Shown one piece after another: positions 1 to 37,007 of a stretch of 37,007 nt of DNA (position 1 is the stretch's first letter; every line of letters begins with the position of its first letter). Under the pieces are notes generated by a model. It had not been told where the DNA came from and did not search any database. It was given only the letters and a program-made list of their open reading frames with translations. The stretch is from a virus: the IMG/VR virus record IMGVR_UViG_3300024182_000016, positions 1 through 37,007 of that record. One strand, 5' to 3'. A program made the position numbers and the translations under genes.

Positions 1-129
1 CCATGGACGCGTTTCCTCTTTCCTATTTTAATATCCAAATTCCATGGCCTATGGGTTCACAATGTTTATTTTTACATAAATTATGCATAGTTAAACTAAC
101 CCATCTTCTGTTTTTTTTAATACCAAATT
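1..129. repeat. Terminal direct repeat, left copy
   Basis: The first 129 bases recur as the last 129 bases of the window with a single difference (T at 107, A at 36985). This is what is expected when a circular or circularly permuted phage genome is assembled as a linear contig with overlapping ends. A P22-like headful packager, as the terminase and portal suggest, would give permuted ends. A true short terminal repeat is less likely, because genes and operon order run across the junction without a break. Confidence 0.9.
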
Positions 130-307
130 TTCTATACAAACCGATTAAAATTTCATCTACTGATAATTGTGCTTTTACATTAAATAATTTAAGAATTGAA
201 ACCGAACCTATTCCTGCTCTATACCTCTCTCCAAGAATTTCTTTTTTTAATTCATGCGGCACGTCGTCAATACAATCAATATTAAAAATATCACTTTCAC
301 TACTCAC
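23..307 (-). CDS. Small winged-helix-like DNA-binding protein (hypothetical)
   Basis: A 94-residue protein starting at GTG (305-307), with GAGGGTG upstream as ribosome site. The GTGA start/stop overlap with the preceding gene implies translational coupling. Residues about 48-94 read like a winged helix: DEILIGLYRKFGI as a recognition-type helix pair, then RRWVSLTMHNLCK and a final wing-like GHGIWILK. This is fold-level resemblance only; no family was recognised. It probably acts on DNA in the cytoplasm as an early regulator. The single mismatch between the two terminal repeats falls in codon 67 of this gene (Arg here, Ser in the other copy). Confidence 0.6.
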   Translation of the reverse strand: MSSESDIFNIDCIDDVPHELKKEILGERYRAGIGSVSILKLFNVKAQLSVDEILIGLYRKFGIKKNRRWVSLTMHNLCKNKHCEPIGHGIWILK

Positions 308-501
308 AAATCACCCTCATTATCAATTTCCATTATATGTTGCTTAATGCATTCTATTGCATACAAAATATGTGATACATGTATTTCATCTATGTTATTA
401 TATTCAATGTCAAACGTGAAACCGTTTCTGCTAAAAGTTATAATTACTTGCGCTGGTTCCTCGATAGCATTTTCTGGAACAATGCTTAAGTGACTCTTCA
501 C
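304..501 (-). CDS. Hypothetical early protein, 65 aa
   Basis: GTG start at 499-501 preceded by AAGGAAG, the usual distance away. Both ends overlap neighbours by GTGA (with the zinc-knuckle gene upstream and the winged-helix-like gene downstream), so it lies in a tightly coupled string. The protein is acidic and mixed alpha/beta (IITFSRNGFTFDIEYNN, then an amphipathic helix HILYAIECIKQHI). No signal peptide, membrane segment or known motif is visible, and no function can be assigned. Confidence 0.7.
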   Translation of the reverse strand: MKSHLSIVPENAIEEPAQVIITFSRNGFTFDIEYNNIDEIHVSHILYAIECIKQHIMEIDNEGDL

Positions 502-635
502 GGTTCTTCCTTATTGTAAATTTCTTTAATTTGCATTCGTAATGTTTCAATCGCCAGCACAATGTTGTTGTGATAGTCAGAATGTTTGTTGATGTCTTCA
601 ACGAGTGCACCGCACGTTTGGCAAATAACGCTCAT
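498..635 (-). CDS. Zinc-knuckle microprotein (C-x2-C...H-x4-H), 45 aa
   Basis: ATG at 633-635 with GGAAGAA upstream; the stop overlaps the GTG of the next gene as GTGA, and its start overlaps the previous stop as ATGA. The N-terminal half carries C5-x2-C8, then H17-x4-H22 (CQTCG...KHSDYH), a C2H2-type metal site often seen in phage microproteins. The C-terminal half is one charged helix. It is a relative of the 31-residue protein at 1343-1438, which has the same Cys/His layout. Binding to nucleic acid or protein is inferred, not shown. Confidence 0.75.
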   Translation of the reverse strand: MSVICQTCGALVEDINKHSDYHNNIVLAIETLRMQIKEIYNKEEP

Positions 636-778
636 TTTTCTTCCAACACATGTTTAAGTATTGTTATATTAAATTTAATCAAAAACTTTGACGTAACCAT
701 AACTGGTTTATTCTCCGTTTCTTCATACTGCTTTTCTGCTAACGCTATTTGTTCTCTGATCCATTCTTCAGTTTTCAT
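632..778 (-). CDS. Hypothetical early microprotein, 48 aa
   Basis: ATG at 776-778 lies 11 bases inside the end of the Cys-triplet gene. The stop overlaps the next start as ATGA. There is no strong Shine-Dalgarno, so re-initiation after the upstream stop is likely. The protein has a Glu/Lys-rich helical start (MKTEEWIREQIALAEKQY) followed by a hydrophobic helix (KFLIKFNITILKHVLEE). No recognised family. Support is the overlap pattern and the lack of any other gene between its neighbours. Confidence 0.65.
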   Translation of the reverse strand: MKTEEWIREQIALAEKQYEETENKPVMVTSKFLIKFNITILKHVLEEK

Positions 779-1358
779 ATTGCTGATTGTTGTTTTTCAA
801 GATAACTGGAATAGGCGGAGTAACAAAATCCTTTTTGATGTTTTGTTTGTCAGAGCAGCGATAGCAGTCAAAGCAGTAAGAGCAGCCAAAGCAGCTAGAG
901 CAGCGATAGCAGTCAGAGCAGCGATAGCAGCCAGAGCAGTCAGAGCAGTCAGAGCAGCCAGAGCAGTCAAAGCAGTAAGAGCAGCGATAGCAGTCAGAGC
1001 AGCGATAGCAGTCAGAGCAGTCAGAGCAGTCAGAGCAGCCAGAGCAGTCAGAGCAGCGATAGCAGCCAAAGCAGCCAGAGCAGTCAGAACAGTCAGAGCA
1101 GCCAGAGCAGTCAAAGCAGTAAGAGCAGCCAGAGCAGCGATAGCAGCCAGAGCAGTAAGAGCAGTCAGAACAGTCAGAGCAGCGATAGCAGTCAGAGCAG
1201 TCAGAGCAGTAAGAGCAGTTAATACAATTTTTACAATTCTTTAAACTATCGATTGCCGCAATAGTTTTTTCTTCTGAACCAAAATATAAAATTGAGCATT
1301 TGTTATTATTAGAATCAATAAACCATTTAACGCCATTACTGTCTATTTCAATTTGCAT
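768..1358 (-). CDS. Cys-triplet repeat protein: 43 consecutive x-x-Cys units
   Basis: A 196-residue protein. Residues 1-40 are an ordinary N-terminal segment (MQIEIDSNGVKWFIDSNNN...). Residues 40-168 are 43 uninterrupted x-x-C triplets, so Cys sits at 42, 45, ... 168. The two residues between Cys come from a tiny set (SD, YR, SG, SY, FD, FG, with KN/IN at the start). A polar 28-residue tail follows. The start is set by GGAAAAAGC before ATG 1356-1358. There is no signal peptide, so it should be cytosolic and reduced. A regular solenoid with a Cys ladder, or a metal-loaded protein, is possible; no function is assigned. It is cotranscribed with CsrA and zinc microproteins. The start and stop overlaps with neighbours mark this frame as the coding one, although two other frames also stay open through the repeat. 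Confidence 0.8.
   Translation of the reverse strand: MQIEIDSNGVKWFIDSNNNKCSILYFGSEEKTIAAIDSLKNCKNCINCSYCSDCSDCYRCSDCSDCSYCSGCYRCSGCSYCFDCSGCSDCSDCSGCFGCYRCSDCSGCSDCSDCSDCYRCSDCYRCSYCFDCSGCSDCSDCSGCYRCSDCYRCSSCFGCSYCFDCYRCSDKQNIKKDFVTPPIPVILKNNNQQYEN
855..1241. repeat. 9-bp tandem repeat array (43 units) inside the Cys-triplet gene
   Basis: On the + strand the array is built of 9-mers of the form gca+gtcaga, gcgata, gtaaga, gccaga or gtcaaa. Each encodes one Cys triplet on the minus strand. Units differ at only two or three positions, and longer blocks (for example the run SYC-FDC-SGC-SDC-SDC-SGC) occur twice. This indicates growth by slippage or unequal exchange. Because the unit is 9 bases, gain or loss of units keeps the frame open. 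Copy number in an assembly may be collapsed. Confidence 0.9.
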
Positions 1359-1438
1359 GCTTTTTCCAAGTCGTGAAATTCACGATGTTTTTTAATGTCA
1401 TCACCAATACATCCATATTTTATGCAACTAAATTCCAT
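1343..1438 (-). CDS. Zinc-knuckle microprotein, 31 aa
   Basis: ATG at 1436-1438 lies 10 bases inside the end of the upstream gene and is preceded by a strong AAGGAGAACGCTC ribosome site. The stop (1343-1345) overlaps the first codons of the Cys-triplet gene. The protein has C5 and C10, then H18-x3-H22 (KKHREFH), matching the layout of the 45-residue protein at 498-635 with one wider Cys spacing. The pair look like diverged copies of a small metal-binding fold. Role unknown. Confidence 0.65.
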   Translation of the reverse strand: MEFSCIKYGCIGDDIKKHREFHDLEKACKLK

Positions 1439-1796
1439 GAGCGTTCTCCTTCCCTTCATATGAAAATATAACAATATTTTTGTCGATCATACAATCAAAA
1501 TCCCGTCGCGCATTCATAGGGATACCTATTTTTTGTGTCAAACGGCGCACTTCAACATGCGCGTTCTTATGACTTTTCAGTTTTGGTATTGTTATTTTTC
1601 GTGCATTATCTTCTGGTGTGTTAGTAAATCTAAGAGCCACTTTTTTTTCTTCTGTATTAAATAAGATGACAACATATTTGTTATCACATATTTTCATTGA
1701 TTTAACAAAATTTTCATGAAAATACAAAACTGTACGACTGATCCGTAAAGGTGTTTTTTGTTTCTGCAATGGTCGTTCAAGTATTTCCCAGGTCAT
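1428..1796 (-). CDS. Hypothetical protein, 122 aa, immediately after csrA
   Basis: ATG at 1794-1796, five bases after the csrA stop; the ribosome site (AGAGAG) is part of the last csrA codons, so the two genes are probably coupled. The protein is basic and beta-rich (YVVILFNTEEKKVALRF), with no signal peptide or membrane segment. I do not recognise the family. Its position directly after csrA makes a shared regulatory role possible but unproven. Confidence 0.7.
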   Translation of the reverse strand: MTWEILERPLQKQKTPLRISRTVLYFHENFVKSMKICDNKYVVILFNTEEKKVALRFTNTPEDNARKITIPKLKSHKNAHVEVRRLTQKIGIPMNARRDFDCMIDKNIVIFSYEGKENAHGI

Positions 1797-1801
1797 ATTT
1801 G

Positions 1802-2008
1802 TTACTCTCTAAAAACACCATAAGGGATGTAATTTCCTTTTTCCTTTTCGGACTTTATTTTTAAGTAAATCTCTTCCCGATGAATACTAATATCTTTTGG
1901 CGCATTAATTCCGATTCGCACTTGATGTCCTTTGATGCCAAGGACAGTAACAGTTATATCGTCTTTGATGATTAGTGTTTCACCGATGCGACGTGTAAGT
2001 ATCAACAT
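1802..2008 (-). CDS. csrA: CsrA/RsmA-family RNA-binding translational regulator
   Basis: 68 residues, close to the usual 60-70. The protein begins [14 protein letters not shown] and contains [19 protein letters not shown] and SIHREEIY, so the RNA-contacting residues known from the family are present (L4, R6, R7 in the first strand; H43-R44-E45 in the last). CsrA dimers bind GGA in hairpin loops of mRNA leaders and block or stabilise translation. The start is set by GGGGAGAAATTTAC before ATG 2006-2008, and the gene overlaps the upstream stop by 7 bases. A phage copy could compete with or redirect the host Csr system, or act on phage mRNAs. The repeated GGA at gene junctions 34.0-36.9 kb is a candidate target set. 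It resembles gammaproteobacterial CsrA more than the shorter Gram-positive forms. Confidence 0.97.
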
Positions 2009-2379
2009 GTAAATTTCTCCCCTGATTCGAGTTTAGTAGTTATTTCATTAACAACTTTTTCATGTATGTCATTTGCTTTTAAATCCGAGTCATGTTCGCA
2101 TTCATTAAGCTCACAATCAGAATCAAAGCTTATTTGTTTTGTTACATCTGCTTCCCAATATGGTTTTTCATAAATAGCTTTAAATGCCATTGTTTCAAAA
2201 TAACTATCGCATCCTATTTGCTCAGCAGTTTCTTGTCCACGGGGATACCATTTACCTATCGTAGAAACTACTATTTTCTTTTTCCCATATTCCAATAAAG
2301 TATTTCTTTTAAAACGACATTGGTTCGCAACACATAAATGTGCCGCCCATCCTCTTTCTGTTCGTTTAACTTTTTTCAT
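2002..2379 (-). CDS. Conserved phage hypothetical protein, 125 aa
   Basis: I prefer the Met at 2377-2379 ([14 protein letters not shown]) to the ATG-ATG ten codons earlier, which lies inside the preceding gene and has no ribosome site. The core (ERGWAAH...[37 protein letters not shown]) is the pattern of a hypothetical phage family I have seen near recombination genes; its biochemical role is not known to me. The tail is acidic. It overlaps csrA by 7 bases. Confidence 0.75.
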
Positions 2380-2389
2380 TTTGTTATGC

Positions 2390-2866
2390 TCAGAAAGGGA
2401 TGTCATCATCGAATGGTAATTTAGTAGTATTTTTTTCTATTTTTCCATCCGATTTTTGATAATCTTTAACTGTATTTCTATCACTATATCGTTCACTAGA
2501 ATTTGGTTTTTGTTGTCCTTTTTGAATAACAAGTTCCACACTACCACATTTCCCTATACAGCTTTTCGGATCAAATTGACCACTATTATATTCATTTTCA
2601 AATCCAATGGATTCACAAAAATGTTTAATTTTATAAATACTCATTGGAGAAGAAACGAGATAATCATAAATAGAATGTTCTCTACCTTTTGAATCCCATA
2701 CTTTTAACTGTAGTTTAATCATTTTATTACCACTTGCTTTTGATTTAAGTGGATTTCCTTCAGAATCTTTGTTCTCAACATCAACCACTTCAAATGGGTA
2801 AGTGCCTGGATTAAGCAGTGCCATTTCTTGAATTTCTTGTTCTGTCATTGCTGTAAAACTAAACAT
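2390..2866 (-). CDS. Single-stranded DNA-binding-like protein (DUF669-type)
   Basis: 158 residues. It has a beta-rich N-terminal domain (GTYPFEVVDVENKDS..., KMIKLQLKVWDSKGREHSIYDYLV), a flexible charged linker and an acidic tip ending DDDIPF. This is the hallmark of phage SSB proteins, whose tail recruits partners. The gene follows the Sak4-type ATPase with a one-base stop/start overlap (TAATG), an arrangement typical of phage recombination and repair modules. It would coat ssDNA during replication and annealing. The exact family assignment is inferred. Confidence 0.75.
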   Translation of the reverse strand: MFSFTAMTEQEIQEMALLNPGTYPFEVVDVENKDSEGNPLKSKASGNKMIKLQLKVWDSKGREHSIYDYLVSSPMSIYKIKHFCESIGFENEYNSGQFDPKSCIGKCGSVELVIQKGQQKPNSSERYSDRNTVKDYQKSDGKIEKNTTKLPFDDDIPF

Positions 2867-3714
2867 TATTGATCTCCTTTGATTTTATATTGAAGGGCAT
2901 CGATACATTTTTGGATTGAATCTGCATTCATTTCTTCAAATGTTTCGGCATTCGTTTTATCGAGCCATTTATTGATTGTTTCTTCTGGCACTTTTAATAA
3001 TTCAATTAATCGTTTGAGTTCTTTAACTTGTTCAGCAGATGCTAGTTTTTCTGTTACTGCATCACGCTCTAGAACGGAACGACCATATTTTTCAGCAATT
3101 GCATCATAATTAAATGGAAATTGGTCTCCATCTGGAAAAGATTCTATACGTGATTTTTTAACAATACCTACGCGTTCCTTGCCGCGTTTTTGAATCTCAA
3201 AAACCAAATCGAATAAATAATCAAGCTTTTTATAGCAATCAAACGTTTGACCTATTATCTTCATGCCATCGCCATACTCATTTTTAGCATGTGATGTAAT
3301 AATTACATTCATATCTAAACGTGTTAAAAGTTTTAATAAATGACGCATCTTTTTATTAGCTTCGCTATAATGACGACCAAATTCATTACCGACTTTTAAT
3401 TCTGCTTTGTCCAATAAATCATTATAAAGAGTGGTCAATGGATCAACTACTAATGTTTTATATTCATGTTTTTCAGTGAGCAGTGATTTTATTTCTTGTA
3501 TAAGTTCATCAAAATCAGATGTTTGAAAAATAACACCACCACATGTTTCTAGTTGTTTAACATATTGGTCATTTGTAGCACCTTTTTCCGTATCAATAAG
3601 ATAAGGTTTCGGAAAACTAATGCTCGCAGTTGTTTTGCCAACACCTGCCGCGCCATAAAAGAACGCTTTTAATCTTTTTTCTACTGTACTTGGTTTTACT
3701 CCACGTAATGCCAT
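2866..3714 (-). CDS. Sak4-type RecA-fold ATPase (phage recombinase / annealing protein)
   Basis: 282 residues. Walker A is G21AAGVGKTT29. A Walker B-like strand YKTLVVD91 is followed by P-L-T-T-L, and a later strand ends in ITSH (residues 139-142), the sensor position seen in AAA_24 proteins. The N-terminal segment VEKRLKAFFYGAAG is typical. Sak4 proteins use ATP to promote ssDNA annealing with a partner SSB, encoded next door. It acts on DNA in the cytoplasm in phage recombination. The start is set by ACAGGAGATTAATC before ATG 3712-3714. The C-terminal 70 residues form a small helical domain (LASAEQVKELKRLIELLKV...), often seen in this family. Confidence 0.88.
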   Translation of the reverse strand: MALRGVKPSTVEKRLKAFFYGAAGVGKTTASISFPKPYLIDTEKGATNDQYVKQLETCGGVIFQTSDFDELIQEIKSLLTEKHEYKTLVVDPLTTLYNDLLDKAELKVGNEFGRHYSEANKKMRHLLKLLTRLDMNVIITSHAKNEYGDGMKIIGQTFDCYKKLDYLFDLVFEIQKRGKERVGIVKKSRIESFPDGDQFPFNYDAIAEKYGRSVLERDAVTEKLASAEQVKELKRLIELLKVPEETINKWLDKTNAETFEEMNADSIQKCIDALQYKIKGDQ

Positions 3715-3716
3715 GA

Positions 3717-3875
3717 TTAATCTCCTGTGTTAATATTTCGTTGATTTCTATTAAATTCATTTCCACTTCTGGAAAAATAGTACTCTCCATTAACGGTGAA
3801 ATCAGTCGCACAATGCCATCTCTCCTCTAATAATTGTTGTTGATACGCCCACCCTTGCATGTCGTTATCGTCCAT
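3717..3875 (-). CDS. Hypothetical microprotein, 52 aa
   Basis: ATG at 3873-3875 with GGGGAA upstream, the site overlapping the stop of the preceding gene. The last codons contain the ACAGGAG site that serves the Sak4-type gene two bases downstream. The protein is polar, Asn/Gln/Trp-rich (MDDNDMQGWAYQQQLLEERWHC), without membrane segment or known motif. An overlapping frame through this stretch has no better start, so this frame is preferred. Confidence 0.65.
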   Translation of the reverse strand: MDDNDMQGWAYQQQLLEERWHCATDFTVNGEYYFSRSGNEFNRNQRNINTGD

Positions 3876-3880
3876 TATTA

Positions 3881-4060
3881 TCATTCCCCACTGTTAATAT
3901 AATTAAACATTTTTGCAAATAACTCATCACAAATTTTCTTTTGTGGTATAAGTTCTTCATCTGAATAAACGTGGCTCATTTTCATCGCTCCGTATTTGTA
4001 ATTTTCTATTACCAAATCGGAAAGCAGTATTTTTGCTTCTGCTTTAGTTAAATTTTCCAT
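3881..4060 (-). CDS. Hypothetical early protein, 59 aa
   Basis: The frame extends upstream, but the ATG at 4058-4060 is chosen because GGAGAGTGAA lies just before it and the upstream portion is covered by another small gene. Charged helical protein (MENLTKAEAKILLSDLVIENYKYG...). No recognised motif. Confidence 0.65.
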   Translation of the reverse strand: MENLTKAEAKILLSDLVIENYKYGAMKMSHVYSDEELIPQKKICDELFAKMFNYINSGE

Positions 4061-4061
4061 T

Positions 4062-4157
4062 TCACTCTCCAGTTGACGGCGGATTTTTAATAAAATAAGT
4101 AAATAAGCCAGTAACAATTAAAATCCAGAACAAAATCCAGCAGATTAAAAATGTCAT
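4062..4157 (-). CDS. Single-span membrane microprotein, 31 aa
   Basis: ATG at 4155-4157 preceded by AGGATAAACAAT. The protein is almost entirely one hydrophobic helix, FLICWILFWILIVTGLFTYF, with a short KNPPSTGE tail. Its stop codon lies within the ribosome site of the next gene (GGAGAGTGA), so the two are packed together. Likely an inner-membrane peptide expressed early. Possible roles such as superinfection exclusion or membrane anchoring cannot be told from the sequence. Confidence 0.6.
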   Translation of the reverse strand: MTFLICWILFWILIVTGLFTYFIKNPPSTGE

Positions 4158-4238
4158 ATTGTTTATCCTGTTTTTACCAAGACCTTGACTCCGACATTTC
4201 CCATGTAATTCTTAACAATGCTGAGTTTTCCATACTTA

Positions 4239-4388
4239 TTACTCAATAACCTTCTTTTCCTCAATAATTATTTCCGCCTGAAAATAATCGGTTTCTTTTT
4301 TGAATCTCTGAGCATCTTCTTTTTTCATAAAGACAAGTTCTACTCTTCTTTCATAAGCAGTTTGCAGTGAACAAACGTAAATCTTCAT
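4239..4388 (-). CDS. Hypothetical microprotein, 49 aa
   Basis: ATG at 4386-4388 follows GAGGAGCAATGAG, a strong ribosome site. The protein starts MKIYVCSLQTAYERR and ends in an acidic/basic helix (EAEIIIEEKKVIE-like region). It is probably a small alpha/beta fold of the type common in phage early operons. No family recognised. The 80 bases between its stop and the next gene hold only a 19-codon frame, which I did not call. Confidence 0.6.
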   Translation of the reverse strand: MKIYVCSLQTAYERRVELVFMKKEDAQRFKKETDYFQAEIIIEEKKVIE

Positions 4389-4389
4389 C

Positions 4390-4473
4390 TCATTGCTCCT
4401 CTTTTGCTTCTTGGTACCCTTCCTCTTTACCTTCTTGGAATTTGTTTTCTAAGCATTTTTTGCAGGGATCAAT
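4390..4473 (-). other. Possible 27-residue ORF with rare ATT start, or frameshift remnant
   Basis: Between the two flanking genes an open frame ends at TGA 4390-4392 and contains a clear C-x2-C motif and Glu-rich helix (DPCKKCLENKF...EEGYQEAKEEQ). It looks like coding sequence but has no ATG, GTG or TTG; only ATT (4471-4473) is available, directly at the stop of the upstream gene. It may be read by -1 slippage from that gene, may be a decayed fragment, or a base may be missing in the assembly. Confidence 0.35.
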
Positions 4474-4667
4474 TAGTCACAATTGACTTTCAATTTCTTC
4501 AAACACTTTTTCTCTATAGCTTTTTCATACCTTTCTATTTCTTTTTTTCTTGCATGATAAATATCCATATCTAATTGCATATGTAATTGTTGTGTGGCTA
4601 TGAAATTATTGCGTCGTTCTTCTTGTGCCATCATTAATTCGTATAAACTTTTAAATGCTTGTGTCAT
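4473..4667 (-). CDS. Hypothetical coiled-coil protein, 64 aa
   Basis: The ATG at 4665-4667 is chosen over one 20 codons upstream because AAGGAGAATTATC precedes it. The protein is one long charged helix (MTQAFKSLYELMMAQEERR..., ARKKEIERYEKAIEKK). No known motif. Confidence 0.65.
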   Translation of the reverse strand: MTQAFKSLYELMMAQEERRNNFIATQQLHMQLDMDIYHARKKEIERYEKAIEKKCLKKLKVNCD

Positions 4668-4683
4668 GATAATTCTCCTTTTA

Positions 4684-4986
4684 TTAAATTTCGCCTTGTT
4701 TGCGGACACCGTATTCTTTTTCAGCATTAAAAGATGGGTGAGAATACCGACATCCAGAGTCGTTACAAAGTGTTTTATGGCTATCTAAACGTTCTTCTAA
4801 AAATTCTTCTATTTGATTTTCATCGATGAACTCAAAGCGATTATTTTCAACCATACAAATTAGAAACCTAATAAGCATATCTTTATTAGCTATTAAGCTT
4901 TTATATTCTCGTATGCCGTCTTCAATCAAAGTAGAGCCCATAACGAGGGGCGACATTTCCGTATATACGTTAGCGATGGTTTGCAT
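4684..4986 (-). CDS. Hypothetical protein, 100 aa; first gene of the leftward operon
   Basis: The ATG at 4984-4986 is chosen because TAGGAGATTTAAC precedes it. The promoter at 5031-5059 would start RNA about 40 bases upstream, making this the promoter-proximal gene. The protein is acidic and helical, with a Cys/His cluster near the end (C...SGCRYSH) that could bind metal. First-gene position suggests strong immediate-early expression. Family not recognised. Confidence 0.7.
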   Translation of the reverse strand: MQTIANVYTEMSPLVMGSTLIEDGIREYKSLIANKDMLIRFLICMVENNRFEFIDENQIEEFLEERLDSHKTLCNDSGCRYSHPSFNAEKEYGVRKQGEI

Positions 4987-5030
4987 GTTAAATCTCCTAT
5001 TTAAAAAGTTAATCATTAACGATGATGTGT

Positions 5031-5059
5031 ATCATATAACAGGATTTTAGACATGTCAA
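5031..5059 (-). promoter_or_regulatory. Leftward promoter of the early operon
   Basis: Reading the minus strand: TTGACA (5059-5054), 17 bases, TATGAT (5036-5031). This is a near-consensus sigma70 promoter placed about 45 bases before the first ATG of the leftward gene string. Confidence 0.75.
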
Positions 5060-5082
5060 TATATTATCTACTATTTTAAAAT

Positions 5083-5343
5083 TTATTTTGATAGCTTAGA
5101 AATAAAGCGAGCAGAAGAGATATTAAGTGCTTTAGCAATAATAAATAATCTATCAAGAGGGACGCGATAACGCCCCACTTCATAACATGAAATAATGCGT
5201 TGTCCATCATCGTATTTTTTAATACATTGTTTTTTTTTCTCAGTATATTTTTTCACTTTATTCCATCCGCATAAAGCTGCTAATTCAGATTGGGAAAGTC
5301 CTTTTTTCAACCGTTCTTTTTTTATTAATTCGCCTATACGCAT
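5083..5343 (-). CDS. Cro/CI-like XRE-family HTH regulator with a lengthened HTH
   Basis: 86 residues. The HTH starts IGELIKKERLKKGLSQSELAALCG (residues 3-26) and ends ISCYEVGRYRVPLDRLFIIAKAL (residues 51-73), the normal frame of the lambda-repressor-like fold. Between the second helix and the recognition helix lies a Lys-rich stretch (about residues 29-47) that most family members lack. It sits between divergent promoters and is probably the switch regulator of this phage; there is no dimerisation/cleavage domain. Inverted repeats with AGTAT/ATACT arms at 5371-5385 and 10911-10937 are candidate operators. Start codon at 5341-5343 with AAAGGCGAATT upstream. Confidence 0.85.
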   Translation of the reverse strand: MRIGELIKKERLKKGLSQSELAALCGWNKVKKYTEKKKQCIKKYDDGQRIISCYEVGRYRVPLDRLFIIAKALNISSARFISKLSK

Positions 5344-5365
5344 AATTCGCCTTTAATAAATTTTG

Positions 5366-5394
5366 TTGACAGTATGAAATATACTTATTATTAT
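5366..5394 (+). promoter_or_regulatory. Rightward promoter with operator-like inverted repeat
   Basis: TTGACA (5366-5371), 17-base spacer, TATTAT (5389-5394). The spacer contains AGTAT-gaaat-ATACT (5371-5385), an inverted repeat suited to a dimeric HTH repressor. It faces the first rightward gene at 5458. Confidence 0.7.
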
Positions 5395-5418
5395 ACGATT
5401 GTATTTTTAAAAAAACAA
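5390..5418 (-). promoter_or_regulatory. Leftward promoter for the HTH regulator gene, overlapping the rightward one
   Basis: On the minus strand: TTGTTT (5418-5413), 17 bases, TATAAT (5395-5390). Its -10 box overlaps the -10 of the opposing promoter almost completely, so RNA polymerase cannot occupy both at once. It would drive the regulator gene that starts at 5343. Confidence 0.6.
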
Positions 5419-5457
5419 TTTATATATAGATAAAATATTCTAAAATGAGGCTCGAAA

Positions 5458-5649
5458 ATGAATCCAGAAACATTAGCAGCAGGCATTAAAGAAGTTGTGA
5501 GTCAATATGTTAAAACTGCAATTGATATTGGCGACATAAAAACTTATAAATTATATAAATTTTCAATTAAGTTTGTTTATCGCGATGATGAAGATGTTTT
5601 ATTGACAGAGCCGGAATTTATATTGTGTTTGGAGAATCCGCAATGCTAA
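5458..5649 (+). CDS. Hypothetical protein, 63 aa; first rightward gene
   Basis: ATG 5458 preceded by TGAGGCTCGAAA. Begins MNPETLAAGIKEVVSQYVKTAIDIG and ends in a beta segment (FSIKFVYRDDEDVLLTEPEF). No signal, membrane segment or known motif. Immediately downstream of the rightward promoter, so likely among the first rightward products. Confidence 0.7.
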   Translation: MNPETLAAGIKEVVSQYVKTAIDIGDIKTYKLYKFSIKFVYRDDEDVLLTEPEFILCLENPQC

Positions 5650-5873
5650 TCAATAGCGAAGAACTTAAAGCTAAACTTAATTACGGACGTGCACGGGTTA
5701 TTGAAACATGTAGTTTATATACACATGCTCAGTGTCTTGCTAGTCCTGCTGCTAGCGAATGTATCAACACAATAGATACCGTATTGGAATTAATCGTCGA
5801 ACTTGAACAAAAACACGAACAAGAGCATTTAAAGTATTGCAATTCGTGTGCGCAGAATGGTGAGGATAAATGA
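5643..5873 (+). CDS. Hypothetical protein, 76 aa
   Basis: ATG 5643 is chosen since TTGGAGAATCCGC precedes it; it overlaps the previous stop by 7 bases. Starts MLINSEELKAKLNYGRARVIETC and contains six Cys, ending HLKYCNSCAQNG. The start resembles the next gene product (LLDSKEIKKWIDLQIERTC), suggesting a duplicated small family. Possible metal binding through C-x2-C near the end. Role unknown. Confidence 0.7.
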   Translation: MLINSEELKAKLNYGRARVIETCSLYTHAQCLASPAASECINTIDTVLELIVELEQKHEQEHLKYCNSCAQNGEDK

Positions 5874-5874
5874 T

Positions 5875-5970
5875 ATGGCGTTACTAGATAGTAAAGAAAT
5901 TAAAAAATGGATTGATTTACAAATAGAGCGTACGTGTAATCCATACAAACAGTGCGAGAGGGTTGAATAA
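5875..5970 (+). CDS. Hypothetical microprotein, 31 aa, short relative of the preceding protein
   Basis: ATG 5875 follows GTGAGGATAAATGAT; the stop overlaps the next ATG by one base (TAATG). The protein MALLDSKEIKKWIDLQIERTC... aligns by eye with the first 25 residues of the upstream 76-residue protein, so it looks like a truncated duplicate that stays expressed. Confidence 0.55.
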   Translation: MALLDSKEIKKWIDLQIERTCNPYKQCERVE

Positions 5971-6257
5971 TGAGTAACGATGCAGAAAATGTAAATGATA
6001 ATATTGTAGATAGATTAACATTAGAAGTTAAAGTTTTAAAAATGTTGTATTCTAGTGCAATGAAAAAATCAACTCTGCGCGACAAGTTTGCAATGACTTG
6101 TCCTGATCCAAAACTATATTTTGGTTCAAATATTGTGCGCGAAACGTTATGTTTAGATAAAGATGAGCCAATTACACCAACGCTAGTTTTTATGGCAGAA
6201 GTAAAGTTACGCTATCAATATGCTGATTTAATGGTAGCTGAGCGGGAGAAGAAATGA
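5970..6257 (+). CDS. Hypothetical protein, 95 aa
   Basis: ATG 5970, the G-A-G-rich ribosome site lying in the end of the previous gene. Helical and charged (VDRLTLEVKVLKMLYSSAMKK), with a central CPDPKLYFGSN loop. It ends MVAEREKK, the same tail as the next protein. The codons for that tail carry the GGGAGAAGAA ribosome site of the downstream gene, whose ATGA start overlaps the stop. Family not recognised. Confidence 0.7.
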   Translation: MSNDAENVNDNIVDRLTLEVKVLKMLYSSAMKKSTLRDKFAMTCPDPKLYFGSNIVRETLCLDKDEPITPTLVFMAEVKLRYQYADLMVAEREKK

Positions 6258-6484
6258 CTCTTAAAGAAGCTTATTTAGAATTAATTAAAAAAGGCCAACA
6301 AGCTCATATGATTCGACGTAAAGAATGGGATGAGTATATTGGATTAAATGGATTAACTCGTTTTGTAGTATGCGGAAGTAAATTTGTAATAGTAGGGGGA
6401 ATAAACGGAGTAATGGTAGATACAGACGATGCCAAATTTGATGATTGGGAAGTAGTAGCAGAGCGGGAGAAAAAATGCCAATAA
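6254..6484 (+). CDS. Tad2/DUF2829-like small protein (candidate anti-Thoeris sponge)
   Basis: 76 residues. The layout is that of DUF2829: an N-terminal helix with small-Gly pattern (LKEAYLELIKKGQQ), a basic turn before an invariant-type Trp (IRRKEW), central beta strands (FVVCGSKFVIVGG) and a closing DDAKFDDWEVV. Known Tad2 proteins bind the cyclic-ADP-ribose signal of Thoeris defence and block its effector. Here the family match is by eye only and several Tad2 positions are not identifiable, so this is a candidate. It overlaps the preceding gene by ATGA and sits among accessory genes near the rightward promoter, where anti-defence genes are often found. Confidence 0.5.
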   Translation: MTLKEAYLELIKKGQQAHMIRRKEWDEYIGLNGLTRFVVCGSKFVIVGGINGVMVDTDDAKFDDWEVVAEREKKCQ

Positions 6485-6546
6485 AAAAAATAGAAGACCC
6501 TAACTGATATTTATAATCAGCATTATAAAGGAAAGAGAGAAAAGAA

Positions 6547-6738
6547 ATGACCACTGAATGTAATGTACAAGTTAAAATCAAAAAAGGCAGTAAATATTTT
6601 GAAATTTATCAGCGTGAATTTTATGATCCGCTTCGTAGATATGGTTATTTTATAGCTACTGAAGAAGGAGAAGGAATGGAACTTGATGAAGCTGATTTTT
6701 ATGATCATATTAAAAAATATTTTGAAGATAAAATGTAA
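6547..6738 (+). CDS. Hypothetical protein, 63 aa
   Basis: ATG 6547 preceded by GGAAAGAGAGAAAAGAA. Compact acidic protein with aromatic residues (KYFEIYQREFYDPLRRYGYFI) and an acidic helix at the end (DEADFYDHIKKYFEDKM). The 60-base gap before it holds only a 10-codon frame. No known motif. Confidence 0.65.
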   Translation: MTTECNVQVKIKKGSKYFEIYQREFYDPLRRYGYFIATEEGEGMELDEADFYDHIKKYFEDKM

Positions 6739-6761
6739 ATCATATTTAAGTGGATAGTAAT

Positions 6762-6977
6762 ATGAGTGAAATTAATATAGGTGATATCGTTTTGGTATAT
6801 GGATATGATTGTATCGGAGATTACTACGATGGAGAAAAAGGAAAAGTAATAGAATTTTTGTTTGCTGACAAAAAAAAGACAAAAGTTGAGCTAAAAAACA
6901 AAGGAATACGAGTTACTCCAATTACAGTGCATAGTAAACAATGCAGACCTTTTGTAAAAAGAATAAAGGTAAAATGA
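6762..6977 (+). CDS. SH3/KOW-like small protein, 71 aa, family member without zinc knuckle
   Basis: ATG 6762, chosen for the GTGGATAGTAAT before it. MSEINIGDIVLVYGYDC resembles the start of the next three proteins, and the end (VHSKQCRPFVKRIKVK) matches their H-x-KQCR-x-[LF]-VK junction. It lacks the C-terminal CxxCxGxG part. Probably a small beta-barrel; the function is unknown. Stop overlaps the next start as ATGA. Confidence 0.65.
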   Translation: MSEINIGDIVLVYGYDCIGDYYDGEKGKVIEFLFADKKKTKVELKNKGIRVTPITVHSKQCRPFVKRIKVK

Positions 6978-7300
6978 GCGAGATTAAGGTGGGGGATAGA
7001 GTTAGAGTTTTTATGATACGTCATCATACGTCAGCTGATAATTTTATTGGGGAGGTGGTAGAGATTATTAATTGTAGTGCGGTAAAAGTTAAAGAAATCA
7101 TTAATCTTACGTTACCTTCAAAAATTATTCATACACCATGTTGGATAGTACACCGCAAGCAGTGCAGAAAACTGGTGAAGGTAAAGAAGTGTGATAGGTG
7201 TAAGGGAAGTGGTTTACGTGATAATGGTTTGTTATGTTACAAATGCAACGGTGCCGGAAAGATTAAATTTGAACAAGAGAAAAATAAATATGACACCTGA
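6974..7300 (+). CDS. SH3-like domain plus DnaJ-type zinc knuckle, 108 aa
   Basis: ATG 6974 (ATGA overlap; AAGGTAAA site), not the ATG 33 bases earlier, which lies inside the previous gene. Residues 1-70 form a beta-rich domain starting MSEIKVGDRVRVFMI. H-R-KQCRKLVKVKK leads into CDRCKGSG and CYKCNGAG, two CxxCxGxG half-sites giving one four-Cys zinc site as in DnaJ. First of three tandem full-length copies. Binding of unfolded protein or nucleic acid is possible; the role is not known. Confidence 0.75.
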   Translation: MSEIKVGDRVRVFMIRHHTSADNFIGEVVEIINCSAVKVKEIINLTLPSKIIHTPCWIVHRKQCRKLVKVKKCDRCKGSGLRDNGLLCYKCNGAGKIKFEQEKNKYDT

Positions 7301-7332
7301 AGAATTGATAAAAGATCGTGGAGAATGGAATA

Positions 7333-7677
7333 ATGAGCGAGATTAAGGTGGGGGATATAATTGCAGTGTATAGTATGGGATTTCAATATGAAGTACGGCG
7401 TTTTATTCATACTGTGACAGAAATAAAAGATGATGTCCTCATTGCGGATAATTACGTCGATGGTATTAATCATGCTTTATATTTTCACCGCAAACAGTGC
7501 AGGAAATTGGTTAAAGTAAAAAAGTGCCGCAGTTGCACAGGAACTGGTCATGCATTAGATCCTGAAACAGAATCTGTTTTGGTTAGATATTATCCGTATC
7601 AACATTCTACATGCAGAGAATGCAACGGCAGAGGAAAAGTTAAATGTGAACGAGAGGAAAATAAATATGAAATCTGA
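7333..7677 (+). CDS. SH3-like domain plus DnaJ-type zinc knuckle, 114 aa, second copy
   Basis: ATG 7333; the first 25 bases of the gene are identical to those of the upstream copy, so duplication is recent or maintained. Same architecture: GDIIAVYSMG beta domain, FHRKQCRKLVKVKK linker, CRSCTGTG and CRECNGRG knuckle halves, here spread wider by an insertion of about 20 residues. Ends NKYEI, like NKYDT of the previous copy. The 30 bases before it hold an 18-codon frame that I do not call. Confidence 0.75.
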   Translation: MSEIKVGDIIAVYSMGFQYEVRRFIHTVTEIKDDVLIADNYVDGINHALYFHRKQCRKLVKVKKCRSCTGTGHALDPETESVLVRYYPYQHSTCRECNGRGKVKCEREENKYEI

Positions 7678-7695
7678 GCGGAAAGGTTAAAACAA

Positions 7696-7971
7696 ATGAC
7701 TAAATTCAAGAGTGGGGATCGCATACGAGTTTATGGTTTTACTCCTATTCGAATAATTATACACGGGATATGGCATATTCATCAGCCAGATAAATGTGGA
7801 AGAAAAAAAGCTATTGTATCTAAAATTTTAAATGAATATAGACTTATTGCGAACTTGGAAGATGGAACAGAAATAATGCCCTACATTAAACAATGTCGTA
7901 AACTTAAAAAAAGATACTATCTGCCATGTGAAAATTGTAATGGCCGTGGTTTAGTAAAACTATTTGAATGA
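7696..7971 (+). CDS. SH3-like domain with half zinc knuckle, 91 aa, third copy
   Basis: ATG 7696 with AAAGGTTAAAACAA upstream. MTKFKSGDRIRVYGF and YIKQCRKLKKRYY mark it as a relative of the two preceding proteins. Only one CxxCxGxG half is kept (CENCNGRG), so a full zinc site would need the other Cys residues (for example C34) or a dimer. Probably diverging. Confidence 0.7.
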   Translation: MTKFKSGDRIRVYGFTPIRIIIHGIWHIHQPDKCGRKKAIVSKILNEYRLIANLEDGTEIMPYIKQCRKLKKRYYLPCENCNGRGLVKLFE

Positions 7972-7998
7972 TGTTACTTAAAAAATGAGGATAATTTT

Positions 7999-8421
7999 AT
8001 GAAAAAACTAATTGCTGCTATTTTATTATTAATATCTGTTAATTTATATGCTGATAATTTACAAATAACCGCGCCTTCCGAACCTCCGATGGCGTGGTTT
8101 CACTTTGACAATAATACTCCTTTAAATATTCGTCTTTTATGGTGGTTTGTAAATCCGCATACTACCATGTCGCAAGATAGAGACAATTTATATCGTATCG
8201 GGACTTTATTAAATCCTCCTGATGGTACTGTGGTTTATTTATTTTTCACATGCTGCGATGAAAATGGTGTTAATTGTGATCAGCACGATGGCATTGAAGT
8301 ATGGGTAGATAAATATAAAGGGATACAAAAACTTGTTTATTCCTGTACCGTCAAAAATATTAAATATCCTGTCAGCTGGCAACCAGGTCTATTAGGAACC
8401 GTTTCAGTTAATACTCCATAA
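7999..8421 (+). CDS. Exported (periplasmic) protein of unknown function, 140 aa
   Basis: ATG 7999 with GAGGATAATTTT upstream. Clear Sec signal peptide: MKKL, hydrophobic core IAAILLLISVNL, and a cleavage motif YA-D after residue 18. The mature part is about 122 residues, rich in Trp and Pro, with four Cys able to form two disulfides (TCCDENGVNC, YSC). It has no lipobox Cys, so it should be soluble in the periplasm or secreted. Expressed in a phage, such proteins often alter the host envelope or block superinfection, but I recognise no family. It ends an accessory block; no gene follows for 600 bases. Confidence 0.75.
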   Translation: MKKLIAAILLLISVNLYADNLQITAPSEPPMAWFHFDNNTPLNIRLLWWFVNPHTTMSQDRDNLYRIGTLLNPPDGTVVYLFFTCCDENGVNCDQHDGIEVWVDKYKGIQKLVYSCTVKNIKYPVSWQPGLLGTVSVNTP

Positions 8422-8630
8422 TCATTAAAGAGCATGGACGCTTCCCTTCTCTTTTCTATTCCTTCCTTAATTGTTTATTTTATAATCATTTTGTAAGCCA
8501 TTTCTGCTTTTCTTGTAATAAATTTCTTTAAATGATGATTCCCTCTTGCAAATTTTTCGCAAGAGATGACAATTGTCACGTTTTTTAATAAACGTGACAT
8601 AGGTAAATCTATGCCAATATTATTGATAAC
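8422..8630. promoter_or_regulatory. Gene-free stretch with three adjacent inverted repeats
   Basis: No credible ORF in either strand. Stem-loops: CTCTTGC/GCAAGAG (8543-8565); a perfect palindrome GACAATTGTC (8568-8577); TGTCACGTTT/AAACGTGACA (8574-8599, 10-bp stem). None is followed by a U tract, so these are better read as protein-binding sites or the 5' part of a structured RNA than as terminators. A weak promoter-like pair, TTGTAA then TGTAAT at 17 bases, lies just upstream (about 8490-8520). Confidence 0.5.
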
Positions 8631-8980
8631 AATTATCTAGCCGGGGGGGATTAATAACACTGGCAGTTAGATAATTACGATACTACCAGGGGAAGTTGCC
8701 AAGTATCAGTGTTCGGCTAAGACTCAAAGCATAATGGCAACCCGAAAACGCAAGAATATCGGTTAAGTAGTGAGTCTCTCTTGCCTCAATTAACGACGAA
8801 CTCAGTGGTAATATGCGTTAAGTTAATGAGTTAAAGCTGAATAACCTGCGTGTAATAGCGATGGGATATTCCGGCTTTTGCTCAAATCACTCTGAATCTA
8901 ATGGTAATAATATTATTAAAAACATAACAATAAAAGTACTAAAATATTTATATTTAGTTTTACTACTAAATAAAACTAAA
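8631..8980 (+). ncRNA. Candidate structured noncoding RNA
   Basis: This stretch is visibly less AT-rich than its surroundings and is crowded with stops. Strong stems: AATTATCTA/TAGATAATT (8631-8639 with 8668-8676) and TTTAGTTTTA/TAAAACTAAA (8953-8962 with 8971-8980). Weaker pairs (6-7 bp) would cross: GATACT/AGTATC (8679-8684, 8702-8707), GTTGCC/GGCAAC (8695-8700, 8736-8741), AGACTCA/TGAGTCT (8720-8726, 8771-8777), TTAACG/CGTTAA (8790-8795, 8816-8821) and AACTCA/TGAGTT (8799-8804, 8827-8832). A CGGCTTT/AAAGCTG stem closes 8833-8878. Some 6-bp pairs are expected by chance, so only comparison with relatives would prove the fold. Class not recognised. Confidence 0.4.
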
Positions 8981-9029
8981 TCTGTAGAAAACTGGTCGCT
9001 GAAAGCGAAATCCTCAGAGGATAAAATAT

Positions 9030-9134
9030 ATGATGATATTAATTTCTTGGTTAGCGGTTGGAAGTCTATTTTTTTTCTCTTATCTTTTATCGTATTGGAT
9101 AGGCAATGAGTTCTTTAAAAAAAGAATGGATTGA
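9030..9134 (+). CDS. Single-span membrane microprotein, 34 aa
   Basis: ATG-ATG at 9030 follows AGAGG by nine bases. That ribosome site can pair in a small hairpin ATCCT-CAG-AGGAT, which may limit translation. The protein is a hydrophobic helix (ILISWLAVGSLFFFSYLLSYW) with a basic tail FFKKRMD, predicted N-out. It overlaps the start of the next gene by 29 bases in another frame. It is preferred to a longer overlapping frame from 8861 that runs through the structured region and has no ribosome site. Confidence 0.5.
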   Translation: MMILISWLAVGSLFFFSYLLSYWIGNEFFKKRMD

Positions 9135-9639
9135 ACGTCTTTTTAAACACTTTGATAAAATTTACGGTGCTCAAGCTATCGAAATAGATAAAACTATCGG
9201 AAGATGGCAACTCGCCCTTATTGATGTAACGTTCGAACAAATTAAATACGCTCTAGAAGTATGTAAAGAAGATACTTCTATCATCCCAACACCGCACATA
9301 TTCAAATCACTTTGTGATCATTATCTATGTACTTCCGGTAATATGAATGATGATTGCTCGCAAAATAAAGACAATACAGAATACTACTTATCATCAACTA
9401 TTCCTCCACCGGCAAAAATATTAAAAGGAAAAGATCGTATCGAATGGCTTATGTCGTTGACAGAAATGCAAGCATTAGGATTAAATTCTTCTGATGGCTA
9501 TGATCGCACTAGATTATTGATTGAACAAGAAGGATATAGCCAAGTGGAAAAATTTGCGCATATGCAGCAAATTGACGAGCAAAATAGAAAGTTAAATAAT
9601 ACTGATTCGCGAGCTTATAAAGATAAAAGAGGAAAATAA
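9106..9639 (+). CDS. Replication protein resembling P-type helicase loaders
   Basis: 177 residues. The N-terminal 75 residues (WIERLFKHFDKIYG..., GRWQLALIDVTFEQIKYALEVC..., IPTPHIFKSLCDHY) follow the pattern of phage loader or lambda-P-like N domains: L-F-x-H-F-x-x-x-Y-G, a Trp helix, then P-x-x-x-x-F-x-x-L-C. The C-terminal half is polar and less conserved. If right, it would recruit host DnaB to the phage origin, which would fit the absence of phage helicase, primase and polymerase genes here. The alternative is an unrelated helical protein; the match is by eye. ATG 9106 has AGG close upstream. Confidence 0.45.
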   Translation: MSSLKKEWIERLFKHFDKIYGAQAIEIDKTIGRWQLALIDVTFEQIKYALEVCKEDTSIIPTPHIFKSLCDHYLCTSGNMNDDCSQNKDNTEYYLSSTIPPPAKILKGKDRIEWLMSLTEMQALGLNSSDGYDRTRLLIEQEGYSQVEKFAHMQQIDEQNRKLNNTDSRAYKDKRGK

Positions 9640-9641
9640 CG

Positions 9642-9794
9642 ATGCCTTACAAATCGAAAAAACAAATGCGTAAATTTTTTATGCTGGAGAAAGAAGGAAA
9701 ACTTAAGAAAGGCACCGCAGAAGCATGGGCTAATGAAACGCCTAATATCAAAAAATTACCTCTTCGCGTAAAAAAACGAACGAGTAGAAAATAA
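9642..9794 (+). CDS. Small basic phage protein, 50 aa
   Basis: ATG 9642 after GAGGAAAATAAC. MPYKSKKQMRKFFMLEKEGK... with WANETPNIKKLPLRVKKR at the end; this is the pattern of small basic proteins (MPxKSKxQ...W..ET...LP) common in tailed-phage genomes. Lys/Arg-rich, probably nucleic-acid associated; role unknown. Confidence 0.75.
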   Translation: MPYKSKKQMRKFFMLEKEGKLKKGTAEAWANETPNIKKLPLRVKKRTSRK

Positions 9795-9815
9795 TAATAA
9801 GCGTTTTCTAGTTTT

Positions 9816-10043
9816 TTAATTTAATGAAGAGCAAATCTCCTCCATAGTTTGCGAACAATAAAGTAAACCTCTTATTTCTGTATTTATTCCTGCGTCAATG
9901 ATGCTTTTTGTGTTTGGCGGAATATCTTTAGGGGGAAAGAGGATATAATCAATTGGAAATATACCGTTAATTTTATCAATATTTAATATTATATTGTAAA
10001 ATTTTTTATGCTGTTGAGCGTAAATATTAAATATCTTTAGCAT
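9816..10043 (-). CDS. Hypothetical protein, 75 aa
   Basis: ATG 10041-10043 with AAGGAGATTTT. Last gene of a short leftward cluster inserted between rightward genes. Begins MLKIFNIYAQQHKKFYNIILNIDKING; two Pro-rich turns in the middle. No motif recognised. Convergent with the gene ending at 9794; no terminator hairpin is obvious in the 21 bases between. Confidence 0.65.
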   Translation of the reverse strand: MLKIFNIYAQQHKKFYNIILNIDKINGIFPIDYILFPPKDIPPNTKSIIDAGINTEIRGLLYCSQTMEEICSSLN

Positions 10044-10153
10044 AAAATCTCCTTAAGTAGGTTCCAGTAGTAAACAGCTTCCGCCTTCTTGCCCTGCATC
10101 ACATAAAATCGTAGATGATGTTCCCAAATTTCTAATTTGGTTTCACTGATCAT
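10037..10153 (-). CDS. Hypothetical microprotein, 38 aa
   Basis: ATG 10151-10153 preceded by AAGGAGAAACAAA. Single amphipathic helical protein rich in aromatics (LEIWEHHLRFYVMQGKK, AVYYWNLLKEILC). Its last codons contain the AAGGAG site of the next gene, with which it overlaps by 7 bases. Confidence 0.65.
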   Translation of the reverse strand: MISETKLEIWEHHLRFYVMQGKKAEAVYYWNLLKEILC

Positions 10154-10307
10154 TTTGTTTCTCCTTAGTTAAAGATTTAAGTTTTGTCTCATCGGGATAG
10201 CAGTCTATGCAATAAATATCATCAGTATTTTTAACACGTTTAAATTGCTCACTATCAAGACTTTTTATACCGCATTTTTTACATTTGAAACGATAACCGA
10301 ATAACAT
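10143..10307 (-). CDS. Zinc-ribbon microprotein, 54 aa
   Basis: The ATG at 10305-10307 is preferred (GAGGTATTT upstream) to one 20 codons earlier that lies within the next gene. Two C-x2-C pairs, CKKC (residues 9-12) and CIDC (residues 33-36), form a typical zinc ribbon; the tail is charged. Overlaps the downstream gene by 11 bases. Confidence 0.7.
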   Translation of the reverse strand: MLFGYRFKCKKCGIKSLDSEQFKRVKNTDDIYCIDCYPDETKLKSLTKEKQNDQ

Positions 10308-10321
10308 AAATACCTCATTTA

Positions 10322-10441
10322 CTAAATAAAATTTGAAACTATTAACGACCCAAGAAATACACAACAAAAAAGCAAAATACAGGTGTCATTTCTTTTGATA
10401 AAAGAAAATGTGTGTTTAGTTACGATCTTTAAGGTTTGCAT
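10322..10441 (-). CDS. Single-span membrane microprotein, 39 aa
   Basis: ATG 10439-10441 preceded by a perfect AAGGAGATAAAT site. N-terminal half is basic (LKIVTKHTFSFIKR), C-terminal half a membrane helix (CILLFCCVFLGSLIVSNFI). By the positive-inside rule the N terminus should face the cytoplasm. Role unknown. Confidence 0.65.
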   Translation of the reverse strand: MQTLKIVTKHTFSFIKRNDTCILLFCCVFLGSLIVSNFI

Positions 10442-10452
10442 ATTTATCTCCT

Positions 10453-10674
10453 TTATGGATAAACCAAAAAATTTCTGTAATTATTGAATTTGTATAAATC
10501 TTCATTATTATCTTCGACGCCATATATTTTTAATTTAGGGCACATTCCTTTTGCTTTTTTTAAATAAAGTAAGGAGAGGATTTCATTAATTGCGGTGGAA
10601 ACCGACGTTGCTTTAATCGTCCCTTCTTTTATTCCAAAGAATTCTTCTGTAAGTTCGAAATGATATGTGTTCAT
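10453..10674 (-). CDS. Hypothetical protein, 73 aa
   Basis: ATG 10672-10674 with AAGGAGAAAAACG. Acidic alpha/beta protein (YHFELTEEFFGIKEGTIKATSVSTAINEIL...), with the look of small phage proteins of the type strand-helix-strand. No family assigned. Confidence 0.65.
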   Translation of the reverse strand: MNTYHFELTEEFFGIKEGTIKATSVSTAINEILSLLYLKKAKGMCPKLKIYGVEDNNEDLYKFNNYRNFLVYP

Positions 10675-10685
10675 CGTTTTTCTCC

Positions 10686-10862
10686 TTAAATTTGTTCTGC
10701 TATATACTTTGCGGTTGTACGTTCTGCTGCTTCAAGCGTAGCAAAAGATCGCCTTTTAAAATCTGGAACTACGCATTCTTTTCCATCATGTTGGATATAC
10801 ACCACTTGCGCATAATAACGCCCATTCGCTTGAAATCTAATACGTGGTTGATATATTTGCAT
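10686..10862 (-). CDS. Hypothetical protein, 58 aa; first gene of the leftward cluster
   Basis: ATG 10860-10862 preceded by CAGGATAAAACG. Beta-rich start (IRFQANGRYYAQVVYIQHDGKE), then a helix ending AERTTAKYIAEQI; this resembles the arm-type N-terminal fold found in integrases and many small phage proteins, but no catalytic part is attached. First gene after the operator-controlled promoter. Confidence 0.65.
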   Translation of the reverse strand: MQIYQPRIRFQANGRYYAQVVYIQHDGKECVVPDFKRRSFATLEAAERTTAKYIAEQI

Positions 10863-10881
10863 CGTTTTATCCTGCTTTTTA

Positions 10882-10902
10882 GCTTAGAGGCAATCTCTAA
10901 GC
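10882..10902 (-). promoter_or_regulatory. Leader hairpin of the small leftward transcript
   Basis: Perfect 8-bp stem GCTTAGAG/CTCTAAGC with a 5-base loop, about 20 bases before the ATG and upstream of the ribosome site. No U tract follows, so it is more likely an mRNA-stabilising or regulatory element than a terminator. Confidence 0.55.
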
Positions 10903-10910
10903 TATGTGGG

Positions 10911-10937
10911 CAGTATATAAAAGTAGTTTATATACTG
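10911..10937. promoter_or_regulatory. Operator-like perfect inverted repeat
   Basis: CAGTATATAAA-5 bases-TTTATATACTG, 11-bp arms with no mismatch. It covers the spacer and -10 of the leftward promoter. Its AGTAT half-site is shared with the inverted repeat at 5371-5385, so one HTH regulator may control both. Confidence 0.7.
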
Positions 10938-10941
10938 TCAA
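10913..10941 (-). promoter_or_regulatory. Leftward promoter of the small cluster
   Basis: Minus strand TTGACA (10941-10936) followed after 16-17 bases by TATATA/ATATAC (10919-10913). The -35 overlaps one arm of the operator. Confidence 0.65.
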
Positions 10942-10980
10942 GAGGCAAATTAAAAAATAGTTTTTTTTCTACTAAAGATC

Positions 10981-11008
10981 TTTACATTTATGTTCTATTT
11001 GATAAAAT
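10981..11008 (+). promoter_or_regulatory. Rightward promoter candidate for the late block
   Basis: TTTACA (10981-10986), 16-base spacer, TAAAAT (11003-11008), 33 bases before the ATG at 11042. Divergent from the operator-bearing leftward promoter. Confidence 0.5.
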
Positions 11009-11041
11009 GCATTCAATCGATATATTTAAATAGGAATCATC

Positions 11042-11245
11042 ATGGCTAAATTGAAAACAGTAACACGTAATAAATTACCGAGTTCTGAATTTGGACTCCC
11101 AAAATCAAGAAAATATCCGATGGAAGATAAAAGCCACGCACGCAATGCTAAAGCGCGTGCGGCTCAAATGGTTAAAAAAGGAAAATTAAGTCCAGCCGAA
11201 AAAGCTAAGATTGATGCGAAAGCTAATCGAAAATTGGGCAAATAA
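11042..11245 (+). CDS. Small basic conserved phage protein, 67 aa
   Basis: ATG 11042 with TAGGAATCATC. The string LPSSEFGLPKSRKYP...DKSHARNAKARAAQ, then LSPAEKAKIDAKANRKLGK, is a widespread small phage protein family (S-x-F-x-LP...YP-x-x-[DN]-x-x-HARNA). Strongly basic, so it probably binds nucleic acid or a virion partner; function not established to my knowledge. First gene of the late rightward block. Confidence 0.8.
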   Translation: MAKLKTVTRNKLPSSEFGLPKSRKYPMEDKSHARNAKARAAQMVKKGKLSPAEKAKIDAKANRKLGK

Positions 11246-11318
11246 TGTTAATTGAAAATGAATTTATTTGCTGTTAAATTCTATTTAAACAAAGCTTTTA
11301 AAATATTGGAGAAAATTA

Positions 11319-11585
11319 ATGATTGAGACTGTAAAAATACATCCGGTGCCTGGCGTTACTTTTACTAAACCGACAGCAGACATTGACGCAGCTTTTAAGA
11401 CTCTTTTTGAAGTGGTCTCAGCGTTTCCTCCTTTTTTAGAAGCTCAAACAGCAGTCCAACGCTTAACCGAAGCTAATTTCTGGATAAGACATGCGTTTAA
11501 TGTGATGGAAATTCAGGAGAAGCGTCAAGAAGAATTGAAGAAAGCACAAGAAAAGAAAATTGTATTGCCTGGAGTTAAACAATGA
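11319..11585 (+). CDS. Helical protein, 88 aa (weak Acb2/Tad1-hairpin resemblance)
   Basis: ATG 11319 after TTGGAGAAAATTA. N-terminal extended segment (VKIHPVPGVTF...), then helices; residues about 48-62 read A-x-x-R-L-x-E-A-x-x-W-x-x-x-A. This pattern occurs in the helical hairpin of phage anti-CBASS Acb2-like proteins, which sequester cyclic nucleotides, but also in unrelated coiled proteins. The call stays hypothetical. A Lys/Glu-rich helix closes the protein. Overlaps the next gene by ATGA. Confidence 0.6.
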   Translation: MIETVKIHPVPGVTFTKPTADIDAAFKTLFEVVSAFPPFLEAQTAVQRLTEANFWIRHAFNVMEIQEKRQEELKKAQEKKIVLPGVKQ

Positions 11586-11782
11586 TTAAAAAAGGCACCG
11601 TACATATTTTTGAAGAGCATGAGCAAAAACTATGTCGTGATATAATGGCTGCTAAAGGGGATGAAAAAGTCGCATTAATCAAACAGCTCATTGATTTAAA
11701 GCTAGATAAGGAATCGATTATCATTTCCTGGCTTAAGCGCATTGAGTGTTATTCCATCTATCACAAATTAAAGAATGCATAA
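11582..11782 (+). CDS. Hypothetical protein, 66 aa
   Basis: ATG 11582 overlaps the previous stop. Entirely helical, charged (HEQKLCRDIMAAKGDEKVALIKQLIDLKLDKESIII). Directly upstream of the terminase block. No motif recognised. Confidence 0.65.
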   Translation: MIKKGTVHIFEEHEQKLCRDIMAAKGDEKVALIKQLIDLKLDKESIIISWLKRIECYSIYHKLKNA

Positions 11783-11814
11783 AACCTGTAATGCAGATAT
11801 ATTCAGGTGTCACT

Positions 11815-12240
11815 ATGGGTAATGAGAGAACTCGATTTAAAAAAGGTCAAAGCGGAAATCCTGCTGGAAAGAAGCCTTCTTATTTGTCCAAAAAAGAATG
11901 GATGGATAAGAATATTACTGAAGAAATGCGTACTGAGATGTTGGAACATGCTTATAAACGTGCATTAACTTCGAAAAGTACCAGTTTGTTGGAGTTTTTT
12001 TTAGCGCGTTTATTGCCACCTGCTGCGATGGATGATGCTGTAGAAATTAATTTGCGTGGTAAATCGCACAAAGAAAAAGCTGACGAAATTTTTGCTGCAT
12101 TAGAAGACAAGCGTATTACACCTGCGCAATCGCATATTTTATTTGCGACGTTGTGTGACAATGTTAAGTTGGTTGAAATGACAGAGATTATAGAACGTAT
12201 TAAGAAATTAGAAGAGGAGTTAAATCATGACAGAAGTTAA
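11815..12240 (+). CDS. Probable small terminase subunit (DUF5681-type)
   Basis: 142 residues from ATG 11815 (CAGGTGTCACT upstream); an earlier in-frame ATG lies inside the preceding gene. The N terminus MGNERTRFKKGQSGNPAGKKP is the DUF5681 signature (F-K-x-G-Q-S-G-N-P-A-G). The middle is helical, and the C terminus has a coiled coil (ERIKKLEEELNH). Small terminases bind the packaging site and hand DNA to the large subunit. The role is inferred from position shortly before terL and from DUF5681 proteins found there in other phages. Confidence 0.6.
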   Translation: MGNERTRFKKGQSGNPAGKKPSYLSKKEWMDKNITEEMRTEMLEHAYKRALTSKSTSLLEFFLARLLPPAAMDDAVEINLRGKSHKEKADEIFAALEDKRITPAQSHILFATLCDNVKLVEMTEIIERIKKLEEELNHDRS

Positions 12241-12445
12241 TTTAAGTAAAGGCAATAGTGGATTATGTCCCTGTTGCAAAGGGACGAGATTGGTTCGCGG
12301 TGAAACTTGTTACTACTGCAATGGCAGCGGATTTAAACGCAATTTAACCGGCACTGATGCACAAGGATTGCCTACGAATAATTCGACGGTCCCTGTCGCT
12401 AAAAACAATAATTTAAATGGCAATGATGGTGATATAGGTTATTAA
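12227..12445 (+). CDS. DnaJ-type zinc-knuckle protein, 72 aa
   Basis: ATG 12227 lies 14 bases inside the previous gene, with GAGGAGTTAAATC upstream. CPCCKGTR and CYYCNGSG form one four-Cys zinc site near the N terminus; the rest is Asn/Gly-rich and probably disordered. The knuckle is related to those in the 6974-7971 family but without the SH3-like part. Confidence 0.75.
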   Translation: MTEVNLSKGNSGLCPCCKGTRLVRGETCYYCNGSGFKRNLTGTDAQGLPTNNSTVPVAKNNNLNGNDGDIGY

Positions 12446-12461
12446 ATAAGAGAAGACCAAA

Positions 12462-12671
12462 ATGCTAGAAATACTATGTGAAAAAGAACTCAAGCCTAAT
12501 AGCATGGAATATCACTGGAAGCTCAGTGTTGGAGATATTGAAAAGAATATTTTTTCTGGGTGTTATATCGAGACTACTGCTTCTATTAATGAATGCGCGA
12601 TAAGTATTAATAATTGCTTAATTGCGGTGCAATACCAAATGGAAAGGTTACAACAACAAGAGGTTGAATAA
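12462..12671 (+). CDS. Hypothetical protein, 69 aa
   Basis: ATG 12462 after AGAGAAGACCAAA. Alpha/beta (WKLSVGDIEKNIFSGCYIET, then a helix ISINNCLIAVQYQMERLQQQ). No family known to me. Its stop overlaps the next ATG (TAATG). Confidence 0.65.
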   Translation: MLEILCEKELKPNSMEYHWKLSVGDIEKNIFSGCYIETTASINECAISINNCLIAVQYQMERLQQQEVE

Positions 12672-12742
12672 TGAGCATTGGTGTATTTATATTTATCGTC
12701 GTTATGATTTTGATTTTATATTGGCTTAAAATTTTAAAATGA
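12671..12742 (+). CDS. Membrane microprotein, 23 aa
   Basis: ATG 12671 overlaps the preceding stop by one base, with GAGGTTGAAT as ribosome site. The product is a single hydrophobic helix (IGVFIFIVVMILILYWLKI) with a basic end. Very short, so confidence rests on the overlap and the site. Confidence 0.45.
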   Translation: MSIGVFIFIVVMILILYWLKILK

Positions 12743-12754
12743 GAGTAAATTATT

Positions 12755-12865
12755 ATGCGTAAAAAATTAGCAACTAAAAAAGACTTAAAAAAAGTTATGG
12801 CAAAAGATAAGAAGGAAGATAAAAAAATGATGGATAAAGCCATGAAGAAAGGAAAGAAGTACTAA
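12755..12865 (+). CDS. Lys-rich microprotein, 36 aa
   Basis: ATG 12755 preceded by GAGAGTAAATTATT. About half of the residues are Lys (MRKKLATKKDLKKVMAKDKK...). A DNA-binding or packaging-related role is possible. The stop overlaps the next ATG (TAATG). Confidence 0.55.
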   Translation: MRKKLATKKDLKKVMAKDKKEDKKMMDKAMKKGKKY

Positions 12866-13023
12866 TGAGTACCAATCCATTTTGTCCTAAGCGACGCATT
12901 GCTCCTCCTAATTGGTTTCTTGATCAGGTTTTTGATCACCCACGTTTGCCACAAATGGTGCGGCGTGCATTTGAAACACTCGCATGGCGCATTGAGGAAA
13001 TGATAGATGTCAGATATAAATAA
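12865..13023 (+). CDS. Hypothetical microprotein before the large terminase, 52 aa
   Basis: ATG 12865 and stop 13021-13023 both make TAATG overlaps with neighbours, so it is part of a coupled string ending in terL. Sequence MSTNPFCPKRRIAPPNWFLDQVFDHPRLPQ is Pro/Arg-rich with a helical end. No family recognised. Confidence 0.65.
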   Translation: MSTNPFCPKRRIAPPNWFLDQVFDHPRLPQMVRRAFETLAWRIEEMIDVRYK

Positions 13024-14651
13024 TGGTTGGCATTAATCAATCTCTTCTCCATCGCTTAGAAACATTAGAGCGCGCTAAAGAAATAGTTGATTTAGTGCAT
13101 GTTAAAAAAGAAGGTTGCAATTTATTTATCGATGCTAAACTGGAAGATGATAAACGAATTTATGTCCCTACCAATACTGGCTTAATTTTCCACAATTCAC
13201 CTGCATTTGTACGTTTCATGATGGGACCTTACGGTTCCGGTAAATCTACTGCGTGTTGTACAGATATTGTTTTAAAAACATTAGAAATGCCGCCATGGTG
13301 CAATGGTATGCGACGCAGCAAATGGGCGATTATTCGTAATACGTCGGGTGAATTAGAAACAACTACGTTACAGACATGGCTCTATTGGTTTCAGTGTTTA
13401 GGTTCTTTTACCAAACGCCAAAAGCCGGTAATGACTTATACGCATACTTTTCGGGATGCTATTGGCATTTGCGAAATAGAATTGATTTTTTTGGCATTAG
13501 ACCGCGAAGATGATTTGCGCAAAATACGATCACTTGAATTAACGGGAGCGTATATCAATGAAGCATCTGAAACACCTAGTGGTTTGTTATCACACATCAA
13601 AGGTCGCGTTGGACGTTATCCGCCGCCTGCTTTGCAAATTCCTTACTGGTCTGGGGTTATTGCTGATCTTAACCCTCCTGATACTGATCACCATGTGTAC
13701 AAAACTTTTGAAGAAAACAAGCCGGATAATTATGAAATTTTTAAACAACCACCCGGATTACTTTCCATTAAAAAAGAATTAATCGTGGAAAAAACAGAAA
13801 GTATCACAACGGCTGCCGGAAATACTTACATTGTTAATACTGATGCTGATAATTATCGCAATTTAAAACGGGATTATTATTTGCGCATGGCGGAAGGTCA
13901 AAACGAAGAATTCATCAAAGTATTTTGTTTGGGTCAGTATGGTGCGGTTATTTTGGGTAAACGGGTTTATCCTGAATACAATGACGATTTACATAGTAAA
14001 AACGATATGCAATACGTAGAAGGATTGCCAGTCGATTTTTTCTGGGATTACGGATTGACGCCGGCATGTTTAATTACGCAATTTACCGCACGGGGGCAAC
14101 TTCGGGTGATGAAAGAGTTTTGTGCGCAAGATATGGGAATCAAGCAATTTGCAGAACAAGTTGTTTTACCGTATTTACAAGGCGAACTAAAAGGATTTTC
14201 TCATCGTTATTCCGATGGCGATCCGGCGGGTTCTCGACGTTCCGATACTGATGAAAAGACATGCACTGAAATATTAACGGGATTAGGCATTAAGACGCAT
14301 GGCGCTGCCACAAATGCTTTATTAAAACGATTAGAAGCAGTCAAATATTCTTTAAATCGCATGGTTGATGGACAGCCATCTATTTTGATTAATCGGGAAG
14401 GATGTCCAACTTTACGCAAAGGATTTTTAGGTGACTATCATTATCGGCGCATTGCAGTGGCTGGCGAAGCGCGTTACCACGATGAACCCAATAAGAACAA
14501 GGCATCTCATCCTCATGATGCATTACAGTATTGCGCTATGCGATTTTTCAGTACAGAATTAGTCAATAAAAATCGAACAGAAACTAGCCGTATAGTCAAG
14601 GCAGTTTCTAATCGTCCCCCTCGTATTATGACTAACATAAGTTATTTATGA
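13023..14651 (+). CDS. terL: Terminase large subunit (packaging ATPase-nuclease)
   Basis: 542 residues, usual for the family. Walker A is G68PYGSGKST76. The Walker B-like strand is GAYINEASE (about 176-184, acidic E180 as catalytic carboxylate). The nuclease domain starts near residue 310, with acidic residues at D342 (FFWDYG), D398/D400 (YSDGDPAG) and D499 (HPHDALQY), the expected RNase-H-like metal set. It drives headful DNA translocation and cuts the genome. Its stop overlaps the portal ATG. No inteins or frameshifts. Confidence 0.95.
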   Translation: MVGINQSLLHRLETLERAKEIVDLVHVKKEGCNLFIDAKLEDDKRIYVPTNTGLIFHNSPAFVRFMMGPYGSGKSTACCTDIVLKTLEMPPWCNGMRRSKWAIIRNTSGELETTTLQTWLYWFQCLGSFTKRQKPVMTYTHTFRDAIGICEIELIFLALDREDDLRKIRSLELTGAYINEASETPSGLLSHIKGRVGRYPPPALQIPYWSGVIADLNPPDTDHHVYKTFEENKPDNYEIFKQPPGLLSIKKELIVEKTESITTAAGNTYIVNTDADNYRNLKRDYYLRMAEGQNEEFIKVFCLGQYGAVILGKRVYPEYNDDLHSKNDMQYVEGLPVDFFWDYGLTPACLITQFTARGQLRVMKEFCAQDMGIKQFAEQVVLPYLQGELKGFSHRYSDGDPAGSRRSDTDEKTCTEILTGLGIKTHGAATNALLKRLEAVKYSLNRMVDGQPSILINREGCPTLRKGFLGDYHYRRIAVAGEARYHDEPNKNKASHPHDALQYCAMRFFSTELVNKNRTETSRIVKAVSNRPPRIMTNISYL

Positions 14652-16876
14652 CTAATATTAATGGTCCGCTTTATCAACAAACTCGCGAAATTCCTGGTAG
14701 CGAATTGCCAGACGATAAAATTGAATCTATCGAAGATGAGAGATTACGGAAGTTAGCGGAAGCCGGTATTGATGAATCGGCTGTTATTGCAGAAATACAT
14801 AAAAATAGAGGTGCATGGTCAAGTTATTTCGAAGAAAATAATGTAAAAGGTAAAGAAGATTTAGAATTTCTTTACCGGGATCAATGGACTTCTATTGAAC
14901 GATCAGAATTTGATCGGTGTTTTAAACCGGCATTAGTCATTAATAAATTGTACGATCCGGTCAATAAAATATTGACTGAACAACGCGATAATACGCCCGA
15001 TCCTAAAGTCCGATCTTTAACCGGCAAAGCGACCCAAGATTCTATAAATCTGCATACGGACATGTTAAAGCGCATTGCTTATTCATCTAATACAAAAGAA
15101 ATTTATCAACAGACATTCCAATCACAAATTACTTTTTCATACGGTGTTTTTTTAGTAGACATTGAATATCAATCACCTCATACCTTCCACCAAGAAATTA
15201 TTTATCGATGGAAATCAGAACCAGAAAAGTGTTTTTTTGATCCGCGCGCTATGCAATCACACAAGGGAGATGGTGATTATTTTGGATATACGCTTACTAT
15301 GGGAAAAGAAGAATATGATGCTAAATATCCTAATTGTCCTCATCCTACTTCTTTTTCTGATCCGCAAACACTTACGCAATTTCAATGGTACAGTAATGAC
15401 GTTGTAGTGTTAGCTGAATATTGGGTTAAGGAATATTACACGCAGGTACTTTACAAATTAGCTGACGGTTCTGAAGTTACTGAAGATGAATATGATGAGA
15501 TAAAAAAACAATTAAAATCTGATCGAAAAGGTTTGAAAAATGCTATTTTTTCTATCTTAGGGGAAGAATCTGATTTAACGGCTACGGGAATGATGGTAGA
15601 AGATTTACTCCCGCAAATGCAAATTGTTGATGAACGCATTGCAGACAATTATCGCATTATGCACTATCGATGTACGGCCGATAAAGTACTTGAATTTGAA
15701 GAATGGCCATCTAAATTTTTACCTGGCATTTTTGCAGCGGGCGCTACTTTCTATGAACAAGGGCAGCAATATACGCGCTCATTTATTGCTCAAGCAAAAG
15801 ATGCCCAGCGTACCGTCAATTATTTAGCGTGTGATATTGCAGGCCGTTTTAAAAACTCTTCACGGGGTCAATGGTTAGGAACGCCGACGAATGTGAATGG
15901 TCCAGCAATGGAATTGGAGTGGCAAAATCCTGAATTGCAACAAGGTATTCTATTGGCGAATCCCGATCCTGATAAAGGCGGTGATCCCATGCCGACTTAT
16001 TTGCCGCCGGCAGAAATTCCGCAATCTTTGTTTATTCATTATCAGCGTGCGACGAATGATGTATTTGAGGTATTGGGAGTTCATGACGAAATGGTAGGTG
16101 CGGCAAATAGTGTCGTCGCTCAGAAAACTGTTCAACAACGATCATTACAAAGTTCAAAAAGTGCTGGTATTTTTTTTCAGAATTTAGACCGTGCGGTAGA
16201 GCAGGGATTAAAAATATGTTTGGATATGATGGCCTCTGTGTATGACACTGAACGTACCATGACATTAACGCGTGCAAATGGTGATCAATATACAATAACC
16301 ATTAATCAAGAAATGCCTGATGGGAGTACGCAAAATAAAATTCAAAGCAATGATTTTGATGTGGAGTTAGACGCAGGTCCATCCTTTGCCGTACAAAAAC
16401 AACAAGCCCTTGAAATGATGATGCAAGTATTTCAAGCGGCGCCGCAAACTTTCCCATTGTTCGCTGATTTATTTTTTAAAAATATGGATTTACAATTTTC
16501 ACAGCAAATGATCGAACGCGCGAAAACTTTAGTGCCGCCAGCCGTTTTAGCGAAAGAGCAGGGATTGCCTCCACCACCACCTCCCCCCAATCCGCAAGAA
16601 ATGTTCGCCCAAAAGCAAATGCAATTAGCGGATGCGAAAATAGCGGCCGAAACTCAAAACTTGCAACTACGTGCGGCAGAATTGCAACTTAAAAAAGAAC
16701 GTGAAGAATTAGAGCGCGCCAAACTGATGTTTCAACTCACGCAGTTACAACATGAAATGCATAAAACGGCGATGGATGATTCCACCGAAAATAAAAAAGC
16801 TCTTCTCAATTATTCGGCTCAAATGTCAAGACTTGTTGCCGATATGCAAAAACAGCACACTCCTAGCAATAATTAA
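14648..16876 (+). CDS. Portal protein, P22 gp1-like
   Basis: 742 residues, the size of P22-type portals (about 725). The N-terminal third carries the conserved clip/wing segments (EFLYRDQWTSIERSEF, VINKLYDPVNKILTEQRDN, CFFDPRAMQSHKGDGDY), with a central region LPGIFAAGATFYEQG...QRTVNYLACDIAG. The C terminus has a poly-Pro turn (LPPPPPPPNP, about 638-648) followed by a long coiled coil that would form the barrel. It forms the dodecameric DNA channel at one capsid vertex. ATGA overlap with terL. Confidence 0.93.
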   Translation: MTNINGPLYQQTREIPGSELPDDKIESIEDERLRKLAEAGIDESAVIAEIHKNRGAWSSYFEENNVKGKEDLEFLYRDQWTSIERSEFDRCFKPALVINKLYDPVNKILTEQRDNTPDPKVRSLTGKATQDSINLHTDMLKRIAYSSNTKEIYQQTFQSQITFSYGVFLVDIEYQSPHTFHQEIIYRWKSEPEKCFFDPRAMQSHKGDGDYFGYTLTMGKEEYDAKYPNCPHPTSFSDPQTLTQFQWYSNDVVVLAEYWVKEYYTQVLYKLADGSEVTEDEYDEIKKQLKSDRKGLKNAIFSILGEESDLTATGMMVEDLLPQMQIVDERIADNYRIMHYRCTADKVLEFEEWPSKFLPGIFAAGATFYEQGQQYTRSFIAQAKDAQRTVNYLACDIAGRFKNSSRGQWLGTPTNVNGPAMELEWQNPELQQGILLANPDPDKGGDPMPTYLPPAEIPQSLFIHYQRATNDVFEVLGVHDEMVGAANSVVAQKTVQQRSLQSSKSAGIFFQNLDRAVEQGLKICLDMMASVYDTERTMTLTRANGDQYTITINQEMPDGSTQNKIQSNDFDVELDAGPSFAVQKQQALEMMMQVFQAAPQTFPLFADLFFKNMDLQFSQQMIERAKTLVPPAVLAKEQGLPPPPPPPNPQEMFAQKQMQLADAKIAAETQNLQLRAAELQLKKEREELERAKLMFQLTQLQHEMHKTAMDDSTENKKALLNYSAQMSRLVADMQKQHTPSNN

Positions 16877-17058
16877 CGCTAAATAATATTGGCAAACTGT
16901 TAATAAGTTGTTAATATCCTGTTCATATCTAGATGATATATCGTCTAGCATGTGAATATGTCACATGAAAAAAAACATAGGCCGCCGCGCTAAGCGACAA
17001 CGGTAAATATGATGCCGCTAAATCATAGGGTATTAATGGGATACCAGAAGGTGAAGCC
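16877..17058. promoter_or_regulatory. Intergenic stretch with two adjacent hairpins
   Basis: Two inverted repeats stand back to back: CTAGATGA/TCGTCTAG (16929-16948) and CATGTGA/TCACATG (16949-16967). The second is followed by eight A on the + strand, so it would work as a terminator only for leftward RNA. On the late mRNA they may be processing or stability elements between portal and scaffold genes, letting capsid proteins be made in different amounts. No credible ORF here. Confidence 0.5.
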
Positions 17059-17958
17059 ATGAATGAGCAAAGTTTTGAAAGCCAGCAGACGACTTTTGAT
17101 GCCAATGATCTGAAAGCTACGTGGGATGCTGAGAATGCCGCCGAAAAAGCGATCATTTCTCCTGACGAATCTTCAGAAATGCATGAGCATGAGGAAGCAT
17201 CTGCGGAAGAAGTAACCGAAGAAAGTAACGAAGCAACACCAGCAGAAATCAGCGACGAAGAATCTGGGGAAACGGAAAAAAGTCTTACAAAGGCTGAACC
17301 TATTATTTTGCGAAAGCAAAATAAAAAAATGCGCGAACAAATAAGACGTCTTGAAGGTGAAATGTCTTATTTACGGCAGCAAGGTACACCCAATGTAGAA
17401 ACGCCTACTAAATCGCAAGGTTTAGTTGATCCGATCACCGGTGAACCTGTCGATGAAAACTCTATTGAAGGCCAAGTATTTAAGGCATTTAATAGAATTG
17501 CTTCCGCTGAGCAGCAAAAGCAAGCTCAACAGCATGCTAGAGCGCAACAGCAAAAACAAAATGAGATGATGCGGTCGCTTTATGAAAAATTAGATGAAGC
17601 GTCTGACAAATATGCTGATTTTGATGAAGTGGTAAGAGCCGAGGATGTTCCTATTACAGAAACGATGCGCGCTTTTGCTACGATGTTACCTAATCCGGCA
17701 GAAACTTTTTATGCCCTGGCAAAAAACAAAACTGAGCTTAACAATTTGGCGAAATCACCACCCCAAGAACAGGTGCGCAAAATGGTTGAAATTTCATCAA
17801 GATTATTAAGCAAGAGTAATGCTACAGTGCGAAAATCACCCACTAAAACCATCACTCCACTCCGTAATAATCCTGGAAACCGTCAATCATCGGGCGCGAT
17901 TAACGATAAAAGCTCAGTTTCCGATATTCGCACACGAATAAAAAACGGCTGGAAATAG
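17059..17958 (+). CDS. Scaffolding protein, P22 gp8-like
   Basis: 299 residues. The N-terminal 90 are acidic (many Glu); a coiled coil (ILRKQNKKMREQIRRLEGEM) and Gln-rich helix follow. FDEVVRAEDVPITETMRAFATMLP...FYALAKN is the conserved core of this scaffold type, and the C terminus is basic and helical (DIRTRIKNGWK), as needed to bind coat protein. It shapes procapsid assembly and leaves before packaging. Start ATG 17059 with AGAAGGTGAAGCC. Confidence 0.88.
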   Translation: MNEQSFESQQTTFDANDLKATWDAENAAEKAIISPDESSEMHEHEEASAEEVTEESNEATPAEISDEESGETEKSLTKAEPIILRKQNKKMREQIRRLEGEMSYLRQQGTPNVETPTKSQGLVDPITGEPVDENSIEGQVFKAFNRIASAEQQKQAQQHARAQQQKQNEMMRSLYEKLDEASDKYADFDEVVRAEDVPITETMRAFATMLPNPAETFYALAKNKTELNNLAKSPPQEQVRKMVEISSRLLSKSNATVRKSPTKTITPLRNNPGNRQSSGAINDKSSVSDIRTRIKNGWK

Positions 17959-17999
17959 TTTTCTAATGCTGTTGGGGGCTGGGCATTGTGGAGATGACA

Positions 18000-19226
18000 A
18001 TGTCAAATCAATTTCTTACAACCCAGCTTATTAGTAAAACCGCATTAGCTATGTTTTCTGTCAATGCGCCGTTCATTATGACCGGTTCCCGTATTTATCA
18101 ACCTGAATTTTCCAATACTGGTTATAAAATTGGTTCCAATATTCAATTCAAACGTCAAAATCAATTTATTATTGGAGATGGTGCTGTTGCTACACCGCAA
18201 GATATTATTGAAACTGTCGAAAATTTGACCGTTTCGCATCAATATCATGCATTAGTGCGTTATAGCATCCAAGATTTAACCTTAAAAATTGATGATTTTA
18301 GTCGCTTGTTTTTGCAACCAGCTATTCAAAATATCATTGCAAAAATGGAAGGTGACATTAGTGCCGATGCTAACTTGCAATTAAATTATTACACCGGTAC
18401 GCCGGGTGTTGCTATCAACTCCTTCGGAAGTGTTGATCTTGCAGGTACAAGATTGTTAGAGCAGGGCGTTGATATTACAGACGAAACCTATTTGGCGACT
18501 ACTCTTCGTGATGGTTCAGCATTAAAATCTGGTGTACAAAGTAATTTCACGCCAACTTTTAACGATGAAATTGTACGTCGTTCTGCAATCGGTCATATTT
18601 CTTATTTTGACGTTTTTCAAAGTCAAAATATTGCACGCCACATTGCCGGTGCCGGTCCTACGTTGTATTCGTCGGATAACCTCACTGTTAATGGCGAAGT
18701 AACGAGCGGGAATACCATTACATTAGCAGGTGCGACTGCCAGCATTACCAATTATTTTGTACCGGGCGATTTAATTTCCTTTACGCCCACAGCAGTACAA
18801 TGCGTAAATCCCTTGGGACGTATTCCAACTGGTCAAGGCTTACAGTTAGTCGTGACTGATTTTGTAAGTTCTTCCAGTGGTGGCGCACTGACGGTGCCAG
18901 TTCAATTAGCGGGTGTTGGTATTATCAGTGATCCTACCAATCCATTGCGCAACGTTACTAATCCTATTCCTGATGGTGCCACTGTTAATGTGGTGGGTAG
19001 TTATAATGGTAATATTGCTTATCCAGCACGTGGTCTGGATATCGTCTGTCCACCATTGGAAAAACTCCAAGTGCCTTATTGCTCCGTTGCGGTTGATCCG
19101 GTCACCAAATTATCAATGACGGTCACCCAAATTGGCGACATTACCAATTATGTAAACTTTATGCGTATTGACGTGTTAACGGGCTGGAAATGGCACCCGC
19201 AATATGCAATTAAGGCACTTTCATAA
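18000..19226 (+). CDS. Major capsid protein, P22 coat-like (HK97 fold)
   Basis: 408 residues from ATG 18000, preferred since GGAGATGACA precedes it (an ATG 12 bases earlier lies within that site). The opening MSNQFLTTQLISKTALAMFSVN, the GSNIQFKRQNQF strand and the helix KMEGDISADAN are typical of the P22 coat family. A beta-rich insertion (about residues 220-310) corresponds to the I-domain position. Forms the icosahedral shell with the scaffold encoded just upstream. Confidence 0.92.
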   Translation: MSNQFLTTQLISKTALAMFSVNAPFIMTGSRIYQPEFSNTGYKIGSNIQFKRQNQFIIGDGAVATPQDIIETVENLTVSHQYHALVRYSIQDLTLKIDDFSRLFLQPAIQNIIAKMEGDISADANLQLNYYTGTPGVAINSFGSVDLAGTRLLEQGVDITDETYLATTLRDGSALKSGVQSNFTPTFNDEIVRRSAIGHISYFDVFQSQNIARHIAGAGPTLYSSDNLTVNGEVTSGNTITLAGATASITNYFVPGDLISFTPTAVQCVNPLGRIPTGQGLQLVVTDFVSSSSGGALTVPVQLAGVGIISDPTNPLRNVTNPIPDGATVNVVGSYNGNIAYPARGLDIVCPPLEKLQVPYCSVAVDPVTKLSMTVTQIGDITNYVNFMRIDVLTGWKWHPQYAIKALS

Positions 19227-19228
19227 AA

Positions 19229-19603
19229 ATGTTGCATTGTATTTGGCATAAAACCCTCGGTGAACGTGTAGTGGATACCGAGGAATTTAATAGATTGCTT
19301 AACACGGGGGATTATTTTAAGACTCTGTGGGAAGCAAAAAAATCATTAGAGGATAAAGATCATGAAAAAGCAAACGGCACAAGACACAACTTACACAGCG
19401 CGCCCATTAAAGCCAATGATGACCAATCAAAAGCCAACGGTGGAAGCGGACATGCGGGAGTACAATCAGGAAATGGCGAACAACGGAGTACACGCACAAG
19501 AATTTGCAAGAAGTCTGACAAAAGGAATCGATGCAGCATTTCCGGTGAAGTAATCAACATACAGGAAATGGGCAATGACGCAAGTCACGAGAACGACCAA
19601 TGA
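19229..19603 (+). CDS. Hypothetical head-region protein, up to 124 aa; C-terminal half overlaps another gene
   Basis: ATG 19229, three bases after the coat stop. Residues 1-45 (MLHCIWHKTLGERVVDTEEFNRLLNTGDYF...) follow a pattern of small phage proteins with R-V-V-D-x-E-E-[FY]-x-x-L-L-x-x-G. From residue 45 on, the sequence is low-complexity and coincides with the gene at 19362-19553 in another frame, so it may be only the shadow of that gene, or both are used. It stops at 19601-19603, inside the gp4-like gene. Confidence 0.6.
   Translation: MLHCIWHKTLGERVVDTEEFNRLLNTGDYFKTLWEAKKSLEDKDHEKANGTRHNLHSAPIKANDDQSKANGGSGHAGVQSGNGEQRSTRTRICKKSDKRNRCSISGEVINIQEMGNDASHENDQ
19362..19553 (+). CDS. Hypothetical head-region protein, 63 aa, nested in +1 frame
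   Basis: ATG 19362 has a good AGAGGATAAAGATC site. It lies wholly inside the preceding gene. The C-terminal part (VEADMREYNQEMANNGVHAQEFARSL) has ordinary protein composition, unlike the overlapping frame, which argues that this is the frame under selection. Position between coat and gp4-like genes suggests a minor head or connector role. Confidence 0.65.
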   Translation: MKKQTAQDTTYTARPLKPMMTNQKPTVEADMREYNQEMANNGVHAQEFARSLTKGIDAAFPVK

Positions 19604-20303
19604 TCTTATTGATGCTTCTTATCGATTTTTAGGGGAAGTAGGTGAAGATGAACCCGTAAGTGGCACGATGCTGGCTCGCGGCCTTTATATTTTAAATACG
19701 CTCATTGATCAGTTTTCGGCAGGACAAATTTATATTGGATTTGTTCAAAAAGTAGATTTCACGTTTACGCCTGGAAAAGGTACCTATACTTTCTCCAATA
19801 TTATAGGTGTTACACCGGATATTACTTCTAATCGTATTATTGGCATTGATTATGCCAATTATTTTGTTGATACTTTAAGTTATCCTCTCTACATCATTAA
19901 CAAATCGCAATATTACAACATTGTGCGTTTATCGACGTTACCAACACGTCCGGGCTTTGTATTTCTCAATCGACAAATTAAAGAAAGTGAATTGACGTTT
20001 TATCCGATACCGGATCAGCCTTATCCATGTCAAATGGGTTTAAAGTTGATGGTAGATAAATTTACGGCAAACATGGTGATCGACAATGTGCCTGCTTATC
20101 ATCAGCGATTTTTGCAATACGCATTGACCCGTGAATTAAAGCAATGGTATCCGTCTGGATTATGGACGCCTGAAAGTGAACAGGAATATATGCGGATGTT
20201 TAAGGATTTGAAAGCATCTAATGAGTTAGACATGACGATAAGACCTACGCAGATTTTAGTAAGTCCTCGTCCTTTCTATTGGCCGAATATCATTGCGTAC
20301 TGA
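19575..20303 (+). CDS. Head-to-tail connector / tail accessory protein, P22 gp4-like
   Basis: 242 residues. Mostly helical start (TTNDLIDASYRFLGEVGEDEPVSGTMLARGLYILNTLIDQF) followed by a beta part, then L-T-R-E-L. This is the gp4-type packaged-DNA stabilisation pattern, consistent with its place directly before the gp10-like gene. It would bind under the portal after packaging. Some family members have muramidase activity; no such catalytic site is evident here. ATG 19575 after CAGGAAATGGGCA. Confidence 0.8.
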   Translation: MTQVTRTTNDLIDASYRFLGEVGEDEPVSGTMLARGLYILNTLIDQFSAGQIYIGFVQKVDFTFTPGKGTYTFSNIIGVTPDITSNRIIGIDYANYFVDTLSYPLYIINKSQYYNIVRLSTLPTRPGFVFLNRQIKESELTFYPIPDQPYPCQMGLKLMVDKFTANMVIDNVPAYHQRFLQYALTRELKQWYPSGLWTPESEQEYMRMFKDLKASNELDMTIRPTQILVSPRPFYWPNIIAY

Positions 20304-21741
20304 GTTTGACATTGTTGGGAGTTTTAATAAACAGCCGATAAAAAGCTTTGATTCGCAGCGCACGGTAAATTTGTTTGAGTATACCGATACCGAAGGAAAA
20401 CGCGGCAAGATTTTGATTAATACGTCCGGATTAATTTTTAAAGGTCAAGTGAATTCGGTACGTAATGGTTGGCGACAAGGATTTATTTTTAACGGATATG
20501 TATATTTTGTAGTGGATGACATTGCGTATCGCATGACGACCGATCTCGTTCCCAATGTGATTGGAATGTTATCGACTAATAATGGTTTTGTAGCAATAGA
20601 AGCCAATACACATCAAGTCATTTTTGTCGATGGAATTAATGGTTATATTTTTGATACGACAACGGGAATATTTACCACCATTGAACGTACAGGAAGTGCC
20701 GCAGGATTTCCGGCACATCCGGTTGATGTGGCTTTTTTAGATGGTTTTTTTGTAGTGCCGGACGGTGAGACAAACACATTTACGTTATCGGCCTTAAATG
20801 ATGGGACGATGTGGGATGCATTAAATTCGGCGGCGATCAATTCTCATCCGGGAACCATCACCGCAGTACAAACCCTGCATCGCAAACTATTTATTTATTC
20901 GCAATTTTTTTGCGAAGTATGGGAAAACGCCGGCTTAAGTGATTTTCCATTTCGGCGCAATAATAGTTTGTTAATGGAATATGGCACGATTTCACCAGCG
21001 GCAGTAGTAACTGGTTTTGATCGCATGTTTTTCTTATCGCAAGATCGGGATGGGTTAGGACATGTCATCATGGTAAGCGGGACGCAAGCAATACGTATAA
21101 GTAATGCTGCTCTTGATTATCAGCTTAATCAATATACTGATATTTCCGATGCGGCTGGGATAGTTTATCAAGATTGGGGAATTATATTTTTTCGGTTGAA
21201 TTTTACGATTGCTGATAAAACATGGGTATTCAATGTCACGCAAAGTACACCGGAAGATTTGCGTTGGCATAATGAAGAAATGCTGGATGGAAGTCGGCAT
21301 ATAGCGCAAGTACATTTTTATTTAAATGGCCAGCATTATTTTGGTTCATATGATAATGGTAAATTTTATTTAATCAGTAATACCACTTATAACAATGATG
21401 GCGAAGCGATTAAACGAGAACGGATTGGGCGCCTATTTTATGATCCGGCTGGTAATAGATTGCGAGTAGATAGATTATTTTTGGACGTGGTACAAGGAGT
21501 AGCCACCGAAAGTGGGATTGATGCAAATCCAGTGATATTTTTGGCAATTTCACGGGACGGCGGACGAACCTATGGCAACGAATTAACGATGCCCATGGGA
21601 AAAATAGGACAAACCGATTATCGTACATTTTTTAGACGATTAGGAACTGGCAAAACATTTACTTTTCGTGTGCGTTTTTATAATCAGACGGAATTTATTT
21701 TATTGGGAGCCAGTATTGATTATGAGGTATTACCTGAATGA
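20293..21741 (+). CDS. Packaged-DNA stabilisation protein, P22 gp10-like tail hub
   Basis: 482 residues, near the 472 of P22 gp10. The reading frame opens with TTG (20293), 11 bases inside the gp4-like gene, with no good ribosome site; coupling to that gene is likely. FNKQPIKSFDSQRTVNLFEY and later beta-propeller-like repeats (FIFNGYVYFVVDDIAYRM, HPVDVAFLDGFFVVPDGETN, HRKLFIYSQFFCEVWEN) are typical. It closes the portal and carries the tail spikes or fibres. Ends with ATGA overlap. Confidence 0.85.
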   Translation: MRTEFDIVGSFNKQPIKSFDSQRTVNLFEYTDTEGKRGKILINTSGLIFKGQVNSVRNGWRQGFIFNGYVYFVVDDIAYRMTTDLVPNVIGMLSTNNGFVAIEANTHQVIFVDGINGYIFDTTTGIFTTIERTGSAAGFPAHPVDVAFLDGFFVVPDGETNTFTLSALNDGTMWDALNSAAINSHPGTITAVQTLHRKLFIYSQFFCEVWENAGLSDFPFRRNNSLLMEYGTISPAAVVTGFDRMFFLSQDRDGLGHVIMVSGTQAIRISNAALDYQLNQYTDISDAAGIVYQDWGIIFFRLNFTIADKTWVFNVTQSTPEDLRWHNEEMLDGSRHIAQVHFYLNGQHYFGSYDNGKFYLISNTTYNNDGEAIKRERIGRLFYDPAGNRLRVDRLFLDVVQGVATESGIDANPVIFLAISRDGGRTYGNELTMPMGKIGQTDYRTFFRRLGTGKTFTFRVRFYNQTEFILLGASIDYEVLPE

Positions 21742-22001
21742 TTAGCATTGATTTGCCGCCAGTAGAAGATCCAATAGTGGATAAAAAAGGTTTTTTAACA
21801 CCCGTTTGGCGCGATTGGTTTGCGACAAATATAGGCACATTGGTGACGTATATTACGCAATATGGTTTGCAGTTGCCGCCGATAACAACAACACAACGCG
21901 ATACGTTAAACAATCCAAAAAATGGATTGGTGATACAAAACGAAACGACCGGCGAACCGCAAATTTATTTGGGTTCATGGAAAAATATTTTACATAGTTA
22001 G
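21738..22001 (+). CDS. Small virion-associated protein, 87 aa
   Basis: ATGA overlap with the gp10-like gene. Sequence starts ISIDLPPVEDPIVDKKGFLTPVWRDWFATNIGTLVTYI and ends QNETTGEPQIYLGSWKNI, a pattern seen in short phage fibre or head-fibre base proteins. In P22 this slot holds the tail-needle gene, but at 87 residues without a long coiled coil this is not an obvious needle. Role inferred from position only. Confidence 0.6.
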   Translation: MISIDLPPVEDPIVDKKGFLTPVWRDWFATNIGTLVTYITQYGLQLPPITTTQRDTLNNPKNGLVIQNETTGEPQIYLGSWKNILHS

Positions 22002-22010
22002 GTAATTAAT

Positions 22011-22736
22011 ATGGCAAATGCACTAACCAGTAATTCTTCCATTGCTTTTGGCGATATGGGCAATAAAGCTTCTAATTGGGCATCTGGAGGAAGTTATTCC
22101 AATCCGAATTCATTCAATTTTTCCGCTGCTATTCCCGGGATAGGGGGACTACTGCAAGGTTTTATGGGGGATTCTGGGGCTCCTTATCAAGCCGCCGGAG
22201 ATGCCTATCAGCAAATTATTGATAAATATTTACCGGGTATTCAACAAAATTTAAATCCATTTATCACGGCGGGGCAAAATGCTTTGCCGCAATGGCAAAA
22301 TGCATTAAATAGGATGCAGAATCCAACCGATTTTATGAAAGAAATTTTTGGCACTTATCAAGAATCGCCGGCGGCTGCTTTTGAGCGGAAATATGGACAG
22401 GAAGGTATCACCAATGCAGCCTCTGCCAGCGGAATGCTTGGAAGTGGCGCCTTGATGAAATCTGCCGCTGATTATAACCAAGCACTCACCTCTCGTGATA
22501 TGCAACAATTTTTGCAAAATGCATTGGGTATTAATCAGCAATATATGGGTGGTTTACAAGGATTGTCTGGCATGGGATTACAAGGTGCCACTTCATATGG
22601 CGATATTTTATCACACATTATTCCTGGATATGCATCCGCTATGGGAGGTGCCGCCTATGGCCAAAATGCAGGAGGTCAAATGGATTTAGGTAGCATGTTA
22701 AGTGGCGGTCTTTCCCTAGCTGGCATGTTTTTTTAG
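22011..22736 (+). CDS. Ejection (pilot) protein, P22 gp7-like
   Basis: 241 residues, Gly/Ala/Gln-rich. It contains the region AFERKYGQEGITNAASASGMLGSGA common to gp7-type DNA-transfer proteins, and a glycine-rich C terminus (GSMLSGGLSLAGMFF). Such proteins are packed in the head and expelled with DNA to form a conduit through the envelope. First of three consecutive ejection genes, as in P22 (gp7, gp20, gp16). Confidence 0.75.
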   Translation: MANALTSNSSIAFGDMGNKASNWASGGSYSNPNSFNFSAAIPGIGGLLQGFMGDSGAPYQAAGDAYQQIIDKYLPGIQQNLNPFITAGQNALPQWQNALNRMQNPTDFMKEIFGTYQESPAAAFERKYGQEGITNAASASGMLGSGALMKSAADYNQALTSRDMQQFLQNALGINQQYMGGLQGLSGMGLQGATSYGDILSHIIPGYASAMGGAAYGQNAGGQMDLGSMLSGGLSLAGMFF

Positions 22737-22745
22737 GAATAAATT

Positions 22746-23897
22746 ATGTATAGCACACCGTTATTTGCGCCTATTAGAATGCCTGAAAGTGAACAACCTT
22801 TTTTAAAAGGTTTTCAGAATGTTCAACAATTGCAACAAGAACAGTTAAAAAACGCATTGTTATCTATTCAAAAACAATACATGCCTCAAATGCAAGAGGC
22901 AGAAATAGGTGAAAAACAGGGACGTACCCAAAATTATTTAGCCGAAGCATCGATGGCACCGTCGCGTATTGGGTTGATGAATTCTCAAGCGGGTCATTAC
23001 AATGCATTAACAAAATCAATACCGGAAGAATTAGATATTAAACGTGCGCAATTACAGCAACAGAATCAACGATTTGGTACAGCTTATCAGATGGCGCGCA
23101 TGTTAAATGCAATGCCACAAGCAGCGCGTGCGACTTGGATTGCGCAAAATCAAGATGCCTATAATCAGATGTTAGCTGAGTTGGGTAATGGGGGAATGCG
23201 TCCTTCTAATGCTTTGAATAATCAAGAAGCACCGACTGAAGCCCCGAATGCTTTAACACAATCGTCTCCTTCTTCACCTCGGTTTTTACCTCCTACACCT
23301 GAACAAAATGCTCAAATTGCAAAAGCGAATCAGATGGCGGCTAATAAGGCTTTATCCACTGCTGCGACAGAACGCCAAATGGAAGGCGCAATCCAAGTTG
23401 AAAATATTGTTAATGATCCTGGGGTTCAACAACAAGTCGTCAATGCTTCGCAATATGCGGGCGCTGTTCGAAAAGGCAAAGCAGCACTGGATGCTTTATC
23501 ACAGAAAAATCCAGCGGCTTATGAAGATTATTTGGCATTTAAAAATCAAACACAAGTATTGCTCCAGAATCGCATTAAAACTCTTGATCAAATGGGCGCT
23601 ACCGATAAGCAGCGAGAAGAATTGGAAGGTCTTTATAGCAAGACAATGGATTCTCTAACTTCTAATCCATCCCAATTTATTACGCAATTTAATAAGTTAG
23701 GTAAGACTTTAGATACGATCGCGCGCAGTGTGCAAAAATCTGCATCGCCTATTGCTAAAGTGAATAGATTGGAAGGTTACAAAGAAATTCCTGATATGAA
23801 TGATCGGGTAACCGTGGTTGCGCCGGATGGACGCAGCGGTAGTATTCCCTCGTCACAACTCCAAGAAGCATTAAAAGCTGGATATAGGGAAGGATAA
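22746..23897 (+). CDS. Ejection protein, P22 gp20-like
   Basis: 383 residues, strongly helical and Gln-rich. Residues 10-140 are coiled (QNVQQLQQEQLKNALLSIQKQY...), a Pro-rich linker lies near 145-185 (SSPSSPRFLPPTPEQN), and the C terminus has a short domain ending in DRVTVVAPDGRSGSIPSSQLQEALKAGY. Length and place agree with gp20-type pilot proteins. Overlaps the next start by one base (TAATG). Confidence 0.72.
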   Translation: MYSTPLFAPIRMPESEQPFLKGFQNVQQLQQEQLKNALLSIQKQYMPQMQEAEIGEKQGRTQNYLAEASMAPSRIGLMNSQAGHYNALTKSIPEELDIKRAQLQQQNQRFGTAYQMARMLNAMPQAARATWIAQNQDAYNQMLAELGNGGMRPSNALNNQEAPTEAPNALTQSSPSSPRFLPPTPEQNAQIAKANQMAANKALSTAATERQMEGAIQVENIVNDPGVQQQVVNASQYAGAVRKGKAALDALSQKNPAAYEDYLAFKNQTQVLLQNRIKTLDQMGATDKQREELEGLYSKTMDSLTSNPSQFITQFNKLGKTLDTIARSVQKSASPIAKVNRLEGYKEIPDMNDRVTVVAPDGRSGSIPSSQLQEALKAGYREG

Positions 23898-26149
23898 TGG
23901 CAATCGATTTTGTCCCTAATGAAAATCCCAAAAATGTCACACCGAGTAAAGGTAAAGATGGCATAGATTTTATTTCACATGAAACAGTAGGAGGACATTT
24001 GCGGGATATAGGAAATAGATTATTGCAAGGATTATCACCGCAAGAATTTGCTAATCTTAATAAAGCATCGGATTCCGAAAAAACAGCGATTAAAGTGGCG
24101 AATGCACTTTGGCAATCTTCTCCCTATATACTTGCTGGAGAAGCCGCAGGACTTGCCAACGCGCCGCGTTTTGTGAGTATGGCGGCCGAAAACATGCCGA
24201 AAGTAGCCAAGTATTTGACCAATTTAGCGGGTGTCACTGGCAAAAATGCTTTGTTCGGTGGAGGGGCGGGCGCCGCTGAATCTGTTCTAAATGGCGAGAC
24301 AAAGGATATTGGACAAAATACTTTAAGGGGGGCTGCATTAGGCGGCGCTATTGGCGGTAGTGCAAATATTGGATTAGATGTGCTCAATGCGCTCCGACCC
24401 AGCAATATTTTGCGATCCTTTAAAGGAACTGCTACACCGGAAGAGACAAAAATAGCTGCCGAAATGGCCGGTAATTTGCCAATAGGATTAGGTAAGATTT
24501 TACAATCACCTGCTTTAGAAGAAATAGAAAAAACCGCGAATCGTATTCCGTTGTCCGGTGGCATTAATCGGGCGGAAAAAGTTGAGCAAGCGGCCGAAGA
24601 TCAAACTGATAAACTATTAACTTTAATGCGTGGAAATGCGGCAGAAGAAGATTTAGCCCATAATTTACAAGAAGGCATTTTAAAAAATGCGCAAGGTCAC
24701 AAAGCAGAAGCCACACGGCTTTATGAAGATTTTTTAAATACTGCAAAAGAACAAGGAGTGAAAATTACTGAAACGCCAGAAACCCAAATGATAGCTAAAA
24801 ATATTTTAAGAGATTATCAAGAGAATCAAACACCTTTAGATGAAAAAATAATTAAACGTTTGGAAAAATTATCTGAACCTGATCTTATTCCGGATGCAGT
24901 TAAAGGACAAGTAAGCCGTCCTAAAGAAATTGATGAGATGCATAATCAGATAAAATCTTTAAAGAAAAGCGCACGTCTTGTTGAAAGTAAAGATCCTTAT
25001 TTGGCTAATACATATAATGAATTAGCAGCCGCTATGCGTAAAGATTTTGAGAATAGTTTAACTGGAAATAATATAGATTTATATCATGGTACAACAAATA
25101 AAAATTCTAAGAATATACTAGATGAAGGACTTATTGCTCAAAAATTTCATTCGTTGTATCCAACATTAACTAATGATAGGAATTTAGCAGCCGCGTATAG
25201 TGCGCGTCATTCAGGATCGGATGAGCCAGAAAGTATACTTAAAATTAGTATTCCAAAAAATGAATTAAATAAATATGTGCACGAAAAAAATATAGATTGG
25301 GCATCTAAGTCTAATAGACCTCGTGGTTTTAATGACGCAGAAACTTATGGTTTAAAATCTAACATACCGCCTAATTTTATTAGCAAACATGACTTAAATG
25401 AAAAAATAATAGACAGACATCTCATATCAAATAAATTATCTTATGCTGATAAATATTATAAAGAAAATGTTGTTCCTTATAAACAAAATGACATACAAAA
25501 TATCATAGGTGGTAAAACAAACTTAGAAAATATTCAAAATACTTTAACACAATCTAAAGATCATATTGAAAAAATAGTCGATGATTTATCACCAGTATTA
25601 AAGAAAAACGCAGCTTATTTAAAGTTCAAATCAGCTATCAAAGAAAATGAAGCGGGGGTCTATACATCAGAACCACAAAAACTTTTCAATGCTTACAATC
25701 GATTATCACCGGTGCAAAAAGACAAACTGTTTACTAAAACCGAACAAAAAGAATTTCAACGGTTAGGCTTTTTGGCGCGCGCCGCCCAAGACAAAGGAAA
25801 ATCATCACAATATTTGAAAGCGGCTGAGTTAGGTATTCCACTATATGAAGCATTAGGTCATGGTAATTTACTGGGTGCCGCAAAAGTGTTAGGAACAGGG
25901 GCATTATTAGGATTGGGGGCACGAGGGGTAGGGAATGCATTAACAAGTCCTGCGATGCGTAATGCTGTTATAAATCCTTCTGCAACGAATACATTATCAT
26001 CGATGATGCCCGCATTCCAAGGTGCCGCGATTGGCGCAGAAGCGCAACCCCCTGAGTCAATCAATATCGATTTTCAACCTATGCAAGGAAATAGTTTAAA
26101 TAATATCGATGCTGATTTAATCAATAATCAAATTATGAGCAGCCAATAA
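23897..26149 (+). CDS. Largest ejection protein (gp16-like) with an internal ADP-ribosyltransferase-like domain
   Basis: 750 residues. An N-terminal region with Ala/Gly-rich amphipathic segments (GGGAGAAESVLNG, AALGGAIGGSANIG) and a membrane-active look fits gp16-type proteins. Around residues 393-510 sits a different module: IDLYHGTTNKNSKNILDEGL (Y396-H397-G398-T399), then L-T-N-D and NLAAAYSARHS, then ILKISIPKNEL. This Y-H-G-T, [ST]-x-D-x-x-x-A-x-x-Y, beta-strand order is that of PARP/KptA-like ARTs, where the His and the Tyr bind NAD. The third catalytic position is not certain. The DNA of this module looks more AT-rich than its flanks. If active, NAD-dependent modification could occur in the host directly after ejection. 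C-terminal helices and a Gly-rich region (LGTGALLGLGARGVGN) end the protein. Confidence 0.75.
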   Translation: MAIDFVPNENPKNVTPSKGKDGIDFISHETVGGHLRDIGNRLLQGLSPQEFANLNKASDSEKTAIKVANALWQSSPYILAGEAAGLANAPRFVSMAAENMPKVAKYLTNLAGVTGKNALFGGGAGAAESVLNGETKDIGQNTLRGAALGGAIGGSANIGLDVLNALRPSNILRSFKGTATPEETKIAAEMAGNLPIGLGKILQSPALEEIEKTANRIPLSGGINRAEKVEQAAEDQTDKLLTLMRGNAAEEDLAHNLQEGILKNAQGHKAEATRLYEDFLNTAKEQGVKITETPETQMIAKNILRDYQENQTPLDEKIIKRLEKLSEPDLIPDAVKGQVSRPKEIDEMHNQIKSLKKSARLVESKDPYLANTYNELAAAMRKDFENSLTGNNIDLYHGTTNKNSKNILDEGLIAQKFHSLYPTLTNDRNLAAAYSARHSGSDEPESILKISIPKNELNKYVHEKNIDWASKSNRPRGFNDAETYGLKSNIPPNFISKHDLNEKIIDRHLISNKLSYADKYYKENVVPYKQNDIQNIIGGKTNLENIQNTLTQSKDHIEKIVDDLSPVLKKNAAYLKFKSAIKENEAGVYTSEPQKLFNAYNRLSPVQKDKLFTKTEQKEFQRLGFLARAAQDKGKSSQYLKAAELGIPLYEALGHGNLLGAAKVLGTGALLGLGARGVGNALTSPAMRNAVINPSATNTLSSMMPAFQGAAIGAEAQPPESINIDFQPMQGNSLNNIDADLINNQIMSSQ

Positions 26150-27945
26150 TGACGATACAGACTACTTACAATTTAGCGCCAGTTCCTCGTTGGTTATTTA
26201 CGGATTTAACGGGGAATGTTTTAAGCAATGGCAGATTGTGGACATATGAAGATTTGGATCAGGTAACTCCAAAAGTGGCTTACCAAGATATTAATGGTTT
26301 AAATCCATGGACTGATCCTATTCCATTTGAATTAAACGGGATGCCAGATGGCGCTATTTATTGGGCATCCGATAGCAATTATTATTTGGCTGTCTTTGAC
26401 CAAAATGATGTTCCGCAATTTACGGTCTCACATTACAATGCGCCTTTTGCAAATCAAATAAATCCAGCGCCAAAATTTGTTAAAAATTATTTTCGAAATC
26501 CTCAATTTACATTTTGGAATAATTCAAATAATTATCCCAATATTGGATACTCACAAAATATTTATGATTATGTAGCGGATGATTGGATTTATTTGCGAAA
26601 TAATAACAATGCAACCGTTAATATTTCGCAAGGATTATTTAATCCTGGTCAAATTGATGTACCTTTTAATCCGATAGGTTTTTTTCATTATGAATGCACA
26701 AACTCAGGCGCGGGCGGCCAAACTCAAAATGCGTGGGCACAGACTTATCAATCAGCACAAACATTTTCTGGCGAAACCGTTACAATTGCTTTTTGGGCGC
26801 GTAGTTCTACTTCATCACCATTGACAGCTAAATTTATACAAAATTTCGGCACCGGTGGTTCGCCTTCTGCTGAAAATCCAGCCGGTTCTTTTTCGATCGC
26901 GAATTTAACTACGACATGGCAACAATATTTTGCAACCATCAATATTGAGAGTGTAACGGGCAAAACATTTGGTACAAATCGTGATGATTATTTACGCTTT
27001 GAATTTGATTTGCCGCTCAACTCTATTGCAGAGATTGATATTGCCAATACACAAAATCAATTAGGATCTGCATTATCAGATTTTCCATACTTAACATTAA
27101 ATGATCAACAAAAACAATTAGATTATTTGATACAAGGTATCCCGACAACCGGCGATTTTAAAACGACTTTAAAAAGTGGGGCTTCAGCGGGTTGGGTAGT
27201 TTGTAACGATGGTACGGTGGGTAATCAACAATCCAATGCATCATTTTCAAGTATTTCAACAAAAGCACTTTTTGAATTAATTTGGAATACGATAAGTAAT
27301 AATTTTGCACCCGTATTTAATAGTGATGGATCGCCAGCTACACGTGGTGCAACAGCAGAACAAGATTATAATGCTAATCGTCAAATCGCATTGACTAAAA
27401 CGCTGGGAAGAATCTTAGCAACCGCAGGACAAGCCGTATTAAGTATGGTTTTTACGGCAGACGATACTACAGATCTATTAACGATTCCAAATTCGGCTTC
27501 TTTTTATACTGGAACACCGATTATGGTATCAACAACAGATACTCTCCCAAATCCATTAGCACCCGCTACTACTTATTATGTCATTCTGGTGGATACCACT
27601 CATATTAAATTGGCAACTTCCTTAGCTAATGCTCTATCAGGAACGGCAATTAATATCACTACAACGGGTGCTGGCATTCAAACCATTACGATTACTTATA
27701 TGGCAAGTTGGGAACCAGGACAAGTGGCTGGTGAATATGTACATGCCTTAAGTGGAGAAGAAAATGGTCCGCACACTCATCATTTAGAAGCTACTGAATC
27801 AAATGTATATGCAAGTGGATCTGGAGATTCTGCCTTAAGAACAGAAACGCCAACACCCGGTTTTGATACAATGTCTGCGGGTTTAGGTTCACCACACAAT
27901 AATATTCAACCCACTACCTTTTTATATACCCATCTCAAACTATAG
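26149..27945 (+). CDS. Tail fibre with C-terminal collar-type domain
   Basis: 598 residues. Residues 1-105 form a base domain (PRWLFTDLTGNVLSNGRLWTYE..., MPDGAIYWASDSNYYLAVFD) seen at the start of several phage fibres. The middle (about 120-310) is a beta sandwich like carbohydrate-binding modules (TVTIAFWARSSTSS...). The C terminus has ASAGWVVCNDGTVGN, then HTHHLEATES, and the ending SPHNNIQPTTFLYTHLKL, the signature of tail-collar tips. Likely adsorption fibre. Stop/start overlap TAATG with the ejection gene. Confidence 0.8.
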   Translation: MTIQTTYNLAPVPRWLFTDLTGNVLSNGRLWTYEDLDQVTPKVAYQDINGLNPWTDPIPFELNGMPDGAIYWASDSNYYLAVFDQNDVPQFTVSHYNAPFANQINPAPKFVKNYFRNPQFTFWNNSNNYPNIGYSQNIYDYVADDWIYLRNNNNATVNISQGLFNPGQIDVPFNPIGFFHYECTNSGAGGQTQNAWAQTYQSAQTFSGETVTIAFWARSSTSSPLTAKFIQNFGTGGSPSAENPAGSFSIANLTTTWQQYFATINIESVTGKTFGTNRDDYLRFEFDLPLNSIAEIDIANTQNQLGSALSDFPYLTLNDQQKQLDYLIQGIPTTGDFKTTLKSGASAGWVVCNDGTVGNQQSNASFSSISTKALFELIWNTISNNFAPVFNSDGSPATRGATAEQDYNANRQIALTKTLGRILATAGQAVLSMVFTADDTTDLLTIPNSASFYTGTPIMVSTTDTLPNPLAPATTYYVILVDTTHIKLATSLANALSGTAINITTTGAGIQTITITYMASWEPGQVAGEYVHALSGEENGPHTHHLEATESNVYASGSGDSALRTETPTPGFDTMSAGLGSPHNNIQPTTFLYTHLKL

Positions 27946-27953
27946 GGGAATTT

Positions 27954-28259
27954 ATGGCAATCGAAACTTTCAATTTACCTAATTATGATGCTAATCAATT
28001 ATTGAGTTTAGTGCGCGCATTGGCAGGTCCAATTTTGACAGGTGATATAACACCGGATAAACGTTTTGTTGATGCAAACAATGTGCCTATCCGTGCACGA
28101 TGGATATATGTAGGAACAAGCGGCAATATTTCGTATGTCAAATATGATGGAAGCACGCAAGTATTAGTAAATAAGGCAGCCGGTGTGTGGCATCCTACTC
28201 ATGCAATCCAAGTTAATTCGAGTGGCACTACTGCAACTGATTTAGTATGGGGTTCCTAA
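27954..28259 (+). CDS. Hypothetical fibre-region protein, 101 aa
   Basis: ATG 27954 with AGGGGAATTT. Beta-rich, with SGNISYVKYDGSTQVLVNKAAG as central strands and a short helix near the start (YDANQLLSLVRALAG). Probably a virion component between fibres. Confidence 0.6.
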   Translation: MAIETFNLPNYDANQLLSLVRALAGPILTGDITPDKRFVDANNVPIRARWIYVGTSGNISYVKYDGSTQVLVNKAAGVWHPTHAIQVNSSGTTATDLVWGS

Positions 28260-28394
28260 ATGGCACTAGGTTTATTGGTGGTGATTTATGGGATGTACTC
28301 AGCAGGTCCCGCAGGTTCGGATGATTTTTTATTGCTATCAGGCGAAGATTTTAACCTGTTAGATAACACTAACTTCTTATTACTAGGTGTTTAA
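28260..28394 (+). CDS. Hypothetical microprotein, 44 aa
   Basis: ATG 28260 immediately after the previous stop, stop directly before the next ATG. N-terminal hydrophobic segment ALGLLVVIYGMYSAG, then an acidic, Leu-rich tail (DDFLLLSGEDFNLLDNTNFLLLGV) like the short decorated repeats in virion proteins. Contiguous packing supports it; function unknown. Confidence 0.55.
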   Translation: MALGLLVVIYGMYSAGPAGSDDFLLLSGEDFNLLDNTNFLLLGV

Positions 28395-29615
28395 ATGGCT
28401 AGAAATATTAAACAAATTTATAACAATAATCCTTCGACAGTAGTCGGCAATAACGATTTGATATATTTAGGATTATCACCTTACGGAATTGCTGATGATA
28501 GTGCGATTAAGTACAGTGATTTTCTAATTGGAATTGAGAATGCTTTACCTACTGAAGGTGGTTTTTTTTGGAATTCTATAACGACAGGTGGAACGCATAG
28601 CGTAGTAAATAAAAATGCTTATTTATCTAATACAAGCGGTGTAACTAATTATGTCTTACCGGTTACATCAGCGGTAGGTGATACATTTAGAATATCACGG
28701 GGAAGTGCGCCAAATTGGATGTTATCTGTGAATACAGGCCAAAATATTTTAGTCGGTTCGAGTGATAGCGGAAATATTGCCGGTAGTTTTGTAGCTTCTA
28801 ATAATGCTTTTACTACAATGGATTTTACGTGCACTGTCGCTAATACAACATGGGTGGGTTATAACATTACTGGAAACGTATCAGTATCACCTATTTTACC
28901 AACTGATTTAGCAGGTTTAATGTTCTGGGGAGCAGCAGATGATTTAAATAATGGTGCTCCACTTCCGTCAGATGGCACTAGTATAAATACATGGTTTGAT
29001 AAATCCGGATTAGGAAATAATTTAACTTCTACAGGTTCTGCGCGCCCATTATTTCATACTGGTATACAAAATAGCTTACCGGGTGTTTTGTATGATGGCA
29101 TTTCGCAATTTATGCGGAATTTAACTGTCTCGAATACAAACGATACTTTTTATATGTATTTGGTCGGGAAAGTTGTAAGTGCCCCCGGAGCTAATTACGG
29201 GTTACTTTCTATTTATGATTCTGCACTTCCAAACGACATAGATAATTTACATGGCATCGGGAATTCATTTTATCCAAATCCGGGATATGACCCGATGCGA
29301 GAAAGTCTTACTATTTCTAATATAACTACTGCTCCCGTTATAGGAACTCCTTTCATATTAAGTATGGTACTAAATGGCACCAATGCAGTTAGTACAGTAT
29401 CTCCGGGCAATAATTCCACTGTGACAAATGCCGGTACTTCCGGAAATTTTGGTCAAAATGCAATTATAACTGGCGCGCGATGGTATGGAGGAATTCCAAG
29501 TTATTTTTTAAATCAATATCAATTCGAAATTATTATTGGAAATGGCGCTATCTCAATGGCGGATGATGTCGGGATAAGAAATTATCTATCGAATAAATGG
29601 AATATAACCCTTTAA
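28395..29615 (+). CDS. Fibre/adhesin protein with C-terminal LamG-like domain
   Basis: 406 residues. The N-terminal part (IKQIYNNNPSTVVGNNDLIYLG) resembles fibre attachment segments and is followed by beta strands. From residue 175 on, GLMFWGAADDLNNG..., WFDKSGLGNNLTSTGSARPLFH and LPGVLYDGISQFMRN give the concanavalin-like lectin (LamG) layout. A sugar-binding role at the host surface is likely. Confidence 0.7.
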   Translation: MARNIKQIYNNNPSTVVGNNDLIYLGLSPYGIADDSAIKYSDFLIGIENALPTEGGFFWNSITTGGTHSVVNKNAYLSNTSGVTNYVLPVTSAVGDTFRISRGSAPNWMLSVNTGQNILVGSSDSGNIAGSFVASNNAFTTMDFTCTVANTTWVGYNITGNVSVSPILPTDLAGLMFWGAADDLNNGAPLPSDGTSINTWFDKSGLGNNLTSTGSARPLFHTGIQNSLPGVLYDGISQFMRNLTVSNTNDTFYMYLVGKVVSAPGANYGLLSIYDSALPNDIDNLHGIGNSFYPNPGYDPMRESLTISNITTAPVIGTPFILSMVLNGTNAVSTVSPGNNSTVTNAGTSGNFGQNAIITGARWYGGIPSYFLNQYQFEIIIGNGAISMADDVGIRNYLSNKWNITL

Positions 29616-29634
29616 TTTATAGAGATTATATAAA

Positions 29635-31200
29635 ATGGCTAAACAATCATCATTAGGTACTCCACAAGAAGTACAAACTTATGCTAATGCAATAGATAGA
29701 AATACTCCTGAATTGGGCGCACCAGCATTACCGAACGCATTTTTATATTTAAATTCACAGAATGTGATTACTACACAACAAGCAACAAAAGGATCATTGC
29801 AGGTTGGTACGGCGGGCGATCCGCAACTTTTATCACCTGGTTCTGATAATACTTTAATTGTAGCTGATTCTACTCAAACGACTGGCATGAAATGGACAAC
29901 AGAGCTTTCATGGGATGAAACGAATCGAAATCTTATTGCTGCACATTCATCTGCAATCAATGGCGCGAATTGTTCCATAATAGGAGCAGATAATTGTAAT
30001 ATAATTAATGGAAGTACTTCTTCCATGATTTCTAGTGGTTATCAAAATACGATAGATGGCAGTCAAAATTCTTCGATTCTAGGGGGAACTCAACAACAAA
30101 TTTCAAGTGGTTCGATGAGTTCAGCAATCCTTTACGGTAATAGTAATACTGTTCAAGGACAGTTTTCTTGCGCAGGAGGACATCACGCCTCTATTTCACA
30201 TGATAGTTGTTTTGTGATTACGGATAGCGCTCTTCAAACAACGGATAATTTTCAAATATTATTTGGCGCAACGAATGGATTTGGGTTTTATAGTGCAGTA
30301 ATGGACTTAACAACTTTTCCAAATAATTTCTTAAATTTCTATGCAGACCCCGGTGATAATCATGCGAAATTACAATTTAAGGATAGTACAGCTACTGTTC
30401 ATACGATTGATTTTTCCGCACTTGGTACAGGTACAGTAACGAGTATTACTGCTGGAACTAATCTCACAGGTGGAACCATAACAACATCCGGCACGATTGC
30501 TTTAAGTGCTAATCCATCAGGTTTAACTTCTTTAGGGGTTGGTAATTTTAGTATCTCGGGTTCTGTTTTAAGCGCTAGTGGATCAGTAAGCATAGGAAGT
30601 AGTACTTCTGATAATCCGATGCTATTAAAAGTAAATAATAGTAGTCTCGATTTACAAGATTCTTCTAATACAATATCTATACCACTTCGTCTGTTTAATG
30701 CTGCCGGTAGTCATGCCACAGGGTTTCAAGCGGGTAATCCGTCTGCTACGACCATTTATACGTTGCCACTTGCATTCCCTGGAACTACTCAAGCATTAGT
30801 TTCAGATAGTTCAGGCATTCTGTCTTTTGCACAAATTCCGGCGGATATTAATACATATACTCCTGGGCCAGTTGCTACCGCTAATATTACTTCTTTTACA
30901 GCGTATACGACCTTCTATAAAGATTTAGGTGACTGCGTGAGAGTGTGGGGAAGAATTGATGTTCAAACGACTTTAGCAGCAACTTTGACACAATTGGATT
31001 TGAGTTTGCCAATAGTGGGGCCTAGTAATTTTACAGATTCCTATGATGGTGCGGGGAATGCTTCGGCATATGCTACTTTGGATAATAATATTGGTATAAT
31101 TGCGGTGCCAAGTACTCAAAAAATACGTTTATCATGGATAACCGCAAATACTGCGCCACAAGCTCTTACTTTTGACTTTATCTATAGAAAAACAACGTAA
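29635..31200 (+). CDS. Fibre protein with YadA-head-like repeats
   Basis: 521 residues, ATG 29635 after ATAGAGATTATATAAA. Residues about 105-185 are short repeats of the form x-I-x-G-x-x-N-x-I-x-x-G (INGANCSIIGADNCNIING...), like the left-handed helical head of trimeric adhesins. GTVTSITAGTNLTGGTIT is a common fibre linker. The last 130 residues are a separate beta domain ending FDFIYRKTT. Probably trimeric receptor-binding fibre. Confidence 0.72.
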   Translation: MAKQSSLGTPQEVQTYANAIDRNTPELGAPALPNAFLYLNSQNVITTQQATKGSLQVGTAGDPQLLSPGSDNTLIVADSTQTTGMKWTTELSWDETNRNLIAAHSSAINGANCSIIGADNCNIINGSTSSMISSGYQNTIDGSQNSSILGGTQQQISSGSMSSAILYGNSNTVQGQFSCAGGHHASISHDSCFVITDSALQTTDNFQILFGATNGFGFYSAVMDLTTFPNNFLNFYADPGDNHAKLQFKDSTATVHTIDFSALGTGTVTSITAGTNLTGGTITTSGTIALSANPSGLTSLGVGNFSISGSVLSASGSVSIGSSTSDNPMLLKVNNSSLDLQDSSNTISIPLRLFNAAGSHATGFQAGNPSATTIYTLPLAFPGTTQALVSDSSGILSFAQIPADINTYTPGPVATANITSFTAYTTFYKDLGDCVRVWGRIDVQTTLAATLTQLDLSLPIVGPSNFTDSYDGAGNASAYATLDNNIGIIAVPSTQKIRLSWITANTAPQALTFDFIYRKTT

Positions 31201-31228
31201 TTACTTTCAACTTTAAGCGGAGAAAATT

Positions 31229-31576
31229 ATGCAACTTGATTTAAATGTTAATTTTTTAGAATTAGATAGTACTGAACCAAAATCAAATATTACGATGGGA
31301 CAATTGCTTGCTAAAATATTCTCACGACTTCAATTCGATTTGGATGTTTTGAAAGTAACACCATGGGCATATACACTTTATAAAAATGAACCTATTGAAA
31401 TTGATAAAGTAGATTTAGAGAAAGTATTTAATTTTATAAACTCATTAAAAGGTTTAAATCAATTATCACAACAAGAAAAAGTCACCTCGAACGGCATCAT
31501 GGAAGTTTATGCTCTGTTAACACCATTATATAAAAGTCAATTATTAGAAAAATTGAAAAAAATATTAAGTGAATAA
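31229..31576 (+). CDS. Hypothetical protein, 115 aa
   Basis: ATG 31229 with AGCGGAGAAAATT. Begins MQLDLNVNFLELDSTEPKSNITMGQLLAKIF and is helical later (DLEKVFNFINSLKGLNQLSQ). It resembles small phage proteins found near fibres and lysis genes; no function assigned. Confidence 0.65.
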   Translation: MQLDLNVNFLELDSTEPKSNITMGQLLAKIFSRLQFDLDVLKVTPWAYTLYKNEPIEIDKVDLEKVFNFINSLKGLNQLSQQEKVTSNGIMEVYALLTPLYKSQLLEKLKKILSE

Positions 31577-31581
31577 TTAAA

Positions 31582-31857
31582 ATGACTTTATCAACCGAAT
31601 GGTCGCATGATATTAGTAATCGTTTAAATTGTGTTGAAAACAATGTTGCCCAACTTCAAGGAAAAGATGAGCGTGATCACGAACGTTTGCAACATATTGA
31701 AACTAAAATAGACGATATTGATAAAAAAATTACTAATATAAGCGCGATAGCGGGTATCAAAGGAAAAGTTATTTTATTTGGAGGCTGGATTTTAATGTGT
31801 GCTGCTACTATTGTGAGCGGCAGCGATCGTTTTTTACATCATATTGGTTTATTATAA
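31582..31857 (+). CDS. Coiled-coil plus one TM protein (holin/XhlA-like candidate)
   Basis: 91 residues. Residues 8-50 form a coiled coil (LNCVENNVAQLQGKDERDHERLQHIETKIDDIDKK-type heptads); residues 58-78 are a membrane segment (GKVILFGGWILMCAATIVSGS). This layout is found in haemolysin XhlA-like and other phage lysis-associated proteins. It precedes the lysozyme-like gene, supporting a lysis role. Confidence 0.6.
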   Translation: MTLSTEWSHDISNRLNCVENNVAQLQGKDERDHERLQHIETKIDDIDKKITNISAIAGIKGKVILFGGWILMCAATIVSGSDRFLHHIGLL

Positions 31858-31904
31858 TTTATTAATTTTAATTTTCAGATAATTAAACTTATTCTATTTT
31901 TTGA

Positions 31905-32255
31905 ATGCCAATTATGTTTACATGCTCTTACATAAAACTTAAAAATTTTCTTTATTTTCATGAAGAATTTAAACAATTTCATTATAATGATATGCAGTAC
32001 TTTGAGGAAAAGTTAAAAGAAAAATTTAATTTTTATGATGACTTAGACGATATAAGAAAATTCGTTCTTATTGATATGGCGTTTAATTTGGGTTTAAATG
32101 GCTTTTCTCTTTTCCACAAATTTTTACATCTATTGTCACTAAAATTATTTGCACAAGCTGCAATAGAGATGTTAAATTCTCGCTGGGCTTTTCAAGTACC
32201 TAACCGCGCCAAAGTCTTATCAGAAATGATAAAAAGCGGCGACTGGCCTACTTAA
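31905..32255 (+). CDS. Shortened T4-lysozyme-like (GH24) protein lacking the beta lobe
   Basis: 116 residues against about 164 in T4 lysozyme. The N terminus has H19-E20-E21-F-K-Q-F-H-Y-N-D29, matching D-E11...Y-K-D20 of T4 with the same nine-residue spacing, so the catalytic Glu and Asp are present. The C-terminal lobe is clear: DDIRKFVLIDMAFNLG, then SRWAFQVPNRAKVLSEMI and GDW. The T-x-G-x-G-H segment with the catalytic Thr and about 50 residues linking the lobes are missing. No frameshift or hidden frame supplies it: the 50 bases before the ATG have no such coding. It may be inactive, act differently, or be a decaying endolysin; no other endolysin is evident. Confidence 0.7.
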   Translation: MPIMFTCSYIKLKNFLYFHEEFKQFHYNDMQYFEEKLKEKFNFYDDLDDIRKFVLIDMAFNLGLNGFSLFHKFLHLLSLKLFAQAAIEMLNSRWAFQVPNRAKVLSEMIKSGDWPT

Positions 32256-32268
32256 ATTGAGGAATATT

Positions 32269-32955
32269 ATGACTACACAATTTCAAACAGTTTTTGCCGG
32301 ACAAAGTGAATCTCCTATTAAACTTGTATATATGTTAACAGATCAAAGTTATGCGACGATTACAACTGCTGGTTTTTTAAATGAGTTCTTAAGTGCCGGT
32401 TACGTTTATGAACCAAATCAAGCATTAATCGCAATGTATGGTACGAATAGTAATACATTAGGATTATTCACTGTGAGTAAAGCAGAAGATGGAACACTTA
32501 CATTGATATTGAGTGGTCCGCTTTCTGCCACTTTACCAAGTGGTGATATTTTGGTAGGGAATGGAAGCAATATTGCTACAGCACGTGCTTTATCGGGGGA
32601 CGGAACATTAAGCAATACAGGTGTCTTAACGATTGCTAATAATGCTATTACTACTGCCAAAATTAATAATGCGGCTGTCACATTAGCAAAATTAGCGGCT
32701 GGAATTACGCCTAGCCATATAACTGTTTATTCTGGTCGAATTACATGGTCAGGAAGTGGTGCATCTTTAACAACTACAGTTACTGGTGTATTACCAACCG
32801 ATCAAGTAGTAGCGACTATTCGGAGCGCACCAACACAAGCCGCTTATATAGCGTCTGCAATTACTAATACTAACCAAATTATTTTAACTTTATCCGCTGC
32901 TAATACTTCAAATGATGCTGTGATCACTTATGATGTATTACGTGCAGCATCTTAA
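32269..32955 (+). CDS. Virion decoration/fibre-like protein, paralogue A, 228 aa
   Basis: The ATG at 32269 is preferred (GAGGAATATT upstream) to the one 12 bases earlier. Residues 1-80 (FQTVFAGQSES..., DQSYATITTAGF..., IAMYG) match the start of the next protein. The middle has the fibre motif ITTAKINNAAVTLAKLAAG, and the end is a beta domain. Likely a surface protein of the virion; its place within the lysis block is unusual. Confidence 0.65.
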   Translation: MTTQFQTVFAGQSESPIKLVYMLTDQSYATITTAGFLNEFLSAGYVYEPNQALIAMYGTNSNTLGLFTVSKAEDGTLTLILSGPLSATLPSGDILVGNGSNIATARALSGDGTLSNTGVLTIANNAITTAKINNAAVTLAKLAAGITPSHITVYSGRITWSGSGASLTTTVTGVLPTDQVVATIRSAPTQAAYIASAITNTNQIILTLSAANTSNDAVITYDVLRAAS

Positions 32956-32985
32956 TTTTTAACTTTAACAAGAGGAAATATATTT

Positions 32986-33606
32986 ATGTCATCTTTTTTT
33001 GAAACAGTTTTTGGGGGCGCTGATTCTTCTATTATTCATTTGAATACTGATCAATCTTTAAGCACAATTACAATGCCTGGATGGATTCAAACTCTCGATG
33101 CTACTTATAATTTTCGTCAAGGAGATTATGTGGTTGCTGTTTATGGAATGAATGCTACACCAGGTAATTTTCAAATCTCTATTGACTTAAATGGCGTTGT
33201 GACATTAAACGAACTATCTAATTTATTTGCATTGGATATTACTGCTGGCGAAGCAAAATTAGCGGCCGCCGCTAAAGTTAATATGATTATTGCTTTAACA
33301 GGACAGCAATATAAAATTCGTAATTTGCAACTTAATAAAATAGGAACAAACTTCTCTGGGGGAGGTGGCGATCGTAATTTAGAATTGACCGATGGTACTA
33401 CTGTTTACAGTATTATTCCGGCTGCTACTTTGCAATCATTGGCTAATGCACGCTGGGGTGATACAGCATTGCCTTTCCCAGTTTCTGCGTCTATTAACAC
33501 GAGTACGTCTGCCGGTGCAAATCTTTATTTGCAATATCAAGGTGGTTCTGCTGATTACACAGCAGGCAGTGTTACGGTTACAGCATTGGTTGAACGTGTT
33601 GCATAA
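32986..33606 (+). CDS. Virion decoration/fibre-like protein, paralogue B, 206 aa
   Basis: ATG 32986 with AGAGGAAATATATTT. FETVFGGADSS, DQSLSTITMPGW and VAVYGMN align with paralogue A; the C-terminal beta domain differs (LPFPVSASINTSTSAGANLYLQYQ). Duplication followed by swapping of the C-terminal part is likely. Stop overlaps the next ATG (TAATG). Confidence 0.65.
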   Translation: MSSFFETVFGGADSSIIHLNTDQSLSTITMPGWIQTLDATYNFRQGDYVVAVYGMNATPGNFQISIDLNGVVTLNELSNLFALDITAGEAKLAAAAKVNMIIALTGQQYKIRNLQLNKIGTNFSGGGGDRNLELTDGTTVYSIIPAATLQSLANARWGDTALPFPVSASINTSTSAGANLYLQYQGGSADYTAGSVTVTALVERVA

Positions 33607-34025
33607 TGGATTGGAGACCACTCGCTGAAACAATAGAAAAAATAGGCGCCCCTATTCTTGCGGGCGCTTTGCTTAGACCGAGTGGTGATACTATAGGTGC
33701 AGCGTTAGCAACTAAATTTGGTGCTAATCCTACTGATCAAGAGGATATCATTCAAAAGATAAATGCTGATTTGCATGCGCATGAAAGAATAATAGAACTT
33801 GAAAAAATATATCTTCAACAAACAAAATCGTATTTGACTAAAATTTGTACAGAATACGAAACCACTAAAATATTAGCGTTAGGATTTACTATAGGTTTTT
33901 TTGTATGGTTATTAACTATAGTTTTTTTTCCTGGCTTGAAAAATGATACGATTACTATGGGATTAATCAGCGGCGAAACAATTATTTTGACGTATTATTT
34001 TGGAAGTTCAAAAGACAAAAAATAA
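33606..34025 (+). CDS. Holin candidate (GTA-type 3-TM holin family)
   Basis: 139 residues. The start MDWRPLAETIEKIGAPILAGALL and G-A-x-P-T segment, a central coiled helix, then two C-terminal membrane helices (ILALGFTIGFFVWLLTIVFF and TMGLISGETIILTYYFG) with a charged SSKDKK end. The SG-E-x-x-I-L-x-Y-Y-F-G-S-S ending is the pattern of GTA_holin_3TM proteins. It would permeabilise the inner membrane at lysis. Last gene of the rightward block; its 3' end overlaps an opposing small ORF. Confidence 0.7.
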   Translation: MDWRPLAETIEKIGAPILAGALLRPSGDTIGAALATKFGANPTDQEDIIQKINADLHAHERIIELEKIYLQQTKSYLTKICTEYETTKILALGFTIGFFVWLLTIVFFPGLKNDTITMGLISGETIILTYYFGSSKDKK

Positions 34026-34096
34026 TTGTTAATTATCTGATAGTGGTTTAGTCTTTCACCATTTACTAACGATTCAAATTTAATTGGTCTATGCAT
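33995..34096 (-). CDS. Possible microprotein at the end of the leftward operon, 33 aa
   Basis: ATG 34094-34096 is preceded by AAGGAAAATGATT. The frame runs through the first copy of the junction repeat (here read as GERLNHYQ instead of containing a stop) and ends inside the 3' end of the holin candidate on the other strand. It may be a degraded gene; weak support. Confidence 0.35.
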   Translation of the reverse strand: MHRPIKFESLVNGERLNHYQIINNYFLSFELPK

Positions 34097-34107
34097 AATC
34101 ATTTTCC

Positions 34108-34326
34108 TTATAAATTAATCAATTGGTCAATAGTAATATTAAATGCCGAAGCTAATTTATAAGTAAAGTACAAAGTTGGCATAAATAAATTACCCTCCAG
34201 TTGTGTTATCGATGTTCGACTTACATTTGTTCTTCTTGCAAGTTCAGATTGCGATAAACAATGTTTTACACGTAAAAATTTAACTTGTTTCCCAATTTGT
34301 TCTTGAAATTTTGATTTTTCAATCAT
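34108..34326 (-). CDS. XRE-family HTH regulator, 72 aa
   Basis: Compact Cro-like protein: IGKQVKFLRVKHCLSQSELARRTNVSRTSITQLEGNLF... (residues 11-53) is a standard five-helix HTH, with RTNVSRTSITQLE as turn and recognition helix, ending FNITIDQLINL. No extra domain. It lies near the end of the leftward operon, far from the divergent control region, so it may act late, for instance on the switch at 5.4 kb. The start follows a junction-repeat copy (GGAAACGAAC). Confidence 0.88.
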   Translation of the reverse strand: MIEKSKFQEQIGKQVKFLRVKHCLSQSELARRTNVSRTSITQLEGNLFMPTLYFTYKLASAFNITIDQLINL

Positions 34327-34346
34327 GTTCGTTTCCGGTAATAGAT

Positions 34347-34490
34347 TTAATATTTATGCCAATTTTTAAATTGAGTAAATAACTCAACGAAACGTGCATA
34401 TTCGTACTCTTTTTCGTCATGTTCCGAATGACATAGGGTAAATTGTTTCAATAGCCTAATTTCTCTTTTTAAAAATTCGTCAATTGTCAT
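34347..34490 (-). CDS. Hypothetical microprotein, 47 aa
   Basis: ATG 34488-34490 preceded by the junction repeat with GGAAATACT. Charged helical protein: MTIDEFLKREIRLLKQFTLCH, then DEKEYEYARFVELFTQFKNWHKY. Stops within the next repeat copy. Confidence 0.65.
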   Translation of the reverse strand: MTIDEFLKREIRLLKQFTLCHSEHDEKEYEYARFVELFTQFKNWHKY

Positions 34491-34508
34491 AGTATTTCCG
34501 ATAATGGT

Positions 34509-34688
34509 TTAGTCTTTAAACTGCCTTAATGCACATCCTTCATGAAAAGAATAAAATTCATCATTATCCGTCATTGGTTTTTTACTCCATATGTTAGCCA
34601 CACGATCAAAGTAAAGAGTGACTTTATGGTACCCCAAAAAAGGTTTAGAACATCTGCTGCAATGTGATTGATGAATATCAGTATGCAT
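34509..34688 (-). CDS. Small Cys/His protein, 59 aa
   Basis: ATG 34686-34688 follows a degenerate junction repeat (no GGA) with only weak ribosome pairing. H-C-S-R-C-S-K-P near the start and F-H-E-G-C near the end could make one zinc site (C10, C13, H/C later). The layout (CSRCSKPFLGYHKV...FHEGC) is like small phage zinc-ribbon proteins. Its last codons, FKD-stop, are part of the repeat. Confidence 0.65.
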   Translation of the reverse strand: MHTDIHQSHCSRCSKPFLGYHKVTLYFDRVANIWSKKPMTDNDEFYSFHEGCALRQFKD

Positions 34689-34696
34689 ATGATGGT

Positions 34697-34954
34697 TTAG
34701 TTTTTACAGCTTTCTTCTATCAAACAATCTTCCTGAAGAACTTGTTGACCGTCTTTAAAGTAAAAATCCATACTTCTTTTTTCATGAAATTCCTTAGCTG
34801 ATTTATAGCTAGATAATACCAGTGCAAAACGAAGTGCTGCCTGTTCGTTAATAAATCCCAATCTAAATTCTTGCCAATACGGGGACTCAACATCCTCCCT
34901 TAAAATCCAAACATCCCAGTTTTGATAATTGTGTGGCGTAACTTTAATTTTCAT
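34697..34954 (-). CDS. Hypothetical protein, 85 aa
   Basis: ATG 34952-34954 with AGGAGAAAAAGTT, a full Shine-Dalgarno added downstream of the junction repeat. Beta strand and helix alternate (WDVWILREDVESPYWQEFRLGFINEQAALRFA-like region), ending in an acidic Cys-containing tail. No family recognised. Confidence 0.65.
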   Translation of the reverse strand: MKIKVTPHNYQNWDVWILREDVESPYWQEFRLGFINEQAALRFALVLSSYKSAKEFHEKRSMDFYFKDGQQVLQEDCLIEESCKN

Positions 34955-34983
34955 AACTTTTTCTCCTATTTCCGGTAGTTTGT

Positions 34984-35694
34984 TTAGTCTTTAGTTTCCA
35001 GATAAACATGCTTCTCTATATAACTTCTATCTTGAGAAAAAACAGGTATTTCTTCATCCATTTCCCATTTTCCTTCTTTATAAATCACGCAAGCCCCGCG
35101 TTTTTGATAAGTAGGAATATCATTCCAGTTAATACCTTTATCAAGCATTAACAAATCATGAAGCTGGGAAGTTTTAAGTCCATGTAATTGTTTTTGCGAA
35201 AAATGTTGTTGTGCCAAACTCTGAAGACTATTTCTTTCTGCGTCACGTTGTCGCCATAGAAAGTAATTACAAACCTCATCCGGTGGAAGAATAACAACAC
35301 GACTATCAAAATGTGCCAATTTAACAACGCCTCTTGCAAACATTTCACGATTAAATATTGCTGTTGCCATACTTGCTGATACAGATGTGATTTTTTGAAT
35401 ATTTTTATCAAACCAAGCTTGGCTATTAAGCTGATTGTAATCCGTAAGTAACAAGCTGATTTCATCAGATTGCCAATAAGCTAATTTACAACCCATGATT
35501 TCTTTACAGAGATAAATACAAGTTTCTTGCATGGCAGAAATCAATCTTGCGTCAAACGGTTTTTCAAATTTGGCGGTGTAAGTGTGAAACGCGCAGCCAT
35601 CCAGACGAATGATTAAAGGCATACGAATAGGCAGACAAATTCTAAACGCATTCTCATATTTCTTCATTCTGTCGCCAAAATTTGATTTTTCCAT
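34984..35694 (-). CDS. Thg1-like protein (TLP): 3'-5' tRNA polymerase
   Basis: 236 residues. F6GDRMKKYE, R30LDGCAFH with metal-binding D32, Q75SDEISLLL with D77-E78, FDSRVVILPPDEVCNYFLWRQ (129-149) and DAERNS follow the Thg1/TLP catalytic core. The eukaryotic HINNLYNT motif is replaced by DAERNSLQSLAQ, typical of bacterial and phage TLPs. Such enzymes add nucleotides to RNA 5' ends in the 3'-5' direction, repairing 5'-truncated tRNAs or adding G-1 to tRNA-His. Both metal ligands are present, so activity is expected. No tRNA gene is seen in the window, so the substrate should be host tRNA, perhaps ones damaged by defence nucleases (inference). Stop codon lies in the junction repeat. Confidence 0.93.
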   Translation of the reverse strand: MEKSNFGDRMKKYENAFRICLPIRMPLIIRLDGCAFHTYTAKFEKPFDARLISAMQETCIYLCKEIMGCKLAYWQSDEISLLLTDYNQLNSQAWFDKNIQKITSVSASMATAIFNREMFARGVVKLAHFDSRVVILPPDEVCNYFLWRQRDAERNSLQSLAQQHFSQKQLHGLKTSQLHDLLMLDKGINWNDIPTYQKRGACVIYKEGKWEMDEEIPVFSQDRSYIEKHVYLETKD

Positions 35695-35714
35695 ATTTAT
35701 TTCCGGTAATAGGT

Positions 35715-36002
35715 TTAGTCTTCTTTTTCACAAGTACACGATAATTTCTGTTCGAAACATTCAGGACATGTTTCGGTTAATTCCTTGCATTGATTTATTA
35801 TTTCGGCGATAACGTTTTCTATTTCCAACATGATAGATGAGCCGTCATCTTCTCGATAAATATCGCTCATTAAACTTTTAAAACCACCGCGTCCACCAAG
35901 CTCTATTAGAATCGCTTTAGCTGCTAGACGTGATGAATCTTGTCTTTTTCTTGCTTGCGTGACTGCATAAGTTGCCATTTTTAATATTGATTCTCTATTC
36001 AT
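35715..36002 (-). CDS. Hypothetical protein with C-terminal Cys cluster, 95 aa
   Basis: ATG 36000-36002; upstream GAGTG is weak and the junction repeat lies about 20 bases before. Helical N-terminal part (ILKMATYAVTQARKRQDSSRLAAKAIL). C-terminal C-P-E-C-F...LSCTC forms a four-Cys cluster, probably zinc. No family assigned. Located just upstream of the TLP gene in transcription order. Confidence 0.65.
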   Translation of the reverse strand: MNRESILKMATYAVTQARKRQDSSRLAAKAILIELGGRGGFKSLMSDIYREDDGSSIMLEIENVIAEIINQCKELTETCPECFEQKLSCTCEKED

Positions 36003-36048
36003 AAATCACTCTATGTTATTTATTTCCGATAATAGGTTTAATCGGTAA

Positions 36049-36354
36049 TCAATTGACTTGATATTTTTTTAAAAACTCCCAGGTTGGTGGAACATCATCG
36101 TGTAGTTTTTTTAATTCCAGCTCTACTAACTCGCCCCATTCTTTAACATCATGTTTAATATTCTCTGCGGCGTATCTAATGTGTTCTGGCACTTCTACTC
36201 CTTGCTCATCTGCTTTTTTTACTTGAGTGGCTACCGGACAGTTCAATAGCTTGGCGATTACTTGAGTAGAATTAATTACCTCAATAATTTCAACCCACAT
36301 ACTCTCTCCAGGAAAATAAGCTTTGATTTGCTCACCTTTTACTAAAGTTTTCAT
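36049..36354 (-). CDS. Hypothetical protein, 101 aa
   Basis: ATG 36352-36354 follows GGAGGAAGTGT, the strongest ribosome site among the repeat-associated junctions. Beta-rich start like a small barrel (GEQIKAYFPGESMWVEIIEVINSTQVIAKLL), then long helices (RYAAENIKHDVKEWGELVELELKKL). No family recognised. Confidence 0.65.
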   Translation of the reverse strand: MKTLVKGEQIKAYFPGESMWVEIIEVINSTQVIAKLLNCPVATQVKKADEQGVEVPEHIRYAAENIKHDVKEWGELVELELKKLHDDVPPTWEFLKKYQVN

Positions 36355-36386
36355 ACACTTCCTCCAGATAATAGGTTTTATTGGAA

Positions 36387-36836
36387 TTAATTTTGTATAC
36401 CAAGCTTTATGCCAAGCATATCTTTTTCAAAATTACAATTTCCTATCACGACAAAGTTTTTGTATTCTTGCTCATAAAAGATAGCTTCACATTCATGCTT
36501 ATGTGGACGTGGCGAAAATTCACCATCTTTAAATTCAACACAAGCAGTCCATTTTATAATAATATTTCTACCTCCTTTATTATTTATAGAATCGCATTGG
36601 ATTAAATCTCTCTCATAAATTTCTGTCTCATCTAGCGCTTTAAATCCCGCATATCTATCTGGAACGCCACCTCTTCTAAACCACTCTTTGATTAATTTAA
36701 TAGAAAATCTTTCTGGAAACTGAACATAATCATTATTAATTAATACGTGTTCATCGCAACACATTAAATCTTTTAAGTTAAAATAAATTATTGTGTTGGG
36801 ACTAATACACGCTCTAAATTTTATTTCTTCACTCAT
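36387..36836 (-). CDS. YopX-family phage protein, 149 aa
   Basis: The ATG at 36834-36836 is chosen: GGCGGAAGTGT precedes it and EEIKFRACIS is the normal start of the family (usually ...IKFRAWD). Later YAGFKALDETEIYERDLIQC corresponds to Y-T-G-L-K-D-x-x-x-x-x-I-Y-E-G-D-I, and the end has FVVIGN. YopX proteins are common in phage early regions, but their function is unknown. A duplicated beta-barrel fold is usual. Confidence 0.85.
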   Translation of the reverse strand: MSEEIKFRACISPNTIIYFNLKDLMCCDEHVLINNDYVQFPERFSIKLIKEWFRRGGVPDRYAGFKALDETEIYERDLIQCDSINNKGGRNIIIKWTACVEFKDGEFSPRPHKHECEAIFYEQEYKNFVVIGNCNFEKDMLGIKLGIQN

Positions 36837-36882
36837 ACACTTCCGCCAGGTAGTAGATTTTATCAAAAGCACTTATCTCCAT
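36829..36882 (-). CDS. Possible 17-residue leader peptide before the YopX gene
   Basis: ATG 36880-36882 after GAGGAAACGCGTCC; the stop TGA overlaps the YopX start by eight bases (TATGAGTGA). It spans a copy of the junction repeat. Could couple translation of YopX to that of the gene before it. Short, so uncertain. Confidence 0.3.
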   Translation of the reverse strand: MEISAFDKIYYLAEVYE

Positions 36883-37007
36883 GGACGCGTTTCCTCTTTC
36901 CTATTTTAATATCCAAATTCCATGGCCTATGGGTTCACAATGTTTATTTTTACATAAATTATGCATAGTTAAACTAACCCATCTACTGTTTTTTTTAATA
37001 CCAAATT
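36879..37007. repeat. Terminal direct repeat, right copy
   Basis: Repeats bases 1-129 with one substitution (A at 36985 for T at 107). On circularisation the YopX gene and its leader follow the winged-helix-like gene in the same operon direction, which confirms that the junction is natural. Confidence 0.9.

What the first reader, a model, noticed from the sequence alone, without database searches (positions are those of the whole stretch)
768..1358. Protein built from 43 consecutive x-x-Cys triplets
Seen directly: residues 40-168 have Cys at every third position without a break, with only about nine dipeptides between. This is far outside known zinc knuckles (which space their CxxC pairs) and is encoded by a 9-bp repeat that can expand or shrink in frame. 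Inference: a solenoid with a ladder of Cys, a metal-storage or redox protein, or a scaffold for phage-made clusters. It lies in an early operon with CsrA and two C2H2 microproteins, so metal-linked regulation is possible. It may define an undescribed phage protein class.
Basis: partly seen in the sequence, partly recalled or inferred. Interest (0 to 1): 0.78.

Follow-up and report, generated by a model that had tools for sequence, protein, structure and literature searches.

The report
Phage cysteine-every-third-residue solenoid repeat protein
A phage early gene encodes a protein with a cysteine at every third residue for 43 repeats; it belongs to a large, widespread family of unknown function whose cysteine array occupies the place taken by known coiled-rod (beta-solenoid) repeats in sister proteins, so it is most likely a new cysteine-cored rod rather than a metal store.

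Summary
It is no chance or artefact. IMG/VR holds at least 145 distinct complete relatives with 10-62 units; copies also occur in an isolate genome (Kaistia) and a cultured phage (FL-1). The Cys frame is under strong protein-level selection: in 175 arrays, 14 of 5,274 core positions are non-Cys, against 185 silent Cys-codon changes and thousands of changes at the other two residues. The C-terminal domains that follow these arrays in relatives also follow pentapeptide, YdcK-type and LRR-type repeats and a Cys/Leu-alternating array. AlphaFold2 confidently models the N-cap and about the first 8 triplets with one bridge residue per triplet; the rest is low-confidence. Best reading: a Cys-cored beta-solenoid rod, exchangeable with other solenoids, in a phage recombination/early operon. 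Metal or redox function is unsupported but not excluded, because Cys is almost invariant. The window copy keeps N-cap and array but has no C-terminal domain. The cellular target is unknown. Known only as PHROG phrog_15341, unknown function; no Pfam or NCBIfam model.

The parts
768..1358 (-). Cys-triplet array protein, 196 aa (ATG at 1358)
   Evidence: phrog_15341 E 4.2e-25; Shine-Dalgarno-like GGA about 7 nt before ATG
1242..1358 (-). N-terminal cap, residues 1-39 (GVKWFIDSNNNKCSILYFGSEEKTIAAIDSL), shared with many relatives
   Evidence: alignments A2/A3; AF2 pLDDT 96-97
855..1241 (-). array of 43 x-x-Cys triplets, residues 40-168
768..854 (-). C-terminal tail, residues 169-196 and stop; remnant of the linker (TPPIPVI, cf. 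PPIPKIENIH in kin), no C-terminal domain follows
   Evidence: no match to the C-domain profile anywhere in the record
1363..1367 (-). Shine-Dalgarno-like GGAAA upstream of the ATG
1802..2008 (-). CsrA-like regulator in the same operon (context)
   Evidence: phrog_9500 E 5.3e-30
2390..2866 (-). SSB-like protein (context)
   Evidence: phrog_378 E 5.6e-7, phrog_2698 E 2.3e-14
2866..3714 (-). Sak4-like ssDNA annealing protein, 1.5 kb upstream on the same strand (context)
   Evidence: phrog_124 E 1e-26
498..635 (-). C2H2-like microprotein (context)
1343..1438 (-). C2H2-like microprotein overlapping the start of the array gene (context)

Best explanation
The protein is a small cytoplasmic beta-solenoid rod. 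The N-terminal cap nucleates the first coil. Each C-x-x triplet forms one side of the coil with the Cys side chain pointing inward, so that the core is a ladder of small thiols and x1, x2 (S/Y/F + D/G/R/Y) face the solvent; the register is like that of Tenebrio antifreeze protein, where every third residue is C, S, C, A. Rod length is set by slippage of the 9-bp repeat. In most relatives the rod is followed by one of a few C-terminal domains, which probably do the targeting; in those proteins the Cys rod is exchangeable with pentapeptide, YdcK-type or LRR-type solenoids, so it serves as a rigid spacer or multivalent binding surface. It is made from the early recombination operon, so the likeliest role is binding a host or phage DNA-metabolism or defence factor. 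Shown: sequence, family, selection on Cys, module exchange, operon context. Inferred: fold beyond the first ~8 triplets, thiol state, target, function.
For: Same C-domains on different solenoids: domain a (WHTCxTTHCRAGW, phrog_31265) on 75 Cys arrays among the best 80 loci, on 47 pentapeptide and 28 Cys arrays with the Bordetella query, and on an LRR-like array in L337; domain b (CGCFxGT) on 34 Cys, 23 YdcK-type and 10 pentapeptide arrays. Pfam confirms the swapped arrays: PF00805 E 4.5e-57 and PF18836 B_solenoid_ydck E 1.5e-41. Variant arrays L313/L311 alternate Cys and Leu at the same triplet position, with the Cys-array type of N-cap and domain b. Selection: 14 non-Cys vs 185 silent changes in 5,274 core positions. 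AF2: N-cap and first triplets pLDDT 83-97 with one bridge residue every third residue, seen in two separate models. The only PDB sequence match of the array is 1EZG, a 12-residue-coil beta-helix whose C..S..C..A register aligns with C..C..C..C (PMC6834126). Context: an SSAP gene within 3 kb in 12-13 of 16 records that have one, expected 2.6-2.8.
Against: AF2 confidence falls below 50 after about 8 triplets, and Foldseek finds no PDB fold match. The 1EZG match is dominated by composition (bias 34.8 bits against a score of 22.4). No clear coil periodicity: lag-4 enrichment z 3.9 but nothing at lags 8, 12, 16, and unit numbers are not constrained modulo 2-6. Near-perfect Cys invariance is stronger than a plain hydrophobic core needs. 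The window protein lacks the C-terminal domain on which the exchange argument rests.
Confidence: 0.62

Rival explanations
1. A metal-storage, Fe-S or redox protein: the Cys ladder binds Zn, Cu or Fe-S clusters, or acts as a thiol buffer during infection.
For: 22% Cys, CxxC spacing throughout, 99.7% Cys at 5,274 core positions; C2H2-like neighbours in the window.
Against: The same C-terminal domains work with Cys-free pentapeptide, YdcK-type and LRR-type arrays and with Cys/Leu-alternating arrays. No interruption into discrete CxxC sites. Across relatives the recurrent neighbours are recombination genes.
Confidence: 0.18
2. A disulfide-bonded rod, as in Tenebrio antifreeze protein, active outside the reducing cytoplasm.
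For: Register match with the disulfide-rich 1EZG; near-invariant Cys.
Against: The N-cap shows no signal peptide and the gene lies with cytoplasmic DNA-metabolism genes; exchange with Cys-free arrays.
Confidence: 0.07
3. A DNA-level repeat (recombination, packaging or regulatory element) with an incidental reading frame, or a disordered low-complexity chain.
For: Tandem 9-bp repeats near recombination genes; several other frames open in the window; AF2 low confidence over most of the array.
Against: The Cys frame is open in all scored arrays while the others are broken in 18-69 of 175; silent changes far exceed replacements at Cys; Ser is encoded by TCN and AGY codons; conserved folded N-cap and C-domains on both sides.
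Confidence: 0.08
4. Assembly artefact or miscounted repeat.
For: Metagenome-derived record; arrays of this kind are hard to assemble.
Against: Dozens of different unit orders in independent metagenomes, an isolate genome (Kaistia, L082) and a cultured phage (Flavobacterium phage FL-1, L092).
Confidence: 0.03

Closest known systems
PHROG phrog_15341 (unknown function)
   Same: N-cap and Cys array match (E 4.2e-25); this is the existing computational family for these arrays
   Different: no function, structure or description attached
Pentapeptide repeat proteins (Pfam PF00805)
   Same: precede the same C-terminal domains in sister phage proteins; both short-period, in-frame expandable arrays
   Different: period 3 with Cys instead of period 5 with A(N/D)LXX; no Pfam match in the window protein
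YdcK beta-solenoid repeat (Pfam PF18836) phage proteins, e.g. phiRM10 gp34
   Same: precede the same C-terminal domain b
   Different: hexapeptide GDARVS-type repeat, no Cys core, other N-cap
Tenebrio molitor antifreeze protein (PDB 1EZG)
   Same: every third residue is C/S/C/A in register with the Cys array; right-handed beta-helix with 12/13-residue coils (PMC6834126)
   Different: eukaryotic, secreted, disulfide-bonded, TxT ice face; similarity is compositional and not evidence of descent
Zinc knuckles and metallothioneins
   Same: high Cys content, CxxC spacing
   Different: no spacing between CxxC pairs, no His ligands, uninterrupted run of up to 62 units

Membership tests
PHROG phrog_15341 | profile match over N-cap plus array | tested here: met
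   E 4.2e-25, residues 12-153
Pentapeptide repeat (PF00805) | profile match, A(N/D)LXX period of 5 | tested here: not met
   no Pfam family at E up to 1; period 3
YdcK solenoid (PF18836) / hexapeptide repeats | profile match, six-residue period | tested here: not met
   no Pfam family at E up to 1
Beta-solenoid (works like) | exchangeable with known solenoid modules in front of conserved domains | tested here: met
   met for relatives with C-domains; the window copy itself lacks the C-domain
Beta-solenoid (works like) | stacked coils in the three-dimensional structure | tested here: inconclusive
   AF2 confident only over N-cap and about 8 triplets; no PDB fold match
Tenebrio-type antifreeze protein | homology and TxT ice-binding face | tested here: not met
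   match is composition-driven (bias larger than score); no TxT ladder in the array
Metal-binding or redox Cys protein | bound metal, Fe-S cluster or disulfides | not testable with these tools
   needs purified protein
DNA-mimic anti-restriction protein (Ocr-like) | strongly acidic surface | tested here: not met
   arrays carry only -4 to -11 net charge per 100 aa; window array -8 over 127 aa

The most novel reading that the evidence does not exclude
A previously undescribed protein fold class: a triplet-register solenoid whose continuous interior thiol ladder (up to 62 Cys in line) is functional, for example lining up metal ions or passing disulfides along the rod, and which phages use in place of ordinary solenoids where the host chemistry favours it.
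Probability: 0.2. Interest if true: 0.88.

Novelty: new variant of a known kind. Interest (0 to 1): 0.68.

Why it matters
It would be the smallest solenoid repeat unit known to me (3 residues) with one amino acid filling the core, in hundreds of uncharacterised phages. The exchange of several unrelated solenoid chemistries in front of the same C-terminal domains gives a direct handle on an unknown phage early-protein class: what the shared domains bind, and why a rod of variable length is needed. It is also a ready-made scaffold for protein design.

Tried and rejected
DNA near-identity and tblastn of the window protein in annotated phages gave nothing. Pfam and NCBIfam gave nothing above cut-off for the Cys-array proteins scanned. 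Hits of the window N-cap to Pizza beta-propellers are summed weak repeats, each with E about 30, and ubiquitin hits to a relative are chance; both rejected. Genome hits L083 and L085-L090 are low-complexity chance matches. Coil periodicity from sequence autocorrelation and from unit number modulo 2-6 was sought and not found convincingly. Neighbour clustering found no universally conserved partner gene. Foldseek against PDB found nothing; against BFVD it found only the C-terminal domain of a relative as a small protein of Campylobacter phage CP20 and one unnamed entry. Paper searches found no description of such arrays in the held library. The idea that CsrA or C2H2 neighbours point to metal regulation was not pursued: neither appears among the recurrent neighbour families.

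Full report
What is there. The ORF at 768-1358(-) encodes 196 aa: an N-terminal cap of 39 residues, 43 uninterrupted x-x-Cys triplets (residues 40-168) and a 28-residue tail. The record is a 37,007-base virus contig with tailed-phage genes on the plus strand: terminase, portal, head, head-closure and tail-fibre proteins. The array gene lies in a minus-strand early operon with a Sak4-like annealing protein, an SSB-like protein, a CsrA-like regulator and two C2H2-like microproteins.

It is a real, large family. A scan of IMG/VR with the window protein returned 102 relatives; after further scans 145 distinct complete array proteins were collected, with 10-62 units and medians near 28. Relatives come from contigs with 30-63% GC, a Kaistia isolate and a Bosea genome and the cultured Flavobacterium phage FL-1. 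PHROG phrog_15341 already groups them, without a function. Pfam and NCBIfam have no model for them. I found no paper describing such arrays in the held library.

The protein, not the DNA, is selected. In 175 arrays with 5,274 core positions only 14 are not Cys, while 185 carry the minority synonymous Cys codon for their array. The two other positions vary freely (1,113 and 2,798 minority residues). Each of the other five frames is broken in 18-69 arrays. Ser at x1 is encoded by TCN and by AGY codons. Unit number changes while caps stay identical or nearly so: 42 against 37, 28 against 25, 22 against 32.

Modular exchange. Relatives carry one of several C-terminal domains. Domain a (WHTCxTTHCRAGW..., phrog_31265) follows Cys arrays in 75 of the best 80 loci (two of the rest are frame-slipped arrays, three are cut by the contig end). 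A search with the domain of a Bordetella plasmid protein that PGAP calls pentapeptide repeat-containing found 47 pentapeptide and 28 Cys arrays. Domain b (CGCFxGTLxEF) follows 34 Cys arrays, 23 YdcK-type hexapeptide arrays and 10 pentapeptide arrays. These counts come from capped, query-biased hit lists and show the range of arrays, not their true proportions. Pfam confirms the swapped arrays as PF00805 and PF18836. L337 carries domain a after LRR-type repeats, and L313 and L311 carry arrays in which Cys and Leu alternate at the core position. Known solenoids thus take the place of the Cys array in front of the same domains. This is the main argument that the Cys array works like a solenoid. 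It is an argument from relatives: the window copy retains the N-cap and a linker remnant but no C-domain, and none is found elsewhere in its record. L005 and L055 are similarly capless.

Structure. AlphaFold2 with 35 sequences gives pLDDT 83-97 for the N-cap and first triplets of the window protein, with a single bridge residue every three residues; confidence falls below 50 from residue 67. A separate run on L046 shows the same start. No solved fold matches. The only sequence match of the array in the PDB is Tenebrio antifreeze protein, E 5.6e-4 with heavy composition bias; its C..S..C..A pattern falls in register with C..C..C..C. That protein is a right-handed beta-helix with 12/13-residue repeats (PMC6834126); that its every-third residues point inward is my own knowledge. 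I take it as a geometric precedent, not as homology. Coil periodicity could not be read from the sequences.

Context and function. In 16 related records with a recognised RecT, ERF or AAA_24 (Sak4-type) gene, it lies within 3 kb of the array in 12 (13 if circular), expected 2.6-2.8; in the window the distance is 1.5 kb. Most of the 50 records searched had no hit to these three profiles, so the statement holds only for those that did. One further record with a very weak AAA_24 match (G028) was left out. Pentapeptide and YdcK-type sister proteins also sit beside recombination genes in a Bordetella plasmid and in phage phiRM10. Arrays are only weakly acidic, like the pentapeptide and YdcK-type arrays with the same domains, so strong DNA mimicry is not indicated. 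The most likely role is a rigid or multivalent rod used in early takeover of host DNA metabolism or defence; the target is unknown.

What stays open. Why is Cys almost invariant? Tight packing of small thiols is enough in principle, but a metal or redox role of the ladder is not excluded. Hence the separate novel case.

Noticed in passing
window 34984-35694 (-): Phage-encoded tRNA-His guanylyltransferase (Thg1-like), phrog_4717 E 5e-93.
   Followed up: no
L337 (bacterial genome fragment): The HTCxTTHCRAGW domain is attached to leucine-rich-type repeats (RGDLDLRGTAITALPEGLSV), a fourth solenoid type in front of the same domain.
   Followed up: partly
L313:2608-3210, L311:2641-3189: Arrays alternating Cys and Leu every third residue (C..L..C..L) between the Cys-array type of N-cap and the CGCF domain.
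   Followed up: partly
L092:7497-8313 (Flavobacterium phage FL-1): Array gene whose frame shifts inside the C-terminal domain; the deposited annotation lists off-frame ORFs over the array and the domain as separate hypothetical proteins.
   Followed up: partly
L076, L108, L123: Arrays slipped out of the Cys frame (runs of LLG, TAR or TAP instead), natural slippage alleles or sequencing errors.
   Followed up: no
L133, L273, and records G002 and G004: Some phages carry two array genes close together.
   Followed up: no
BFVD A0A410T6Z0 (Campylobacter phage CP20): The C-terminal domain of L046 resembles a free-standing 69-aa protein of unknown function.
   Followed up: no
window 2002-2409 (-), 1428-1796 (-): Two operon proteins without any PHROG match.
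   Followed up: no
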